A stretch of DNA of 64,000 nt from Commensalibacter oyaizuii (GTDB lineage: Bacteria > Pseudomonadota > Alphaproteobacteria > Acetobacterales > Acetobacteraceae). The stretch is taken from assembly GCF_029953265.1 (NCBI RefSeq), contig NZ_JASBAO010000001.1:930001-994000 (forward strand). Direction: 5' to 3'. Positions 1-64,000 of this stretch are shown here, piece by piece. Numbering within the stretch: position 1 is the first letter of the stretch; each line of letters starts with the position of its first letter. The notes beneath the pieces are model-generated. The model was not told where the DNA came from. It did no database searches and worked only from the letters and a program-made list of their open reading frames with translations. Made by a program: the position numbers and the translations under genes.

Positions 1-1
1 A

Positions 2-499
2 ACGCACGAAAGTACCAAAATTCGTATCGAACTGGTTAAAGCTTTGGCAGAAGCCAGTGGATCAACTGGCATGGTTGGCGGTCAAGTCATCGACATGGAA
101 GGGGAAAATAAGCATCTTACTTTACCAGAAGTGCTGAACCTACACGCTATGAAAACAGGGCGTTTGATTTGTTACTCTGCTGAAGCAGGTGCTATTTTAG
201 GACAAGCCTCTCATGAGTTACATAATCATATTATCAGCTATGGTCGTGATTTAGGTACGGCATTCCAAATTGCTGATGATGTCTTAGATGCCACCGCCAG
301 TGCAGAAGAATTAGGAAAAACTGCAGGAAAAGATACAGCTGCTGGCAAGTCCACTTTTGTTTCTTTACTGGGAATTAATGATGCTAAAAAAGAGGCAGAT
401 CGCTTGGTGGCCAAGGCTATTCGCCATTTAGAACCCTTTGGTGATGCTGCTGATAATTTACGTGCTTTGGCTGAATATGTTGTCTATCGAAAAAATTAG
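2..499 (+). CDS. ispA: Farnesyl/geranyl diphosphate synthase (polyprenyl synthetase), 3' part only
   Basis: Partial gene: the reading frame is already open at the first bases of the window, so the true start lies to the left. The visible 165 or so residues are the C-terminal half of a class I trans-prenyltransferase, which condenses isopentenyl diphosphate with an allylic diphosphate. The second aspartate-rich motif (DDVLD within AFQIADDVLDAT) that binds Mg-diphosphate is intact, followed by the usual GKTAGKD segment and the C-terminal helix. A TTG at 44 could be mistaken for a start but lies inside the family fold. In many alphaproteobacteria this gene is followed by dxs; here tlyA follows after 76 bp. 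The family is sure; the exact chain length of the product is not. Confidence 0.88.
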   Translation, partial: THESTKIRIELVKALAEASGSTGMVGGQVIDMEGENKHLTLPEVLNLHAMKTGRLICYSAEAGAILGQASHELHNHIISYGRDLGTAFQIADDVLDATASAEELGKTAGKDTAAGKSTFVSLLGINDAKKEADRLVAKAIRHLEPFGDAADNLRALAEYVVYRKN

Positions 500-575
500 T
501 TTTTTATAATCTTCCACCTTTAAAGTACACTGCGTTGATCTTAACAGTCCAATTATATTTAAAGAGCTTTGATAA

Positions 576-1316
576 ATGGCCAGTAAAAAACGAATAGATG
601 TCCTTTTAGTGGACAGGGGTATGGTCGAAAGCCGTGCAAAAGCGCAGGCTCTGATTATGGCTGGATTGGTTTTTAATAAAGAGCAACGTATCAACAAAGC
701 AGGCGATATGGTTCGCGAAGATACCGAACTTAGTATTAAACAACAAGAACATCCTTGGGTTTCTCGGGGGGGGATGAAACTTAATCATGCCCTCTCTTTT
801 TTTAATCTATCTGCAAATAATTTGACCTGCTTGGATATTGGTGCCTCAACAGGGGGATTTACAGATGTTCTTTTGACCAATGGCGCTAATAAAGTTTACG
901 CTGTTGATGTTGGTCACGGGCAATTAGCATGGAAATTACGTAGTGATCCCAGAGTTATCGTGCATGAAAAATGTAATGCTCGTTACTTGACCGCAGAACA
1001 GATTCCCGACCCTGTACAAGCTGTTGTTTGTGATGCCAGTTTTATCAGTTTAAAAACTGTTTTACCAGCGGGTCTTGCCTTATGTCAGGCGGGAGGATGG
1101 GCTGTTGCATTAATTAAACCACAGTTTGAGGCCGGGCGGGAACATGTTGGATCCAAGGGGGTTGTACGCGACCCCACTATTCATCAACAAGTATGCACAA
1201 CCATTCAAGAATGGTGGCAGTCATTGCCGAATTGGAAAGTTCTTGGTGTTGAAACCAGCCCCATTACAGGTCCAGAGGGCAATATTGAGTTCTTAATTGC
1301 TGCCCAAAAAATATAA
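576..1316 (+). CDS. tlyA: TlyA-family rRNA 2'-O-methyltransferase (hemolysin A family)
   Basis: 246 aa, the usual length for TlyA/FtsJ-like proteins. The N-terminal ~60 residues form an S4 RNA-binding domain (KRIDVLLVDRGMVESRAKAQALIMAG). It is followed by a Rossmann methyltransferase with SAM motif I LDIGASTGGFTD at about residues 86-97 and a later ALIKPQFE motif containing the catalytic Lys. Actinobacterial TlyA methylates cytidines of 16S and 23S rRNA; proteobacterial members are usually annotated by homology only, so the exact target is inferred. The ATG start directly precedes the S4 domain. It follows ispA on the same strand with a 76-bp gap, a pairing known from isoprenoid loci of this class. 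Confidence 0.88.
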   Translation: MASKKRIDVLLVDRGMVESRAKAQALIMAGLVFNKEQRINKAGDMVREDTELSIKQQEHPWVSRGGMKLNHALSFFNLSANNLTCLDIGASTGGFTDVLLTNGANKVYAVDVGHGQLAWKLRSDPRVIVHEKCNARYLTAEQIPDPVQAVVCDASFISLKTVLPAGLALCQAGGWAVALIKPQFEAGREHVGSKGVVRDPTIHQQVCTTIQEWWQSLPNWKVLGVETSPITGPEGNIEFLIAAQKI

Positions 1317-1360
1317 ACGCAATTTATATACTTCACGACATAGCGTTCTAAGGTTCAATA

Positions 1361-2365
1361 ATGTCAAATAATCATAAGTTACCTGCCCCCTTAACCTTTG
1401 ATCATTATACCTTACGACCGATCGAGCAAACAGACGCCTCCTCACTGCATAGTTTGATTAATGATTGGAACGTCGTAAGAATGTTAAGCCAGGTTCCTTT
1501 TCCTTATTCTAAAACTTTGTTAGATCAATGGATCAACACAATGATCCAAGAAATGAAGGATGGTATCTCTTATCATTTCACGATCTTTGACCGTTCATTT
1601 GAAAAACCTGTCATTGTAGGATGTATTGGTATTCGTCTGAACACCAAAGATCAATTGGGAAAAATTGGTTATTGGCTTGGACAAAAATACTGGGGGAAAC
1701 AAATTGCCAGTCGTGCCTTGCAACGTCTTAGCTCTTGGGCCTTGGCCAATTTGAATATTAATTATATTCACGCAACAGCAGCTGATGATAACTTGGCTTC
1801 TATTGCTGTTTTAAAAAAATGTGGTTATCAACCCTTTGGTCAAGGCAAGGAAAAATTCCTTGCCCGTGCTGTTGAACAATCAGTATCTTATTTTCTATTA
1901 CAACGAGAAGATATTTGCCCAGGAAAGTCTCCGATCCCCATGAATAATACTCTTTTAAAACCAAAGAAAATTTTACTTGTTGTCGCAGCAGCCTTGATTG
2001 ATATTGATGGGCAACTATTATTAGCACGTCGTCCTGAGGGTAAATCTATGGCTGGTATGTGGGAATTTCCTGGAGGAAAAGTTGAACCAAATGAAACGCC
2101 AGAGGCCGCATTAATCCGCGAGCTAAAAGAAGAAATCAATATTGATGTATCGCAAAGTTGTCTGGCACCTTTTACATTTGCATCACATGAATATGCTGAC
2201 TTTCATCTATTAATGCCTTTGTATGTCTGTCATAAATGGAAAAATGTACCAGAACCAAAAGAAAATCAACAACTTGCATGGGTCAACTGCGAGGAACTAG
2301 ACCATTACCTTGTAATGGAAGCAGACAAACCCTTTATTCCGTTATTAAAAGATTTGATGTTCTAG
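1361..2365 (+). CDS. Fused GNAT N-acetyltransferase and Nudix (MutT-like) hydrolase
   Basis: A 334-aa two-domain protein. Residues ~10-185 are a RimJ/RimL-like GNAT acetyltransferase (start FDHYTLRPIEQTDA; acetyl-CoA loop around GYWLGQKYWGKQIASRAL; AVLKKCGYQPFG near the end). Residues ~205-334 are a MutT-type Nudix domain (LLVVAAALIDIDGQLLLARRPEGKSMAG, then the Nudix box GKVEPNETPEAALIRELKEE). The box matches GX5EX7REUXEEXGU except that the late Gly is Asn (EEIN). MutT-type enzymes hydrolyse oxidised nucleoside triphosphates; the acetyl acceptor of the first half is unknown. No stop or frameshift separates the halves, so this is a real fusion, and comparable fusions are annotated in Acetobacteraceae. 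Its 3' end overlaps the convergent SMP-30 gene by 21 bp. Confidence 0.85.
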   Translation: MSNNHKLPAPLTFDHYTLRPIEQTDASSLHSLINDWNVVRMLSQVPFPYSKTLLDQWINTMIQEMKDGISYHFTIFDRSFEKPVIVGCIGIRLNTKDQLGKIGYWLGQKYWGKQIASRALQRLSSWALANLNINYIHATAADDNLASIAVLKKCGYQPFGQGKEKFLARAVEQSVSYFLLQREDICPGKSPIPMNNTLLKPKKILLVVAAALIDIDGQLLLARRPEGKSMAGMWEFPGGKVEPNETPEAALIRELKEEINIDVSQSCLAPFTFASHEYADFHLLMPLYVCHKWKNVPEPKENQQLAWVNCEELDHYLVMEADKPFIPLLKDLMF

Positions 2366-3265
2366 TTTCACTATTTCAGGAATTTTAAATTTATATTGAG
2401 GTTGTCCTGAAACTGGCACCTTGAAACTAAATAAACCTCCTGCTAGCGGAGCTTCTTTTCCTTGTTCAGATGTCATTCCCTTACGAGCTGTCGTGACATA
2501 AGCTGTGGTATAGTCTTTACCACCAAAAGCAATTTTTGTGACATTAGGGCAAGGGAATGGAATATTTTCAACCATTTCCCCATGTGAGTCATAAACATTT
2601 ATTCCCCAACCATTATATAAACATACCCATAATCGCTCTTTACAGTCCAAGGCCATACCATCTGGATATCCTTGATCCAAATGAACAAAAATCTGCTTAT
2701 TGGATAAAATATTTGTATCAATCACTGTGAAGGAATAAATATGCTGAGCATTAGAATGATTGTGATAGAGGCGTTGACTGTTCGTCAACAACGGACCATT
2801 TGTAACCACATAATTTGAGTCCTTTTTAGACAATACTGGCGTTCCCGTTGAATCCCACTCTAACAAATATAACGAACCCTTTGGATCTTGCTCGTTTCTA
2901 TCCATCGTTCCAAACCACAGGCGCCCCAAGGAATCAATATATCCGTCATTAAGACGATTATTGGTAATTCCTTCATCCATTTCTAACCATCGGATCAATT
3001 GTCCGTGTACAGGATTGAACCAATATAAACCATCCTCCATTCCACACAATAAGTACGTAGATGTGGTGGGGAGAACAAAAGTTGGCTGTTTGTGGGTATC
3101 CCATATTTGTTTTTCTTGGCTTTCTGGATGATATCGATATATCTTCTTGTCGAATATACTGACAAAATACACACTTTGTTCAGATTCAATCCAAACCACC
3201 CCTTCTCCTAACGAAGCTTTTAGATCCCACAAACACTCTGGTTTCATCATTTTTGTATGTATCAT
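2345..3265 (-). CDS. SMP-30/gluconolactonase/LRE family protein
   Basis: 306 aa with the six-bladed beta-propeller pattern of regucalcin/gluconolactonase. Metal-binding residues are recognisable: Glu in LGEGVVWIE near the N-terminus, Asn in RLNDGYIDSLGRLWFGTMD, and Asp in YPDGMALD. Members hydrolyse sugar lactones such as glucono-1,5-lactone; acetic acid bacteria oxidise sugars to lactones, so such a role fits, but the substrate is inferred. No signal peptide is visible, suggesting a cytoplasmic enzyme. The start is supported by a GAAGGA ribosome-binding site 6-7 nt before the ATG at 3265. It converges on the GNAT-Nudix gene. Confidence 0.85.
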   Translation of the reverse strand: MIHTKMMKPECLWDLKASLGEGVVWIESEQSVYFVSIFDKKIYRYHPESQEKQIWDTHKQPTFVLPTTSTYLLCGMEDGLYWFNPVHGQLIRWLEMDEGITNNRLNDGYIDSLGRLWFGTMDRNEQDPKGSLYLLEWDSTGTPVLSKKDSNYVVTNGPLLTNSQRLYHNHSNAQHIYSFTVIDTNILSNKQIFVHLDQGYPDGMALDCKERLWVCLYNGWGINVYDSHGEMVENIPFPCPNVTKIAFGGKDYTTAYVTTARKGMTSEQGKEAPLAGGLFSFKVPVSGQPQYKFKIPEIVKLEHQIF

Positions 3266-3339
3266 TACGTATCCTTCGCTTATAATAAGATGTTTATCTG
3301 AAGATATATCGAAAAATATTGTATTATAGGAACCAGTCT

Positions 3340-4095
3340 ATGAGTCCCACAGCAGCTATTATCGTCATTGGCAATGAAATTCTTTCAGGCCGTACCCAAG
3401 ACATTAATATTAATCATATTGCACAAAAATTAGCCATAGCGGGTATTAAATTAAAAGAGGCACGCATTATTCCTGATGATCGCCACGTCATTATAAATAC
3501 AGTAAATAAACTCAGAGCCGCCGTAGATTATGTTTTTACCACTGGCGGTATTGGACCAACCCACGATGACATCACGTCTGACTGTGTCGCAGAAGCCTTT
3601 GGAGTACCTAATGAAATTCATCCGGAATCATTTAAGCTTCTAGAGCATTATATTGGTGCCGAAAATTTCAATGAGGCCCGCCAACGTATGGCTTATCTGC
3701 CACGAGGGGCGAAACCTATTGCTAATCCAGTTTCCATCGCACCAGGCTATGTTATCGGTAATGTTTACGTTATGGCAGGCGTGCCACAAATTATGCAAGC
3801 AATGTTGGACAACATTATCCCCACATTGCGCCATGGAAAACCAATTCTTTCAAAAAGTTGGTACGCATACCAAGCTTCTGAAGGAAAAGTTGCGAAAGAT
3901 CTTGAAGCTATTCAAAAGAAATTTCCACAAACTGATATTGGATCTTATCCCTTTTATAATGAGAGCAAACAAAATGGCGTCGCATTAGTCGTAAAGGGGC
4001 AAGATCAACAAGCTGTCGAAAATGCTGCACAAGATATTTATAATTTATTGGTAAATATGGGGTATCAACCTCATGAAGGTGAACCCCAAAAATAA
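3340..4095 (+). CDS. CinA-like molybdopterin-binding domain protein, N-domain only
   Basis: 251 aa beginning at ATG 3340, which has AGGA about 8 nt upstream; the frame is open from a TTG at 3319, but that would remove the Shine-Dalgarno spacing. The protein is a MoaB/MogA-type fold (AAIIVIGNEILSGRTQDININHIAQKL, then the FTTGGIGPTHDDIT motif) as in the N-terminal half of CinA. The C-terminal nicotinamide-nucleotide amidase domain of full CinA (~400 aa) is absent, as is common in alphaproteobacteria. CinA N-domains have ADP-ribose pyrophosphatase activity in some species; the role here is uncertain. It ends 2 bp from the convergent accA. Confidence 0.82.
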   Translation: MSPTAAIIVIGNEILSGRTQDININHIAQKLAIAGIKLKEARIIPDDRHVIINTVNKLRAAVDYVFTTGGIGPTHDDITSDCVAEAFGVPNEIHPESFKLLEHYIGAENFNEARQRMAYLPRGAKPIANPVSIAPGYVIGNVYVMAGVPQIMQAMLDNIIPTLRHGKPILSKSWYAYQASEGKVAKDLEAIQKKFPQTDIGSYPFYNESKQNGVALVVKGQDQQAVENAAQDIYNLLVNMGYQPHEGEPQK

Positions 4096-4097
4096 AT

Positions 4098-5054
4098 CTA
4101 TGTTAACTCTTCACGCCCCATAGCTAAGAACTTTTCTCTTCTCTTAGCTTGCAGGGCTTGTTGTGGAATATTCTCAAGTTCGGATAAAGCTTCTGCAATT
4201 GCTTGCTCTACAGAGGTAATTGCTGCACTCGCATCACGTTGCGCCCCACCCAAGGGTTCATCTATGACTTGATCCACTAGTTTTAAACGTAATAGATCTT
4301 GTGCGGTTAGACATAAAGCACCAGCAGCTTGAGCGGCTTGTGATGCATCACGCCATAAAATCGAAGAACATGCTTCTGGTGAAATAACAGAATAAATAGA
4401 ATGCTCTAACATTAAAATTTTATCTGCTGTTGCTAGCGCAATTGCCCCGCCAGATCCCCCTTCACCAATGATGACCGAGATAATGGGCACTGTTGCGCGT
4501 AGGCAGGTTTCAATAGACTTCGCAATGGCTTCGGCTTGTCCACGTTCTTCTGCATCAATCCCAGGCCACGCGCCAGGAGTATCAACAAAAGTAACGATAG
4601 GAACATCAAACTGGCTTGCCATACGCATTAAACGCTGTGCTTTGCGATATCCTTCGGGGCGAGCCATACCAAAATTGTGTTTTAAACGGGTATCAAGATC
4701 AGCCCCTCGTTCAATTCCAATGACGACTATTGTTTGCCCACGAAAACGTCCTATGCCACCAATAATCGCATGGTCTTCAGCAAACAGGCGATCCCCAGCC
4801 AATGGCACGAAATCTTCTATAAAAGCATTGATATAATCTAATGTATGGGGACGTTGTGCATGTCGAGCCACCTGAACTTTTTGCCAAGGGGTAAGCTTGG
4901 CATATAAAGTACGCAGTTGCTTCTCAGCTTTGTCGGTAAGTTGTTGTAACTCTTCTGAAATATTAACATCTGAGGAGTTCTCAACGTGCTGTAACTCGAA
5001 TATTTTGGTTTCAAGTTCAGCAACTGTTTTTTCAAAATCTAAAAATTGACGCAT
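4098..5054 (-). CDS. accA: Acetyl-CoA carboxylase carboxyltransferase subunit alpha
   Basis: 318 aa from the ATG at 5054 (protein start MRQFLDFEKTVAELE, the family's typical N-terminus); an upstream in-frame extension of six residues is possible but unlikely. AccA with AccD transfers the carboxyl group from carboxybiotin to acetyl-CoA, the first committed step of fatty acid synthesis. The crotonase-like core is well kept (GDRLFAEDHAIIGGIGRFRG; the oxyanion segment GEGGSGGAIALA; PEACSSILWRD). It lies downstream of xerD on the same strand, an arrangement common in alphaproteobacteria. An A/T hairpin sits in the 89-bp gap between them. Confidence 0.95.
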   Translation of the reverse strand: MRQFLDFEKTVAELETKIFELQHVENSSDVNISEELQQLTDKAEKQLRTLYAKLTPWQKVQVARHAQRPHTLDYINAFIEDFVPLAGDRLFAEDHAIIGGIGRFRGQTIVVIGIERGADLDTRLKHNFGMARPEGYRKAQRLMRMASQFDVPIVTFVDTPGAWPGIDAEERGQAEAIAKSIETCLRATVPIISVIIGEGGSGGAIALATADKILMLEHSIYSVISPEACSSILWRDASQAAQAAGALCLTAQDLLRLKLVDQVIDEPLGGAQRDASAAITSVEQAIAEALSELENIPQQALQAKRREKFLAMGREELT

Positions 5055-5096
5055 AATAATTGGGCATATCACAAGTAAGTAAAAATCAACAGCTTC

Positions 5097-5118
5097 AAAA
5101 AATCAAAAACGATTTTTT
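5097..5118 (-). terminator. Weak A/T-only hairpin between xerD and accA
   Basis: AAAAAATC and GATTTTTT (8-bp arms, 6-nt loop) lie between the xerD stop and the accA start. The stem has a single G-C pair, so termination would be weak; it may only be an AT-rich coincidence. Confidence 0.25.
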
Positions 5119-5143
5119 TTATATTAGTGTAATAATTCTATCA

Positions 5144-6046
5144 TCATTTCTTTTCTCTTTCGTGCGCTAGGGGATGATGTGTTCGTACAATTTCGTGCAG
5201 TTGTTCAGTTTGAACATGGGTATAAATCTGTGTTGTAGAGATATCAGCATGACCAAGCATCATTTGTAAAGAGCGTAAATCTGCACCGCGTGCCAACATG
5301 TGACTGGCAAAAGAATGTCGTAAAACATGTGGTGAAATTCTTTTTGGATCCAAATCAGCCTGTAAAGCGACCTGATACAGTATTTTATCAAAACCCTGCC
5401 TCGTTAAATGTTGGTCAGGGTTTCGCCCAGGAAATAAAAAAATACTTTTCAAATGGTGATCATATTGCTTCAACGTTATCGCTGATTTAACAGCCGAATC
5501 CGATATTGGAATTAAACGCTCCCTTCCCCCTTTACCATAAATTCGTAAAATTTTGGTATCTGGCTGAACGCTATCTTTGCGAATCTTTAAAAGTTCGGAA
5601 ATTCGTAAACCGGAACTATATAAAATTTCTAAAGCCGCCCTTGCAACCAATGCACGTCGGTCATCATCCAATATATCGCAAGCATTTAGTAAAAGGTCAA
5701 CTTCAGATTCGGTTAAATATTTAGGAAGAGTTTGTGGTAGATGAGGGTTTTGTAGCAAATGAGTTGGATCATCACCACGTACACCCTCTTTGACCAAAAA
5801 TAAATAAAATTGCCGCAAGCAAGATAATCGTCTAGCAGCCGTGCGGGCAGTTTTTCCTTCTTGTCCCAACCATTCAAAATAATTTTGAATGGCTGCTTGA
5901 GAAGCAGAAGCAAGGCTTCCTTTTTTATTTTGTATATATACTAGGAAATCTTCCAAATCTGCTTGATATGCTTTTACCGTGTTTTTCGTTGCTCCACGTT
6001 CAGCCACCAACATTTCCAAAAAGGAATCAATTTGCGCTAGGTCCAT
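5144..6046 (-). CDS. xerD: Tyrosine recombinase XerD
   Basis: 300 aa, standard XerC/D length. The N-terminal SAM-like core-binding domain (~1-90) is followed by the catalytic domain with the tyrosine-recombinase residues in place: Arg in LYSSGLRISEL, Lys in the following beta-hairpin (YGKGGRERLIPI), His-x-x-Arg in HVLRHSFASHML, His in LGHADIST and the nucleophilic Tyr in TTQIYTH. XerD acts with XerC at dif to resolve chromosome dimers during division. The gene lies between the Pro/Gln-rich protein and accA on the same strand. XerD rather than XerC is chosen from sequence feel and from the xerD-accA order. Confidence 0.9.
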   Translation of the reverse strand: MDLAQIDSFLEMLVAERGATKNTVKAYQADLEDFLVYIQNKKGSLASASQAAIQNYFEWLGQEGKTARTAARRLSCLRQFYLFLVKEGVRGDDPTHLLQNPHLPQTLPKYLTESEVDLLLNACDILDDDRRALVARAALEILYSSGLRISELLKIRKDSVQPDTKILRIYGKGGRERLIPISDSAVKSAITLKQYDHHLKSIFLFPGRNPDQHLTRQGFDKILYQVALQADLDPKRISPHVLRHSFASHMLARGADLRSLQMMLGHADISTTQIYTHVQTEQLHEIVRTHHPLAHEREKK

Positions 6047-6065
6047 AACTTAATTAATTACTTCT

Positions 6066-6629
6066 TTACCTACCTGCAGGATTACCCGTTGCATTTCCAG
6101 GTACTGGACCTGGTTGTGGTAATTGTGTTTGCTGTGTGGGGTTATTTGGCTGTTGCTGTGTGGTACCAGGTTGGGGGATAATAACAGGGGCGGGCTGCTG
6201 AGGTTGAGGTAATTGTTGAAGATTAGCCCCTTGTTGTTGTGTAGAACCAGATTGCGGAACGACAACAGGTGGGGCAACAGGCTGCGTTTGAGGCGCTGGA
6301 TTACCAACAGGTGGTAGTGGTTGATTATTGGGCGCCGTCCCTATGGCATTACCTGGCACATTACCAGGTTGGGGCAAAGATGATGGGAGAACCTGTTGTG
6401 GGGCCTGTTGAGCATTTACATTGCCAGGGACAGAACTTGCTGGAACATTCATTGCTGGAACAGTTGGCAAAGCCGGCGTCGTTGCTTGCTTTTGAAATTT
6501 GGAAATAGGGATAACTTTATGCACTTCTTGGATCGGCATTTCAGGGCTTTTCAAGCCAAAAACGACAATAAAAATAACAAACAATATGATAATCAAACTA
6601 ACAATAATTAAAAATAATCGACGCATCAT
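6066..6629 (-). CDS. Membrane-anchored Pro/Gln-rich low-complexity protein, function unknown
   Basis: 187 aa. Residues ~4-26 form one strongly hydrophobic helix (LFLIIVSLIIILFVIFIVVFG) with positive residues before it, so the rest is probably periplasmic. From about residue 50 to the end it is almost only P, Q, N, A, V, G, T, with repeated elements such as QPGxVPGNA and PQPGxxQQQ, suggesting a disordered spacer that could span the periplasm. No catalytic motif is visible. Two adjacent ATGs could start it; AGGGAA precedes both closely. It sits upstream of xerD on the same strand, divergent from aroKB, where related bacteria also carry an unnamed protein. The gene is probably real; its function is unknown. 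Confidence 0.7.
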   Translation of the reverse strand: MMRRLFLIIVSLIIILFVIFIVVFGLKSPEMPIQEVHKVIPISKFQKQATTPALPTVPAMNVPASSVPGNVNAQQAPQQVLPSSLPQPGNVPGNAIGTAPNNQPLPPVGNPAPQTQPVAPPVVVPQSGSTQQQGANLQQLPQPQQPAPVIIPQPGTTQQQPNNPTQQTQLPQPGPVPGNATGNPAGR

Positions 6630-6747
6630 CTTTCCCTAGAAAATCAAAGCTGTTGCTTTTATGGTCTAATCGTTACAATTAAAAAATCTTTCATAACATA
6701 ACCCCCCCTATTTGTGATAGGATGTTTTCGTTAAAATCAAGCTATTT

Positions 6748-6753
6748 TATAAT
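6748..6753 (+). promoter_or_regulatory. Possible -10 element for aroKB
   Basis: A perfect TATAAT lies 62 bp before the aroKB start in the divergent intergenic region. No good -35 box is seen at 16-18 bp, so the call is tentative. Confidence 0.3.
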
Positions 6754-6814
6754 TTCATTATTCTTTTTAAGTCAGATATATTTAAATAGAAAATATTTAT
6801 ACTTGGAATAATCA

Positions 6815-8461
6815 ATGTCTAATCTACCAAAATTAACCCTTAACCGCCCTATTGTTTTGATTGGTTTAATGGGTGCTGGCAAAACAACGATTGGTAAAAA
6901 GTTGGCGCATTACCTTTCTGTTCCTTTTATCGATTCGGATTACGAGATTGAAAAAACAGCAGGCTGTACTATTGCAGATATATTTGAACAATATGGTGAA
7001 AATGAATTTCGACGCCTAGAACATCAGGTTATGCGACGATTAGTAGGGCAATCCCCCGCAATTCTAGCCACGGGTGGTGGCGCCTTTATGCACGAGCAAA
7101 CCAGAAATCTATTAAAAGAAAAAGCAACAACAATCTGGTTACATTGTGATGTTGATACAATTTTAGATCGGATATCGCATCATACCCATCGTCCACTTTT
7201 AAATTCAGGCGATAAACGAGAAATCTTATTGAACCTTATGGACAAGCGTTACCCTGTTTATGCCAAAGCGGACTGGATCATTTCCTGTCAACATAATCAG
7301 ATTGAGACGACATTAACGCAAATTTTATTTTTACTGGATAAAGTCAATCAAATGCATATTCTTCCCATTAAACTATCAAATACCAGTTATAATGTTCATA
7401 TTGGTTCGCATATATTACAACAAGCAGGCCCCTTAATTTCGTCCTTATTATCCGTAAAAAAAGTTTTTATCATTGCCGATGAAAATGTTGCTGCTTTACA
7501 TTTAAATACCTTAACAGACAGTTTAAATTTAGCTCAAATTTCATATGAAACCATACTGATTCCTCCTGGCGAAAATACAAAATCTATTCACAACTACGAA
7601 ATTGTCACCAATCAGTTGCTAGAAAGAGGGATTGAACGCAAGACCCCAATCATCGCCTTAGGCGGTGGTGTAACAGGCGATCTCAGCGGATTTGCAGCAG
7701 CAACAACCTTGCGTGGTGTTCCTTTTATTCAAATCCCGACAACCTTACTTTCACAAGTGGATTCTTCTGTAGGTGGAAAAACAGGTATTAATACACCCAC
7801 AGGAAAAAACCTAATTGGTGCATTTTATCAACCTGAAATTGTAATTGCTGATACTCACACCTTAGATACCTTGCCCATAAGAGAACTTAAAGCGGGATAT
7901 GCAGAAATTGTTAAGGCAGGGTTAATTGACGATGTTGAATTATTTGAATGGTGTGAAAAATATGGTCAGTATATTATTCAAAAAGATCAAAAATATCTAA
8001 CTACAGCCATTGAAAAGGCATGTGCCTTTAAAGCCAGAATCATTAAAAATGATGAATACGAACAAAATTCAAAAGGTCGCAATTTATTAAACCTTGGACA
8101 TAGTTTAGGCCATACTCTAGAGGCAGAATTGGGTTATGATGGTCGGATGCTACATGGTGAAGCTGTTGCTTTAGGATGCTGTTTAATTTTTAAGCTATGC
8201 ACGAAAATGGGACTGTGTCCAGAATCTGATACGCATCGCGTGATTCAGCACTTTAGTGCCATTGGTTTACCAACATCTATTAAAGGATTACCAACAAAAT
8301 TATCTGCATCAAACTTATTGACTCATCTAAAACATGATAAAAAGGTTAAGGATGGAAAAATATTATTTATTTTAGTTAATGGCATTGGAAAAACCTTTAC
8401 ATCTCAAGAGGTTACAGAAAATGATCTGTATCAATTACTTATTGATGACGGATGTATTTGA
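6815..8461 (+). CDS. aroKB: Bifunctional shikimate kinase / 3-dehydroquinate synthase
   Basis: 548 aa fusion of two shikimate-pathway enzymes. Residues ~10-175 are shikimate kinase: Walker A GLMGAGKTTIGKKL, shikimate-binding DSD in FIDSDYEIE, FRRLEHQV and ATGGGAF, and a lid arginine in HRPLL. Residues ~185-548 are NAD-dependent 3-dehydroquinate synthase: PPGENTKS, GGGVTGDLSGFAAATTLRG, QVDSSVGGKTGIN, the metal ligand Glu in GYAEIVKAG, and histidines in LNLGHSLGHTLE and LHGEA. AroB makes 3-dehydroquinate (step 2) and AroK phosphorylates shikimate (step 5), so the fused steps are not consecutive. In most alphaproteobacteria the two are neighbouring separate genes; annotated fusions occur in acetic acid bacteria. 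Confidence 0.95.
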   Translation: MSNLPKLTLNRPIVLIGLMGAGKTTIGKKLAHYLSVPFIDSDYEIEKTAGCTIADIFEQYGENEFRRLEHQVMRRLVGQSPAILATGGGAFMHEQTRNLLKEKATTIWLHCDVDTILDRISHHTHRPLLNSGDKREILLNLMDKRYPVYAKADWIISCQHNQIETTLTQILFLLDKVNQMHILPIKLSNTSYNVHIGSHILQQAGPLISSLLSVKKVFIIADENVAALHLNTLTDSLNLAQISYETILIPPGENTKSIHNYEIVTNQLLERGIERKTPIIALGGGVTGDLSGFAAATTLRGVPFIQIPTTLLSQVDSSVGGKTGINTPTGKNLIGAFYQPEIVIADTHTLDTLPIRELKAGYAEIVKAGLIDDVELFEWCEKYGQYIIQKDQKYLTTAIEKACAFKARIIKNDEYEQNSKGRNLLNLGHSLGHTLEAELGYDGRMLHGEAVALGCCLIFKLCTKMGLCPESDTHRVIQHFSAIGLPTSIKGLPTKLSASNLLTHLKHDKKVKDGKILFILVNGIGKTFTSQEVTENDLYQLLIDDGCI

Positions 8462-8473
8462 TATAAAGTTTTG

Positions 8474-8498
8474 TTGTATAGAAAACACATCTATACAA
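8474..8498 (+). terminator. Possible weak terminator after aroKB
   Basis: TTGTATAG and CTATACAA form an 8-bp perfect stem with a 9-nt loop 13 bp after the aroKB stop. There is only a short T run after it, so termination would be weak. This is the first recognisable element of the 306-bp non-coding stretch 8462-8767. Confidence 0.3.
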
Positions 8499-8651
8499 TT
8501 CTAAATTGTTAAAGTCATTTCAACGATTGTCATCCACTCAAAACTTAAATACAATGCGTTTGATCTTTGATGTTCGAGCTAAAACAAATATGTGTTATTT
8601 TTAATACATATAATTATGGAACGACAGACGTTACATAAATTGTCTTTAGTT

Positions 8652-8679
8652 TTTACTTAAAAATAGATTAGATTATAAT
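8652..8679 (+). promoter_or_regulatory. Probable promoter of the ompA-type gene
   Basis: A perfect TATAAT at 8674-8679 has only a poor -35 match (TTTACT at 8652-8657, 16-bp spacer). It would give an untranslated leader of about 80 nt before the ATG at 8768. Apart from this, the leader hairpin and the hairpin after aroKB, the stretch 8462-8767 shows no gene or other element. Confidence 0.45.
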
Positions 8680-8708
8680 ATATCTAGTTGTAGAGTTTCA
8701 TTTTGGAA

Positions 8709-8739
8709 GAGCTTCCGCCTTAATTGGCGGTCTATCGCT
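8709..8739 (+). promoter_or_regulatory. 5'-leader stem-loop of the ompA-type mRNA
   Basis: CCGCC (8715-8719) and GGCGG (8726-8730) pair around the loop TTAATT, and an outer GAGC/GCTC pairing can extend it. This GC stem stands out in an AT-rich leader just downstream of the likely transcription start. A stem near the 5' end stabilises the mRNA in enterobacterial ompA; a similar role here is inference. A purine-rich AAAAAGGATAAG site precedes the ATG. Confidence 0.4.
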
Positions 8740-8767
8740 CAACACGTAATAAAAAGGATAAGTCAAG

Positions 8768-9910
8768 ATGCGTCTTCGTAATGCATTACTTGCAACGACT
8801 TTTGCAGTGGCCACTCCCGCTGCAGCGATGGCTAGCACAATTACTGGCCCTTATGTTAGCTTGGGTGGTGGTTATAACTTAGTTCAAAACCAACACGCAA
8901 CTTTTTCACCTAGCACACGTGCAAATGGTGTTAACACCGCAGCAGGAAGCAAATCTCAATACCGTCATGGTACAGGATTCACAACCTTTGGATCAGCTGG
9001 TTGGGGTTTTGGTAACGGCCTTCGCGTAGAAGTTGAAGGTGTTTACAACTATTCTAACATTAACGGCCGTAAAGGTACCGAAGCACCTGCATATAAAACC
9101 AAAGGTCATGACCAAGGTTATGGTGGATTAGTAAACGTACTTTACGACATTGATTTACGTCAATTTGGTATCGATGTTCCCATTACACCATTCGTTGGTG
9201 TTGGTGCTGGTTACCTTTGGCAAGATATGGGACCATTACAAACAAACTATCGTAATGGTAGCGTAAACCGTGTTGGCGGAACAAATGGTGGCTTTGCTTA
9301 CCAAGGTATCGTCGGTGCTGCTTACGACATTCCAGGTGTTCCAGGTCTTGCTGTTACAACAGAATATCGCATGATGGGTCAATTGGATCAAGAAGCTTAT
9401 AAATCAACAGCTTGGGTTGGTAGCGGCGTATATAAAGGTAACGCTAAAGTTGATCATCGTTTCAACCACCAATTTATCTTAGGTCTGCGTTATGCATTTG
9501 ACACAGCACCTCCAGCTCCTCCAGTAGCACCTCCTACAGTTGTACCAACACAACAACAAGTTGCTCGCACTTACTTGGTATTCTTTGACTTCGATAAATC
9601 TTCTTTGACACCACGCGCTCGTGAAATCGTTCGTGAAGCAGCTCAAGCTTCTACTCGCGTTCAAACAACACGTATCGAAGTTAACGGTTACACAGATACC
9701 TCTTCTGCACGCGGTGGTGCAGCAGGTGCCCGTTATAACATGGGTCTTTCTGTTAGACGTGCAAACAGCGTTAAAGCTGAGTTGATTCGTGATGGTGTCC
9801 CAGCTAGTGCAATCAGCGTTCAAGGATATGGTGAATCTCATCCATTGGTTCCAACAGGACCAAATGTACGTGAACCACAAAACCGTCGCGTAGAAATTAT
9901 TCTTAAATAA
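8768..9910 (+). CDS. OmpA-family outer membrane protein
   Basis: 380 aa. A signal peptide (MRLRNALLATTFAVATPAAAMA, probable cut after residue ~22) precedes an eight-stranded OmpA-like beta-barrel of aromatic, Gly-rich strands (~23-245). A Pro-rich hinge (APPAPPVAPPTVVP, ~248-265) leads to a C-terminal OmpA domain (~268-380) with the peptidoglycan-binding features FFDFDKSSL, NGYTDTSSA, LSVRRANSVKAEL and NRRVEI. It should be an abundant outer membrane protein tethering the envelope to peptidoglycan. It has its own long leader with a promoter and hairpin and a strong terminator, so it is probably a highly expressed single-gene unit. Confidence 0.93.
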   Translation: MRLRNALLATTFAVATPAAAMASTITGPYVSLGGGYNLVQNQHATFSPSTRANGVNTAAGSKSQYRHGTGFTTFGSAGWGFGNGLRVEVEGVYNYSNINGRKGTEAPAYKTKGHDQGYGGLVNVLYDIDLRQFGIDVPITPFVGVGAGYLWQDMGPLQTNYRNGSVNRVGGTNGGFAYQGIVGAAYDIPGVPGLAVTTEYRMMGQLDQEAYKSTAWVGSGVYKGNAKVDHRFNHQFILGLRYAFDTAPPAPPVAPPTVVPTQQQVARTYLVFFDFDKSSLTPRAREIVREAAQASTRVQTTRIEVNGYTDTSSARGGAAGARYNMGLSVRRANSVKAELIRDGVPASAISVQGYGESHPLVPTGPNVREPQNRRVEIILK

Positions 9911-9936
9911 GTTTTTCTAATTTAAGAAAATTTTTT

Positions 9937-9970
9937 AAAAAGGAGATATCTCACGGTATCTCCTTTTTTT
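9937..9970 (+). terminator. Rho-independent terminator of the ompA-type gene
   Basis: AAAAAGGAGATA and TATCTCCTTTTT form a perfect 12-bp stem with an 8-nt loop, followed by a T run, 26 bp after the stop codon. The next gene on the strand starts at 9989, just beyond it. Confidence 0.9.
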
Positions 9971-9988
9971 ATTGATAAACGTATTTAT

Positions 9989-10441
9989 ATGATTAATCCC
10001 AAAATATTACTTCGACAAACATTCTTTAAGCATCGTGCTTTACTTGTACAGTTTATCAAATTTGGTATGGTAGGGTCTTCTGGACTGTTAATTGATACGT
10101 TAACGGTATATATGCTACGCCCCTATATTGGATTAACATTTGCAACCATAGCGGGATATTTTATTGCTGCAAGTTCCAATTGGATTGTTAATCGTTTATG
10201 GACTTTTCATACTGTAAAAGCCGACCATTCTTTGCTTTCACAGTGGCTACGTTTTATAGCAACGAATAGTATGGGCTTTTGTTTAAACCGCGGTACTGTT
10301 TTTTTATTATTTTTTCTTAGCAATACTTGCCGTCAACATATCTATATTGCATTAATTGCAGGGGCAATCATGGGAATGCTTGCCAATTTTAATCTATCAC
10401 GCAAGCTAGTCTATACGGATCTATTTTCTAAGAATGATTAG
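9989..10441 (+). CDS. GtrA-family membrane protein
   Basis: 150 aa with four predicted membrane segments, the standard GtrA topology. Typical features are the N-terminal FIKFGMVGSSGLLIDTLTVY, then AGYFIAASSNWIVNRLWTF and a final segment ending NFNLSRKLVY. GtrA proteins are thought to help move undecaprenyl-linked sugars across the inner membrane for glycosylation of surface polymers. The partner glycosyltransferase is not adjacent, although three glycosyltransferases lie 10-17 kb away. Few residues are diagnostic beyond the membrane pattern and the NWxxNRxWTF motif. It starts only 18 bp after the ompA terminator and converges on tenA. Confidence 0.85.
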   Translation: MINPKILLRQTFFKHRALLVQFIKFGMVGSSGLLIDTLTVYMLRPYIGLTFATIAGYFIAASSNWIVNRLWTFHTVKADHSLLSQWLRFIATNSMGFCLNRGTVFLLFFLSNTCRQHIYIALIAGAIMGMLANFNLSRKLVYTDLFSKND

Positions 10442-10446
10442 CAATT

Positions 10447-11151
10447 TTATAAATATTGCGAACGTCCTACATTCCAAAAGGCCGTTTCCAATTTCACCGC
10501 CGTTCTGAATTGTTCCAATAACATTGAATACCGTTCCTCGCCCCCTCTTTGTCGAGCCAAACGCTCGAGAACGGTTAAGCTTGTGTGAATAAGCTCTAAA
10601 TATTCATTCCCTGCATAAAGATCAATCCAAGATTGATATGGGTTATTCATTTGATTGGTATTAGGATCTATTAACATTTTTAGTCCAATCTCTCCATACC
10701 CAACCAGACACGGCATCAATAAGACGATTAAATCTAGTAAATCCCCTTGCATCGCCTTGCTTAAAAGATATTGAGTATATGCTAGTAATTCTAAAGTTTT
10801 AGGGCTGGAATTTACCTCTTTTTCAGACATTCCCCATTCTTGACAATATTTTATATGTAGTGGCAATTCGATATTAACCAATCCATGAAGTAAAGATGAA
10901 AAATATTGCATATCTTGAAATTGATCGCTCTTGTAAACAGCCAAAGCCTCTACACGACAATAATCAAGTAAATACAAATAATCCTGAACTAAAAACTTCT
11001 TAAATTCTTCCTGATTCAGAGTCCCCAAGGCCAATTCTTTCACAAATCGATGTTGTGTAAATTGCTGCCAATCCTGACCACAATCGGCACGAAAACGCCC
11101 AATTAATCCCTGATCTAATAAAGATAGTGTATTTTTAATAACAGCCGACAT
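10447..11151 (-). CDS. tenA: TenA-family aminopyrimidine aminohydrolase (thiaminase II type)
   Basis: 234 aa all-helical TenA/PQQC-like protein. The active-site cysteine is in LMPCLVGYGEIG, and the aromatic/acidic pocket segments DYLYLLDYCRVEALAVYK and NPYQSWIDLYAG are present. TenA salvages the thiamin pyrimidine moiety (4-amino-5-aminomethyl-2-methylpyrimidine to HMP). No other thiamin gene is nearby, and the 158-bp upstream region holds no recognisable TPP riboswitch. It is divergent from alaS and converges on gtrA with 5 bp between the two genes. Confidence 0.88.
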   Translation of the reverse strand: MSAVIKNTLSLLDQGLIGRFRADCGQDWQQFTQHRFVKELALGTLNQEEFKKFLVQDYLYLLDYCRVEALAVYKSDQFQDMQYFSSLLHGLVNIELPLHIKYCQEWGMSEKEVNSSPKTLELLAYTQYLLSKAMQGDLLDLIVLLMPCLVGYGEIGLKMLIDPNTNQMNNPYQSWIDLYAGNEYLELIHTSLTVLERLARQRGGEERYSMLLEQFRTAVKLETAFWNVGRSQYL

Positions 11152-11257
11152 AAATTCTTAACTTTCACGATAGAAGTTTGAAGTCCTTGACTTGAAAATT
11201 ATCAGAAAAATAGTGAAATAGCTTATAAAGATTTATTACTCTATTTTTTTATCCAAG

Positions 11258-11274
11258 AATGTTTTAAAAACATT
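11258..11274. promoter_or_regulatory. 17-bp palindrome upstream of alaS
   Basis: AATGTTTT-A-AAAACATT is a perfect 8-bp inverted repeat with a single central base, 35 bp before the alaS ATG in the tenA-alaS divergent region. Its symmetry suits a dimeric DNA-binding protein. E. coli AlaRS represses its own promoter at a palindrome, but sequence alone does not show that here. Confidence 0.35.
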
Positions 11275-11309
11275 ATGTTTTAATTCTGATTAGGATCGTC
11301 TGCTTTATC

Positions 11310-13955
11310 ATGCCCAGTACAAACAAAATACGTTCAACCTTTCTTGATTATTTCTCAAAAAATAATCATCAAATCGTGCCTTCATCTTCCCTAGTCCCTC
11401 AAAATGACCCTACACTACTTTTTACGAATGCAGGAATGGTTCAATTTAAAAACGTGTTTACTGGGCAGGAACAACGCCCCTATTCACGTGCCACAACCGC
11501 TCAAAAGGTTGTTCGTGCGGGTGGTAAGCATAACGATCTTGATAATGTAGGATATACTGCACGTCATCATACTTTTTTTGAAATGCTCGGAAACTTTTCT
11601 TTTGGTGACTACTTTAAAGAAGGGGCTATTGATCTTGCTTGGAATTTAATTACAAAAGAGTTTGGCCTAGCCAAGGAAAAACTTTTAGTAACTGTATATG
11701 CAGAAGATGAAGAAGCAGCAGCTTTATGGAAAAAAATTGCTGGATTTTCTGATGATCGTATTATTCGTATTAATACCTCTGATAATTTTTGGCGTATGGG
11801 GGATACGGGCCCATGTGGACCATGTTCTGAAATATTTTATGACCATGGGGAAGATGTATTTGGCGGCCCACCAGGCTCCCCAGACGAGGATGGTGACCGT
11901 TTTGTAGAAATCTGGAATCTAGTTTTCATGCAGTATTTTGAAAACCCACCAGGTACCCGATCCCCACTTCCCCGCCCTTCTATTGACACAGGAATGGGAT
12001 TAGAACGCTTTGCAGCAATTATGCAGGGTAAACGCGATAATTTTGATATCGATACTTTTCAAGCCCTTATTCGCGCCTCTGCCGAAGTTACAAAAACAGA
12101 CCCTTTTGGACCATATAAGGTCAGTCATCGTGTCGTTGCGGATCATCTGCGTTCAGCTGCCTTTTTAATTGCCGATGGTATTCTTCCTTCCAAAGATGGA
12201 CGTGGCTACGTGTTGCGCAGGATTATGCGCCGTGCAATGCGGCATCTACATATAATTGGAACTCAAGAACCAGTTTTTTATAAATTACTTCCTGCACTAA
12301 TCACTGAAATGGGTACTGCCTATCCAGAATTACATCAAGCTGAAGCATTAATTACAGAGACCCTAAAGGGCGAAGAAGAACGCTTTAAAACAATGTTAGA
12401 CAGAGGTCTTTCTCTTTTAACAGAAGAAACTAAAAAACTATCTAGCAATGGAAAATTACCTGGTGATATAGCATTTAAATTATATGATACTTATGGATTT
12501 CCTTTAGATTTAACTGCTGATGCCCTACGTGAAAAGGGCTTCTCGGTTGATCAAGAAGGCTTTGATAACGCCATGAATGAACAACGAGCCAGAGCCAGAG
12601 CAGCTTGGGTTGGATCAGGCGACAATGCAACAGAAACCGTGTGGTTCGAATTTAAAGATCAATTAGGTGCCACTGAATTTCTTGGTTATAAAAATGAAAA
12701 TGCTGACGCAGAGATCCAAGCCATCATTGTCGGTAATCAAACAGTACAATCTGCCGATGAAGGCGCTGAGGTCGCAATACTTTTAAACCAAACTCCTTTT
12801 TACGGTGAAAGTGGTGGTCAAGCTGGCGATACGGGTTATATCACTGGTAAAAATGGACAAATTAGTATTACAAATACGCAAAAGAAACTGGGGGATTTAA
12901 TTATCCATTATGGTAAGATTACCAAAGGTTCTTTGCAAGTTGGTGAATCCGTTACCGCCTCAATTGATCATGAAGCTCGACAAGCAATCAAAGCACATCA
13001 CTCTGCAACCCATTTATTGCACCAAGCTCTCAGAAACCAATTGGGGGAACATGTTACCCAAAAAGGCAGCTTAAACTCAACTGATCGCTTACGCTTTGAT
13101 ATCAGCCACTCCAAACCAATAACTGCAGAAGAGTTAACCGCCGTAGAAGCCGCCGTTAATGCCGAAATCCGCAAAAATGTTCCTGTTATTACACGCATTA
13201 TGACCCCTGATGAAGCGATTGAAATGGGGGCTATGGCCTTGTTTGGTGAAAAATATGGTGAAGAAGTTCGCGTTGTTTCAATGGGCAGCGATCAGGACAG
13301 ACAAAAAGCATGGTCAATCGAGCTTTGTGGCGGAACGCATGTCAGCCGTACAGGAGACATCGGATTATTCCATATTATCTCTGAAAGTGGAGTTGCAGCA
13401 GGAATCCGCCGCATTGAGGCTGTAGCTGGAATAGCAGCAGAAACATATTTTAAACAAGCGGAACGTAACTTAAACGAAATTGCCAATATTTTAAATACAT
13501 CTCAACCTCAATTAATTGAACGATTACAACAATTGTTAGAGGAAAGAAAAACTTTAAAACAACAAATATCAAAATTACAACATCAAATTGCCATTGGCGG
13601 TAGCGAACAAAGTGATGTCGAAAAAATAGGCAATATTCAATATATCATGCGCAATATCGGTGATGTTTCCCCTAAGGAGCTAAAATCATTAGCCGAAGGA
13701 TTGGTGAAAAAATTAGAACATGGGATCGCTGTTGTTTTTTCTTCATTTGGTGAAAAAGCTTCATTTGTTGTTGCAGTAACCCCTGAATTATCCAAAACAC
13801 TAAGTGCCGTTGATCTTGTTAAAATTGCAAGTACTGCAGTTGGCGGTAAAGGGGGCGGAGGCAGACCCGATATGGCACAAGCGGGGGGGCCTGATGTTCA
13901 ACAATATCAACTGGCCTTCGATGCTATAAAGAAGCATCTTGAAACTTTAATTTAA
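11310..13955 (+). CDS. alaS: Alanine--tRNA ligase
   Basis: 881 aa, full family length. The class II catalytic domain is at ~1-240 (motif 1 region [20 protein letters not shown]; motif 2 around [33 protein letters not shown]; motif 3 [11 protein letters not shown]). It is followed by the tRNA-recognition domain, the editing domain with HHSATHLLH and the CGGTHV zinc-binding motif, and a C-terminal coiled-coil and C-Ala domain ending [16 protein letters not shown]. It charges tRNA-Ala and clears mischarged Ser/Gly. An AGGATCG ribosome site lies before the ATG. A hairpin terminator follows. Confidence 0.97.
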
Positions 13956-13965
13956 TAGTATTGCC

Positions 13966-13996
13966 ATAGCAGGTCTTATGACCTGCTATTTCTTTA
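13966..13996 (+). terminator. Terminator after alaS
   Basis: ATAGCAGGTC and GACCTGCTAT form a perfect 10-bp stem with a TTAT tetraloop 11 bp after the alaS stop. The following TTTCTTTA is a short, imperfect U tract. Confidence 0.75.
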
Positions 13997-14110
13997 TGTA
14001 ACAAAAAATTCATAAATATGTCATTGTCATAAAAATGATTATCCTTACACTGTTTTTATCTTCTTGCTGATATACAGCTTCTTGGTTAAACAACAACAGA
14101 AAGAATTCAT

Positions 14111-14785
14111 ATGCCAGATACTAAACCTAAGCAAACATTGCTTGATATTTTACATGGTGTAAAAAGATTTAAAGAGGAAAGTTTTCCTGAACGAAGAGAA
14201 TTATTTGGTCAGCTGGCAAATGGTCAATCCCCTAAAACCCTATTCATTACCTGTGCAGATAGTCGTATTGATCCTGAATTATTAACAGATCAACCGCCAG
14301 GGAACTTATTTGTTTTACGTAATATTGGGAATATTATTCCTGCTTATGGAAACGCAATGGGGGGTGTTACCTCTGCCGTTGAGTATGCGGTTTGTGCGTT
14401 GAAAGTATCCACAATCATTATTTGTGGCCACTCTGATTGTGGGGCAATGGATGCTTTGATTCATCCAGAAAAAACAGCCTCAATGCCAGCCGTTCGTAAC
14501 TGGTTACAGTTTGCAGAAACTGCCCATGCCGTAACCGATGCCTTAACGGCAACAGATGTCGGCCCTGAAAGCATTCAGGCATTAACCGAGCATAACGTTC
14601 TATTACAATTAAACCATTTACGGACACATCCATCTGTTGCTGCAGCATTGGCACGTAATGAATTAGCCTTACAAGGTTGGTATTACGATATCCCTAATGG
14701 AAAAGTTTATATCCTAAACGAAGAAACCCGTCACGATATGACTGTTACAGAAGCAATTTCTATTTTAGAGCAGCAATTAAAATAA
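14111..14785 (+). CDS. Beta-class carbonic anhydrase
   Basis: 224 aa beta-carbonic anhydrase. Zinc ligands and the catalytic dyad are visible: Cys and Asp-Arg in TCADSRIDPELL, and His and Cys in GHSDCGAMDAL. The LRNIGNIIPAYG segment and a GVTSAVEYAV helix are typical. It interconverts CO2 and bicarbonate in the cytoplasm, which supplies biotin carboxylases such as acetyl-CoA carboxylase. No signal peptide is seen. It lies 155 bp after alaS, beyond the terminator, and 23 bp before the secreted phosphodiesterase gene, with which it may be cotranscribed. Confidence 0.93.
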   Translation: MPDTKPKQTLLDILHGVKRFKEESFPERRELFGQLANGQSPKTLFITCADSRIDPELLTDQPPGNLFVLRNIGNIIPAYGNAMGGVTSAVEYAVCALKVSTIIICGHSDCGAMDALIHPEKTASMPAVRNWLQFAETAHAVTDALTATDVGPESIQALTEHNVLLQLNHLRTHPSVAAALARNELALQGWYYDIPNGKVYILNEETRHDMTVTEAISILEQQLK

Positions 14786-14808
14786 TACTTAATCAGTAAT
14801 ATGCTTTT

Positions 14809-15687
14809 ATGAATAAGATTTTTCTTCAAATAACTTTAATCTTATTCTATTTTCTGACATTACCTGTCTATGCTCAACCTTTTAAAATAGCCACTTGGAA
14901 TATCGAGTGGCTTCTTTCTTTGCAAGATAAACAAAATTTCAAAGTCCCCAGTGGTTTAGCATTAAGAAATGCACAAGATTTTAAAAAGCTGGCATTCTAT
15001 ACTCAAAAACTGAATGCTGATATTATCGCCTTACAAGAGATTGGTTCCCTTCAAACGTTACAGTCCATATTTCCTAATAATCAGTATGTTTTTTTTATCA
15101 CAGGCGATACCATTGCTCAACATACTGCTTTGGCCGTGCGTAATAATTTCTTCGATCGTATTCAGCGTAATTCTGATTTGACGGAATTAGGTCACATATC
15201 TCCACCCCATCCCCTACGCAGTGGGTTGGATATTACAATTTATAAAAATAATCACAGCTTCAGGATCCTTGTGGTTCACTTAAAATCAGGATGCCGTGAT
15301 CAGCTACTGAACAGTAAAAAAACAGCATGCCTTATATTAAAACAGCAGCATCCAATTTTAAAAAAATGGATTAGCGATCGTCTAAATGAACATCAAGCCT
15401 TTATTATTATAGGGGATTTTAATCGCGTTCTCTCTGCACACGATCCTTTTTTTGATACACTTACCTCTACTTCACCTGATACGCATTTGACTATTCCTAC
15501 GGCAGGTATGGCAACACCCTGTGGGGATGGAAATTATTTTATTGATGGGTTTATTTTAGATCCCCAAGCCAGTCATTGGTTGGTTCCCAACTCTTTGCGG
15601 GTGATGGTGTATAAAGAACAAGGCAATGAGACACCAAAAACACTGTCTGATCATTGCCCTGTTTCAATTCAATTAGAAATACCTTAA
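14809..15687 (+). CDS. Secreted endonuclease/exonuclease/phosphatase-family protein
   Basis: 292 aa with a cleavable-looking signal peptide (hydrophobic residues ~5-20, VYAQP cleavage region). The mature part is an EEP (DNase I-like) fold: KIATWNIEWLL with the conserved Asn, IIALQEIGSLQTL with the metal-binding Glu, VVHLKSGC, IIGDFNRVLSAHD with the catalytic Asp/Asn, and SDHCPVSIQLE with the terminal Asp-His pair. Members cleave nucleic acids or phosphate esters; the substrate cannot be told from sequence. Export suggests a periplasmic or extracellular scavenging role. It follows the carbonic anhydrase by 23 bp and converges on the DUF2076 gene. Confidence 0.85.
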   Translation: MNKIFLQITLILFYFLTLPVYAQPFKIATWNIEWLLSLQDKQNFKVPSGLALRNAQDFKKLAFYTQKLNADIIALQEIGSLQTLQSIFPNNQYVFFITGDTIAQHTALAVRNNFFDRIQRNSDLTELGHISPPHPLRSGLDITIYKNNHSFRILVVHLKSGCRDQLLNSKKTACLILKQQHPILKKWISDRLNEHQAFIIIGDFNRVLSAHDPFFDTLTSTSPDTHLTIPTAGMATPCGDGNYFIDGFILDPQASHWLVPNSLRVMVYKEQGNETPKTLSDHCPVSIQLEIP

Positions 15688-15761
15688 CGTTACTGTAAGA
15701 TATTACCGAATTAATAGGTAATTATCTAATATTTGGCAATATTCTGTCAGTCAAGAAGATG

Positions 15762-16697
15762 CTAGAAACTATCATCTCCCCAACCGCTATCATCGCCACC
15801 ACCCCAGTCGCTGCCAGTATCAGCAGTATCGGCATTGTCACCCCAACCAGCATCGGCCCCAGAATTATCCCAGCCTGCGTCTGTGCCAGCACCACCCCAG
15901 CCAGATTCATCGGCAATGCCGCCTGCCCCTGCATCAAAACCAGGATCAACACTTGTCCCTGCCCCTGCAAAGGGATCGGCTGCACCTGAAAATGGGTCAG
16001 CTGCGCCAATACCTGCACTTGGGTCCATTCCACCAGCTGCAGCACCACCGTGCCCACCACTGAAAAGACCACTAATTGCGTTATAGGCAAACATCCCACC
16101 AGCAACACCCGCAGCAGTTGTCAAAGCACTGCCTAAAAATCCGCTGCCACCTCGGTTAAACATGCCTTGTTGATATCCAGGGGGATAATTAGGGGGTGGC
16201 CCCGCATATCCTTGTTGTCCTCCGTACGGACCTTGCTGTCCTGGATATGGACGCCCTGGTTGTCCCTGATATTGTTGTTGATTAGGTGCACCCCATCCTG
16301 GAGGCGGCATCTGATTTTGTTGTGGGCCCTGAGATTGCTGGCGATTATTTCCACCAAATAAACCGCCCAAAAATCCCCCACCTGCAGGACGTTGTTGCTG
16401 GGATTGCTGTTGTTGTTGGGCCTGTTGTAACTGTTGGGACGTTTGTTGTAATTGCCATTCTAATTGACGAATACGATTTTGTGCTTCGACCAATGCTGCC
16501 TCTTGGACAACAGCCATTTGGGTAACCCGATATCCTGCCTCTGGGTATTTACGAAAATTATCCGTAATTAACTGATCAGCCTCTGGATCCAAAGGCGGCA
16601 ATTGATTCGTTGCAGGAACGGAACCTGGTTGGGCGGAAGATTTACCCCCTACCCTCTCGAAAAACTTGTTTATAAGCTCGCGTTCTTCGTTATTCAT
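15762..16697 (-). CDS. DUF2076 (COG3416-like) protein
   Basis: 311 aa. The N-terminal ~90 residues match DUF2076: NNEERELINKFFERV, DPEADQLITDNFRKYPEAGYRVTQMAVVQEAALVEAQNRIRQLEWQLQQ. There follow a Gln-rich coiled-coil or low-complexity stretch (~85-110), a Pro/Gly/Gln-rich region with repeated YPPGYQQG-like units, a Gly/Ala-rich hydrophobic segment (FLGSALTTAAGVAGGMFAYNAISGLF, ~183-208) and an acidic Gly/Asp/Trp-rich tail with repeats such as ADPFSGAADPFAG and SGWGG. Function is unknown; there is no signal peptide. It is divergent from glyQ. The strongly biased composition creates long spurious frames on the other strand. Confidence 0.8.
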   Translation of the reverse strand: MNNEERELINKFFERVGGKSSAQPGSVPATNQLPPLDPEADQLITDNFRKYPEAGYRVTQMAVVQEAALVEAQNRIRQLEWQLQQTSQQLQQAQQQQQSQQQRPAGGGFLGGLFGGNNRQQSQGPQQNQMPPPGWGAPNQQQYQGQPGRPYPGQQGPYGGQQGYAGPPPNYPPGYQQGMFNRGGSGFLGSALTTAAGVAGGMFAYNAISGLFSGGHGGAAAGGMDPSAGIGAADPFSGAADPFAGAGTSVDPGFDAGAGGIADESGWGGAGTDAGWDNSGADAGWGDNADTADTGSDWGGGDDSGWGDDSF

Positions 16698-16901
16698 TTA
16701 TACATAACCTCATCGGTAAGATTGATATCTTTAAATAGTATGTGGTTTTTATAGCAAAATTAACAAGTTTTTTTTCACTTTTCTTGTGTTATTTCCTATA
16801 TAATATTATTGAATTTATTTATTTACACTTAAGAAACATTTATCATGGATAATATCATCTGGATCATTGTTTCTTTTCGTTTTCTTGGAATTATAGTTTT
16901 C

Positions 16902-17786
16902 ATGCCTTCGAATACGATTTCTCATTCATCCCAACGGCCTTTATCCTTTCAGGGGCTTATCTTAAAACTGCACGAATTTTGGGATTCCAAAGGATGTGCC
17001 ATTTTACAACCTTATGATCTTGAAATTGGTGCGGGGACCTTGTCCCCTCATACGACCTTACGCGCATTGGGGGATACCCCTTGGAAAGCAGCGTACGTAC
17101 AACCATGTCGCAGACCAACAGATGGTCGTTATGGGGAAAATCCAAATCGCTTACAACATTATTATCAATATCAAGTTTTATTAAAACCGTCCCCAAAAGA
17201 CAGTCAAGATTTGTTACTGGAGAGTTATAAAGCCATTGGTATTGATCCCAAAAAACATGATATTCGCTTTGTCGAAGATGACTGGGAAAATCCAACCATT
17301 GGTGCTTGGGGCCTAGGATGGGAGGTCTGGTGTGATGGTATGGAAGTTACCCAATTTACTTATTTCCAACAAGTTGGTGGTATTACCACCACAGTTCCAT
17401 CCACCGAACTGACTTATGGATTGGAACGTCTGGCCATGTATATCCAAGGAATTGAAAATGTCTATGATCTTGCTTTTAACGATCATGGACTAACCTATGG
17501 TGAGGTCTTCTTGCGCGCTGAACAAGATTACTCGCGATATAACTTTGAACATGCAGACACAGACATATTGTTTAGCCATTTCAAAGATGCAGAAAAAGAG
17601 TCAAAGGCACTTGCAGAACAAAAATTAGCTCAACCTGCTTATGATCATTGTTTAAAAGCCAGTCATTTATTCAATTTATTAGATGCACGTGGTGTTATTA
17701 GTGTCAATGAAAGAGCATCCTACATCGGACGTATTCGTAACTTGGCCAAACAATGTTGTGAAACCTGGCTGGCAGGAGAGAAATAA
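16902..17786 (+). CDS. glyQ: Glycine--tRNA ligase alpha subunit
   Basis: 294 aa from the ATG at 16902. An in-frame ATG at 16845 would add a 19-residue hydrophobic stretch ([16 protein letters not shown]) unlike any GlyQ, so the inner start is preferred although neither has a strong ribosome site. The core is highly conserved ([94 protein letters not shown]). It is the catalytic subunit of the alpha2-beta2 bacterial glycyl-tRNA synthetase. glyS follows after one base. A TATAAT at 16799-16804 may be its -10 box. Confidence 0.95.
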
Positions 17787-17787
17787 A

Positions 17788-19848
17788 ATGTCAGAATTAT
17801 TTATTGAGCTCTTTTCTGAGGAAATTCCAGCGCGGATGCAAAAGCAAGCCACAGAAAATTTGCAACGTCTTTTATGGGATATGCTCAGCGATCTTTCCCC
17901 TGAAAATGCAAAAACCTTCAGCACGCCACGTCGTATTGCCATTCGTTGCGATATTCAAGCCAGTATTCCTGCAAAATCTATACAAGAACGTGGACCTCGT
18001 ACTACCGCTCCTGAAAAAGCATTAGAAGGGTTTTTACGTAAACACCAAGCACAACATTCAGATTTGATAGAGGAAAATGGTTTCTGGATTTTAAACAAAC
18101 ATGTTGCTGCTGTTTCTGCAGCAGATTTTATTGCTCAAAATTTACCCCAAATTTTATGGAAATTTCCATGGCCTAAATCTCAACGCTGGGGAAATGGCAG
18201 CCAGTTTACTTGGGTACGTCCCTTACATCGCATTACCTGTTTGCTGGAAGGTCAGGTTATTCCGTTTAATCTTGCCACTATTGATGACGACGGGCATGGC
18301 TTGGTTTCCGGCGGTCAAAGTGAAGGTCACCGCTTCTTAGCCCCACAAGTATTTAACATCGACAATGCAAAACAATGGCAAGAAACACTATATACTCATT
18401 TTGTTATTGCCGATGCTGATCAACGCCGCGAAAAGATCCAAACTGATCTTACTGCCCTAGCTCATCAAAAAAATCTACAATTAGTTCCTGATGAGGGATT
18501 ATTAAATGAAGTTACAGGATTAGTAGAATGGCCCGTAGCGTTATTAGGTAAAATCGATCCCATCTTTATGGATCTGCCACAAGAGGTCATGCAGGTTTCC
18601 ATGCGGGTTAACCAACGCTATTTTGCATTAAAAAACCAAGATGGCACCCCCGCTAATTTTTTTGCTTTTGTTGCTAATATTATTCCCGATGATAATGGTG
18701 CCTTGATTATTGCAGGCAATGAGCGTGTGCTACGTGCCCGATTTGCAGATGCACGTTATTTTTGGGACCAAGATCGCAAAACATCACTTGAAAATAGAAA
18801 TCTCAATCTTAAAAACGTGATCTTTCACGCAAAATTAGGCAATCAATACGAAAGAGTGCAACGTCTAGAAAGATTGGCTGGATATTTAGCCCAACAACTT
18901 AACGCTGATGAACAATTAGCAAAACGTGCTGCACTCTTATGTAAAGCTGATCTTACCACAGGAATGGTTGGTGAATTTCCAGAGGTTCAGGGCATCATGG
19001 GTGGCTATTACGCAAAACATGATCAAGAGGCCCCCGAAGTTGCATTAGCAATTACAGAACATTATAAACCCTGCGGCCCCAGCGATACGGTTCCATCACA
19101 GATTTTATCTGTGATTACTGCCTTAGCTGATAAAATAGATCTGTTAACTGCATTTTTTGCCATTGGTGAAAAGCCCAGTGGCTCTGGTGATCCTTATGCC
19201 TTACGTCGGGCAGCACTGGGTATTATTCGAATTATTCGTGAAAACTCAATTCGATTAGATATCAAAGCTTTATTCAAATTTGCAATTGCTGGGTTGCCTT
19301 CACCTCTGCAAGCCTCGTCTGATATGAATGGATTGGTTGAGTTTATCTATGAACGCCTTTATGTGCAATTGCGTAGCGAAGGCTCTCGTTATGATATTCT
19401 TTCAGCTGTTGCACCAACCAAGCAATTTACAGATTTGGTAGAGCTTTTGAAAAAAGTCGAAGCCATCACTAAATTCCTTGAAACCAGTGATGGTAAGGAT
19501 CTGCTAGCTGCGGTCAAACGTGCCAGTAACATTTTACGTATTGAAGATAAAAAAGACGGCCCTCATCAAGGAAAACCTGATCATAAATTATTCGTTCAAA
19601 ACGAAGAAAAAGATCTGGATACAGCTTTAGGAAGTGCTATTTCCGATATTGATAAAGCTGTGAAGCAAGAACTGTTTGAAGAGGCCATGAACAGCATTTC
19701 AACATTAAGAAATACACTGGACGTCTTTTTTGACAAAGTTACAATTAATGATAGTAACCCAGATATTCGTTTAAACCGCTTAAAGCTGCTTTCTCAAATT
19801 GATCAAGCAGCCAGTATGATTGCTGATTTTAACCTTATCGAACGATAA
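17788..19848 (+). CDS. glyS: Glycine--tRNA ligase beta subunit
   Basis: 686 aa from ATG 17788 (MSELFIELFSEEIPARMQ, the family's N-terminus), with a GGCAGGAGAG ribosome site inside the end of glyQ. The reading frame is open further upstream, but that part overlaps glyQ. Conserved blocks include TPRRIAIR, ERGPRTTAPEKALEGFL, KSQRWGN, FTWVRPLHRI, RVNQRYFAL, DLTTGMVGEFPEVQGIMGGYYA and GSGDPYALRRAALGIIRI. The C-terminal part carries an anticodon-binding-like helical domain. It works with GlyQ. It ends 2 bp before the end of the convergent glycosyltransferase gene, with no terminator between them. Confidence 0.96.
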   Translation: MSELFIELFSEEIPARMQKQATENLQRLLWDMLSDLSPENAKTFSTPRRIAIRCDIQASIPAKSIQERGPRTTAPEKALEGFLRKHQAQHSDLIEENGFWILNKHVAAVSAADFIAQNLPQILWKFPWPKSQRWGNGSQFTWVRPLHRITCLLEGQVIPFNLATIDDDGHGLVSGGQSEGHRFLAPQVFNIDNAKQWQETLYTHFVIADADQRREKIQTDLTALAHQKNLQLVPDEGLLNEVTGLVEWPVALLGKIDPIFMDLPQEVMQVSMRVNQRYFALKNQDGTPANFFAFVANIIPDDNGALIIAGNERVLRARFADARYFWDQDRKTSLENRNLNLKNVIFHAKLGNQYERVQRLERLAGYLAQQLNADEQLAKRAALLCKADLTTGMVGEFPEVQGIMGGYYAKHDQEAPEVALAITEHYKPCGPSDTVPSQILSVITALADKIDLLTAFFAIGEKPSGSGDPYALRRAALGIIRIIRENSIRLDIKALFKFAIAGLPSPLQASSDMNGLVEFIYERLYVQLRSEGSRYDILSAVAPTKQFTDLVELLKKVEAITKFLETSDGKDLLAAVKRASNILRIEDKKDGPHQGKPDHKLFVQNEEKDLDTALGSAISDIDKAVKQELFEEAMNSISTLRNTLDVFFDKVTINDSNPDIRLNRLKLLSQIDQAASMIADFNLIER

Positions 19849-19850
19849 GA

Positions 19851-22427
19851 TTAATGCTCTGCTCCCTCTGCTTTTTCAGGATTACTTAATTCATAAAAAA
19901 GCGGAGGTCTTACAACAAAATTAGGGGAGTAAGCAGGATCGCAAGCATAGATCGCCTTTTGCCCCCAACTGTTATTCATATATTCTTTTTCGTATGAGAA
20001 GCGTTCTTCATGCTCTGGTCTATCGTCACTGCCACGAGAAAGGCTTTCATGATGTATGGCCATACAATCCGCACTAAAAACGACTTTATAACCTGCCATC
20101 TTAACGCGCAAACACAAATCAACATCGTTGAATGCGACCTTTAAGTGATTTTCGTTAAACCCGCCCAGTTTATGAAAAAGATCAGCCTTTACCAACATCA
20201 TCGCTGCTGTAACTGCTGTTAACTCTTGAGTTAGGACCGAACGACAGGCATATCCAAATTCATCTCGTTCTAGACCTCTATTCATATGATCGCCTATAAC
20301 CTCAGGGCCAACAACCACGCCACCGTGTTGCACGCGCCCATCAGGATATAATAATTTGGCACCCACAATCCCCACATCATCAGATAATGCGGCTTCATTG
20401 ACCAAAATTGATAACCAATTTGGATCCTCTACAAACACATCGTTATTTAAAAATAAATAATAGTCACTGGCATACTGCTGTGTTGCGATGTTATTTAACC
20501 TTGAAAAATTAAATTCCTCGTGAATAGGTAAGACTTCAATTAAATGATGATGCGCATATTCGTCCAAGAATGACAAAGTTTCTGATTCTATCGAGCCATT
20601 ATCAACCAAAATAATACGATAATTTTGATAGTTGGTATATTCCAATAACCGATCAACACATTCTTTGGTTGTCTGAACTTGATCTTTAAACGGAATGATA
20701 ATAGTAACAAGATCAGAAGGTTGTTTTTTCCATGCAACGTGGTAAGCCGTAAATCCGTTGATCGAAGATATTATCGCAGGTTTTTTAATACGTTTTAAAT
20801 GATCTTGGACACAACTTATACCAGCATTGACTGCATAATCTTTATTTTCCACGGTTTCAGCCGTTGACCCCTCAGTTTTTCGCCAGTGATACAAAACCTC
20901 TGGAACATGAAAAATAGAATCGTGAGGAATGACTTCTGTTAACCGTAATAAAAAATCGTGATCTTGGGCACCGTCATATTTGGAGCGTAACATCCCTATT
21001 TGTTTAACAGCATCTGTTTTCACCATTACAAAATGGCATATATAATTAAGCCCTAGTAAATATCGATAATTAAAATCAGGTTTAAAATGCGGATCTATAT
21101 AAGCACCATGATTATCGATCTTATCTTCATCAGAATAGACCATTTGTGCTTGGTATAACTGCGCCGACAGTAACATAATTTCCAACGCCTGAGGGACCAA
21201 CACGTCATCATGATCAAAAAAAGCAATCCATTGCCCAATGGCTTTCTTAATTCCGGCATTCGTTGCCGCTGAAATTCCTTTGTTTTCTTTAAATGTAACA
21301 GATTTAATCCTGCTATCTTGCTGGACAAATCGTTTTATCTCTTTTTGAATAACCGCAGATTTCCCACCATCATCTATTAATATTAATTCCCAATGTTGAT
21401 ATGTTTGTTTCAAGACAGATTCTACAGCGGTCTTAAAAAAACCTACTTCTGGTTGATAAACAGGGCAAATAATCGAGATTATAGACTGGTCGATTTGTAT
21501 ATCTTTTAATTGTAACGCTTGATGTAATTTTTCAACACGTTTAGGTAATAACGCATAATATTTCTTTGCCCATGCGCCATACTCCGTAATTATGAAATTA
21601 GAGCTGCTGATCAGTCGTTTAAATTGCTTGCGCAATGATGACATTTCTTTAAACATTAAATCCAGCTGATTATTAATCACTAGCAGCTGCTGTTCCAAAA
21701 CGTCATCAATTAATGTTGTTTCATAGGGGCTGCCTTGTAATTCAATTTGTTCTGGCATTAAAAATACGCGAAATACAGAACGCACCCGTTTACGCAAAGC
21801 TCTGGGCACCACAACGGAAAAACCACAACGTGCATCCGCGTTTACAGCACTGGCAACATCACCGCGAAATTGATTGGCTTCTATTGTTTTTAAATGACGA
21901 CCATCCATTGTCACCATAATTTGACACTTGCCAGTATATTTCCCTGTTACGTTATCTTGCCGTAGCACCCACCCGTGAATGGCCCCGTTTTTCCACCCAT
22001 CCATACAAGACAAACTTTTAACTTCTGGTTTTTCAAGCTTAAAAATTAATGCTTCTATTTTTTGGGTAGGCTGTTCTAACTTCATCATAGAAATAACATT
22101 TTCGCCTGACTTTTGGACAGGTTGCTGCAACGTTATCATTGATAAAATATTACCATCTTGAAATCGAAATAGTAATCGGTGTGGCACATTATCTCTAAAT
22201 TCATTAGGTATAGTAAATTCAAATCCAATGTCGCTGCGTAGAAAGTTAATTTTTTCTTGGATATCTTCTCTGACCAAATCACATTTGATCTCAGCGACCT
22301 TATAATCATCAATAAAAGCAAAAATTATTGCATGCCTTTTGGGTGCAGCAATATTTATGGCCCAACCAGCAATAATACCTTCTTTGACTTCTTGGCAAAA
22401 ACCAGTAAAACGAGATTGAATGCTCAT
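19851..22427 (-). CDS. Large bifunctional family 2 glycosyltransferase with duplicated N-terminal module
   Basis: 858 aa. Residues ~1-95 and ~143-225 look like two copies of one beta-rich module (G-x-I-x-GW near the start, an R-x-D step, then GF-x-V/I-x-P and a final FR-F). A helical linker follows (~235-310). Two GT2 catalytic domains come next: the first at ~316-510 (ISIICPVYQPEVGFFKTAVESVL, ILIDDGGKS, DXD-like DHDD at ~405-408) and the second at ~573-790 (VTIIIPFKDQVQTTKECVDRLL, ILVDNGS, LNND at ~660). It probably adds sugars to rhamnan, O-antigen or another surface polymer; the substrate is unknown. It has no membrane helix. It is the only gene between glyS and infC. Confidence 0.85.
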   Translation of the reverse strand: MSIQSRFTGFCQEVKEGIIAGWAINIAAPKRHAIIFAFIDDYKVAEIKCDLVREDIQEKINFLRSDIGFEFTIPNEFRDNVPHRLLFRFQDGNILSMITLQQPVQKSGENVISMMKLEQPTQKIEALIFKLEKPEVKSLSCMDGWKNGAIHGWVLRQDNVTGKYTGKCQIMVTMDGRHLKTIEANQFRGDVASAVNADARCGFSVVVPRALRKRVRSVFRVFLMPEQIELQGSPYETTLIDDVLEQQLLVINNQLDLMFKEMSSLRKQFKRLISSSNFIITEYGAWAKKYYALLPKRVEKLHQALQLKDIQIDQSIISIICPVYQPEVGFFKTAVESVLKQTYQHWELILIDDGGKSAVIQKEIKRFVQQDSRIKSVTFKENKGISAATNAGIKKAIGQWIAFFDHDDVLVPQALEIMLLSAQLYQAQMVYSDEDKIDNHGAYIDPHFKPDFNYRYLLGLNYICHFVMVKTDAVKQIGMLRSKYDGAQDHDFLLRLTEVIPHDSIFHVPEVLYHWRKTEGSTAETVENKDYAVNAGISCVQDHLKRIKKPAIISSINGFTAYHVAWKKQPSDLVTIIIPFKDQVQTTKECVDRLLEYTNYQNYRIILVDNGSIESETLSFLDEYAHHHLIEVLPIHEEFNFSRLNNIATQQYASDYYLFLNNDVFVEDPNWLSILVNEAALSDDVGIVGAKLLYPDGRVQHGGVVVGPEVIGDHMNRGLERDEFGYACRSVLTQELTAVTAAMMLVKADLFHKLGGFNENHLKVAFNDVDLCLRVKMAGYKVVFSADCMAIHHESLSRGSDDRPEHEERFSYEKEYMNNSWGQKAIYACDPAYSPNFVVRPPLFYELSNPEKAEGAEH

Positions 22428-22523
22428 AAAGATATCCCTTCACCTTCTAAGTAATCGTAATGAATTGATATCAACCTAGTCGATCATCTTTTAAAAAGCG
22501 AGATTTATTTACATTAAAATTAA

Positions 22524-22559
22524 AAACAAAAAAGGTATGTAATTTCTTACATACCTTTT
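22524..22559 (-). terminator. Rho-independent terminator of infC
   Basis: AAAAGGTATGTAA and TTACATACCTTTT form a perfect 13-bp stem with a TTTC loop. Read on the minus strand it begins 6 bp after the infC stop and runs into a T-rich tract. It separates infC from the glycosyltransferase downstream. Confidence 0.9.
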
Positions 22560-22565
22560 GTTATT

Positions 22566-23102
22566 TTAGCGTGGTGCTAAAACCATAATCATCTGTCGAT
22601 TTTCAAGTTTAGGCATTTGCTCGACCTTTGTGTCGGCCTCCATGTCTAAACGAAAACGTTCAAGCAACTGGACACCCAGTTCTTGGTGAGCCATTTCACG
22701 TCCTCGAAAACGCAGGGTTACCTTAACCTTGTCACCACCACCAATAAAGCGCTTTGCAGCATTTAACTTTACCTGATAGTCGTTTTCATCAATATTTGGT
22801 CGGACTTTAATTTCTTTAATATCGATAACTTTTTGTTTTTTACGCGCTTCATTTTTCTTTTTTTGTTGCTCGTATTTAAACTTACCGTAATCGAGAATCT
22901 TTGCCACTGGCGGTTCTGCGTTTGGACTGACCTCTAATAGATTTAATCCAATGGCGTGCGCCATTTTCAAAGCTTCACGCGTGGCAACGATGCCTAACAT
23001 TTCGCCTTCAGCACCAACAAGACGAACCTGAGGTGCACGAATTTCCTCATCAACAAGCGGACCTTCGCGGTTTGTCGTGGGGGGTGTCGATGTTTTTACT
23101 AT
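22566..23102 (-). CDS. infC: Translation initiation factor IF-3, apparently with an AUA start codon
   Basis: 178 aa when started at ATA 23100-23102; E. coli IF-3 has 180. The first ATG in frame (22998-23000) would give only 144 aa and cut off conserved N-terminal sequence: DEEIRAPQVRLVGAEGE lies upstream of it in the same frame and matches the IF-3 N-domain. Between that ATG and the ATA there is no ATG, GTG or TTG in frame. An AGAAGGA Shine-Dalgarno lies 9 nt before the ATA. The C-domain is intact (KVKVTLRFRGREMAHQELG). IF-3 discriminates against non-canonical starts and in E. coli represses its own AUU-initiated mRNA, so a rare start here fits the same feedback. thrS lies upstream, 167 bp away. 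Confidence 0.9.
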   Translation of the reverse strand: MVKTSTPPTTNREGPLVDEEIRAPQVRLVGAEGEMLGIVATREALKMAHAIGLNLLEVSPNAEPPVAKILDYGKFKYEQQKKKNEARKKQKVIDIKEIKVRPNIDENDYQVKLNAAKRFIGGGDKVKVTLRFRGREMAHQELGVQLLERFRLDMEADTKVEQMPKLENRQMIMVLAPR

Positions 23103-23125
23103 GGTTACTGTTCCTTCTAAGCTTG
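23103..23125 (-). promoter_or_regulatory. infC: Ribosome-binding site that decides the infC start
   Basis: On the minus strand AGAAGGA (about 23112-23118) lies 9 nt before an ATA codon in the IF-3 frame. This is the only good Shine-Dalgarno in the leader at usable distance from a codon that restores a full-length N-domain. Confidence 0.6.
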
Positions 23126-23269
23126 CCCCCTAGAAAAGCATAACCTAATTGCGGCATAAAACGATGAGACAATATAATTGCCTGTCCGTTATAAGCGTAA
23201 TCTTTTCTAAGGGTTATCATAATTATTTTTCGATTCAGTGGTTATTATACCCTATTTTTTTTAAACGAT

Positions 23270-25237
23270 CTAGCCTTCACATTGAAGATTTAATTTCTGC
23301 TTCGCAATAGGTGTGCGATTTATATCAGGGGGTGTGGCTTCTTTACCCAACTGTTCAACAATTTCGTTTAATTCTATGACCTGCTGTGCGGCACCACCCA
23401 ACCTGCGTACGGCGACTTTACGTTCTTCTACCTCTTTACGACCTACGACTAAAATCACTGGCACATGCTGTAAACTATGCTCACGAATTTTTGCATTAAT
23501 TTTTTCATTGCGCGCGTCAAGTTCTACATTCATTCCTTTTGCTTGCAACAACTCAACAACTTCTTGGGCATAGGCTTCGGCATCATTAACAATGGTTGCA
23601 ACGACAACTTGAACGGGTGCAAGCCACAAAGGGAAAGATCCAGCATATTGTTCAATTAAGATTCCAAGAAACCGTTCAAAAGACCCAACAATTGCACGAT
23701 GCAACATAACAGGACGATGACGTGCACTGTCTTCACCAATATATGATGCTTTTAACCGCTCTGGCAAAACGTAATCAACCTGTAAAGTCCCGCACTGCCA
23801 ATCACGACCAATCGCATCGCGTAAAACAAATTCCAACTTAGGTCCGTAAAACGCCCCCTCGCCTTTGTTTAGTTCGAACGCTACATTAACCTTTTCACAT
23901 GCAGCTTTTAGACTATTTTCAGCACGATCCCAGGTTGCGTCGTCCCCTGCTCTTTTTTCTGGACGATCAGAGAATTTTACACGAAAACTTTCGAACCCTA
24001 GATCTTTGTAAACTTCAGAAAGCATATGAACAAACAATGCTGTTTCATCGGTGATTTGATCTTCTGTACAAAAAATATGTGCATCATCTTGAACGAATGA
24101 ACGCACGCGCATAATTCCATGCAACGCACCCGAAGGCTCATAACGATGACAAGCCCCAAATTCTGCCATACGTAAAGGAAGTTCACGATATGAGCGTAAA
24201 GTATGATTAAAGATCTGAATATGACATGGACAATTCATTGGTTTTAATGCGTAGGTACGATCCTCGTCCTCAACTGACGCAATAAACATATTTTCCCTAA
24301 ATTTTTCCCAATGACCAGAGGCCTCCCACAGAGAGCGATCTAATAATTGAGGTGTCCGTACCTCTACATACCCATAGCGACGTTGCATACGTTGAATATA
24401 ATTTTGCAATGTTGTGTATAATTGCCATCCTTTAGGGTGCCAAAAAATAGATCCTGCGGCATCGTCTTGTAAATGAAACAGATCCATCTCTTTACCAATG
24501 CGTCGATGGTCACGACGTGCAGCCTCTTCTAATTGAGTTAGATACGCATCTAATTCTTTTTTGTCGCGCCAAGCCGTTCCATAAATTCTTGATAGCATTG
24601 CGTTTTTAGAATCACCGCGCCAATAAGCCCCAGCAACTTTGGTCAATTTAAATGCATTACCGACATCAGCGGTGGTTCGCATGTGCGGGCCACGACATAA
24701 ATCCAGCCAAGGCCCCTGCTGATAGACAGAGATAGTTTCAGTTTCAGGCAAATCTCGAATAAGTTCAGCCTTGTAATGTTCACCAATTTTTTCAAAATAA
24801 TGAATGGCTTCGTCACGAGGCATCACCTGACGAATAAAAGGTTCGTTACGCGCAACAATTTCATGCATGCGCCGTTCAATCCCTTCCAAATCCTCTGGTT
24901 TAAATGGTTCGTCACGAGCAAAATCATAGTAAAATCCATTCTCGATTGCAGGGCCGATTGTAACCTGCGTTCCTGGATATAATTCTTGCACTGCTTGGGC
25001 CAATATATGGGCTGCATCATGGCGAATAAGCTCTAAAGCATCTTCATCTTTTCTGGTGATAAACTTTACAGCGGAATCTTCTGCAATCTCCGTAGACAAA
25101 TCAACCAATTTGCCATTTAACTCCATTGCCAAAGCAGCTTTAGCCAACCCTGCCCCAATAGATTGCGCAATCGAAAGTCCTGTAGTGGGTCCCTCATATT
25201 GACGAATGGATCCATCAGGCAAGGTAATAGACAGCAT
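23270..25237 (-). CDS. thrS: Threonine--tRNA ligase
   Basis: 655 aa from ATG 25237, which has GGAG about 8 nt upstream; a TTG two codons earlier is in frame but less likely. Domains in order: TGS (~1-62), the SAD editing domain with the His/Cys metal site ([12 protein letters not shown] near 73-84), the class II catalytic core with [10 protein letters not shown] (zinc Cys), [27 protein letters not shown] and the later [18 protein letters not shown], then the anticodon-binding domain (PVQVVVATI onward). It charges tRNA-Thr. The gene precedes infC as in many proteobacteria and follows a family 9 glycosyltransferase by about 50 bp on the same strand. Confidence 0.97.
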
Positions 25238-25286
25238 AATCAAATCTCCAGAACATAATATAAATCAAGTCTTTTTATAATAAACG

Positions 25287-26204
25287 TTAATGAACCCAGT
25301 TGAGTTCTTGCGCAACCTTTTTTACACTCAGATCGGTTAAATCTGCTTGATACAGTATTTTTACACTTTTGCCTTGTGGGGCTGTTAATGATGGGTTGCT
25401 GGCTGACGAAAATAAAACAACACTTGGACATCCCACCATCGCAGCAATATGCATTAGCCCTGTATCATTACCCAATGCAAATTGCGCATGTGTCATAACA
25501 GCCCCTAATTGTAACAAAGTTGTTTGTCCAATTAAACTAAATATTTGAGGACAACGTATTTTAATCTGTTGTCCCAATTCCAACTCTGCTGCGCCACCAG
25601 CAAGCACGGGATGAACTCCTCGTTGCATACATAATTGTGCAATTTCGGCATAATGTTCGACTGGCCACCGTTTTTCAAGACGTTTGATGGAACATCCTGG
25701 CACCAAAATTGCATAGGGACGTGGTAGGTCAATTGCTACATTTTTATCCATAAACCATGATAAATCTGGTTCTGGAAACTGTTGAATTCCAGCATATTGT
25801 AGCTGATCTTTTTGCCGATCCAGCGTATGCATATTATTTCGATTGGGATTATTATGGAAATATGGGGATTTTTTTGCAATACCTGACCATAAAGGACGTC
25901 CTGCCAAGCAAAAATAACGTGTAGAACGACGAGATGTCTGCAAATCATAAACCAAATCATAGCCTTGCAGCAATTTTTTTAATTTTAAAAACCCAATAAT
26001 ATTTAATAAGTGAGGTTTATGATCCAGCACAACCTGATTGAACCATGGCGACTGTTGCGCCAATTCAGCAAAAGGTGATGTGGTCAATAACGTGATATGA
26101 TCATTTATATGATGCTTTCGAATAGCCGCAAAAGGATAAAAACTTTGTACGAAATCCCCCAATGCACCCAAACGAATAACTAAAATTTTTAAGGGCTTTT
26201 TCAT
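25287..26204 (-). CDS. Family 9 glycosyltransferase (heptosyltransferase-like)
   Basis: 305 aa GT9/ADP-heptose:LPS heptosyltransferase-type protein: N-terminal ILVIRLGALGDFVQSFYPFAAIRKHH, and C-terminal domain with ILVPGCSIKRLEKRWPVEHYAEIAQLC and LIGQTTLLQLGAVMTHAQFALGNDTGLMHIAAMVGCPSVVLF. These are the nucleotide-sugar binding signatures of WaaC/WaaF proteins. It probably adds a heptose or similar sugar to the LPS core; donor and acceptor are not determined. Its start overlaps the end of the upstream GT4 gene by 4 bp, so the two are translationally coupled and likely work on the same glycan. Confidence 0.88.
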   Translation of the reverse strand: MKKPLKILVIRLGALGDFVQSFYPFAAIRKHHINDHITLLTTSPFAELAQQSPWFNQVVLDHKPHLLNIIGFLKLKKLLQGYDLVYDLQTSRRSTRYFCLAGRPLWSGIAKKSPYFHNNPNRNNMHTLDRQKDQLQYAGIQQFPEPDLSWFMDKNVAIDLPRPYAILVPGCSIKRLEKRWPVEHYAEIAQLCMQRGVHPVLAGGAAELELGQQIKIRCPQIFSLIGQTTLLQLGAVMTHAQFALGNDTGLMHIAAMVGCPSVVLFSSASNPSLTAPQGKSVKILYQADLTDLSVKKVAQELNWVH

Positions 26205-27367
26205 TCAATCACAAACTGTTTAGCATCTGGCAAAACTTCATTATATACTTTTAAAGTTGCACGCTGCATTTGATCCAGAGTATAATATTGTTGAACAGCC
26301 TCTCTGGACAAACGTCCAATCCAGTGCAAATCAGGCTCAGATCTTTGCATCAAGAATTCCAATATTTCTGCAAAACTTTGAATATTACCTGGTTCAAATA
26401 GATAACCACTTTGTCCTTCTATCACCGTTTCCGCAGCACCTCCGTGATTGGCAACAACAACAGGACGTTCCATAGCCTGTGCCTCTATCACAACCCGTCC
26501 GAAAGGTTCTGGCTTTAAAGAGGGTACCACCACAATATTTGCAAGTGTCAAAGCTGCTGGCATATCCTGACAGTCACCAACAAAATATAAACGATCACGT
26601 ACTTTTAATTGATTGGCTAATATAAGTAATCTTTTGCTAAATTGATCTTTAGCTTTCGCGGGACCGACAAAGACACAAACCCAATTTGGATATCGTTCTT
26701 TTAACGTCACAAAGGCACGTATTAATAATTCTTGACCTTTCCAAGGTGTCAAACGACCAGGTAATAGAATGATTTTCTTATCCTCAGGGATCTGCCATTT
26801 CTTTGCAAGCTCGCTAACCCGCTCCCCCAAAGGCATTTCAGGATCAAAAGCCGTTACATCAACCCCTCGATGAATCACACGCAAACGTTCTTTTTCCACT
26901 CCATAATGATCGTGTAATCGTTTGGCAATGTAATGACTAATGGCAATAACTCGCTCTCCCTTAGTCATTACTTTATTATAATAGCGCTTTCCCAACCAAG
27001 TTTCACTATAAACACCATGCCACGTTGTTATAAAGCTGGTTTTACATTTCTTAACTGCAAGCCAAGCGGACCATGCGGGACCTCGAGATCTAACATGAAC
27101 AACATCCACATGATAAGAACGTATAATTTTTTCCAATGCATACTGGTTTTTCCAAATTACCCATGGCTTTTTGGAATTCAGCGGCAGGTTGATATAAATA
27201 GCTCCCATACGCTCTAAGGAATTTTTCCATATCCCATCTGCACTGGCAACAATAGCAATTCCCCCAGCCCTCATAATTGCCTGCGCCATGTCGATCGTAC
27301 CACGTTCCACCCCCCCCGTTCCCAAAGCAGGTAAGACTTGTAAAATCACAGGTTTATTGGATATCAT
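26201..27367 (-). CDS. Family 4 glycosyltransferase (GT-B fold)
   Basis: 388 aa. The N-terminal Rossmann half begins VILQVLPALGTGGVERGTIDMAQAIMRAGG; the C-terminal GT4 domain has KKIILLPGRLTPWKGQELLIRAF and the nucleotide-sugar motif EPFGRVVIEAQAMERPVVVANHGGAAETV with the EX7E arrangement. Such retaining enzymes extend LPS cores or exopolysaccharide. It lies in a short minus-strand run with the GT9 gene (4-bp overlap) and a GST gene 20 bp upstream. The sugar specificity is unknown. Confidence 0.9.
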   Translation of the reverse strand: MISNKPVILQVLPALGTGGVERGTIDMAQAIMRAGGIAIVASADGIWKNSLERMGAIYINLPLNSKKPWVIWKNQYALEKIIRSYHVDVVHVRSRGPAWSAWLAVKKCKTSFITTWHGVYSETWLGKRYYNKVMTKGERVIAISHYIAKRLHDHYGVEKERLRVIHRGVDVTAFDPEMPLGERVSELAKKWQIPEDKKIILLPGRLTPWKGQELLIRAFVTLKERYPNWVCVFVGPAKAKDQFSKRLLILANQLKVRDRLYFVGDCQDMPAALTLANIVVVPSLKPEPFGRVVIEAQAMERPVVVANHGGAAETVIEGQSGYLFEPGNIQSFAEILEFLMQRSEPDLHWIGRLSREAVQQYYTLDQMQRATLKVYNEVLPDAKQFVIE

Positions 27368-27386
27368 AGAATTTCACTTTGATCCG

Positions 27387-28055
27387 TCAGAAATCCAAAT
27401 CAGCATAATATTTAGGGGGTATAATACCGCTAACTCGATCATTTAATAATGGGCGGAAACTAGGACGAGATTTAATACGTGCATACCAATCTTTAACAAC
27501 AGGGTTCTTATCCCAATTAATATCACCAATATAATCTAATGCTGATAAATGCGCCACTGCTGCAAAATCAGCCATCGATAAGTTGCTGCCAGCCAACCAT
27601 ACCCGATTTTCTGTTAATTCGGCAATATAATCCAAATGGAATTTGATATTATTATACCCCTCTCTTAATGCTTGTGCATTGGGATTACTATTGCCAAAGA
27701 AGCGTTTAAATGTTTTCTCAAATAATAAATTCTGCGTTACTTCACGATTAAACTTATCATCGAACCACGCGGTAAGCCTTCGTACTTCAACACGTTCAGC
27801 CAAGGTTCTGCCCATCAATGACGTATCTGGATATGCTTCTTCTAAATATTCACAAATTGCATAAGAATCAGGGATGGTTAATCCTGTTTCTTCGACCAAC
27901 ACGGGAACAGATCCAGCATTATTAATTGCAAGGAATTCAGGCCGTCTTTTCCAAACAGTCTCAGTCATTAGCTCGAATGACAGACGCTTTTCTGCCATAA
28001 CCAAACGAACTTTACGACTAAAAGGGCAAAGAGGCAGATGATACAATATACGCAT
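27387..28055 (-). CDS. Glutathione S-transferase family protein
   Basis: 222 aa with the GST layout: a thioredoxin-like N-domain (~1-78) with CPFSRKVRLVMAEK, the cis-Pro in GSVPVLVE and DSYAICEYLEE for glutathione gamma-Glu binding, then an all-helical C-domain with the N-capping SMADFAAVAHLSALDY. Ser/Cys near residue 11-13 (PLCPFSRK) could serve catalysis. The substrate is unknown; similar proteins are widespread in alphaproteobacteria. It is divergent from minC across a 277-bp AT-rich region (28056-28332), in which I see no gene. Confidence 0.87.
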   Translation of the reverse strand: MRILYHLPLCPFSRKVRLVMAEKRLSFELMTETVWKRRPEFLAINNAGSVPVLVEETGLTIPDSYAICEYLEEAYPDTSLMGRTLAERVEVRRLTAWFDDKFNREVTQNLLFEKTFKRFFGNSNPNAQALREGYNNIKFHLDYIAELTENRVWLAGSNLSMADFAAVAHLSALDYIGDINWDKNPVVKDWYARIKSRPSFRPLLNDRVSGIIPPKYYADLDF

Positions 28056-28332
28056 GTAACTTGGCCATTTTCTGTAATAATATCGTTAACCAAAAATAAT
28101 ATAACATCTTCAATTCAAGATAAAACAGCTTTATCATTGTTATAAAGGTTTATCTATATAAATTCTCTTTATTATTACAGTATTATTATAGTGTAAATCA
28201 CAATATTATAGATATTAAGTGACAGGATTCAGGATTTTACCAAAAAATTACATTTTTAATTTTCATCTGAAAAAAAAATCGATAAATTAATCCCGACATT
28301 ATTTTCTGCTTGTATAATAGGAATTATTATTC

Positions 28333-29040
28333 GTGGCAAACACATCCCAAACCCTGCCCCAAATTCGGATAAGAGGACGATCTTTTTTAGCATTGGTACT
28401 CTTGCCAGAAGCCCCTCTTGCCAATTGGCTACAAGGCTTAGATAATCAACTTCAACGATCCTCATTCTTTTTTTTGGGTAAACCCGTTATTTTAAATTTG
28501 GAACTTCTTACAGGAAAAGAAGAAGGATTAGAACTGTTGCACACTGCACTAGCACAACGCAACATTCAAATTATATGCGTAGAAGGTGGCTCCTCATCTT
28601 GGCCAGCATTACAAAATTGGCCCAAGACCTTTATATTTGGCAATGGCAAAGACATTGATAATCTTGATTTACCTGCTGATCCACCCACAAAAACTGAGGC
28701 CACGCCCTGTTTTATTGTTGATGAACAAGTCCGATCGGGGCAAAGCATCTTTTTCCCAGAGGGCGATGTTATTATTACTAGTTCTGTTGCTTCGGGTGCC
28801 GAAATTGTGGCTGGCGGATCAATTCATGTCTATGGTGCATTACGCGGCAGGGCAATTGCTGGTATAAGTGGTCAGCATGAATCCAGAATTTTTGCTTACC
28901 AACTGGCTGCAGAATTAATGGCTATTGATGGCTTTTATATGACTGCAGAAGAAATTCCAGAAGAACTCAATACAAAACCGGCACAAGTTTTTCTAGATGA
29001 TGATATGATGACCGTTGCACCTTTGTTAAAAATCAAATAA
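28333..29040 (+). CDS. minC: Septum site-determining protein MinC
   Basis: 235 aa starting at GTG 28333. The N-domain (~1-110, IRIRGRSFLALVLLPEAPLANWLQGLDNQL) is diverged, as usual for alphaproteobacteria. The C-terminal beta-helix (~130-225) is clear: VRSGQSIFFPEGDVIITSSVASGAEIVAGGSIHVYGALRGRAIAGISG and ESRIFAYQLAAELMAIDGFYMTAEEIP. MinC inhibits FtsZ assembly away from mid-cell when recruited by MinD. It is first in the canonical minC-minD-minE order, 95 bp before minD. Confidence 0.93.
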   Translation: MANTSQTLPQIRIRGRSFLALVLLPEAPLANWLQGLDNQLQRSSFFFLGKPVILNLELLTGKEEGLELLHTALAQRNIQIICVEGGSSSWPALQNWPKTFIFGNGKDIDNLDLPADPPTKTEATPCFIVDEQVRSGQSIFFPEGDVIITSSVASGAEIVAGGSIHVYGALRGRAIAGISGQHESRIFAYQLAAELMAIDGFYMTAEEIPEELNTKPAQVFLDDDMMTVAPLLKIK

Positions 29041-29135
29041 TTTCATCACATTCGTGTTTAACCTCTGGTGCTCTGCTTCGTGATACAGTAATTACTCTAT
29101 CAATTATATAAAGATTTGATTTAAAGGGATAAAAT

Positions 29136-29951
29136 ATGGCAAAGGTAATCGTAGTTACCTCTGGAAAAGGTGGGGTTGGTAAAACAACATCAACAGCAGC
29201 AATTGGGGCTGCATTAGCACAAACAGGCAATAAAGTTGTCGTCGTTGATTTTGATGTTGGGCTAAGAAACCTTGATTTGGTTATGGGTGCTGAACGACGT
29301 GTTGTTTTTGATTTTGTCAACGTTATTCAAGGTGAAGCAACCCTATCTCAAGCACTTATTAAAGACAAACGTCTTGAAAATCTTTATATCCTTGCCGCAT
29401 CCCAAACACGAGATAAAGATGCCTTAACCAAAGAGGGCGTTGAAAAGGTTATCGAAGAACTAAGAGAAAAATTCGACTGGATTATCTGCGATAGTCCCGC
29501 AGGTATTGAGCGCGGTGCAAAAATGGCTATGCATTTTGCTGATGAAGCGATTATCATTACGAATCCGGAAGTATCATCAGTCAGAGACAGTGATCGTATT
29601 ATTGGTATTTTGGATAGTACAACGGCCAAATCGCAAAGAGGCGAAAAAATGGAAAAGCATTTATTAATCACGCGTTATGCAGCCAATCGCGCGGCACGGG
29701 GTGATATGTTAAATACAGATGACATTTTGGATATTCTTTCTATTCCCTTGGTTGGAATTATTCCAGAAAGTGAAGATGTATTAAAAGCATCAAATCTAGG
29801 AGCTCCAATTACTTTATCTTCTCCGAACTCTAATGCTGCGCGCGCTTATAGTGAAGCAGTAAAAAGGTTACAAGGAGAAAAGATTGAAGTTACTGTCCCT
29901 AAAGATAAAAAAGGGTTCTTTGACTGGTTAATGGGAAGGAGCGGGTCATGA
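29136..29951 (+). CDS. minD: Septum site-determining protein MinD
   Basis: 271 aa P-loop ATPase with the deviant Walker A GKGGVGKTT, the switch segments (VDFDVGLRNLDLVMG and ICDSPAGIERGA) and a C-terminal amphipathic membrane-targeting helix (FFDWLMGRSG). MinD binds the membrane with ATP, carries MinC and oscillates under MinE control to place the Z-ring. The ATG is preceded by AAAGGGATAAAAT. The last codons overlap the minE start by 4 bp. Confidence 0.97.
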   Translation: MAKVIVVTSGKGGVGKTTSTAAIGAALAQTGNKVVVVDFDVGLRNLDLVMGAERRVVFDFVNVIQGEATLSQALIKDKRLENLYILAASQTRDKDALTKEGVEKVIEELREKFDWIICDSPAGIERGAKMAMHFADEAIIITNPEVSSVRDSDRIIGILDSTTAKSQRGEKMEKHLLITRYAANRAARGDMLNTDDILDILSIPLVGIIPESEDVLKASNLGAPITLSSPNSNAARAYSEAVKRLQGEKIEVTVPKDKKGFFDWLMGRSGS

Positions 29952-30214
29952 GTTTTTTTTCCAATTTTTTTTCCAAACGAAATACCGCCCCCGTGGCCAA
30001 AGATCGCTTACAAATTCTTTTGGCTCATGAACGTTCTTCTGCGCAGGGGAACTCTGATCTTTTGCAAAAATTGCAAAAAGAAATTATGGCCGTTATCCAA
30101 AAACATATCTCTATTGATCAAGAAAAAATACATATTAAGGTTGATCGAGGAAACGATTTTTCAACCTTAGAAATCGATATTGAAGTTCCTCAGCAAGATA
30201 ATATACAATCATAG
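29948..30214 (+). CDS. minE: Cell division topological specificity factor MinE
   Basis: 88 aa, the normal MinE length. The N-terminal membrane-targeting and anti-MinCD part (SFFSNFFSKRNTAPVAKDRLQILLAHERS) is followed by the dimeric topological domain (LQKEIMAVIQKHISIDQEKIHIKVDRGNDFSTLEIDIEVP). It stimulates MinD ATPase and so confines MinC to the poles. ATGA overlap with minD indicates translational coupling. A bidirectional terminator follows. Confidence 0.97.
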   Translation: MSFFSNFFSKRNTAPVAKDRLQILLAHERSSAQGNSDLLQKLQKEIMAVIQKHISIDQEKIHIKVDRGNDFSTLEIDIEVPQQDNIQS

Positions 30215-30237
30215 AACAAAAAAGTGACTATAATTGC

Positions 30238-30267
30238 AAAAAAGCCAGTATAAATACTGGCTTTTTT
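30238..30267. terminator. Bidirectional terminator between minE and the decarboxylase gene
   Basis: AAAAAAGCCAGTA and TACTGGCTTTTTT form a perfect 13-bp stem with a TAAA loop. A-rich on one side and T-rich on the other, it can end transcription from minCDE on the plus strand and from the convergent gene on the minus strand. Confidence 0.9.
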
Positions 30268-30288
30268 GATGTTACGATCACTCATCAA

Positions 30289-31986
30289 CTAATCGTCAAT
30301 ATTCTTATCAAGCTCTTTTAATCCTCTTGGTCCATAATTAAAAGCTGCTACCATATTTGCAGAAGTTTGAACCGCTTTTGGAATATCCAATGGATCAAAC
30401 ATAATTTCAATTAAACACAGCTGATCAGATGCCTTATCAGCGTCATTTAACGCCTTTTCAAAATCGTCTTCGGTAATGACTTGGCGTGAAAAGAAAGATT
30501 TTCCATCACTAAAAGCTTCAAATAACTGACGGTAATTCCAATTTGGAATATCATTATAGGCAGAATGAAAGCCCATAATTGCACGTTCAATGGTGTAACC
30601 TTTATTATTAATCAAGAAAATGATCGGTTTTAAATCATGTTCAAAGAACGAAGATACTTCTTGAGCCGTCAGTTGGAAGGAGCCATCACCAATAAAAATA
30701 ACTTGACGTCTATCAGGTTTAGCCATCAAAGAACCAAACAGAGCAGGTAAAGAATACCCAATAGATAACCACAAGGGTTGACTGATAATTGTAATGCCAG
30801 ACGGCATATCCATTATTTTCACCCCACGCATTGAAGTACCTGCTTCGGTTACAACGACATCATTGGGTTTAATAAATTTTTCAACACGTTTCCAAAAACG
30901 ATTTTGAATTAACTTCTCCCCAGCCTTTGCAACCCAAGGATCCTCGACCTTGGCAACAGGGGGCTTACAATTTTGATATTGTTTCGGAGGAGTTATTTCG
31001 GACAGGCGCTCCAGTAATTCAATTGCTGAAACCCCTTCAAATACCTCATGCCCTATAATGGTTCTAAAGGGTTGAATATTAATCATATCATCTGGAATTT
31101 TTTGTGTAAAATAACTGGAATTGCTATCCGTGAATTTAACATTTAATCCAAACAAACAATCTGATTGCTCAATAGCGTGTTTCACTGCATCAGAGGAGGA
31201 ACGGCCACTATACCCCCCGATCCATTGGGGATGATCCCCATCCAGCACACATTGTGCTGCAGACAATGTCGCAAACGGAATCTTTAAATTTTCGATTGCT
31301 GATTGTGTCAAATCCCGTAATCCGAACCGATCCAATGCCATTCCCAACAATGCAGAAGGATTTTGAGCTTTGCTAAGTTTTTCAGTGATACGATCCAACA
31401 ACGCATTTAATTGCTTGGTATCGCTGGTTTGTTGTCTTAATGATAAAACCTCGTTATGTACGTCAATTTCAAAAAACGTAATATCAGAAGGTAGCTGTAA
31501 ATAAACGGGCCGTTTTTCACGTACGCATGCACGCAACACACGATCAATCTCTTCTACTGCATTTTGTGGGGTAATCCTAGCCTGGGCTACCGTAAAAGGA
31601 CGATAACAATCCATCATATCTTCAAAATTGCCCTCAGCAGTCGTATGATGAAGATAACGATGACGGTTAACACTGTTCAAAGGAGGTGCACCAACGATAC
31701 ATACAACCGGTACATATTCTGCAAAAGCACCAGCAATACCATTAATGGCGCTAAGATCACCCACCCCATATGTTGTTAATAATGCTGAAATGCCATTTAA
31801 CCGCGCATATCCATCAGCAGCATATGCCCCGTTCAGCTCATTACGAGTTCCAACAAATCTTACATCTTTTCTTCTTTCCATCTGAATTAAGAATTGAAGA
31901 TTATAATCTCCAGGAACACCAAGGATATCTTTAACACCAATTTGGGATAATCTGTCTAATAGAAAATCCCCTACAGTCCTTTTCAT
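30289..31986 (-). CDS. ThDP-dependent 2-oxoacid decarboxylase (indolepyruvate/pyruvate decarboxylase family)
   Basis: 565 aa. N-terminal Pyr domain with the catalytic Glu (RNELNGAYAADGYAR) and the His-His pair (YLHHTTAEGNF); C-terminal PP domain with the ThDP/Mg motif GDGSFQLTAQEVSSF-30-NN and the catalytic Glu of NKGYTIERAIMG. All residues for non-oxidative decarboxylation are present. The N-terminal wording (GVPGDYNLQFL, LLTTYGVGDLSAINGIAGAFAEYVPVVCIVGAPP) resembles indolepyruvate decarboxylases of enterobacteria more than Zymomonas pyruvate decarboxylase, so substrate calls from annotation (pdc) should be cautious. Acetic acid bacteria use such enzymes to make acetaldehyde. It is a single-gene unit with a palindrome just upstream. 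Confidence 0.88.
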   Translation of the reverse strand: MKRTVGDFLLDRLSQIGVKDILGVPGDYNLQFLIQMERRKDVRFVGTRNELNGAYAADGYARLNGISALLTTYGVGDLSAINGIAGAFAEYVPVVCIVGAPPLNSVNRHRYLHHTTAEGNFEDMMDCYRPFTVAQARITPQNAVEEIDRVLRACVREKRPVYLQLPSDITFFEIDVHNEVLSLRQQTSDTKQLNALLDRITEKLSKAQNPSALLGMALDRFGLRDLTQSAIENLKIPFATLSAAQCVLDGDHPQWIGGYSGRSSSDAVKHAIEQSDCLFGLNVKFTDSNSSYFTQKIPDDMINIQPFRTIIGHEVFEGVSAIELLERLSEITPPKQYQNCKPPVAKVEDPWVAKAGEKLIQNRFWKRVEKFIKPNDVVVTEAGTSMRGVKIMDMPSGITIISQPLWLSIGYSLPALFGSLMAKPDRRQVIFIGDGSFQLTAQEVSSFFEHDLKPIIFLINNKGYTIERAIMGFHSAYNDIPNWNYRQLFEAFSDGKSFFSRQVITEDDFEKALNDADKASDQLCLIEIMFDPLDIPKAVQTSANMVAAFNYGPRGLKELDKNIDD

Positions 31987-32004
31987 TTACGGCCTCTCTA
32001 ATTC

Positions 32005-32025
32005 TTTTCTTTAATATAAAGAAAA
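32005..32025. promoter_or_regulatory. Palindrome upstream of the decarboxylase gene
   Basis: TTTTCTTTA-ATA-TAAAGAAAA is a perfect 9-bp inverted repeat with a 3-nt centre, 18 bp before the start codon of the minus-strand decarboxylase gene. It may be an operator or lie within the leader. It is A/T-rich, so chance is a fair alternative. Confidence 0.3.
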
Positions 32026-32133
32026 AGTGGATTTCTTTTACCTTTACCGCGTTGTATTGGGAAAAGAAAATCACAATTCTGCGTTTAGCTGTATTTTTTG
32101 TCCAAATTCAAAAGAGGAGAATCTCTTGCGTTG

Positions 32134-32571
32134 TTATTTTTGAGATGCAATTGATTGTATGGCTTTTACCATAGATGCTACGCCATTGCTGCGATTGGCT
32201 GATAAGGCTCCAGACAATCCTAAATCTTTAATAAATTCAGGATCGACTGCCAAAATCTCTGGTGCTGATCGTCCAGAATAAATACGCAATAATAAAGATA
32301 CCAACCCCTTCACGATTGCAGCATCAGAACTCCCTGCAAAAAAGATTTTATCCTCTTTTTGACAGAAATTCAGCCATACTTGACTTTGACACCCCATCAC
32401 TCGAAAGCTATCATTTTGCCAATCCTGGGGAAAATCTGGCAGTTTTTCCCCAAGGTCAATTAAATAACTATAACGCTGCATCCAATCATCAAATAAATCC
32501 AACTCATCTTTAATGGCTTCAATAGCCTCAAGCGCGGTTTCTTCTTGTGGTAAAATAAAGGGGTCAGACAT
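32134..32571 (-). CDS. sufE: SufE-family sulfur acceptor protein
   Basis: 145 aa. SufE fold: a long N-terminal helix (AIEAIKDELDLFDDWMQRYSYLIDLGEKLPDFP), the loop with the reactive cysteine (RVMGCQSQVWLNF) and the C-terminal GLVSLLLRIYSGRSAPEILAVDPEFIKDLGLSGALSANRSNGVASMVKAI. SufE takes persulfide sulfur from SufS to feed Fe-S cluster assembly. No other suf gene lies in the window; a detached sufE is common in alphaproteobacteria. It sits 36 bp downstream of hslU on the same strand. Confidence 0.93.
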   Translation of the reverse strand: MSDPFILPQEETALEAIEAIKDELDLFDDWMQRYSYLIDLGEKLPDFPQDWQNDSFRVMGCQSQVWLNFCQKEDKIFFAGSSDAAIVKGLVSLLLRIYSGRSAPEILAVDPEFIKDLGLSGALSANRSNGVASMVKAIQSIASQK

Positions 32572-32607
32572 TATAAAATCAATCTTGTTATTGGCTATGG
32601 TAAAAAA

Positions 32608-33930
32608 TTATAAAATGAAACGACTTAAATCACTTTTATCAGCTAAAGAAGCAACACGTTCCTGCACATCTGTTGGGGTAATTTCAATCGTTTCCCCTGA
32701 ACGTTCAGAAGCTGTGAAAGAGACCTCTTCCAACAATTTTTCCATAACAGTTGCCAAGCGTCGTGCACCGATATTTTCCACACGATCATTAATATCCGTT
32801 GCCAGACGTGCGATTGCATCAATAGCGTCTTCAGTAAAGTGTAACTGAACACCTTCTGTTTGCATCAAAGCAATATATTGCTTTAACAAGGAATGTTCTG
32901 GCTCGGTCAAAATACGACGCATATCTTCACAAGTTAATGCCGATAATTCAACACGAATGGGTAGACGCCCCTGTAACTCAGGCAGTAAATCAGAAGGTTT
33001 TGCTAAGTGAAACGCCCCAGATGCAATAAACAAAATATGATCAGTTTTTACCAATCCATATTTCGTTGAAACTGTGGTTCCTTCGATTAATGGCAGTAAA
33101 TCACGCTGTACCCCTTCACGAGAGACATCCGCGCCTCCACGTCCGCCTCCACCCTCGTAAGAACGGGCACAAACCTTATCAATTTCATCCAAAAATACAA
33201 TACCGTGATTTTGGGCACGTTGAATGGCCTCTTGTACCAAAGCATCATTATCCAAGAGCTTGTCAGATTCTTCTCGAATTAAAGCTTCCCTTGCCTTTGC
33301 TACGGTCATTTTACGAGATTTTTCAGGGCGGTTCATAAATCCCTTCATCATATCTGTGAAATTGATGACCTGTGCGGACGGCATTCCAGGAATATCGAAC
33401 TGATTAACTGGGGAAGACGTATCGGCCAAGCTAATTTCGATTTCTTTGTCTTCCAATTCTCCATTTAATAGCATTTGCAAAAACTTGTTCTTCGTTTCTG
33501 CGGATGCTCCCTCTCCTACCAATGCGACGACAAGACGTTGATTGGCGGCATCTTTGGCTTTTCCTTTGACGTCACGACGCTTAATATCACGCAGCATAAC
33601 CAGCGATGCTTCTACCAAATCACGAATAATACTTTCAACATCACGACCGACATAACCAACTTCGGTAAATTTAGTTGCTTCGACTTTTAGAAAAGGTGCT
33701 TGGGATAATTTTGCCAAACGACGTGCAATTTCTGTTTTCCCGCATCCAGTTGGTCCGATCATTAAAATATTTTTTGGAACCACTTCCTCGCGCATACTAT
33801 CTGCTAACTTTGCTCGTCTCCAACGATTACGTAGGGCGATGGATACTGCACGTTTGGCATCATCTTGACCGACAATATAGCGATCTAATTCGGCGACAAT
33901 CTCTTTTGGAGAATAAGTAGGAATATTCAT
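32608..33930 (-). CDS. hslU: ATP-dependent protease ATPase subunit HslU
   Basis: 440 aa AAA+ unfoldase. Walker [15 protein letters not shown], the GYVGRD pore motif, an I-domain (~110-240) inserted as usual, Walker B IVFLDEID, sensor 1 region FIASGAFH, the arginine finger/sensor 2 segment [18 protein letters not shown], and the C-terminal tail DLSRFIL that docks into HslV. It unfolds substrates for the HslV peptidase. Its ATG shares one base with the hslV stop, so the two are coupled. Confidence 0.97.
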
Positions 33931-34514
33931 TATTTAGTACCTTTGGCTGGCAATGTCTCTACAACAAGTGAGGAATTCGTATAAATACAAATATCGCCTG
34001 CAATTGCCATCGCTTTACGCGCGATATCTTCTGAGGTTAAACCATCAACATCCAATAATGCACGAGCAGCCGCCAATGCATAATTCCCACCAGAACCAAT
34101 CGCAACAACACCATCTTCTGGTTCTAAAACATCCCCATTACCAGTTAATGTATAAGAATGCATTTTGTCAGCAACCAACAACATTGCTTCTAATCTTCGC
34201 AGATAACGATCCGTTCGCCAATCTTGTGCTAATTCGACACAGGCACGTTCAAGTTGATTTGGGTATCGTTCCAGTTTTTTCTCTAATCTTTCTAATAAAG
34301 TAAATGCATCTGCAGTAGCACCTGCAAATCCTGCTAAAATATTACCACCAGCACCAATTCTTCTTACTTTTTTGGCATTTCCCTTAACAACTGTATGTCC
34401 CAACGTAACCTGGCCATCACCAGCAATGGTAACCTGGTCATCACGGCGGACACACAAAATCGTTGTTCCATGCCACTGAATGGGATCATGTGAAGACAAA
34501 TTATGATTTTGCAT
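33930..34514 (-). CDS. hslV: ATP-dependent protease peptidase subunit HslV
   Basis: 194 aa proteasome-beta-like threonine protease. The mature N-terminus is Thr in [12 protein letters not shown]; a propeptide of 16 residues (ending in WHG) precedes it, longer than the single Met of E. coli and typical of alphaproteobacterial HslV. Conserved parts include [34 protein letters not shown] and [16 protein letters not shown]. With HslU it degrades misfolded proteins. It lies 47 bp after a single-domain response regulator on the same strand; I could not recognise a heat-shock promoter in that gap. Confidence 0.96.
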
Positions 34515-34561
34515 TAGTATTTAATAGCCTTTTTATAAAATATATAACTAACCTTAATTTA

Positions 34562-34948
34562 TTACCTTGTGGTTAGTTCTTCAACTCTCTTTGTTAAAGC
34601 ACCCAATGAAAAAGGTTTCGTTATTAACTTAATTTTTTCATCCGTTGGCAAAACACCAACTCCATGAGCATATCCTGTAATAAACAATATGGATAGTTCT
34701 GGCCACAGCTCACGCGCTGTTTTGGCCAGATCCTTACCATTCATACCAGGCAGACCAATATCTGTTAATAATAAATCAATATGATCATGTTTATAATTTA
34801 AATCTTGTAATAAAGATAATGCTGATTGCCCGTCTTCAGCAACCAAAACTTCGAATTCCATTTCGCATAATAGCTCAACCAATAATGGACGCAAGACAGC
34901 ATCGTCTTCAACGATCAAAATGAGTTTTTTATCTTTTTCTTCACTCAC
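34562..34948 (-). CDS. Single-domain response regulator
   Basis: 128 aa, one receiver domain and nothing else. Acidic pocket LIVEDD (Asp15-Asp16), phospho-acceptor Asp63 in LLLTDIGLPGMNG, Thr in LFITGYA and Lys in LITKPFS are all present, so it should be phosphorylatable. It starts at GTG 34948 with GAAGGA 9 nt before. Lacking an output domain, it must act by protein contact or as a phosphate relay. It is 277 bp downstream of a histidine kinase on the same strand and is the likely partner. That gap (34949-35225) is AT-rich with no gene that I can see. Confidence 0.9.
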   Translation of the reverse strand: MSEEKDKKLILIVEDDAVLRPLLVELLCEMEFEVLVAEDGQSALSLLQDLNYKHDHIDLLLTDIGLPGMNGKDLAKTARELWPELSILFITGYAHGVGVLPTDEKIKLITKPFSLGALTKRVEELTTR

Positions 34949-35225
34949 TATTTTATTCCTTCAGCTTGAAAAAAAAGATCGGGTTTATTAAATCCTCTCT
35001 TAATCTTAACTGCACCCCAAATAATACTCCCTTTATTTTCAAGAAAAAACTTATAAAATCAATATCAGAGTCGATAAATCATAGTCACTTTTTTAGTAGC
35101 TGGCTTTATTGAAAAATATTGAACCTATTTAATTACTTATCTTTACTCTTGGGTTAGTAACTATGTTTTACATAAATATTATAAACAAAATTTAATAATT
35201 TTCATTTCGTTTTTACGACACTACA

Positions 35226-36791
35226 TCAAAAAATTTTATCAATAATGGGCAGGTAAATACTAATTGCAGATCCTTGACCTATTTGACTTTTTACAATGAC
35301 ATCCCCGCCGGATTGTTTGGCAAAACCATACACCATTGCCAATCCCAAACCCGTCCCCCATCCTACCGCTTTGGTCGTAAAAAATGGCTCGAAAATATGT
35401 GCGATCGTTTCAACAGACATACCTTCTCCCTCATCTTTTACGGTTATAACCGCGTAATCCCCCACAGCTAAGTGATGATATTCCCCCGATGGATCGGTAA
35501 TGGCTTCTTTACGCAAAATAATTGTAATTGCTCCACCATTTGGCATCGCATCTGCAGAGTTAATACATAAATTCATTACAGCCAATTCCAATTGAGAAGG
35601 ATCAGTTTTAACAATAATAGTTTGCGTACATAAACGTTGAACATTTAACGTCACTTTATGTTTTTTTTCTGACTGTCCTAACTCCTTAGAACGTGAAGAA
35701 TGACGCATAGATAAGGTTTGCAGCAAAAGCTCGTAATTATCTTCGATTAGTTGAAAGATATCGACTTTTTGCAGTGATAATTTTTTTCGGCGACTAAAAC
35801 TTAATAATCGCTCAGTCAGAGTAGATCCCTTTTGAGCTGCATTTAAAGCATTTGCTAATAATTTTTGCAAAGATTGGATTTGGCGATCGCCAATATTACT
35901 CTGATCTAAAAAATCTTCAGATAATTCAAGCGACCCGATAATTGTGGTCAATAAATTATTAAAATCATGGGCAATACTACCAGCCATTGTTCCCAAAGCT
36001 TGCAGCTTTTCTGCCTGTTGTAATTGTGATTCTAATTTCTTTTGGTCTGTAATATCCAACTCCATAATCACTGAAGGACGCGCAATTTCACCCTTTGCCC
36101 TGCCCAGTAATAGACGAGTAATAACAAACCATTTAGAAGAATCATACATGTGCTGGGAAGGCACTTCTAAAGTTGCAACAAAACGCTCCTCTTTTTGAAG
36201 ACGGTTATTAAATTCTTCTAATTCATGGGCTTTGAAGGAGGGCTCTATCTCTTCCTCTGTTTTTCCCAAGCACTCTTCTACAGTCAACCCTCTGCGCGCT
36301 GCGGCAAGGTCATTCATACGGGTAAATTTACCCTGCTCATCCTTAAAAGCCAAACCATAAGGCAGATGCTCTAAAAGGCCTGTTAGCAGCAATTTTTCAT
36401 GACGTAATTGACGACGATACTGTGATCGTTCCACGGCGCGTTGAACAATTTCCTTTACTAAAAAAGGATCCAATGGTTTTGGAATAAAGAAAGAAATCCC
36501 ACCCTGATTTAATGCTGAAATCAGTACATCCGTTCTATTTTTTTCTGCCAACAAGATACGCGTCGCAACGGTAATATTACGCACGCGCGCAAAAAAAACA
36601 TTTCCAAACATGGAAGGCATGCAATAATTATATAAAATAGCAGAGAAATGAACACCTCTTTTAATCATATCTAACGCACAATAAGGGGATTCTGTCACAT
36701 GCACATCAAAATGCTGCTTCAAAATTTCTTTTAAGGTCTTTAAAATATTCGGGTCATCATCCACCACCAAAATGGCTGGAAGCGTGTTCAT
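35226..36791 (-). CDS. Histidine kinase with an N-terminal degenerate receiver domain and PAS domain
   Basis: 521 aa, soluble. Order: receiver (~5-120), PAS (~135-250), HisKA dimerisation with phospho-His275 (AGSIAHDFNNLL), and HATPase_c (~390-520) with an N-box (VMNLCINSADAM), DEGEGMS, FEPFFTTK and GTGLGLAMVYG. The receiver keeps the acidic pair (VVDDDP) and Lys105 (IPKPL), but the phospho-Asp position is Asn55 (ILYNYCMPSM) and the conserved Thr/Ser is Ala82. It therefore cannot be phosphorylated in the normal way. The kinase half resembles CckA/NtrB-like kinases. The single-domain regulator downstream is the probable target. The signal sensed is unknown. Confidence 0.9.
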   Translation of the reverse strand: MNTLPAILVVDDDPNILKTLKEILKQHFDVHVTESPYCALDMIKRGVHFSAILYNYCMPSMFGNVFFARVRNITVATRILLAEKNRTDVLISALNQGGISFFIPKPLDPFLVKEIVQRAVERSQYRRQLRHEKLLLTGLLEHLPYGLAFKDEQGKFTRMNDLAAARRGLTVEECLGKTEEEIEPSFKAHELEEFNNRLQKEERFVATLEVPSQHMYDSSKWFVITRLLLGRAKGEIARPSVIMELDITDQKKLESQLQQAEKLQALGTMAGSIAHDFNNLLTTIIGSLELSEDFLDQSNIGDRQIQSLQKLLANALNAAQKGSTLTERLLSFSRRKKLSLQKVDIFQLIEDNYELLLQTLSMRHSSRSKELGQSEKKHKVTLNVQRLCTQTIIVKTDPSQLELAVMNLCINSADAMPNGGAITIILRKEAITDPSGEYHHLAVGDYAVITVKDEGEGMSVETIAHIFEPFFTTKAVGWGTGLGLAMVYGFAKQSGGDVIVKSQIGQGSAISIYLPIIDKIF

Positions 36792-37016
36792 ACCCGCCCT
36801 CCTATTTCTGCATGATTATTTTTCACATTAGAATGCTTTTATCTTAATTTAATAATGAATAAAATGATTATTCAAAAAAGTTGAAATTTAAATTATGATT
36901 TATTTATAAAAACATGGATAAATTTACAATTTTTCAAACCATTGTTACTCGTATTTCACTTTTTTTATTACAATATTTGTCTGATTGTAACAAAAAACAC
37001 ATTGCTTTTTAAAGTC

Positions 37017-37045
37017 TTGCATATTAAGTCCAAGATTAAGATAAT
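37017..37045 (+). promoter_or_regulatory. Promoter of the small membrane protein gene
   Basis: TTGCAT (37017-37022) and GATAAT (37040-37045) are separated by exactly 17 bp, a good housekeeping-sigma promoter. The predicted leader is about 30 nt, with GAGGA before the GTG start at 37081. It lies in the 289-bp divergent gap 36792-37080, where nothing else is recognisable. Confidence 0.6.
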
Positions 37046-37080
37046 CAATCCAAATTCGTTATCTATTTGAGGACTACTTC

Positions 37081-37515
37081 GTGAATATACCAACAGAACC
37101 TGGCCGAGCAAACGACCGCTTACACTCTTCATCAGTCGAACATTCTATGTCAAACACGTCTTTTAAACGTAATACACCTTTTCCTAAAATGATATTAACC
37201 ATTATATGGGCAGTTTTTCATTTTGTTTTCTATTTTCTTCAACAAGTTGCAGAAATATTTGCTCCTATACTGCTAATTATGGGCATCATATGGAAAATTA
37301 TTCCAAACCTAGTTCAAACAGCAACCCACATGGTAGATTCTGCAGACCCACAAATCCGTGACATGGTGGGACGAGGAACAGAATTGATCCCCACATCTCT
37401 TACTGTTGCTGGCCACACTATATCAGCCTCGTCTTTGATTTTTGATGGTTTTTTACTGCTGGCCTTAACAGCGCTCTGTGCAACTATTACTGCTTTCTTA
37501 GGAAGAAGAATATAA
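37081..37515 (+). CDS. Small membrane protein of unknown function
   Basis: 144 aa starting at GTG 37081, preceded by TTGAGGA and a good promoter. The N-terminal ~35 residues are polar and basic. One long or two closely spaced hydrophobic segments follow (~37-72, rich in F, I, W), then an amphipathic stretch (MVDSADPQIRDMVGRGTELIP) and a second membrane helix (~118-140) ending in GRRI. I recognise no family. It lies 97 bp upstream of ftsE on the same strand and could belong to the same unit, but it is not a known division gene. Confidence 0.65.
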   Translation: MNIPTEPGRANDRLHSSSVEHSMSNTSFKRNTPFPKMILTIIWAVFHFVFYFLQQVAEIFAPILLIMGIIWKIIPNLVQTATHMVDSADPQIRDMVGRGTELIPTSLTVAGHTISASSLIFDGFLLLALTALCATITAFLGRRI

Positions 37516-37612
37516 TCATTATCAAGATATAATAATTTTTCTAGGAAAGTTATTTAAAGCCTACTAAAATTAATCTTTCTACATTACCAAAGGTTCCGTA
37601 ACGCGTGTTCGA

Positions 37613-38278
37613 ATGATTCAACTTGATGGTGTCAGTTTAAACTATAAAAATGATGTTTCCCTCTTGGATAATGTAGATCTGTACATTCCTCAAGGCAGTT
37701 TTTGCTGGCTTACTGGCCCATCTGGCGTTGGAAAATCCACTTTTTTACGTATGCTGCATCTAGAAAAGCAGCCCAGCACAGGGCTACTGACCGTATTGGA
37801 CACCCCCACCAATCAGGCACGCCGATCAACCCTGTGCCGATTGAAACAACGCATAGGTATCGTTTACCAAGATTTTAAATTAATCCCCAACCTGACCGTT
37901 TTTGACAATATTGCTCTGCCCTTAAGGTTACAAAATACCGATGAAGATACAGTGCAAAGATGGACAAACCGTATTTTAGGCTGGATGGGTTTGGAACATA
38001 AGCAACATATTTATCCCAAAACTCTCTCTGGAGGCGAACAACAACGGGTTGCAATTGCACGTGCGGTTATTCATCGACCTGATTTATTACTTGCTGATGA
38101 ACCGACCAATGCATTAGATGAACACCAAGTTAAGCGATTAATGGATTTGTTTTATGATCTGAATGATTTAGGATGCACCATTATTATGGCAACCCATAAT
38201 GACAGCCTGATTCGACAATTCCCAGCCCCACGCTTAAAATTGGAAAACAGACAATTATGGACAAGTGATGCTGTTTAA
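37613..38278 (+). CDS. ftsE: Cell division ATP-binding protein FtsE
   Basis: 221 aa ABC ATPase: Walker A GPSGVGKSTFLRML, Q-loop VYQDFKLIPNLTVFDNIALPLRL (an FtsE-type segment), signature LSGGEQQRVAIARA, Walker B LLLADEPTNALDE and the switch His in MATHND. FtsE with FtsX links the Z-ring to peptidoglycan hydrolase control at the septum. It overlaps ftsX by 11 bp, the canonical arrangement, which supports FtsE over a lipoprotein exporter of the same family. Confidence 0.93.
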   Translation: MIQLDGVSLNYKNDVSLLDNVDLYIPQGSFCWLTGPSGVGKSTFLRMLHLEKQPSTGLLTVLDTPTNQARRSTLCRLKQRIGIVYQDFKLIPNLTVFDNIALPLRLQNTDEDTVQRWTNRILGWMGLEHKQHIYPKTLSGGEQQRVAIARAVIHRPDLLLADEPTNALDEHQVKRLMDLFYDLNDLGCTIIMATHNDSLIRQFPAPRLKLENRQLWTSDAV

Positions 38279-39227
38279 ATACAAAACATCTGACGGTTTA
38301 AAGCTACATCGTGCCCTGCCTGGACAGTTTTTAATCCCACTGGTTGCAGCCATGACCTTTTTGGCGGCCATTACTATTGCCGGTGCTTATGCCAGCCAAC
38401 AATTAGCAACACGGTGGAGTGCAGGAGCAGCATCCACGATTATTTTGCAAATACCTCAACCCAATGATCCGCCTGCCAATAGTGATTCTAAAAATAAAGA
38501 TAAAACACCAGTAACACAGACCAAAATACAAGCAATTATTGCATTGCTTTCCACGTCAAAAGAATTATCATCTTTTCATCGTTTGACAGACCAGGAAATT
38601 GACACATTACTTGCCCCCTGGTTGCACGAAAGTATCCAATCTTTTGCTTTACCTATTCCTGCAATTATCGAGCTGCACCTTAATGATGACAGTAATCACC
38701 TATCAAAAGAATTGAAGACTGCTATGCAGGAAATCGTCCCTGGTATCATGATTGAGCAGAGTAACTTTTGGAATCAGCGTTTGAATGCATTGGCAAATAG
38801 CTTGCAAACCAGTGCGTTTATTTCATTACTTATTGTTATTTCTGTTGCTGCTTCTGTAATTGCATTATCAACACGCACAGGATTAATGCAATGCCGGCAA
38901 ACCATTGAAATCTTGCATAATTTAGGGGCTTCTGATGGATATATTGCCTTTCGTTTTGCCAAAAGAAGTGCACGTTTGGCCTGCATTGGTGGGGGGATCG
39001 GGAGTTTTTTCTCAATTCCACTGCTTTTATTTCTAACCTATCTTAGCTTACCTTTTAGCAGTGATCCCAATTGGCAAGCATTGGCAAATGCGGGATGGTT
39101 ATATTTTTTAACAGCAATGCCCCTACAATTGCTTGTTCTTTTTATCCTGCTGCCTATATGTAATTACGTGATTGGCTGGATTACAACCACTTTCATTGTA
39201 TATTTTTGGCTCAGACATTTAACTTAA
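38268..39227 (+). CDS. ftsX: Cell division protein FtsX (ABC transporter permease)
   Basis: 319 aa from ATG 38268; a GTG one codon earlier is also in frame. FtsX topology: a membrane helix near ~25-45, a large periplasmic loop (~46-180), then three helices (~185-205, ~240-260, ~285-315). The loop contains a low-complexity polar stretch (NDPPANSDSKNKDKTPVTQ) and is only weakly conserved, as usual in alphaproteobacteria. Sequence identity to FtsX is low by eye; the call rests on topology, the IEILHNLGASDGYIAFRF coupling segment and the overlap with ftsE. Confidence 0.87.
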   Translation: MLFKYKTSDGLKLHRALPGQFLIPLVAAMTFLAAITIAGAYASQQLATRWSAGAASTIILQIPQPNDPPANSDSKNKDKTPVTQTKIQAIIALLSTSKELSSFHRLTDQEIDTLLAPWLHESIQSFALPIPAIIELHLNDDSNHLSKELKTAMQEIVPGIMIEQSNFWNQRLNALANSLQTSAFISLLIVISVAASVIALSTRTGLMQCRQTIEILHNLGASDGYIAFRFAKRSARLACIGGGIGSFFSIPLLLFLTYLSLPFSSDPNWQALANAGWLYFLTAMPLQLLVLFILLPICNYVIGWITTTFIVYFWLRHLT

Positions 39228-39229
39228 CC

Positions 39230-39850
39230 ATGACCAAATTCTATCATCGTTCAAAGCAATCACTATTTTGGGGTGTTTTAATTGTCTTAGGGCTTTGGCT
39301 GGGTGGATTTTTACTATTTATTGTTGATACACTTGTTTATACACCCCCAATTCCCACGGCCGAAGGAATCGTCGTCTTAACAGGGGGGGCGCGCAGAATT
39401 GATACTGCAATTAAGCTGTTACAATCCCATCATGGAAAATATTTGTTAATTTCCGGTGTTCAGAAAACAACAACTTTAAAAGACTTAGAACATATTTTAT
39501 CTTATAAAATCCCAGCTAGCGATCAAGAACGCATCACTTTGGGGTATAGTGCTACCTCTACGATGGGAAATGCAATCGAAACTGCGGCTTGGGCCCATCA
39601 CTATAAAATTAATTCCTTAATTATTGTAACCTCTAGTTATCATATTCGACGTGCACTACTTGAAATGCAGGATTTATTGTATGATGTGCAGTTGTTCCCT
39701 TATGTTGCCCGTTCTGATAACCAAGATTTTTTTTCGCATTTACACTCGTTTCGATTATTGTTTTTAGAGTATAACAAATTACTAGCTGCTTATACTGGAT
39801 TAATTCATACAACTAAATCCAAAGAGAATTTGCTTCAAAACACACTGTAA
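39230..39850 (+). CDS. YdcF/DUF218-family membrane-anchored protein
   Basis: 206 aa from ATG 39230, two bases after ftsX; the open frame starts slightly earlier within ftsX. A single N-terminal membrane helix (~14-35) is followed by a DUF218 domain: GIVVLTGGARRIDTAIKLLQ, LLISGVQ, ERITLGYSATSTMGNAIETAAWA and IIVTSSYHIRRALLEM. Members (YdcF, SanA, ElyC) affect envelope integrity or bind nucleotide-like ligands; the reaction is unknown. The place between ftsEX and plsC, with near-zero spacing, suggests a shared envelope/division operon. Confidence 0.85.
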   Translation: MTKFYHRSKQSLFWGVLIVLGLWLGGFLLFIVDTLVYTPPIPTAEGIVVLTGGARRIDTAIKLLQSHHGKYLLISGVQKTTTLKDLEHILSYKIPASDQERITLGYSATSTMGNAIETAAWAHHYKINSLIIVTSSYHIRRALLEMQDLLYDVQLFPYVARSDNQDFFSHLHSFRLLFLEYNKLLAAYTGLIHTTKSKENLLQNTL

Positions 39851-39866
39851 ACCAAAGCTTAATACT

Positions 39867-40562
39867 ATGATTTTTATTCGCTCTTTCCTATTTGCTCTTT
39901 ATTTTTTTCTATTAACGATGGTTATGGGGATCATTGCTTTTTTCATTCGGTTTTGTGCGAAAAAATATGCCCTTTCCTATGCACAGTTATGGACAAAATT
40001 ATCCTTACTTGGATTAAAAAAAATCTGTCATATCTCCACAAAAATTATAGGACAAGAGAATCTTCCTCAAGATACTTCTTTCTTAATTGCATCCCAACAT
40101 CAATCGGCTTTTGATACCTTAGTATGGATGAATCTTTTACCACGACCAGCTTATATCATGAAGCAAGAGCTAACACGCATTCCCCTTGTTGGTCCCATGT
40201 TGCTCTTATCAGGAATGATCCCCCTCGATCGACAAGGAGGGATTAAGGCTTTAAAGACGTTAATACAAGAATGTCAAAAAGCGGTTAATGATCTTAGACA
40301 AATCATTATTTTTCCCGAAGGAACCCGCACCAACATTGGCGAAAAAACCAAACTTCATGCTGGTGCAATAGCCATCGCAAATCAATTAAATCTGAAAATT
40401 GTGCCAGTAAGTATTGACTCTGGTTTGTATTGGCCACGAAATGCTTTTCTAAAACGCCCTGGAATTATCCACATAACCATTCATCCCCCTATTCAAGATA
40501 CCAGTAACCGTAAAGCAACGCTGGAAGCTATCGAACGCAGTTGGAGTAGCACGGAATCGTAG
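39867..40562 (+). CDS. plsC: 1-acyl-sn-glycerol-3-phosphate acyltransferase
   Basis: 231 aa PlsC-type acyltransferase. An N-terminal hydrophobic anchor (~4-30), then block I HQSAFD (HX4D), block II (MLLLSGMIPLDR), block III FPEGTRT and block IV (LKIVPVSIDSG). It acylates lysophosphatidic acid to phosphatidic acid, feeding the PssA/Psd pathway encoded 3.5 kb downstream. It is 16 bp behind the ydcF-like gene and probably the last gene of the ftsE-ftsX-ydcF-plsC unit. Confidence 0.92.
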   Translation: MIFIRSFLFALYFFLLTMVMGIIAFFIRFCAKKYALSYAQLWTKLSLLGLKKICHISTKIIGQENLPQDTSFLIASQHQSAFDTLVWMNLLPRPAYIMKQELTRIPLVGPMLLLSGMIPLDRQGGIKALKTLIQECQKAVNDLRQIIIFPEGTRTNIGEKTKLHAGAIAIANQLNLKIVPVSIDSGLYWPRNAFLKRPGIIHITIHPPIQDTSNRKATLEAIERSWSSTES

Positions 40563-40571
40563 TTAATACCC

Positions 40572-40580
40572 TGTGGATAA
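40572..40580 (-). promoter_or_regulatory. Consensus DnaA box
   Basis: TGTGGATAA is the exact complement of the DnaA box TTATCCACA. It is 10 bp after the plsC stop in a 218-bp AT-rich intergenic region. A one-sided partial match (TGTGGATTT) lies at 40728-40736. Confidence 0.4.
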
Positions 40581-40611
40581 CTTGGTGGATTTTTTGTAGG
40601 TAATATAACGA

Positions 40612-40645
40612 TATCGATTCTATCAGCTTTTCAATAGAATCGATA
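40612..40645. repeat. 12-bp perfect inverted repeat
   Basis: TATCGATTCTAT (40612-40623) and ATAGAATCGATA (40634-40645) flank a 10-nt loop in the plsC to 40781 gap. It could be a weak terminator for the ftsE-plsC unit, although no T run follows, or a protein-binding site. Confidence 0.55.
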
Positions 40646-40780
40646 CAAGGCTTGTTTCACCTAACTTAATTCGAAAAGTAAACAAGAAAAATTACCTAAT
40701 TTTAGGGAAAATAAAAAAAATTAAGCTTGTGGATTTTTTCACCCATTCTATTTTAATATAAATACCAAAGTTGGTCATGT

Positions 40781-41836
40781 ATGCGATATCGCTCCAGACG
40801 CTTATTCAAACAAGATCGTTCTTTATCAAGAAAAGTGAAGTGCTGTATCGGGTTATTATGTTTTGTGGGATTATACTTGGGTGTATACCATTACCTCAAT
40901 CATATCATGGGCCAATTCATTAATACTCCTTTGATGCAATCTCGTATAAGTTTGCAGTTTCAAGGCAAGGGCCAAGATCATTGGTCTGTTTTCCCAAGTA
41001 AAACAGTTATATCCCCCATTATCCAAACTATTGACGAGCAAAACCATCCAAAAATTATTTGGCAAGCCAGGAAAGTAACTTTATTTTATAGTTTGCGCCA
41101 TCCTTTAAGCATTTCAATAACCGTGGACGGGGAACAAATTTTTTGTCCACCTTTTACAAACAAGTGCTTTCAAATACACGGTTATCCTTGGCAATTACAA
41201 ATACCCCTTTTCTTCCACATTCAAGAAAGCACACTCTTTTTTTCATGCCCTCAATCATTTTATAATAACGCAAAAAATGTTTCTTTCACTCCTCAGCTTA
41301 TAGAATTGAAAAATATTCAAGGACAATTTCATTGGAATTTAAAAGCAGATTACAATAAAAGCCTATTTTTTACGCAGTTTGATATTCAACAAACTTTAAT
41401 TATCTTTAACTCTCTTACCCCTCAGTATCTTAACAATATTGAGGGACAGTTTGCCCTTACAGGCAAACAACATGATGCAATAAATATTGTGCAATCCAAC
41501 CAGCTTTTATACAAATTACTTATTCAAAAGCTTAAGTTCACGTGGAAAGAAACGATAGTAACAACAATGGGAAAAGTTTCTTTTCCCTTTCCAAATCTTC
41601 GTCCTACTGGTGAATTAAATACAAATCTGCAAAATATCCCAAAGACTCTTTATAACGAGATATCAAAAATAAATTGTTGTTTTAATTTGAAAAGGGAACT
41701 ATCGCAAATTCCGGTTCCCTCACAATTATACATTTCAATACCAATACGGGATGGGACTATTTATCTAGGCACCATCCCGCTTGAATCCTCATTATTCCAA
41801 AATATGGATACGATATTGAAACGTTATGCAAAATGA
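40781..41836 (+). CDS. Uncharacterised single-pass envelope protein (possibly DUF2125-like)
   Basis: 351 aa. Basic N-terminus (RYRSRRLFKQDRSLSRK), one membrane helix (~22-42), then a long beta-rich, presumably periplasmic domain with no catalytic motif. Patterns such as WSVFPSKTVISPIIQ, IIWQARKVTLFYSLRHP and QGQFHWNLKAD recall the AsmA/DUF2125 style of lipid-transfer-related proteins, and DUF2125 genes occur near gloB-type genes in alphaproteobacteria; I cannot confirm the family by eye. A cysteine-containing loop (CPPFTNKCF) may be disulphide bonded. Its 3' end overlaps the convergent gloB by 13 bp. Confidence 0.6.
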   Translation: MRYRSRRLFKQDRSLSRKVKCCIGLLCFVGLYLGVYHYLNHIMGQFINTPLMQSRISLQFQGKGQDHWSVFPSKTVISPIIQTIDEQNHPKIIWQARKVTLFYSLRHPLSISITVDGEQIFCPPFTNKCFQIHGYPWQLQIPLFFHIQESTLFFSCPQSFYNNAKNVSFTPQLIELKNIQGQFHWNLKADYNKSLFFTQFDIQQTLIIFNSLTPQYLNNIEGQFALTGKQHDAINIVQSNQLLYKLLIQKLKFTWKETIVTTMGKVSFPFPNLRPTGELNTNLQNIPKTLYNEISKINCCFNLKRELSQIPVPSQLYISIPIRDGTIYLGTIPLESSLFQNMDTILKRYAK

Positions 41837-42561
41837 TCTTTGATATTGCGGTATTTGGCAAATTCGGTTGCTGTTTTTGCAATTAAAAATGGGTTTGTCT
41901 GTTTTTCTTCTGAAAGCAATACGGGTAACGTTGGATCATCACTTTTGCGCAAAGCCTGTACTTGTTCGATCCGTTTTTGTAAAATCCTGTTATCTGGAAA
42001 CAATGATGCCGCAAAGCGGGCATTATCTTGAGTATATTCGTGAGCACAATAAATCAAAGTATCATCTGGCAAAACCTTAAGTCGCTCAAAACTATGATAC
42101 ATTTGTTCTGCTGTTCCTTCGAACAAACGTCCACATCCCATACTAAATAATGTATCGCCTGTAAAAACAGATTTTATCGCTGGAATATAATAACAAATTG
42201 ATCCCAAAGTATGACCTGGTGTTTCTATAACCTGCGCATCCCCTACTCCCAAGACCTCTAACGAAACAGTATCATGATCACGAACTGCTTGATCAACAGC
42301 GGGAATTTTACCTTCTTCTTTTAAAGGGGCTATGACTTTACATTGAAAAATTTTTTTTAATTCTTCAATACCCCCAATATGGTCAGAATGAAAATGTGTG
42401 ATAAGAATAGTTTGTAGTAAAAGACCTTTACCCTTTATAGTTTTTAAAACAGGAGCTGCATCACCAGGATCTACGACAACTGCATTTTTCGTATGATTAT
42501 CATATAACAGCCAAGCATAATTTGTATCAAAAAACGCAACAGGTTCAATAACAACAGACAT
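41824..42561 (-). CDS. gloB: Hydroxyacylglutathione hydrolase (glyoxalase II)
   Basis: 245 aa from ATG 42561 with a strong AAGGAGG 5 nt upstream; the TTG just before it is in frame but would ruin the spacing. Metallo-beta-lactamase fold: metal motif THFHSDHIGG, His in ETPGHTLGSICYY, Asp in FTGDTLFSMGCGRLFEG, and His in IYCAHEYTQDNARFA, with the C-terminal substrate-binding domain (KRIEQVQALRKSDDPTLPVLLSEEKQTNPFL). It hydrolyses S-lactoylglutathione to lactate and glutathione. The first motif has Phe for the more usual His (THFH for THHH), leaving the metal ligands intact. Divergent from the methyltransferase-like gene. Confidence 0.93.
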   Translation of the reverse strand: MSVVIEPVAFFDTNYAWLLYDNHTKNAVVVDPGDAAPVLKTIKGKGLLLQTILITHFHSDHIGGIEELKKIFQCKVIAPLKEEGKIPAVDQAVRDHDTVSLEVLGVGDAQVIETPGHTLGSICYYIPAIKSVFTGDTLFSMGCGRLFEGTAEQMYHSFERLKVLPDDTLIYCAHEYTQDNARFAASLFPDNRILQKRIEQVQALRKSDDPTLPVLLSEEKQTNPFLIAKTATEFAKYRNIKDHFA

Positions 42562-42629
42562 CAATCCTCCTTATTTATACCATTATCCTTTTTTATACTC
42601 TAAACCGCTCAACTAGGACAAAGGTTGCA

Positions 42630-43379
42630 ATGACTTACGATTTCAACTCTATTTTACCACAATCGTCCGATGCAAAACACGGAATTGCAACCTACATTCA
42701 ATATAAACTGGCGCAAATATGGCCTAATTTGTATGGTTTATCTTTACTGACTTTGGGGCAAACAACAACCTTAACGCCAGAAACAATTTGGTATCCTTCT
42801 TATCACATTCACGGGCAATTGAACACAAATAACCCGATTTTATACAATGCTATGTCTATATCAAAACAACAGGCTTGTTGTTTTTTAATCGAATCATTTC
42901 CGTTCCAAGAGTGCAGCTTTGATCGTATTGTATATATTTACGATGATTTCATCACCAAAGATCAATTTGAACAACTGCTGCGTTCATGTTGGAAAACACT
43001 GGATGATAGCGGCAAAATCATTATGCTGCTACCCAACAAACTTGGATGGTGGTCATTGATCGATAACCTTTCTTTACGATATCGCAATACATTTCTAATG
43101 CAAAAACTTAATCGTATTTTAACCCAACATCTTTTCCGTATCAGTCATTACGAACGGGTTTTGTACTTCCCCCCTAAACTGATGAATAATATGTCCTTAC
43201 GTTCAAATAGAATACTCGAGTTCTTAGGATTATTTTTTGTTCCTTTTTTGGGTGGATATCATTTGATTGAAATCGAAAAAAATCTTTGTGCGCCAATTAC
43301 AGTGGCACCTTTGAAAAAAAAATATATACTACAAAGTGAATTATCAAAATCTAGTTGGAACCGTAAGCATTCCTCCTAG
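42630..43379 (+). CDS. Methyltransferase-like protein with degenerate SAM motif
   Basis: 249 aa. The layout is that of the class I methyltransferases found divergent from gloB in alphaproteobacteria: a predicted strand where motif I should be (LSLLTLGQTTTL), an acidic strand PFQECSFDRIVYIYDDFI, then LLRSCWKTLDDSGKIIMLLPNKLGWWSL, which is the post-SAM helix and strand. The glycine-rich GxGxG of motif I is not visible, so SAM binding is doubtful. No membrane helix or signal is seen. It precedes psd by 27 bp and may be cotranscribed with psd-pssA. Confidence 0.7.
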   Translation: MTYDFNSILPQSSDAKHGIATYIQYKLAQIWPNLYGLSLLTLGQTTTLTPETIWYPSYHIHGQLNTNNPILYNAMSISKQQACCFLIESFPFQECSFDRIVYIYDDFITKDQFEQLLRSCWKTLDDSGKIIMLLPNKLGWWSLIDNLSLRYRNTFLMQKLNRILTQHLFRISHYERVLYFPPKLMNNMSLRSNRILEFLGLFFVPFLGGYHLIEIEKNLCAPITVAPLKKKYILQSELSKSSWNRKHSS

Positions 43380-43406
43380 AGGATTATTATCTGTAAGGTT
43401 ATTTTA

Positions 43407-44084
43407 ATGTCTATTTTGCACTCGATCCGTTCAAGTATCTGTAAACCCCATGCCGCAAGCCATCCTTTTTTGATTTGTTCTGGCCTTATTGCAATTTTAG
43501 GGCGTATGTCTCCGTGGCGTATTACCCGATTAATTGGTAAGCTGAGTGTACTATTTTTTGGCTTTTGTTGGTATTTCTTTCGTAATCCCAAACGGGTTAT
43601 TCCTACTGATGATCAAAATATTGTCTCCCCTGCTGATGGAACGGTTTCCTCAATTGACTGTGTAATGCCACCAGCCAATTTAGGTATGGATGAAAAACCA
43701 GTTTGGCGCGTTTCTATTTTCTTGTCGGTATTGAATGTTCATTTACAACGTATCCCCGCCAAGGGCAAAGTGACAGCACGTAGCTATATTGAAGGGAAAT
43801 TCTTAAATGCCTCTTTAGACAAAGCATCAGAACATAATGAACGCAATGCAATCTGTCTGACCTTGCCCAATCAGCAAAAACTAATTGTTGTTCAAATTGC
43901 CGGATTAATCGCAAGACGGATTGTTTGTAACGCTGTGGTTGAAAATAATTACAATATGGGCGATATTTATGGTTTAATTCGTTTTGGATCACGGGTTGAT
44001 TTATATTTACCAGAAGGATGTCAACCGAATGTGCAGGTTGGGCAAACCATGATCGGTGGGGAAACTATTGTCTCTAAACTCTAA
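43407..44084 (+). CDS. psd: Phosphatidylserine decarboxylase proenzyme
   Basis: 225 aa, the short alphaproteobacterial Psd type. An N-terminal hydrophobic region (~20-55, FLICSGLIAILGRM and LFFGFCWYFFRNP) is followed by IVSPADGTVSSID, FLSVLNVHLQRIPAKGKV and the self-cleavage site in LIRFGSRVDLYLP, where Ser would become the pyruvoyl group. It converts phosphatidylserine to phosphatidylethanolamine. It overlaps pssA by up to 29 bp, so the two consecutive enzymes are coupled. Confidence 0.94.
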   Translation: MSILHSIRSSICKPHAASHPFLICSGLIAILGRMSPWRITRLIGKLSVLFFGFCWYFFRNPKRVIPTDDQNIVSPADGTVSSIDCVMPPANLGMDEKPVWRVSIFLSVLNVHLQRIPAKGKVTARSYIEGKFLNASLDKASEHNERNAICLTLPNQQKLIVVQIAGLIARRIVCNAVVENNYNMGDIYGLIRFGSRVDLYLPEGCQPNVQVGQTMIGGETIVSKL

Positions 44085-44976
44085 TAATATCCGTCCTAAC
44101 TTACGTCGTGCTCGGCGTAAATTGTTATTGCGTCAAAAAATACGACCAAGGGTCAAAGGTATATCTTTCAACCGTGTTATTCCTAACCTTTTAACATTAT
44201 TGGGATTATGCGCAGGATTGATTGGTATTCGAAGCGCCATTCATGGACAATTCGCTGAAGCTGCTATTGCTGTATTGATTGCAGGCTGTTTCGATGGATT
44301 GGATGGACGTATTGCCCGTTTATTACGTGGCACCAGCCGATTTGGTGCAGAATTGGACAGCTTGGCTGATTTCTTATCATTTGGAATTACCCCAAGCTTC
44401 ATTCTTTACATGTGGGCTTTAAAAGATGGGGGGGGATATGCCTTTGTCCCTTGTGCCATGTTTACAGTTTGTATGGCATTAAGATTGGCACGGTTTAACG
44501 CAGCCTTAGACGATATTGATAAACCAAAATATGCCAGCAACTTTTTTACAGGTGTTCCTGCGCCTGCCGGGGCTGGGATGGTTTTATTTCCGATATTTTT
44601 AGGATTAGAAGCTGAAAAATTACAATGGGATTTCTTAATCGATATTGCCAATTCTCAGATTTTGACAATGATTACCTTGGTTGTTGTTTCGTTTTTGTTA
44701 ATTTCAACTGTTCCCATATGGTCGTTTAAAAACTTTAAGATCCCCGCTGCATACTTGTTACCTTTGTTTTTAGGCACTGCAATTTATGCAACAGTTCTGG
44801 TTGCTGATCCGTGGGGAACTCTTGCTTTTAGTGGTCTTTTATATCTTTGCTCTATTCCCTTTAGCTATCGCAGCTTTCGCCAACTGAAGGCTGATGCTGC
44901 TGCACTTGAGAAGGAGGCTGACGAGGCTGATGATCAGGATGAGGAAGACCAAGCAACTTTAACAACCCCTCCATGA
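44056..44976 (+). CDS. pssA: CDP-diacylglycerol--serine O-phosphatidyltransferase
   Basis: 306 aa from GTG 44056; a TTG at 44068 preceded by GGGGA is an equally good start. The CDP-alcohol phosphatidyltransferase motif DGx2ARx8Gx3Dx3D is perfect (DGRIARLLRGTSRFGAELDSLAD), with about seven membrane helices. It makes phosphatidylserine, the substrate of Psd. The C-terminus is an acidic low-complexity tail (EKEADEADDQDEEDQ) whose last 116 bp are also read on the other strand as the 3' end of the HyfI-like gene. Confidence 0.94.
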   Translation: MGKLLSLNSNNIRPNLRRARRKLLLRQKIRPRVKGISFNRVIPNLLTLLGLCAGLIGIRSAIHGQFAEAAIAVLIAGCFDGLDGRIARLLRGTSRFGAELDSLADFLSFGITPSFILYMWALKDGGGYAFVPCAMFTVCMALRLARFNAALDDIDKPKYASNFFTGVPAPAGAGMVLFPIFLGLEAEKLQWDFLIDIANSQILTMITLVVVSFLLISTVPIWSFKNFKIPAAYLLPLFLGTAIYATVLVADPWGTLAFSGLLYLCSIPFSYRSFRQLKADAAALEKEADEADDQDEEDQATLTTPP

Positions 44977-45403
44977 TTTGCTGGGGGGCCGGGGGACAGC
45001 CTTCAATTTGTAAAATACAGTCATCTCCCCCTGTAGTTTCTTTTAAAACGGCATAGTTTTCTTCGAAAACCCCTTTATCAATTGCACAAAACCCAATGGT
45101 TACAATCGCCTTGGGTTCTGGCATCAAAGCCCAATTTTTCTCTAAATACGGAATCATTGCACGGGTTAAAACACCACTAATTAACATTATGTTTGCAATT
45201 GCAGGGTGATCAACAAATGCAATGCCACTGGCAGTGATATCAAATGCCCCTCCCCTTAATGCCAACAGCTCTAAAATACATCCATTGCAATCACCACAAG
45301 GCACAGGAAATAGATGTAAGATCTGATTGTTACTTCCAATGGTTTTATCAAGAGGCTTTATTTTTCCAAAAACAGAATCAACCAATGCACGTAAAATAGC
45401 CAT
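44861..45403 (-). CDS. HyfI/NuoB-like [4Fe-4S] small subunit of an Ehr-type complex
   Basis: 180 aa. Homologue of the small subunit of group 4 hydrogenases and of NuoB. The cluster cysteines are kept: Cys36/Cys39/Cys42 in CGDCNGC followed by Glu45, Cys106 in GFCAIDKG and Cys136 in GCPPAP, enough for one proximal (N2-like) [4Fe-4S] cluster. The core ends near residue 142; residues 143-180 are a Pro/Gln/His-rich tail (HPDHQPRQPPSQVQQHQP) encoded antisense to the pssA end. It is the last of six packed minus-strand genes and starts 11 bp after the large-subunit gene. Confidence 0.88.
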   Translation of the reverse strand: MAILRALVDSVFGKIKPLDKTIGSNNQILHLFPVPCGDCNGCILELLALRGGAFDITASGIAFVDHPAIANIMLISGVLTRAMIPYLEKNWALMPEPKAIVTIGFCAIDKGVFEENYAVLKETTGGDDCILQIEGCPPAPQQIMEGLLKLLGLPHPDHQPRQPPSQVQQHQPSVGESCDS

Positions 45404-45414
45404 TTAAAGTCCTT

Positions 45415-46953
45415 TTATAAATCAACCCCAGTTGATAAAATACCAAATGAAGATCTGATTATTGATTGGTTTTCCCATGTCTCGTTTTGTAACAGATCTC
45501 GTAAAACATAGGCTTGATTAGCCGCAGGATCACGAATAAAAATATCCTTAATTTTCCCAGCTTCGACCTTTACATAATACCATAAATCGCCTTGAACCCC
45601 TTCGCAAACACCAATCCCCTCTCCGTATAATGTTTCAACAATGATTTTATTGGGTTGGCTTGAATCTTCATCCTCGACATCTTGCAAAATGGTTTCAATA
45701 ATTTCAAACGCATTGTCAATTTCTTGAAATCGCAATTGCATGCGCGCTAAAACATCCCCAGTTGTAAAAGTACGCGGGGATAGCCATTCCAAACGGTATT
45801 CAGGCATATAACGACGGATATCAATATCCCTTCCCGATGCCCGGCCGATTATACCCCCAATATTAAAACGAATGGCTTGCTCAACACTTAACACACCAAC
45901 CGATTGCAAGCTATCAATTAACCCTGGGAAACCTTGGCTTAATTTCTTAGCCTCACAGTAAAGATATTTAACCTTATTTGGTAATGTTTCCTTATCTTCT
46001 TCACCATTGAGAGTTGAGGGACGCACTGTGCCAGGGAAAACACAATCCATCAACCAGCGATGACCATAATAATGCGCGCACCAACGCATTAAAAGCTCGC
46101 GCGCTAATTCACAACGGGTTGCAATAATACCAATACCTAACCCCCTAAATAAATGAGATAAATATAATAAATGGGCAATAACTTTGGATATTTCAGATAA
46201 AATAACACGTTGACGTAAAACATACGTACTGGGAATAAATTGTGCCACATCCTCTATCGCGTGAGAGAATGCAATTTGATGGGCAATACTATCGACAGCA
46301 TTAATTCGACTGATTAGAGGTTGTACCTGTAAAACATTCTTGCCATATAAATTAGATAAAATCCCGCGGTGGGTATAACCATACAAGGCATTTGCCTTCA
46401 TAATTTGTTCCCCCATTACAGAAAAATGCCATAATGACGGAGATATACCATTACAAGAAGAGGGATCAATAATAGAAACCTCCCCTCCTTTTTGTTCTAA
46501 ATCACCAGGAATATTATAGTCATAGGGTTCAATCGAACTGGCAACAGGCCCAGGTTTGTCAGATAATGGCCACGTATTTTTCCACATTCCTCGATCCAGC
46601 CAAGGGCGCAGCTCCATTATGGCGTTCATAGCTTCTTTACCCCATAAATCCCAAATCATACGCTCATAGATAATAGCTGCGGGCCTGACAGATGACACAG
46701 CCCAATATCGATCAACAGACAACGCAACTTTTACACCTAAGGGACGAAAACCATTTTCCAAAAATAAAACATTTAAATCCATCTGATCACACCACATTGC
46801 CAAAAAGACCAGACGATCATGCAATAATTTTGAAATAATTTCCCGCCATTCTGGTTCCTCGACCCGAAAGAAAAACTTGCTCTCACGCTGATGTTTTTTA
46901 ATTAAATCAGTCGCTTTCGTGTGCGTCACTGGAGCCTGAGATAAAGAGGTCAA
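45415..46953 (-). CDS. HyfG/HycE-like (NuoCD-type) large subunit lacking the [NiFe] cysteines
   Basis: 512 aa. Residues ~1-145 are a NuoC-like domain and ~170-512 a NuoD/[NiFe] large-subunit domain (LYGYTHRGILSNLYG, SRINAVDSIAHQIAFSHAIED, LRQRVILSEISKVIAHLLYLSHLFRGLG). Hydrogenases have CGIC at the position that here reads N218-A-V-D221, and DPCxxC at the C-terminus that here reads FGILSTGVD within residues 498-512. All four metal-binding cysteines are thus absent and the protein cannot carry a standard [NiFe] centre. NuoD quinone-site residues are not evidently kept either. Overlaps the HyfF-like gene by 4 bp. Confidence 0.88.
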   Translation of the reverse strand: MTSLSQAPVTHTKATDLIKKHQRESKFFFRVEEPEWREIISKLLHDRLVFLAMWCDQMDLNVLFLENGFRPLGVKVALSVDRYWAVSSVRPAAIIYERMIWDLWGKEAMNAIMELRPWLDRGMWKNTWPLSDKPGPVASSIEPYDYNIPGDLEQKGGEVSIIDPSSCNGISPSLWHFSVMGEQIMKANALYGYTHRGILSNLYGKNVLQVQPLISRINAVDSIAHQIAFSHAIEDVAQFIPSTYVLRQRVILSEISKVIAHLLYLSHLFRGLGIGIIATRCELARELLMRWCAHYYGHRWLMDCVFPGTVRPSTLNGEEDKETLPNKVKYLYCEAKKLSQGFPGLIDSLQSVGVLSVEQAIRFNIGGIIGRASGRDIDIRRYMPEYRLEWLSPRTFTTGDVLARMQLRFQEIDNAFEIIETILQDVEDEDSSQPNKIIVETLYGEGIGVCEGVQGDLWYYVKVEAGKIKDIFIRDPAANQAYVLRDLLQNETWENQSIIRSSFGILSTGVDL

Positions 46954-48278
46954 GGTGAACCTCCATGAAGTTTTACAAATTCAATTGCAATCATATGTAG
47001 CCACTTGGATGTAAAAATAGGCAGTAATACTGTCTGTAATATCAGTAGACCAATAATGACTTTTGCCTCTTTCGTTAATGGAAATTTAGGGAAGAAAAAT
47101 ACACCTCCTCTTTGAAATAAAACGTATCCCCTAATCAGCAATAGACATAAAACACCGATTCCAACCCAAGGCATCCAGATCATTAAATATGACATTAATA
47201 AGGAACAAGCCCAAAATATTCCAATCGGGGGAAACCCCGATAATCCCAACATGATCCAGCTTTCAAATGAAGACAAATTATTTGTTTCTTTTTTACTGAC
47301 CATATATCCAAGTGGGGCAAAAATCACCAGTGCCATCATAAATAAACAAGATATATAAACACCTTCGGGGTGATTAGCAAAAATACCGCCACAAATAGCC
47401 AAAGTAATCAATAAGTTAGCACTTAAGTAAAGAGAAGACCGTTCACGATTTTGCTCATTTAACAAAATAAAACATAAACTAATAATCACTAAAGCCATTA
47501 ACAAAGGTTCAGAAGGGTCATAACTGGGGATCTGATGTAATCTTAACAACGTTGCAATTACAGGTATCGATAAAATAAATGAACCGATCCCCCCCAGTGT
47601 AATTGGCATTTCAACATTTAATCTTAGAAAAGAAATAGACATTGGAAACAACCCTGCTGCTAACACCACACCAAGACTTAAAACGACACTACTCAACTGT
47701 GCTAGAAAAGGTGCATTGTCCACAGGAACAGCTGCCAGTAAAAAAGCTCCTATCAACGCCATAATAATTAATAACAATATATATCGAAAAACCGCCCACC
47801 CTGCTTTTAAACTGCTTCCTCCTTGATTTAAAATACATCCCATCATCAATAAAGCAGCTAAAACCACAATAAAGAGGAGTGCAATAAAAAGATTATTAAC
47901 CCCTACAGCCAAAATTGCTGTGGCGGTAATAATATGAAATAATAACAACGTCCATAAGTGCCGTTTTTCTGATTTATCAAAAAACAGACTGCGTGGTGAC
48001 CAAAATGTTAATAACAGGGTCGATACCCCCGCCCCCACTGCAATAATCAACCGTAAAAAACGGGTTAAACCATCGCTGCTCCACACCACAGATAGAAAGA
48101 AATTGTCAGCCATACAGGCTGAAAGTCCTGTTAAAATGACTAAGATACCAGATACAATAAAATGGCACCTTGCCCGCGCCGCGGCCCCCTCACAGGCAAA
48201 GATTCCAATAACCCCAACAAATGGCCAAATCACACAAGCCCAATAAAGTATTTTTGCCAAATCATTGGATGTTTGCAC
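46950..48278 (-). CDS. HyfF/NuoN-like antiporter-type membrane subunit
   Basis: 442 aa with about 13 membrane helices. Related to the Mrp-antiporter-like subunits of complex I and hydrogenase-4 (HyfF is 526 aa in E. coli, so this one is shorter). Recognisable parts are the Pro-rich broken helix region (LSGFPPIGIFWACSLLMSYL) and charged residues inside membrane segments. It would form a proton or sodium channel driven by the peripheral arm. Translationally coupled to the large subunit by a 4-bp overlap. Overall conservation is modest, and the assignment relies partly on neighbours. Confidence 0.82.
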   Translation of the reverse strand: MQTSNDLAKILYWACVIWPFVGVIGIFACEGAAARARCHFIVSGILVILTGLSACMADNFFLSVVWSSDGLTRFLRLIIAVGAGVSTLLLTFWSPRSLFFDKSEKRHLWTLLLFHIITATAILAVGVNNLFIALLFIVVLAALLMMGCILNQGGSSLKAGWAVFRYILLLIIMALIGAFLLAAVPVDNAPFLAQLSSVVLSLGVVLAAGLFPMSISFLRLNVEMPITLGGIGSFILSIPVIATLLRLHQIPSYDPSEPLLMALVIISLCFILLNEQNRERSSLYLSANLLITLAICGGIFANHPEGVYISCLFMMALVIFAPLGYMVSKKETNNLSSFESWIMLGLSGFPPIGIFWACSLLMSYLMIWMPWVGIGVLCLLLIRGYVLFQRGGVFFFPKFPLTKEAKVIIGLLILQTVLLPIFTSKWLHMIAIEFVKLHGGSP

Positions 48279-48280
48279 AA

Positions 48281-48814
48281 TTAAAACCGCCCTATTCTAT
48301 GAACAATAATAAAAGACATAAGTAAAAATACCCCATAAAACACCATAAGCGTAATAAAGGCAAAAAATTGGCCGTTTAATCCCACCACCAAAGATAAGGC
48401 ATTCAATGCACAGGCTATACCTACAATTTGCCCTCCGATCGTTTTACTTAAGATGCTATACACCATTCCTACAAGAATAATTGAAAACACAATGCCATAT
48501 TCCAGCCTGGGAAGGGATGGCGGTAAAATATAAACAATTAAAGATACAGCCAAAATGATAAATACTAGGGCCAAAAATAACTCAACAAACGAGCGATAAA
48601 AGGATTGCCATCTCAAAATAATGGTCAAACTGATCCCTGAAACACATGACAGACCCATGCACCACAATGTTATCACAGGATCTAGGGCAGTGGCGTACCC
48701 CGCCCACAGACAAAATACTGTTAAAAACGCATGAAAGATAACCTGAACAGAAGGATGTGATACCCCACCAATTGTTGCTAGTAACAAGATACTCATAAAC
48801 AAGGAAAGCCACAT
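48281..48814 (-). CDS. HyfE-like membrane subunit
   Basis: 177 aa with about six membrane helices and few charged residues, the layout of hydrogenase-4 component E (a NuoK-like subunit; 216 aa in E. coli). The last part (VGIACALNALSLVVGLNGQFFAFITLMVFYGVFLLMSFIIVHRIGR) resembles the NuoK-type core. Such subunits form a link between the antiporter modules and the quinone-site module. The call leans on gene order (between HyfC- and HyfF-like genes, 2-bp gaps on both sides). Confidence 0.75.
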   Translation of the reverse strand: MWLSLFMSILLLATIGGVSHPSVQVIFHAFLTVFCLWAGYATALDPVITLWCMGLSCVSGISLTIILRWQSFYRSFVELFLALVFIILAVSLIVYILPPSLPRLEYGIVFSIILVGMVYSILSKTIGGQIVGIACALNALSLVVGLNGQFFAFITLMVFYGVFLLMSFIIVHRIGRF

Positions 48815-48816
48815 CT

Positions 48817-49761
48817 TTACTCTCCACTCAATCCCGCGAAATACACAATAATCGCCAAAAAACTTAGTACTACAGCGATCCCCACACGATAAATACCATT
48901 AGATACTAACAATAAACTGCGCATCATCGCCAAGACAAAACATTCGAATATAATTTTGGTTAACCATGCCATCAAAGCAAAAGGCACAGCCTTCAACCAA
49001 ACCATTAAATTATGAGGATTATCATCCAAAATGGCTATACTTTGTGGCCACAGACAAAAAGCGATAAGCGATAGCCACACCAAGAATTGCACATCATTAA
49101 CATATAATAACAATCCACGATCTGCACCACCAAAACCATCCATTCCTTCTCTGCTTGGGAAATTTGGCATGTCCCATATCAAAAAAAATAGGGAACTTGC
49201 CCCAATAAGTAATGGGCAAAAAGCCATAATTTGAAAGTCGCCGGGTTGATGGAAAAAAACAACAACTTCATTTAATAAAGTACTGCCTGTACTGAAGCGT
49301 AAAATGGTTAATATAAATAATAACACAGGCAAAAAGAACAACATATCTATTAAGTTACGTTGTAATAATTTCAAACTTTTTAAGGATGGATATCGCAAAG
49401 CAATTAAAAAAAAGGATATGGGAATAATCATTAATAAACAAGTAACAAGCAAAAAATCAGATATTGATGCAGTAATCATCCCCGCTGTAAAGCTGGGCAC
49501 CAACAAAGCGGCAATAATTACCGATCCCAATGCAATAAAAGGTAATAAAGAGGTATATGAATAACTGCTTGTCAAAAAACCTGATAATTTTTTTATATTT
49601 ACTGAATAAATTTCACCCCAGTAAAACCAAAATGGTACTGTTGGCAAGCCTTGAATTTTTGATTCCATCCATTTTTCAACCCCCATAATCCAAGGGGCAA
49701 TTAATAAAATAATTGCTAAGTGAAAAATCGTTGCAACCAATACAATTAACCAAAACCCCAT
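48817..49761 (-). CDS. HyfC/NuoH-like membrane subunit
   Basis: 314 aa with eight or so membrane helices, the length of HyfC/HycD (about 320). The loop FPSREGMDGFGGADRGLLLYVNDVQFLVW corresponds to the NuoH cytoplasmic loop that contacts the peripheral arm, although its Glu-rich signature is diverged. NuoH-type subunits anchor the large subunit and relay conformational change to the antiporters. It follows the HyfB-like gene by 4 bp and precedes the HyfE-like one by 2 bp. Confidence 0.82.
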   Translation of the reverse strand: MGFWLIVLVATIFHLAIILLIAPWIMGVEKWMESKIQGLPTVPFWFYWGEIYSVNIKKLSGFLTSSYSYTSLLPFIALGSVIIAALLVPSFTAGMITASISDFLLVTCLLMIIPISFFLIALRYPSLKSLKLLQRNLIDMLFFLPVLLFILTILRFSTGSTLLNEVVVFFHQPGDFQIMAFCPLLIGASSLFFLIWDMPNFPSREGMDGFGGADRGLLLYVNDVQFLVWLSLIAFCLWPQSIAILDDNPHNLMVWLKAVPFALMAWLTKIIFECFVLAMMRSLLLVSNGIYRVGIAVVLSFLAIIVYFAGLSGE

Positions 49762-49765
49762 GATT

Positions 49766-51619
49766 TTACCGTGCGATCAAACTAATTGATAATAATCCCA
49801 ATCCAACCATTACCAATATTAATTGGTCCTGATACTGCCAAATCACTATATTTACTTTGTTCGTAAACCTAAAATACCTACGCTGGAAATAAATCCATTG
49901 TATTCCTAAATAACGTGCGCTGGTAATAGCGGGATGAACAAAAGGAAAGCGGCTTTCTAGCATAAATTGAAAGCTAGCTTGGCCAAATCCAAAAGAAGTT
50001 TCATCAATATTTTTTATACGTGGCGAATAGGTTGCCCCTTTAAAAGAACTAATGGGTAAATTTGAATTCTTTTTATGCTCGCGCTTCGCTATCCAGCCAA
50101 TGACCATTACAATACCAATAAATAGTAAGATGACCTCCCAGGGTGTAAAGGTCACATGATTAACGACATTACTGAAAGTAAGAAAAGCATGTGAATAATC
50201 AGTTAATCCCATAACTTGCGTTGAAATCATACGCGCCATACTTAAAATCAAGCCAGGGACCAGTGAAAACAATAATAAAAGCAGCAACCAACCCTTAACA
50301 GAATCAAAATTACGACGGGAAAAATAATCAGGAAAAGTTATAACAGCATTTTGTAGAGCAGGAATACCACCAGTTAAAATCAATCGCATCCATCCTAATA
50401 TCGACAAAATAAATACGCCTGCGTTCAAGCCTATAGCTAGGGTTGTGATTAATGTGCCAATGAACTGATTACCTAACGGTAAAGCCAATAATAACTGCAA
50501 ATTACCCCAAAGAAGGGAAAAACCTGCAAATGGAGGAAAACCAGATATGATAAAACTTAAAAACAATAAAGAAATCAAAATATAGGGAGAGAAAGCCAGA
50601 CCTATACCTCTTGATTGTTGGTCAAGGCACACTCTTGCCACCAATATAAATGCCAATGAAAATCCGATAAATTGAATGAAAAAACCAAAATACAAAATGT
50701 CATTGGCAAAAATAATCCATGGGGGATTTACATTAATTGTAAATGCTGAAAGGATACCTATGGTTTGAACCAAAATCCCATTACTAAGAATAAATAGACA
50801 ATTAATTCGCTCGTAAACGGTCTTTACAACCAAACTGTTCCATCCTGCAGCAATTGCCCCAATCAAACCAATGAGTTCTAAGAAAGTAGATAATACAACC
50901 CGATCACTGTTTCTGCCTAAATCCAACCAAAAACGCAGCAATAAATAGATCCCTGCAATCGACAATACTATATGAAAAAAACTGTATAACAATGTGCCTT
51001 GGCTGCTTTTTGCAATCATCAGTCGCCATTTCCCAAACGGGAAAAAACCCAACAATGTTACGCTGCAAATTTCAATAAAAAATAAAATATACGGCGAAAA
51101 ACTGAGTTGACGCAAAGCATCAAACGATAAATAGGAAAAATTATTTTGAAGATTAACTGTACTTGGAAATAGCAAGACGGAAATAAATAACCCAGCCAAA
51201 CCTATTAATGGTGAAGATGTCTTTTTTGAAAAAACACCATATATCATCATAATTAATAAGGATAAAAGGATAACCAGAAAATATAAATTACTGGATAATA
51301 GTAATAACTGCGTTAAAATATAAGGGAATGCAAAGTATTGGGAGAAACTTAACTCTGCTTTAAAAGAGAGGAATAATGCCCCTGATAGAAATAAACAAAA
51401 AAGACTAAAAGCATTTAAGGGATCTAGATAAAATTCAACCCCAAAAACAGAACCTAGCAAGGGGATAAAGGCCGAGGCTGATTTCAGTTGGAAAATTAAC
51501 AAAATAAAAGTAAGCACACATCCCAATATTGATCCGACTAAAGGAACATTTATTAAATAGGTCAAGGATGATCCTTTGTCGGATCCTTTCCTTCCCATTA
51601 TTACCCCGTCAATTGCCAT
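49766..51619 (-). CDS. HyfB/NuoL-like antiporter-type membrane subunit
   Basis: 617 aa with about 16 membrane helices; first gene of the Ehr-like cluster. Proton-conducting-transporter family segments include GVEFYLDPLNAFSLFCLFLSGALF, WNSLVVKTVYERINCLFILSNGILVQTIGIL and SGFPPFAGFSLLWGNLQLL. E. coli HyfB has 672 residues. The start is unsure: ATG 51619 lacks a ribosome site, ATG 51598 or a TTG near 51565 preceded by AAAGGA are alternatives. With the HyfF-like protein it gives two antiporter-like modules. Confidence 0.85.
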   Translation of the reverse strand: MAIDGVIMGRKGSDKGSSLTYLINVPLVGSILGCVLTFILLIFQLKSASAFIPLLGSVFGVEFYLDPLNAFSLFCLFLSGALFLSFKAELSFSQYFAFPYILTQLLLLSSNLYFLVILLSLLIMMIYGVFSKKTSSPLIGLAGLFISVLLFPSTVNLQNNFSYLSFDALRQLSFSPYILFFIEICSVTLLGFFPFGKWRLMIAKSSQGTLLYSFFHIVLSIAGIYLLLRFWLDLGRNSDRVVLSTFLELIGLIGAIAAGWNSLVVKTVYERINCLFILSNGILVQTIGILSAFTINVNPPWIIFANDILYFGFFIQFIGFSLAFILVARVCLDQQSRGIGLAFSPYILISLLFLSFIISGFPPFAGFSLLWGNLQLLLALPLGNQFIGTLITTLAIGLNAGVFILSILGWMRLILTGGIPALQNAVITFPDYFSRRNFDSVKGWLLLLLLFSLVPGLILSMARMISTQVMGLTDYSHAFLTFSNVVNHVTFTPWEVILLFIGIVMVIGWIAKREHKKNSNLPISSFKGATYSPRIKNIDETSFGFGQASFQFMLESRFPFVHPAITSARYLGIQWIYFQRRYFRFTNKVNIVIWQYQDQLILVMVGLGLLSISLIAR

Positions 51620-51686
51620 GACAAAAATTAAAAGTAATAATGACCATACAATAAACGTCGACAGTGTCTTAGCCCTTTACTACATT

Positions 51687-51692
51687 ATTATA
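51687..51692 (-). promoter_or_regulatory. Possible -10 element of the Ehr-like cluster
   Basis: A perfect TATAAT on the minus strand lies 67 bp before the ATG at 51619, in the 177-bp gap to holC. I see no clear -35 box, so this is tentative. Confidence 0.3.
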
Positions 51693-51796
51693 TCGAAATA
51701 AAACTACAGATAGTTTTTATTCACTATCCTAAAATCTTAAAAAAATATATAGATTTTATAAGAAAATAATTCATTACAAAGTACGAAATAAATCCG

Positions 51797-52255
51797 TTAT
51801 ACGCCTTTTCCCCATCCCTTATCGGTCTGCTTCCAATAGGTTAAATCGTGGCCATTTTGTTTTAATAAACGCCATCGTTGGCGTGCTTGTTGCACAGCGT
51901 CGGGATCATTACCATCAAATAAATCAAACACACGTTTAAACGCTGTCAAATTGACCTCGGATTGTCCTCCAACCAGAAATAAAAATGCTGCTTGATTCAG
52001 ATTCTCTTCAAATACGGTCAACCAAATGGGTTGCCATTGTGGAAAGTCATCTTGATTGTCAGAAGTATGGCATCCATGGGGCAACCATATCGGTTGGGAT
52101 ACACGCCATAAAGCCTCTGTTAAACCTTGCACTTGTTGATCATCTTTGCACAGAACCAAGCCCCGCTCATTAGCCTGCATCGTTCGAATTAATAAAAGCG
52201 GTAAAGCCTGTTGCAAATCTGTTTTCGTTAAGTGATAAAAGCCAACAGAGGCCAT
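51797..52255 (-). CDS. holC: DNA polymerase III chi subunit
   Basis: 152 aa from ATG 52255 (MASVGFYHLTKTDLQQAL), with AAGGA 8 nt upstream; the open frame reaches into pepA, but family members start with this SVGFYHL. Conserved features: ALPLLLIRTMQANERGLVL, then LTEALWRVSQPIWLPHG and TVFEENLNQAAFLFLVGG, FKRVFDLFDGNDPDAVQQARQRWR. Chi links the clamp loader to SSB. The pepA-holC pair with an 11-bp gap is standard in proteobacteria. Confidence 0.9.
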   Translation of the reverse strand: MASVGFYHLTKTDLQQALPLLLIRTMQANERGLVLCKDDQQVQGLTEALWRVSQPIWLPHGCHTSDNQDDFPQWQPIWLTVFEENLNQAAFLFLVGGQSEVNLTAFKRVFDLFDGNDPDAVQQARQRWRLLKQNGHDLTYWKQTDKGWGKGV

Positions 52256-52266
52256 AAAATTAATCC

Positions 52267-53745
52267 TTAACCTTCGTAATGCTCTTGAACCAACTGATTT
52301 AATAAGCAAACCCCAAACGAGGTTGCCCCTTTGGGCCCACCGTGTGTTCCCTTACCAGTATAAGCCGTTCCAGCGATATCTAAATGTACCCAAGGGGTGT
52401 CATTGACAAAGCGCTGTAAAAATTGCGCCGCTGTAATTGATCCACCATCGCGACCCCCAATATTTTTCATATCAGCAAATTGTGCATCCAAAGCCTTGTC
52501 ATAAGCAGGGCCCATGGGCATGCGCCAGACTTTTTCGCCAACATTATTACCAATATCTGATAAACGTTTAGATAATTCATCATTATTGGAAAATAGACCT
52601 GCATATTCATATCCCAAAGCCACAACGATGGCCCCAGTAAGCGTTGCAAGATTGATCATAAACCGAGGTTTAAAACGATCCTGAGTATACCACAAGATAT
52701 CTGCTAATACTAAACGTCCCTCTGCATCCGTGTTCAAAACTTCAATGGTTTGACCTGAGGCACTGGTAACGATATCACCTGGACGTTGTGCATTGCCAGA
52801 CAACATATTTTCAACTAATCCAACAACGCCGATAATGTTGGCTTTGGCTTTGCGTGTTGCCAAGGTTTTCATTAACCCAACAACCGTAGCAGCCCCCGCC
52901 ATGTCCATTTTCATGTCTTCCATACCGCCTGCGGGCTTAATGGAAATCCCTCCAGAATCAAAGGTTACCCCTTTTCCTAAAAATGCTAATGGGGGCTCTT
53001 TATTTTCAGGATTACCTTTCCACTGCATAATGACAGTTTGCGGTTCGGCATCACTACCTTGGGCCACGCCTAATAACGCGCCAAAGCCTAGTTTTTCCAT
53101 TTCAGCCTTGTTTAAAATTTCAACAGAGACGCCCAACGCCTCTAATTCTTTGATGCGTTTTGCAAATTCTGGAGGGGTTAACCGATTTGCAGGTTCATTA
53201 ACCAAATTTCTGGTCAAATAAGCACCACTAACAACGGCGGATAAGCTCACCCAATCTTTTTGACCTGCTTCATAGTCAGAGGTTAAAAACAAAATATCCC
53301 TCAACTGTTTTTGGTCTTCTTTTTTGTTTTTTTGCATACAGTACACGTTAAATTCGTAAACACTTAAAGTCGCACCCAGTGCAATATATGCAGCATATTC
53401 TGTGAACTGCCAGTCAGCCATCATTACTAATGAAGTGGTCTTACCTTTTAAACTTTGAGCGGCATTCCCCCCAACTTGACGAGCGTACGCTTTTGAAAAC
53501 TGATCTTGTTTACCAAGACCAACCAACACAACATGACTGTATACATCATTAGGGGAAACTAATTTACAAATTTCGCCCAATTTTCCTGTAAAATTCTCTA
53601 CTTTCATTGCACGGGTTAACGCACCGTCCAGTGCCTTATCCATTACCCGCACAGAATCCCCTTGTTCACCATCTTCGAAAGTAAAAAGAACAATATCTCC
53701 ACCTTCTGGCTTTTTTAAACCTGCAAACTGTACTGTTGGTATCAT
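52267..53745 (-). CDS. pepA: Leucyl aminopeptidase (M17)
   Basis: 492 aa. The C-terminal catalytic domain has the M17 features: GKGVTFDSGGISIKP (Lys, Asp), MKMDMAGAATV, the signature NTDAEGRLVLAD with its Asp/Glu zinc ligands and Arg, and GGSITAAQFLQRFV. The N-terminal ~170 residues are the variable macrodomain-like part. It is a hexameric cytoplasmic aminopeptidase; in enterobacteria PepA also binds DNA in Xer recombination, not shown here. First gene of the pepA-holC unit. Confidence 0.95.
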   Translation of the reverse strand: MIPTVQFAGLKKPEGGDIVLFTFEDGEQGDSVRVMDKALDGALTRAMKVENFTGKLGEICKLVSPNDVYSHVVLVGLGKQDQFSKAYARQVGGNAAQSLKGKTTSLVMMADWQFTEYAAYIALGATLSVYEFNVYCMQKNKKEDQKQLRDILFLTSDYEAGQKDWVSLSAVVSGAYLTRNLVNEPANRLTPPEFAKRIKELEALGVSVEILNKAEMEKLGFGALLGVAQGSDAEPQTVIMQWKGNPENKEPPLAFLGKGVTFDSGGISIKPAGGMEDMKMDMAGAATVVGLMKTLATRKAKANIIGVVGLVENMLSGNAQRPGDIVTSASGQTIEVLNTDAEGRLVLADILWYTQDRFKPRFMINLATLTGAIVVALGYEYAGLFSNNDELSKRLSDIGNNVGEKVWRMPMGPAYDKALDAQFADMKNIGGRDGGSITAAQFLQRFVNDTPWVHLDIAGTAYTGKGTHGGPKGATSFGVCLLNQLVQEHYEG

Positions 53746-53918
53746 TTTTTCCTCTGTTTATTCTTAATTTTATAATAAAATATGCTCTATTATGTACTAC
53801 TCTTTAAAATATCCAACCTGTGAATACGCAATATTACTAAATTTATTTTCTTCTCCAATGTTCTCTTTGAGATAACAACCATGAACATCTTGAATAAAAA
53901 TTATAATTTAGACACAGT

Positions 53919-53953
53919 TTAAAAACAAAATTCGAAATGTTAAAAACAAAATT
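53919..53953. repeat. Two 14-bp direct repeats upstream of cysQ
   Basis: TTAAAAACAAAATT occurs at 53919-53932 and again at 53940-53953, exactly 21 bp apart start to start, about two helical turns. They lie in the 270-bp divergent gap between pepA and cysQ (53746-54015), which otherwise shows no gene. Low complexity makes chance possible. Confidence 0.35.
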
Positions 53954-54015
53954 TGCTTTAGTTATAAATATTACTATCTTTAAGCTTATTGCAAATATTT
54001 AGGCCAAATTTTACA

Positions 54016-54816
54016 ATGCATCATGCCTCCGATCAAAACTTAATGTCCTTAGCCGTAGATCTTGCCCAACAAGCGGCAAGATTAATAAACGACGTTCGCG
54101 CAACAGGTATTAAAGTTTGTACGAAATCGGATCTTAGCCCTGTTACCCAAGCCGACAAAGCTTCTGAAGCATTGATTTTAGCTGGGTTACGCGCATATGC
54201 ACCATCCATCCCCATCATCGCCGAAGAGGAAATGGCCGAAGGAATAAAAACTCAAGTTGAATCAGAATTTTGGTTAATAGATCCACTTGACGGTACCAAA
54301 GGATTTATAAGAGGCAGCAAAAATTTTACGATAAATATCGGTCTTATTCGCAACCACAAACCAGTTTTAGGGGTTGTTGCCCTGCCCGCCTATGATGAGA
54401 TTTTCTGTGGCATCGTGGGTAAGGGTGCTTGGCGCATTGATGCGACAGGTCAAACCCCCATTCATGTCAGTACTTTGCCTAAAGACGGATTTCGTATTAT
54501 TACCTCACACCATTATGCCAATGATCCCAAATTAAAAAAAGTGCTGCAAGGTTTTCCAATTCATTCTGTTGATACCATGGGATCGGCCAGCAAAATTATT
54601 CGAATAGCCGAGGGCAAAGCCGATTTACATTTTCGTTTCAATTCCATTATGGAATGGGATACCGCCGCACCCCAAGCGGTTTTGGAGGCCGCTGGGGGAT
54701 ATTTACGAACATTTGACAACCAACCTTTGCAATATGGTAAAAAAAATTGGCGTAATCCTGCTTTTTTTTGTTCTGGGACTACGATTGACAGCTTTTTGAA
54801 TAATTTTAATGACTAG
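54016..54816 (+). CDS. cysQ: 3'(2'),5'-bisphosphate nucleotidase CysQ
   Basis: 266 aa from ATG 54016; the open frame begins nine codons earlier at a TTG, judged less likely. Inositol-monophosphatase superfamily: IIAEEEMAEG (metal Glu), WLIDPLDGTKGFIRGSKNFTINIGLI (the DPLDGT motif) and EWDTAAPQAVLEAAGG. CysQ dephosphorylates 3'-phosphoadenosine 5'-phosphate from sulfate assimilation. The DGTKGF and IMEWDTAAP wording favours CysQ over IMPase. Its stop overlaps the next gene by 8 bp. Confidence 0.92.
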   Translation: MHHASDQNLMSLAVDLAQQAARLINDVRATGIKVCTKSDLSPVTQADKASEALILAGLRAYAPSIPIIAEEEMAEGIKTQVESEFWLIDPLDGTKGFIRGSKNFTINIGLIRNHKPVLGVVALPAYDEIFCGIVGKGAWRIDATGQTPIHVSTLPKDGFRIITSHHYANDPKLKKVLQGFPIHSVDTMGSASKIIRIAEGKADLHFRFNSIMEWDTAAPQAVLEAAGGYLRTFDNQPLQYGKKNWRNPAFFCSGTTIDSFLNNFND

Positions 54817-55789
54817 ACCTATGACCATTTTGTTTTCCAACTCTATCCCAGATATTCAAAAAGCAGCACAAATTATTACCCAAGGTGGGGTGGTCGCATT
54901 CGGTACGGAAACAGTTTACGGATTGGGTGCAGATGCAACCAATACCACGGCCGTACTAAAAATTTATCAGGCAAAAGGACGGCCCAATTTCAATCCGTTA
55001 ATCGTTCATTTTGCTGATATTGATCACGTTTTCCAATTTGTTAAAAAAACAGAGCTTGCCTATGAATTAGCTATAAAATTTTGGCCAGGTCCTTTAACAT
55101 TGGTATTGCCTCAACACCAACCCTGTCCTATCAGCCCTGTTGCAACTGCAAATTTACCTACAATGGCAGTAAGGATTCCAAACACCTTCGTAGCCCAACG
55201 TCTTATCCACTACAGCAAAAAACCAATTGCTGCCCCCTCTGCCAATCCATCAGGAAAAATCAGTCCCTCTACTGCTCAACATGTTATAGAAGGGTTGGAC
55301 AAAAAAATAGATGCGATTATTGATTCTGGGCCTTGCCATGTTGGCGTAGAGAGTACAATTTTAGATTTAAGTCAACCCATCCCTACCCTATTGCGTCCTG
55401 GCGGCATTCCAGTCGAAGCACTAACCCCTATTTGTGGGCCTATCACCATAGATACCCCTATTGAAACAAAGATTATTGCCCCTGGGCAGCTCAGCTCACA
55501 TTATGCGCCTTCTTTACCCGTAAGGTTAAATTGCCAACATTTATTACCTAACGAAGCTTTATTAGCTTTTGGTCCCCCTATTTCCCATCATGGTCTCTAT
55601 TGTAATTTAAGCGTTTCTGGTAACTTAGAGGAGGCTGCACAAAATTTATTTGCTTGTTTGCGTTTTCTTGATAGTGAAGGACAACGAATTGGGGTAAAAG
55701 GGATTGCAGTTATGCCTATACCGCAAATAGGATTGGGATTAGCAATTTGTGACCGACTTCAACGTGCTGCGGCACCACGATCAATATAA
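54809..55789 (+). CDS. tsaC: L-threonylcarbamoyladenylate synthase (Sua5 type)
   Basis: 326 aa. The N-terminal YrdC domain (~10-205) has GGVVAFGTETVYGLGADA, KGRPNFNPLIVH, KFWPGPLTLVL and APSANPSGKISPSTA; the C-terminal Sua5 domain (~225-326) makes it the long Sua5 form. It makes threonylcarbamoyl-AMP for t6A37 of ANN-decoding tRNAs. Two ATGs (54809, 54821) can start it; the first overlaps cysQ. TsaC2/sua5 would be an equally valid name. Confidence 0.92.
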   Translation: MTRPMTILFSNSIPDIQKAAQIITQGGVVAFGTETVYGLGADATNTTAVLKIYQAKGRPNFNPLIVHFADIDHVFQFVKKTELAYELAIKFWPGPLTLVLPQHQPCPISPVATANLPTMAVRIPNTFVAQRLIHYSKKPIAAPSANPSGKISPSTAQHVIEGLDKKIDAIIDSGPCHVGVESTILDLSQPIPTLLRPGGIPVEALTPICGPITIDTPIETKIIAPGQLSSHYAPSLPVRLNCQHLLPNEALLAFGPPISHHGLYCNLSVSGNLEEAAQNLFACLRFLDSEGQRIGVKGIAVMPIPQIGLGLAICDRLQRAAAPRSI

Positions 55790-55795
55790 ATCGAG

Positions 55796-56329
55796 ATGAA
55801 CGAAAAAATAGATCCAAAAGAACTGAAAGTCCTTGCTGATATTCTTGCCTTGGTTTTAGAAGACCAACCTGGGCAATCTTTGAATGCATTAGAAACAATA
55901 AAAAAACGTGCAAAAAGAAATACAGTTACAGGGGGTGCTCTAAAGAATTTATTTACCTCTATTGCTAATTCACCGCCGAAAAATAATACAACAAATTTTT
56001 ACTCTAACCCAGGAAATGATTCGGCTGAATTAAGAAAAGCACGCTCGCGAATTACTGAACTAACCCACAGTATTAATCGTTTAGATGCAACGATAAAAAG
56101 TCTAAGACGTAATAACGAATCTTTACGTTCTGAATTACGACTTACCCAAGAATCTAGGGCTGAAATACAATCTGCCCTACATGCTTCTGAGGCAAAATCA
56201 CCATTTAAAGCAACGGTTATTATTGTTTCTCTTTTATGTGGTTTATTTTGTGGTATTGCAGGGACTGCCGTTGTGCATTCTTTGACAGCAAAACCGCCTC
56301 TTCCTGATAATACAATTTATCTTCAATAA
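55796..56329 (+). CDS. Coiled-coil membrane-anchored protein of unknown function
   Basis: 177 aa. The N-terminal ~50 residues are helical (DPKELKVLADILALVLEDQPGQSLNALETIKKRAKR), followed by a polar linker, a coiled coil (~80-130, RSRITELTHSINRLDATIKSLRRNNESLRSELRLTQESRAEI) and one membrane helix near the C-terminus (~141-165, ATVIIVSLLCGLFCGIAGTAVVHSL). The tail-anchored layout would leave the coiled coil in the cytoplasm. I do not recognise a family. It sits 6 bp after tsaC and 12 bp before the FAD oxidoreductase gene, apparently in one transcript. Confidence 0.65.
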   Translation: MNEKIDPKELKVLADILALVLEDQPGQSLNALETIKKRAKRNTVTGGALKNLFTSIANSPPKNNTTNFYSNPGNDSAELRKARSRITELTHSINRLDATIKSLRRNNESLRSELRLTQESRAEIQSALHASEAKSPFKATVIIVSLLCGLFCGIAGTAVVHSLTAKPPLPDNTIYLQ

Positions 56330-56341
56330 TGGATTTATGTT

Positions 56342-57769
56342 ATGGACATCGCCAATTTTATCAAAGAATTAACCGAAATTCTTGGCCCACAAGGGATCTT
56401 AACCGATGCAAAAGACACTGAAACTTATAATACCGATTGGCGTCAAATTTTTACAGGAACCAGTATTGCTGTTTTAAGACCTCAAACAACCCAACAGGTT
56501 GCAGATGCCGTTAAGATCTGTGCCCGTTATAAAGTGGCAATTGTACCCCAAGGCGGTAATACCAGTCTGGTTGGGGGGGCAATCCCTTCGACAAATGATG
56601 TACAAGTGGTTCTTAGCCTAAGCAGAATGAATAAGATCCGTAATATCGATACCCTTGATTCTACAATAACACTTGAAGCTGGTGTTATTTTGGAAGATGC
56701 ACAAAATGCTGCCAAAGAGGCAGGATTATATCTGCCAATTGTTATTTCCTCCCAAGGGTCTGCGCAAATTGGGGGGATCATTGCAACAAATGCTGGGGGG
56801 AATAATACCTTAAGATACGGGAATGCCCGTGAATTCGTGTTGGGGTTAGAAGTCGTCACTGCAGACGGTCAAATTTTACATAATTTACGCCGATTAAGAA
56901 AGGATAATACAGGATACGCTTTAAAACAGATCTTTATTGGATCTGAGGGGACACTTGGTATTATCACTGCTGCGGTTTTACATTTGCATCCTTATCCTCG
57001 TTCAACAGAAGTAGCATTATGCGCCATTCCTGATCTGCAAAAAGCATTACGTCTATTGCATCTTTTCAATAGTCATAACCCTGCGGCTTTGCAAGCTTTT
57101 GAATATATCTCTCAAAAAGGGATGGAGCTTGTTTGTTCTCAATTCCCAGAATTACATTTCCCTTTAGAAACCACCGCCCCTGTCTATATTATTGTTGAAC
57201 TTGCCTTGCCCGAACAAGGGGACGGATTAAGAACACTTTTTGAAACCGTTTTAGGCGAAGCCTTTGAAGAAGAAGTTGTTCTGGATGCCGTTTTAGCAGA
57301 GAGTGAAACACAACGTCAAAATCTGTGGCGTTTTCGAGAAGAACAAGCTGAATCACAAAAACGCGCTGGGGCAAATATTAAAAATGATGTTTCCGTTCCT
57401 ATCTCTTCCATCCCCGACTTTGTTGAACGTGCTACACGTGCTTGCGAATCCTTTTATCCAGGTATCCAAGTCACTCCCTTTGGCCATTTGGGGGATGGGA
57501 ATATCCACTTTAATTTGGTTCAACCTCAGCATGAAGATGGCAAGCTTTTCATGAGTAAAAGTCATGATATCATGGATGCTGTCTCCCAAGTTGTTTATGA
57601 GCTAGAAGGTTCTTTCTCAGCCGAACATGGAATTGGGCAACTAAAAAATTACATGATGCCTTCTTGGCGTGGTGGGGTTGAATTAGAACTTATGAAAAAA
57701 ATTAAAGAAAGCTTAGATCCTTGTAATATTCTAAATCCTGGTAAAATTTTTCCACAAGATGCCCACTAA
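56342..57769 (+). CDS. FAD-binding oxidoreductase, GlcD/D-2-hydroxyglutarate dehydrogenase type
   Basis: 475 aa. PCMH-type FAD-binding domain (~30-215): VAIVPQGGNTSLVGGAIPS, SSQGSAQIGGIIATNAGGNNTLRYGNAREFVLGLEVV, IGSEGTLGIITAAVLHLHP. The C-terminal FAD-linked oxidase domain has the metal/substrate motif PFGHLGDGNIHFN and the terminal SAEHGIGQLKNYMMP. The family oxidises 2-hydroxy acids (D-lactate, glycolate, D-2-hydroxyglutarate) and passes electrons to quinone or ETF; the substrate is not fixed by sequence. It is the last gene of a cysQ-tsaC-coiled-coil-oxidoreductase run. Confidence 0.9.
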   Translation: MDIANFIKELTEILGPQGILTDAKDTETYNTDWRQIFTGTSIAVLRPQTTQQVADAVKICARYKVAIVPQGGNTSLVGGAIPSTNDVQVVLSLSRMNKIRNIDTLDSTITLEAGVILEDAQNAAKEAGLYLPIVISSQGSAQIGGIIATNAGGNNTLRYGNAREFVLGLEVVTADGQILHNLRRLRKDNTGYALKQIFIGSEGTLGIITAAVLHLHPYPRSTEVALCAIPDLQKALRLLHLFNSHNPAALQAFEYISQKGMELVCSQFPELHFPLETTAPVYIIVELALPEQGDGLRTLFETVLGEAFEEEVVLDAVLAESETQRQNLWRFREEQAESQKRAGANIKNDVSVPISSIPDFVERATRACESFYPGIQVTPFGHLGDGNIHFNLVQPQHEDGKLFMSKSHDIMDAVSQVVYELEGSFSAEHGIGQLKNYMMPSWRGGVELELMKKIKESLDPCNILNPGKIFPQDAH

Positions 57770-57921
57770 ATAATTCCATCTGAATACAAATTAAAACTTA
57801 TAAAAAACCTCAATTTTACTAGCATTCTAATCGATGCTTATGGCCAAAGATATTTTACTGTTGATATAATGATACGTAGCCGTTAAATATCTGTGTAATT
57901 ACTTATTCAACCTTCTTTCAC

Positions 57922-57960
57922 TTTTGTTTAGTTTTTAACTATATTAAAAACTAAACAAAA
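57922..57960. repeat. 17-bp perfect inverted repeat upstream of lptF
   Basis: TTTTGTTTAGTTTTTAA (57922-57938) and TTAAAAACTAAACAAAA (57944-57960) flank a CTATA loop, ending 31 bp before the lptF start. Only two base pairs of the stem are G-C, so it is a poor terminator and more likely a binding site or leader structure. The rest of the 222-bp gap (57770-57991) shows no gene. Confidence 0.7.
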
Positions 57961-57991
57961 CATTCTAGGTAACAAAGCGGGATCATTTTAA

Positions 57992-59149
57992 ATGCGTTTA
58001 TTTTCTTCCCTACGCCTGCCTATGTTTGACCGCTATATTTTACATCAATTATTGATCGCATTAGTGGCAACAACTGGGGGTTTAGCAGCATTAATTTGGC
58101 TAACTCAATCTTTACGCTTTGTTTCTTTGGTTGTAGATCGAGGATTATCTTTACAAGTCTTCTTGCAATTAACCGGATTATTAATCCCGTCCTTTGTTGC
58201 TATTATTTTACCGATTACGACCTTTGTCGTTGTACAATTTATCTATAACCGCTTGTCTGGGGATAGAGAAATTATTGTTATGCGTGCGGCTGGGGTTTCG
58301 TCTTTCTTCCTAGCAAGACCAGGTATTATTTGTGCAGTCATTTCAACATTGGCCTGCTTTTTATTAAATTTATGGATTGTGCCGTCTGCTTATCACTCTT
58401 TTCGTAAGTATGAATTTAAAATCAGAAATAAAATGGCTGCCTTTATGTTACAAGAAGGCGTATTTACCAACGTCTCAGATAATTTAACAGTTTATATTAA
58501 ATCAAAAGATCATAATGGGGTGCTGAAAGGAATATTGGTTGAAGATGACCGCCAACCAGATAATAAAGCCACCATTTTAGCAGAAAGCGGGAATATCGTT
58601 ATTCTAAATGATAAACCTCAAGTTGTGTTATTTAACGGCTCTCGCGAGGTCATTGATAAAAAAACAGGACGTTTAAATGTCCTTAATTTCAATCGAAACA
58701 CAATAGATCTTTCTTCCAATAAGGGAGATTCAACACGATCACGTGATGCAACGGAGATGTCGCTGTACGAACTATTACACCCCAATCCAGAAGAAGTTTT
58801 TAATCGTGATTTTGGAAAATTAGCTGTTGAGGCCCACCGACGCCTGACATCCCCTTTGACTGTTTTTTCATTCACTATGATTGCGTTGGTCAGTGTACTA
58901 AGGGGTGGATTTGCTAGATTTGGCAATGTTTTACGCCCACTAGGTGCTATATTTACTGTTGTTGGCATTATGGCCGCAACTTTGATTATTCAAAATTTGG
59001 CTAGTCGCAATGTTGACTTAATCCCTCTGATATGGGTTATGGCCATCGTTCCAGGCATTATCGCAACAACTATTTTATTTGGACCAGAATTAAGAACTAA
59101 AAATTTAAAACCCACTCTTCTTTCCTCACCACCAAGAAAAGGAGGGTAA
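57992..59149 (+). CDS. lptF: LPS export ABC transporter permease LptF
   Basis: 385 aa LptF/G-type permease: membrane helices near ~15-40, ~60-85 and ~105-130, a large periplasmic beta-jellyroll (~140-275), then three more helices (~290-365). Typical parts are FDRYILHQLLIALVATTGGLAALIWLTQSLR, LPITTFVVVQFIYNRLSGDREIIVMRAAGVSSF and EAHRRLTSPLTVFSFTMIALVSVL. It forms LptB2FG, which extracts LPS from the inner membrane. The first of lptF-lptG-lptD-surA; lptG follows after 3 bp. Confidence 0.93.
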   Translation: MRLFSSLRLPMFDRYILHQLLIALVATTGGLAALIWLTQSLRFVSLVVDRGLSLQVFLQLTGLLIPSFVAIILPITTFVVVQFIYNRLSGDREIIVMRAAGVSSFFLARPGIICAVISTLACFLLNLWIVPSAYHSFRKYEFKIRNKMAAFMLQEGVFTNVSDNLTVYIKSKDHNGVLKGILVEDDRQPDNKATILAESGNIVILNDKPQVVLFNGSREVIDKKTGRLNVLNFNRNTIDLSSNKGDSTRSRDATEMSLYELLHPNPEEVFNRDFGKLAVEAHRRLTSPLTVFSFTMIALVSVLRGGFARFGNVLRPLGAIFTVVGIMAATLIIQNLASRNVDLIPLIWVMAIVPGIIATTILFGPELRTKNLKPTLLSSPPRKGG

Positions 59150-59152
59150 ACC

Positions 59153-60271
59153 ATGCTGATAGCAAAAACAATTTCCGTATATATCGCCAAGCAGTTTACT
59201 TTTGCTTCTATTTCTATGATTTTGGCTTTAACGGGCATCGTGTCATTATTTGATTTTATCGATCTACTACGTCGCGTTGCAACCAGGCCACATGTCTCTA
59301 CAGGGGTTGCAACCTCGATTGCATTATATCACATTCCCAATTTCTGTATGCAAATCTTGCCCTTTGGTGTTTTACTTGGGGGAATTATCTGTTTTTGGCG
59401 CCTTACACGTTCCTCGGAATTAATCGTAACACGAGCAGCTGGAATATCTGCATGGCAATTTCTGATGGCACCCGTCGTTTGTGCGTTCAGTATTGGTTTA
59501 TTATCAATAATGATTATCTCCCCTATCTCATCAAATTTCTATCGCCAAGCAGAAATTCTCGATCAAACTTATCTTCGTTCCAATGGGGGAAAACTTACCA
59601 ACCTTTCAGAAGGTGCTTTATGGATTAGACAATCGGACAAAGAGCTTGGCCGTAAAGGTGTTGCAATTTTACATGCACAGTCAGTGAAAGTAGAGAATAA
59701 AGTCCTACACTTAAAGGGAATCAGCATTTTCAGACTTGACGATTCAGATCATTTACTGGTTCGTATTGAATCATCTTCTGGATATTTGGATCATGATCAT
59801 TTTTGGGTATTAAAAGATGCACAATCTATCAAACCTGACAAATTACCTGTTTCTTTAGGAACAATTAAATTGCCAACAAATCTGTCCTTATCCAATATTC
59901 AAGAAAGCTTTTCTTCGCCAGACACGTTATCGTTTTGGGCTTTACCTGGGTTTATTAAATTGCTTGACGAATCTGGATTTTCCTCAATCAGTCATCGCTT
60001 ACGTTTTCAAGCTTTGTTAGCACAACCCTTACTAGCAGCTACAATGGCTTTAGTGGCAGCTGGATTTGCTACACGTTCAACACGTCGGGGTGGTGTTACA
60101 AGAATGATTGGTTCAGGGGTCGCAGCTGGATTTGCTTTGTTCACAATTTCCAAAGTTGCTGAACAATTCGGAGAATCTGGTGCTTTACCTACCTTTATGG
60201 CAGCGTGGGCACCTACAGCAGCTGGACTTTGTTTAGCAATATCTCTTCTTATCCATTTGGAAGATGGCTAA
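59153..60271 (+). CDS. lptG: LPS export ABC transporter permease LptG
   Basis: 372 aa, same topology as LptF. Diagnostic parts: IAKQFTFASISMILALTGIVSLFDFIDLLRR, LPFGVLLGGIICFWRLTRSSELIVTRAAGISAWQFL, a periplasmic domain ~145-260, and SHRLRFQALLAQPLLAATMALVAAGFATR before the last helices. It pairs with LptF. The stop codon shares a base with the lptD start (TAATG), showing translational coupling. Confidence 0.93.
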   Translation: MLIAKTISVYIAKQFTFASISMILALTGIVSLFDFIDLLRRVATRPHVSTGVATSIALYHIPNFCMQILPFGVLLGGIICFWRLTRSSELIVTRAAGISAWQFLMAPVVCAFSIGLLSIMIISPISSNFYRQAEILDQTYLRSNGGKLTNLSEGALWIRQSDKELGRKGVAILHAQSVKVENKVLHLKGISIFRLDDSDHLLVRIESSSGYLDHDHFWVLKDAQSIKPDKLPVSLGTIKLPTNLSLSNIQESFSSPDTLSFWALPGFIKLLDESGFSSISHRLRFQALLAQPLLAATMALVAAGFATRSTRRGGVTRMIGSGVAAGFALFTISKVAEQFGESGALPTFMAAWAPTAAGLCLAISLLIHLEDG

Positions 60272-62634
60272 TGCGCACTTATACACTAAAACAATTTACC
60301 AAAAAAATGAAACGAAAATGTAATAACAAATCCTGGTTGATGCTGGGTATTGTAGGTGGGTCAATGACTTTGATCGGACTGACTTGGCACGATCCTGCAT
60401 TTTCCCAGCAAAATATACAAATTGCTCATTCAAATATTGGTAAATCAAATGGAGCACCCTTTACTGGAAAGGATGCTATTACCTTTCAAGCAGATAAAGT
60501 CTCTTACGATTCTAAGACTGGTGAAGTAACTTGGCTTGGCGATGTGCATATTTGGCAAAACGACCATGTTCTGCGTGCTGACAAAATCGTTTTTAATCGC
60601 ACGACAAATATTGCAACTGCCAGCGGGAACGTATCGATGGTTGAACCCGATGGTGAGATCCTTTTCACCCAACATATCCAACTTGGGGAAAATATGCGTG
60701 AAGGTGTCATGGACCAAGTTTATGCCATCTTGGCCGATAACGGCAAGCTTGCTGCCAATGGTGCACGCAGAACTGGGGGAAGGGTTCACGACTTTAGCAG
60801 ATCTGTATACACAGCCTGCCCTATTTGTGAAAAAAAACCAAAAAAAGCACCTTTTTGGCAATTGCGATCTTATCAAGCCACCCGCGACATGGAAAACCAA
60901 CGTATTGATTTCTCTGATACATTCCTAGATTTCTTTGGTGTTCCTGTTTTCTATATGCCCTTTTTCTCGATCGTTGATCCTTCAGTTAAGCGACAAAGTG
61001 GTTTTTTAATTCCTAGTATCAATTTTAATAGTAAATATATTGGTGCATACACAACTATTCCCTATTATTGGGCAATCAATCAGTGGTCTGATTTAACCCT
61101 AAGCCCGTTATTTGCAACCAAAACTGGCCCCCAACTTAGTGCCATTTATCGCGCACGCTTTAACCAAGGAATGTTAAGGGTTGAAGGCGGTGTTGCTGAT
61201 GATACTGTATCTAAACGTCCTTGGAGAAACGCCATTGGAGATACTATTCACAGTAACGGTAACGGCGCACAAGGATATTTGTTCTTAAAAACAGAATGGG
61301 CTTTAAACGAAAACTGGCGTTATGGTGCAAATGTCAATCTAGCAACCTCTGCAGACTACATGCGAGACTATCGTATTAACGGGTATGGGCAAGATACCTT
61401 GCAATCAAATCTATATTTAGAAGGATTTGGTGAAGGTGCCTATTCTAAAGTTACAATGCAAGCATTTCAAGGATTAAATCGAGGGGTTATCAACGATTCC
61501 GATCTACCTTTTGTTCTTCCTCGATATACATACAGCTATTTTGGCCAACCAGATGCATTGGGTGGACGCTTCTCTTTAAATACTACCAACTTCATTTTAT
61601 ACCGCCCAACTGGAGTATCTGATCAAAGAGCCCAGCTGGCATTAAATTGGGATCGTCCCTTTAGCAACAACTTGGGACAAAAGTGGCTACTGACCTTGCA
61701 TGTTGATTCTAATATTTATCGTGCCAGCCACCTATATCAACAACCATTATATTTAAATCAACGTGGCACTCAAATCTCAGGTCAGGCTTTACCTACTATT
61801 GCATTAAAAATGAACTGGCCGTTTCTTAGAAATTTCCATGTCGGTCATTCAACTGGAACACAAATTATTGAACCTATTGTTCAATTAATTGCAGCCCCTA
61901 ATGCGCAAGGAGGGCGGTCGTGGAATATGCCAAACGAGGATAGTTTGGCATATGAATTTACCGATTCAACCTTATTTGCATTAAATCGATTTCAAGGAAC
62001 AGATAGATTAGATGGCGGTGCCAGAGCCAACGTCGGTATTCACGGCAACTGGACTTGGGACGGCCACAGCATTGATACTTTGGTAGGTCAAAGCTACCAA
62101 ACCAATGTGCAACGAGATATTCCAGCTTATTCTGGGGTTAATCGACATATGTCTGATATTGTCACTCGTATCCGTATATCCCCTGTACAATGGTTTAGTG
62201 GGACAGGCAGGGCCAGAATTGACCCTTATAGCGGGGATATTAGTTTTGCCGAAGGAATATTTAACGCAGGATTTCGTCATTTTGGTATTAACGGTGGCTA
62301 TATTTATGAACCTGTTACCCCCTACTACTATTATTTTGGTAATCCTTTTACCAGCAACGGCCCTTCTTATCTGTATAAAGAAAAGACAAGCGAACTTACC
62401 TTAGGCGCTTCAACTGACTGGGATCATTGGCATGCCTCAGCCTTTGGAAGAAGAAGCTTATCTAGAAAACAAAATGTCGCTATTGGTGGCACTGTTGGCT
62501 ACAGAAATGATTGCTTTAGCTTGGATACAATTTATTTTAAACAGTATACTATGATTAATGGCGAATCAAACAGCGACACCGTTTTATTTATGTTAACCTT
62601 TAAAACTCTAGGAGCCTTCGGGATCAACGGATGA
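60271..62634 (+). CDS. lptD: LPS-assembly protein LptD
   Basis: 787 aa from ATG 60271, coupled to lptG; a later ATG at 60310 would put the signal segment (SWLMLGIVGGSMTLIGLTWHDPAFSQ) nearer the N-terminus and is also possible. After the signal comes the OstA-like N-domain (~75-175, ITFQADKVSYDSKTGEVTWLGDVHIWQNDHVLRADKIVFNR), then a CPIC pair that may form a disulphide, and a 26-strand-type beta-barrel rich in aromatic strands to the C-terminus. It inserts LPS into the outer leaflet with LptE. Overlaps surA by 4 bp (ATGA). Confidence 0.93.
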   Translation: MRTYTLKQFTKKMKRKCNNKSWLMLGIVGGSMTLIGLTWHDPAFSQQNIQIAHSNIGKSNGAPFTGKDAITFQADKVSYDSKTGEVTWLGDVHIWQNDHVLRADKIVFNRTTNIATASGNVSMVEPDGEILFTQHIQLGENMREGVMDQVYAILADNGKLAANGARRTGGRVHDFSRSVYTACPICEKKPKKAPFWQLRSYQATRDMENQRIDFSDTFLDFFGVPVFYMPFFSIVDPSVKRQSGFLIPSINFNSKYIGAYTTIPYYWAINQWSDLTLSPLFATKTGPQLSAIYRARFNQGMLRVEGGVADDTVSKRPWRNAIGDTIHSNGNGAQGYLFLKTEWALNENWRYGANVNLATSADYMRDYRINGYGQDTLQSNLYLEGFGEGAYSKVTMQAFQGLNRGVINDSDLPFVLPRYTYSYFGQPDALGGRFSLNTTNFILYRPTGVSDQRAQLALNWDRPFSNNLGQKWLLTLHVDSNIYRASHLYQQPLYLNQRGTQISGQALPTIALKMNWPFLRNFHVGHSTGTQIIEPIVQLIAAPNAQGGRSWNMPNEDSLAYEFTDSTLFALNRFQGTDRLDGGARANVGIHGNWTWDGHSIDTLVGQSYQTNVQRDIPAYSGVNRHMSDIVTRIRISPVQWFSGTGRARIDPYSGDISFAEGIFNAGFRHFGINGGYIYEPVTPYYYYFGNPFTSNGPSYLYKEKTSELTLGASTDWDHWHASAFGRRSLSRKQNVAIGGTVGYRNDCFSLDTIYFKQYTMINGESNSDTVLFMLTFKTLGAFGING

Positions 62635-64000
62635 TATATACAAAACATAAGTTTTCTCAATATCGATCAACGTCTTGTTTAGCTCTGATGGGGATATTTT
62701 TAGCCTTTGCCCCTGCTACAACCTTTGCCACAAGTCATAAAGGACACCACGCATCTACCCCTCAATCAGATTCTCAGATTGTTAGTGACGGATATTCAAG
62801 TGATTCCAACCAAGCAAGCACGGAAAGTAAAATCGTTGCAATTATTAATGGGCAACTGCTGACCCAACGCGATATCAACAACCGTGAAAAATTATTCCAA
62901 TTAACAGCAGGCATCCGCTTGACACCAGATGTGTTACAGCGCATGAGGCCACAGTTAATCAAACAATTAATAACGGAACGCCTGCACACCCAAGAAATGT
63001 TGCGAAGGAATATCAATATATCTCCTGAACAAATTGCCCAAGCAATTGCAGATATCGAAAAACGTAACAACATGCCCCCTAATGCATTAAGGGACCGGCT
63101 GTCACAGGACGGTGTATCTTTAACTACCTTGATTGATCAAATCCGCCTGCAACTAGGATGGGGAAAAGTCATCCAACAAGATTTAGGCAGCCAAAGCCGT
63201 ATCACCGCACAGGAAGTTGAACAACGTCAAAAAGCTTTAAAACACGAAGTTGGACGACCTGAATATTTAATCAGCGAAATTTTTGTTCCCGTTGAAAACG
63301 CACGCCATCCAGAGCAAGAATTGCAATTTACAAAAACAATTATCCAACAATTAAGAAACGGCGCCCCATTCCCCATCGTTGCTGCCCAATTTTCACAAGC
63401 ACAAAGCGCCCTACAAGGCGGTGCATTAGGATGGGTCCAAGAAGATAATCTTGATCCAGAAGTTGCCGCTATTGCACGTAAAATGCCAATTGGTGCTATT
63501 TCAAACCCTATCCAAGTCGCAGGGGGATATATTATTGCAACATTGGGGGGACGCAGAACCATTGGTAATGAAATGGGTACGTTAATGAAGATTAAACAAG
63601 TCTTTATTCCATTTTCATCAAAATTAAATCCACAACATCCAACTCCACAACAAGTAAGCGTTTTAAATCAAGTTAATAAACTAAGAACTTCTATGCATTC
63701 CTGCCAACAAGCAGAGGAAGCAAATCAAAAAGCAGGAAATGTCCGTCCTTCTGATCCTGGTGAAGTACAGTTGGAACGTTTAAATCCAGAGATGGCTAAT
63801 ATTTTACAAGATTTACAACCTGGGCAAGTCAGTAAACCATTAGTATCTGTTGATGGTATTGCTCTGTTAATGGTATGTTCTCGCGAAAAGAAAAATATTG
63901 CTGACATCTCTGCCAGCGAAATTGCAAACCAACTACTTAATCAACGTGTTGAGCAAATTTCTCAACAACTAGACCGCGACCTACATCGTCAAGCGATTAT
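62631..64000 (+). CDS. surA: Periplasmic chaperone/peptidyl-prolyl isomerase SurA, 5' part
   Basis: Partial: open from ATG 62631 to the window edge with no stop (456 complete codons). An N-terminal signal peptide (hydrophobic LALMGIFLAFAPATTFA) and a His/Ser-rich linker precede the SurA N-domain (KIVAIINGQLLTQRDINNREKLFQ, MRPQLIKQLITERLHTQEMLRRNINIS). The first parvulin domain follows (EYLISEIFVPVEN, LQGGALGWVQEDNLDPEVAAIARKMPIGAISNPIQVAGGYII), then the start of a second (MKIKQVFIPFSS). SurA escorts outer membrane proteins such as LptD and OmpA. The lptD-surA order is conserved in proteobacteria; pdxA and rsmA would be expected beyond the edge. Confidence 0.93.
   Translation, partial: MIYTKHKFSQYRSTSCLALMGIFLAFAPATTFATSHKGHHASTPQSDSQIVSDGYSSDSNQASTESKIVAIINGQLLTQRDINNREKLFQLTAGIRLTPDVLQRMRPQLIKQLITERLHTQEMLRRNINISPEQIAQAIADIEKRNNMPPNALRDRLSQDGVSLTTLIDQIRLQLGWGKVIQQDLGSQSRITAQEVEQRQKALKHEVGRPEYLISEIFVPVENARHPEQELQFTKTIIQQLRNGAPFPIVAAQFSQAQSALQGGALGWVQEDNLDPEVAAIARKMPIGAISNPIQVAGGYIIATLGGRRTIGNEMGTLMKIKQVFIPFSSKLNPQHPTPQQVSVLNQVNKLRTSMHSCQQAEEANQKAGNVRPSDPGEVQLERLNPEMANILQDLQPGQVSKPLVSVDGIALLMVCSREKKNIADISASEIANQLLNQRVEQISQQLDRDLHRQAI

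Follow-up and report, generated by a model that had tools for sequence, protein, structure and literature searches.

A hydrogenase-4-like operon in Commensalibacter oyaizuii predicted to encode an Ehr-type complex lacking both the [NiFe] ligands and the proton-channel residues

The locus and its gene content

The stretch of Commensalibacter oyaizuii DNA that was analysed, hereafter the window, comprises 64,000 nucleotides. Six minus-strand open reading frames in the order hyfB-C-E-F-G-I lie between positions 44861 and 51619, and adjacent frames are separated by gaps of 2–11 nt or overlap by 4 nt. A preliminary description had reported six packed hyf genes in an acetic-acid-bacterium-like genome, in agreement with this layout and with the host, a Commensalibacter species (insect-gut acetic acid bacterium). 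The features of the locus are as follows.

51797..53745, minus strand: holC and pepA, upstream neighbours with conserved synteny, outside the complex
49766..51619, minus strand: hyfB, 617 aa, antiporter-like membrane subunit (open reading frame and profile match)
48817..49761, minus strand: hyfC, 314 aa, NuoH/HycD-like membrane anchor (open reading frame and profile match)
48281..48814, minus strand: hyfE, 177 aa, hyfE-like membrane subunit, the weakest identification (23.1 bits)
46950..48278, minus strand: hyfF, 442 aa, antiporter-like membrane subunit (profile and AlphaFold2 model)
47658..47660, minus strand: Ala207 codon of HyfF; in E. coli HyfF the aligned residue is TM7 Lys232
45415..46953, minus strand: hyfG, 512 aa, large subunit, NuoC+NuoD/HycE-like, without [NiFe] ligands
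46291..46302, minus strand: N218-A-V-D221, place of the N-terminal CxxC in HyfG (alignment)
45427..45438, minus strand: L506-S-T-G509, place of the C-terminal CxxC in HyfG (alignment)
44861..45403, minus strand: hyfI, 180 aa, small subunit, NuoB/HycG-like, with Cys39, 42, 106 and 136 kept
43407..44976, plus strand: genes which we take to be psd and pssA, convergent and downstream, with conserved synteny, outside the complex

Matches to Pfam and NCBIfam were obtained for HyfG and HyfI only, and HyfB, HyfC, HyfE and HyfF gave none at E 0.01. Profiles of relatives, searched against a set of 14 E. coli proteins, recovered HyfB (195.9 bits), HyfC (94.9), HyfF (139.9), HycE (200.0), HycG (139.8) and, weakly, HyfE (23.1). 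The operon contains no electron donor gene, and HyfA, HyfD and HyfH are absent from it. A scan for promoters and terminators yielded nothing that bears on the interpretation.

The vacated [NiFe] site and the retained cluster cysteines

Cysteines C241/C244 and C531/C534 of HycE align with N218/D221 and L506/G509 of HyfG, and G504, just before L506, stands in the alignment where the canopy Asp would be. The substitutions first read by eye at the two CxxC places were therefore recovered by alignment, with RINAVD beginning at residue 216 and SFGILSTGVD at residue 502. The four cysteines were not found elsewhere in HyfG: the seven that remain (55, 167, 281, 292, 304, 333, and 450) give no CxxC pair, and the motifs have thus not been relocated. 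HyfG does not possess the four cysteine ligands of a group 4 [NiFe] hydrogenase, and HypD (PF01924) was not found in the window genome by a search that picked it up in 4 of the 14 genomes used as controls.

At the complex I quinone site (NuoD His38/Tyr87, Thermus numbering, for which E. coli NuoD HPSxH and RxxY were taken as equivalents), HyfG has I170 and A219; a separate NuoD is present in the window genome. Both NuoD residues are described as quinone-binding in the available text of PMC7684303. Judged from its sequence, HyfG lacks the [NiFe] ligands, the quinone-site residues and the canopy Arg/Asp. It is possible that a putative substrate site lies where the [NiFe] centre used to be. The best structural match of the HyfG model, which like all our AlphaFold models is a single chain, was HycE (7z0s_E; Z 40.9, 3.2 Å, 485 residues); complex I chains equalled that Z, but were aligned over about 350 residues.

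Cys39, Cys42, Cys106 and Cys136, previously pointed out in the small subunit, are indeed among the HyfI cysteines. The four cluster cysteines occur in 129 of 132 HyfI rows and in every complete row but one (some genomes were entered twice, by handle and by name, in this count as in the signature table, the tree and the motif counts). HyfI retains the four cysteines predicted to hold one [4Fe-4S] cluster. Much of the peripheral-arm sequence is retained in the window complex, including, in HyfG, the peripheral proton path positions HycE His284/Arg395/Glu437. In 9 of the 20 genomes searched, HyfI is distant from HyfG yet present.

Loss of the channel residues in the membrane arm

The complex had been proposed to pump cations, which the membrane subunits do not bear out, since HyfB and HyfF lack their proton-channel residues and HyfC its E-channel residues. 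In window HyfB, the TM5 Glu, TM7 Lys/His, TM8 Lys, TM11 His/His/Lys and TM12 Glu are all replaced. The positions of HycD R108/E130/E138/E189/E206 are occupied by P/N/L/M/R in window HyfC. The checked residues are listed below.

HyfB: EKHKHHKE in most pump-type rows (the TM8 Lys is Asn in many beta-proteobacterial ones), SLGIGQFL in the window
HyfF: EKHHHK in most pump-type rows, VASFLA in the window
HyfC: REEEE in most pump-type rows, PNLMR in the window
HyfG: ERN in most pump-type rows, SQG in the window

Pump-type rows have the channel and E-channel residues; the window and the majority of the rows that we call hollow do not. The residue comparison set 25 intact against 28 lost loci of 60, the window included; this split was defined by HyfB and HyfF residues, which leaves only HyfC and HyfG as an independent comparison. 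Seven loci were left out because they were truncated, wrongly assigned or intermediate (L070, L076, L077, L082, L083, L085, and L087), and the intermediate L092 was counted among the lost loci. In an alignment-free search, none of the 45 hollow HyfF rows and none of the 36 hollow HyfB rows had the TM7 motif, and the TM11 motif appeared in 2 and 1 of them, respectively.

Pump-type rows have 72 conserved ionizable columns (≥90%) in HyfB, C, E and F together, and hollow rows 5 (≥80%); in HyfG the corresponding counts are 50 and 31. Seven named loci had been removed from this count as duplicates, six being the same contigs as retained loci and one, L098, another genome wrongly removed. The AlphaFold2 model of window HyfF (pLDDT 90.2) has an antiporter fold along its whole length and matched MbsH with Z 36.3 (3.3 Å, 423 residues). 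HyfF is therefore modelled as retaining the full antiporter fold even though the channel residues are lost.

A relocated proton path was rejected, because not one ionizable column of HyfF reaches 80% conservation among the hollow rows. The helices of window HyfF contain 11 interior ionizable residues, and window HyfB has a Lys at the position of HycC His222, which is often occupied by Arg, Glu or Lys in the other hollow rows. The window species could have ion-path residues of its own.

Phylogeny, selection and decay

In the tree, the hollow forms make up one clade inside the Acetobacteraceae, with intermediates. One branch separates all hollow rows (SH-aLRT 94 and 89), and the intermediates L129 and L131 are placed elsewhere. 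In all six two-copy genomes that were read, a partly degenerate copy stands beside a copy intact at the checked sites. Full six-gene Ehr operons are found in many genomes of other Pseudomonadota and Nitrospirota, so that the Ehr class is not new; it also has a literature, of which Marreiros 2013 is said to be a review. The suggestion of an undescribed system therefore needs narrowing to the hollow form, of which full-text literature searches returned no description.

All six genes are under purifying selection. Every dN/dS that could be estimated was below 0.5, except for a HyfE value of 0.65, which came from a mis-joined match of 55 codons. Median values in canonical and hollow forms, from non-independent pairs with several dS values near saturation, were.106 and.318 for HyfB,.092 and.295 for HyfC,.044 and.154 for HyfE,.069 and.284 for HyfF,.185 and.256 for HyfG, and.114 and.171 for HyfI. 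HyfB, C and F thus evolve faster in hollow forms than in canonical Ehr. The pair L033-L034 gave 0.04–0.09 across all six genes. The HyfE values of L101-L106 and the PepA/HolC values of L109-L047 were artefacts and were set aside, and L108-L040 compares a genome with itself.

Open HyfG frames persist in distant genera; among the 20 genomes searched, HyfG is broken in G126 and was not found in G116. At eight loci where HyfB seemed to be missing, a multi-helix frame of 369–501 aa occupies the hyfB slot, with a kinship to HyfB (hhalign probability 0.1–96%) that is strong only in some. L039 has a full-length HyfB (99.9%), and the search at L091 yielded no hyfB-slot frame of at least six helices. 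Given the faster B, C and F, the short frames in the hyfB slot and the two genomes with HyfG broken or not found, some relaxation or decay among relatives is real.

Neighbouring genes and candidate partners

Of the 45 hollow rows, 26 carry an aldo/keto reductase gene upstream of hyfB and in the same orientation, compared with 7 of the 85 pump-type rows (15 and 7 when a narrower distance is applied). The window operon has no such gene beside it, nor do the other Commensalibacter loci, one genome (L036/L099) excepted. The best match to it in the window genome reached 37% over part of the protein; this partner was not adopted. A formate dehydrogenase partner was also rejected on a search of the molybdopterin family, which gave two matches in the genome: one adjoins the nuo region, and the other is a 1236-aa frame, presumably nitrate reductase. 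Gene neighbourhood gave no clue to the substrate either: no shared partner gene was recognised around seven named canonical Ehr loci, whose ORF lists were read by eye.

Interpretation of the hollow form

Relatives of complex I are usually interpreted as pumps. The best reading of the hollow Ehr is an uncoupled, membrane-anchored redox or scaffold assembly. Because the catalytic metal site and the channel residues are lost and the genes are still protected, the complex probably has another job in the membrane. We give a probability of roughly 0.6 to a hollowed-out Ehr, that is, a six-subunit complex without [NiFe] site or proton-translocation residues, largely uncoupled and membrane-anchored. 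The HyfG/HyfI peripheral dimer and its cluster would be the working part, receiving electrons from some partner and passing them on to a small molecule or a partner protein while no ions are pumped, and the membrane subunits would serve as anchor or scaffold. We infer that the window complex may carry out electron transfer without ion transport. With odds slightly better than even, a complex I relative has turned non-energy-conserving in acetic acid bacteria: its catalytic site and pump were taken apart step by step, perhaps alongside a second, intact Ehr copy, and the cluster-bearing remainder was retained for a new function in redox chemistry, sensing or scaffolding.

A structural or assembly scaffold without redox turnover, whose subunits would stabilise other membrane complexes, is a possible though clearly less probable explanation. 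The same family offers a precedent, since its 'deranged' bc1 and COX1-like proteins are thought, in the available text of PMC10715153, to be retained for structural roles, and the membrane arm has hardly any conserved ionizable positions. However, a pure scaffold would need none of the cluster cysteines that almost every HyfI keeps, and complex I is not a general client, because HyfG is kept in 11 of 20 genomes, many of them chosen for a single match, in which NuoD fell below the cut-off.

A slowly decaying relic without current function is improbable: the faster membrane subunits, the short hyfB-slot frames of some relatives and the damaged or missing HyfG would fit it, but the low dN/dS of L033-L034 in all six genes, the open large-subunit frames in distant genera, the conserved synteny and the presence of HyfI even where unlinked argue against it. 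Least probable of all is the cation-pumping redox complex with a substrate site that was originally put forward. It draws on subunit homology and the antiporter fold, but the channel and E-channel residues that pump-type rows possess are missing in the window and most hollow rows, and the alignment-free motif search agrees with this loss.

An uncoupled, membrane-anchored hollow Ehr would complete a series from intact complexes through intermediates to a conserved channel-less form, which would reveal dispensable parts and separate redox chemistry from pumping. Many acetic acid bacteria are used in industry or reside in insect guts, and an annotation as hydrogenase-4 or as energy-conserving would mislead in this group.

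Comparison with known systems

E. coli hydrogenase-4 and hydrogenase-3 (Hyf/FHL) have homologous B, C, E, F, G and I subunits; unlike them, the window system has no [NiFe] ligands, HyfA/HyfD/HyfH, HypD or channel residues. The MBS of P. furiosus resembles the window complex as a group-4 relative in which two of the four NiFe ligands and the quinone-binding His/Tyr are gone. It is described, in the portion of PMC7684303 available, as having two proton pumps and a three-cysteine cluster formed after a three-residue shortening. In contrast, the CxxC spacing of HyfI is unchanged and shows no shortening relative to HycG, so that a three-cysteine, site-differentiated proximal cluster is not predicted; as its ligand spacing differs from that of MBS, an MBS-like cluster catalysis was rejected. 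The 'deranged' bc1 of Acetobacteraceae is likewise a respiratory complex retained after the loss of metal ligands, but it is an unrelated complex, and 'hyf' has 0 occurrences in the main text of PMC10715153.

Ehr complexes are defined by the absence of the [NiFe]-coordinating CxxC motifs (available text of PMC10284858). The earlier Ehr-type assignment holds, as the window encodes a group-4/NuoD homologue without CxxC motifs, together with proximal cluster cysteines and antiporter-like subunits. Ehr complexes are suspected of transporting ions (available text of PMC6349859), a property outside the Ehr definition. The window complex lacks the Lys/His/Glu ion path and the E-channel expected of the ion-translocating complex I superfamily. 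Canonical Ehr of the Roseomonas-clade, Bradyrhizobium and Cupriavidus loci has the same six subunits in the same order and, like the window complex, has lost the [NiFe] cysteines and kept the four cluster cysteines; a [NiFe] site was lacking in every Ehr relative that was read. Its large-subunit signature is near-uniform (mostly Ser/Ser/Ser/Gly with Glu, Arg and Asn), and the window shares only the Gly. Unlike the window complex, canonical Ehr keeps nearly all proton-channel residues; it is a presumed pump.

Identity and gene order of the operon

The energy-converting hydrogenase-related (Ehr) operon is found on contig 1 of the 2.41 Mb C. oyaizuii genome, in the window covering positions 930001-994000.

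44861-51619, minus strand: hyfB, hyfC, hyfE, hyfF, hyfG, and hyfI, six genes filling the span

Only two of the six products, HyfG (large subunit) and HyfI (small subunit), were matched by Pfam and NCBIfam. The gene names of the preliminary description nevertheless hold, because profiles built from relatives matched the E. coli counterparts of all six proteins, the HyfE match being weak (23.1 bits). The nearest named loci by HyfG identity were those of Commensalibacter communis (77%), C. papalotli (76%), an uncultured Commensalibacter (60%), and C. melissae (59%).

Loss of ion-path residues in the membrane arm

The ion-path residues of E. coli hydrogenase-3 (FHL) are listed in its structure paper (PMC9474812). 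In 25 Ehr loci of the pump type (canonical), the checked HyfB, HyfC, and HyfF positions were retained in at least 23, with the exception of the positions of HycD Tyr102, Glu199, and Glu201, which carried a different residue in all 25. The window complex is of the hollow type, lacking these residues: the path positions read EKHKHHKE in pump-type loci versus SLGIGQFL in the window for HyfB, EKHHHK versus VASFLA for HyfF, and REEEE versus PNLMR for HyfC. The complex had been described as cation-pumping, a view that these replacements do not bear out. The HycC His222 position of HyfB was occupied by Lys in the window and by another charged residue in most hollow rows, so that charge, as judged from the alignment, can persist there in hollow HyfB.

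Across a larger set of rows, conserved ionizable columns numbered 20, 24, 8, and 20 in HyfB, HyfC, HyfE, and HyfF of pump-type rows (≥90%) versus 3, 1, 1, and 0 in hollow rows under a looser bar (≥80%); with the same bars, HyfG had 50 versus 31. Alignment-free searches detected the TM7 motif in 0/36 hollow HyfB and 0/45 hollow HyfF rows, and the TM11 motif in 1/36 and 2/45. In pump-type rows, the TM11 pattern was found in 73/76 HyfB and 85/85 HyfF, and the TM7 pattern in 71/76 HyfB and 32/85 HyfF, the last count being low because the pattern was too strict. The HyfF model (pLDDT 90.2, pTM 0.92) resembled antiporter-like chains along its length (MbsH, Z 36.3, 3.3 Å, 423 residues, with many tied; Bacillus Mrp chain, Z 36.0). 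Window HyfF is thus predicted, from model and alignment, to have kept the antiporter fold and lost the proton path.

In eight loci (L043, L044, L048, L049, L050, L063, L086, and L090), the hyfB slot was occupied by an ORF of 369-501 aa, shorter than HyfB and with multiple helices, whose HyfB kinship was strong in some loci only.

Metal and cluster sites

HycE C241/C244 and C531/C534 aligned with N218/D221 and L506/G509 of window HyfG, in agreement with the loss of [NiFe] ligands claimed earlier. None of 140 large-subunit rows had more than one cysteine in these four columns and three had one, among them L142, whose sequence ends before the second pair. The FHL structure paper (PMC9474812) also names Arg478 and Asp529 of HycE as canopy residues; in the window, Gln and Gly stand in their place. 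On the peripheral proton path, the positions of HycE His284, Arg395, and Glu437 were retained in the window. I170 and A219 of HyfG stand at what we take to be the equivalents of His38 and Tyr87 of Thermus NuoD. These two NuoD residues are described as quinone-binding (PMC7684303). HypD was searched for in the C. oyaizuii genome and was not found. The complex is expected to carry out neither hydrogen chemistry nor quinone chemistry of the standard kind.

The cluster cysteines of HyfI had also been reported as retained, and indeed all four were complete in 129/132 HyfI rows. Two of the other three rows end at contig ends; the third, L147 (Acetobacteraceae bacterium KSS8, HyfI at ~10164-10622), has a Ser aligned at the fourth cysteine and is the sole complete row lacking four. 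Columns conserved in both types at the 85% level numbered 43 in HyfG and 25 in HyfI versus 11 in HyfB, 4 in HyfC, and 6 in HyfF. The HyfG model (pLDDT 83.9) best matched HycE (Z 40.9, 485 residues); complex I chains equaled HycE in Z, but were aligned over only ~350 residues.

Distribution in the family

HyfG matched 293/299 Acetobacteraceae genomes. Matches worse than 1e-12 (37 of the 293, counted from the table) may be NuoD alone, yet genome G029, with such a match, has an Ehr; the strong remainder (256/299) are survey matches, only some of them checked individually. An unbroken large-subunit match above NuoD level was obtained in 18/20 chosen genomes, the exceptions being G126 (broken) and G116 (NuoD-level match only). 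The G126 gene (G126:C1:1813617-1814969) was matched as several separate pieces, its counterpart in same-genus G046 is an open frame, and G126 HyfI has a stop within the match. The operon was flanked by pepA/holC and pssA/psd in 15/20 family loci. HyfI was present but distant from HyfG, on another contig or in a remote place, in 9/20 genomes (G228, G149, G259, G085, G192, G008, G001, G046, and G126).

An aldo/keto reductase gene lies directly upstream of hyfB on the same strand in numerous Acetobacteraceae loci (L036, L037, L039, L044, and L112 among them), in two different genomic neighborhoods; none is beside the window operon.

Selection and phylogeny

dN/dS was 0.04-0.09 for all six hyf genes in the Commensalibacter pair L033-L034. 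Median canonical/hollow values, from eight pairs of each type that are non-independent, differ in genus and base composition, and include Commensalibacter pairs with high dS, were.106/.318 (B),.092/.295 (C),.044/.154 (E),.069/.284 (F),.185/.256 (G), and.114/.171 (I). These medians are well under 1 throughout, with the strongest constraint on the membrane subunits in canonical Ehr and the weakest on B, C, and F in the hollow type, where E is still constrained. In Gluconacetobacter pairs, dN/dS of the membrane genes was higher than that of most flanking genes.

In the HyfG tree, all 45 hollow rows fell to one side of a single branch (SH-aLRT 94), with the intermediates L092 and L070 directly outside, and a smaller tree agreed (22 hollow rows, one branch, SH-aLRT 89); both trees come from quick searches and have open forks, and the hollow clade contains long branches. 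Six genomes chosen for showing two large-subunit matches (G083, G147, G191, G151, G113, and G076) each have two Ehr copies. One copy always belongs to a second clade (17 rows, support 90) and keeps the residues at the checked sites, save for Gln in place of one HyfF His; the other is partly degenerate. In G151, G113, and G191, the degenerate copy was readable in part only, and G099 is represented by its second-clade copy alone. This coexistence in 6/6 genomes suggests a release from constraint during co-occurrence with a second Ehr, an association in which intact single-copy status rests on match counts. No second copy was seen in the acetic acid bacterial genomes searched for large-subunit matches. 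The partly degenerate copies L206 (G076) and L204 (G113), each alongside an intact second copy, occupy separate tree places, and channel loss may thus have had more than one start.

Possible role and comparison with known systems

We favor, with a probability of about 0.6, a putative uncoupled, cluster-bearing redox or scaffold complex. A pure scaffold ranks next and seems rather unlikely; it is a reasonable reading because Acetobacteraceae have other "deranged" respiratory proteins, described as supposedly retained for structural roles (PMC10715153), but complex I cannot be its sole client, since 11/20 genomes have no NuoD above the cut-off and nonetheless retain this HyfG.

Ehr complexes form an established class whose function is described as unsettled (PMC10284858, PMC6349859). 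Judged by its residues, the window Ehr is distinguished by the loss of those of the pump. Its subunit set is presumably the same as that of M. tuberculosis Rv0082-Rv0087. The names of the latter genes are listed in PMC6901956.
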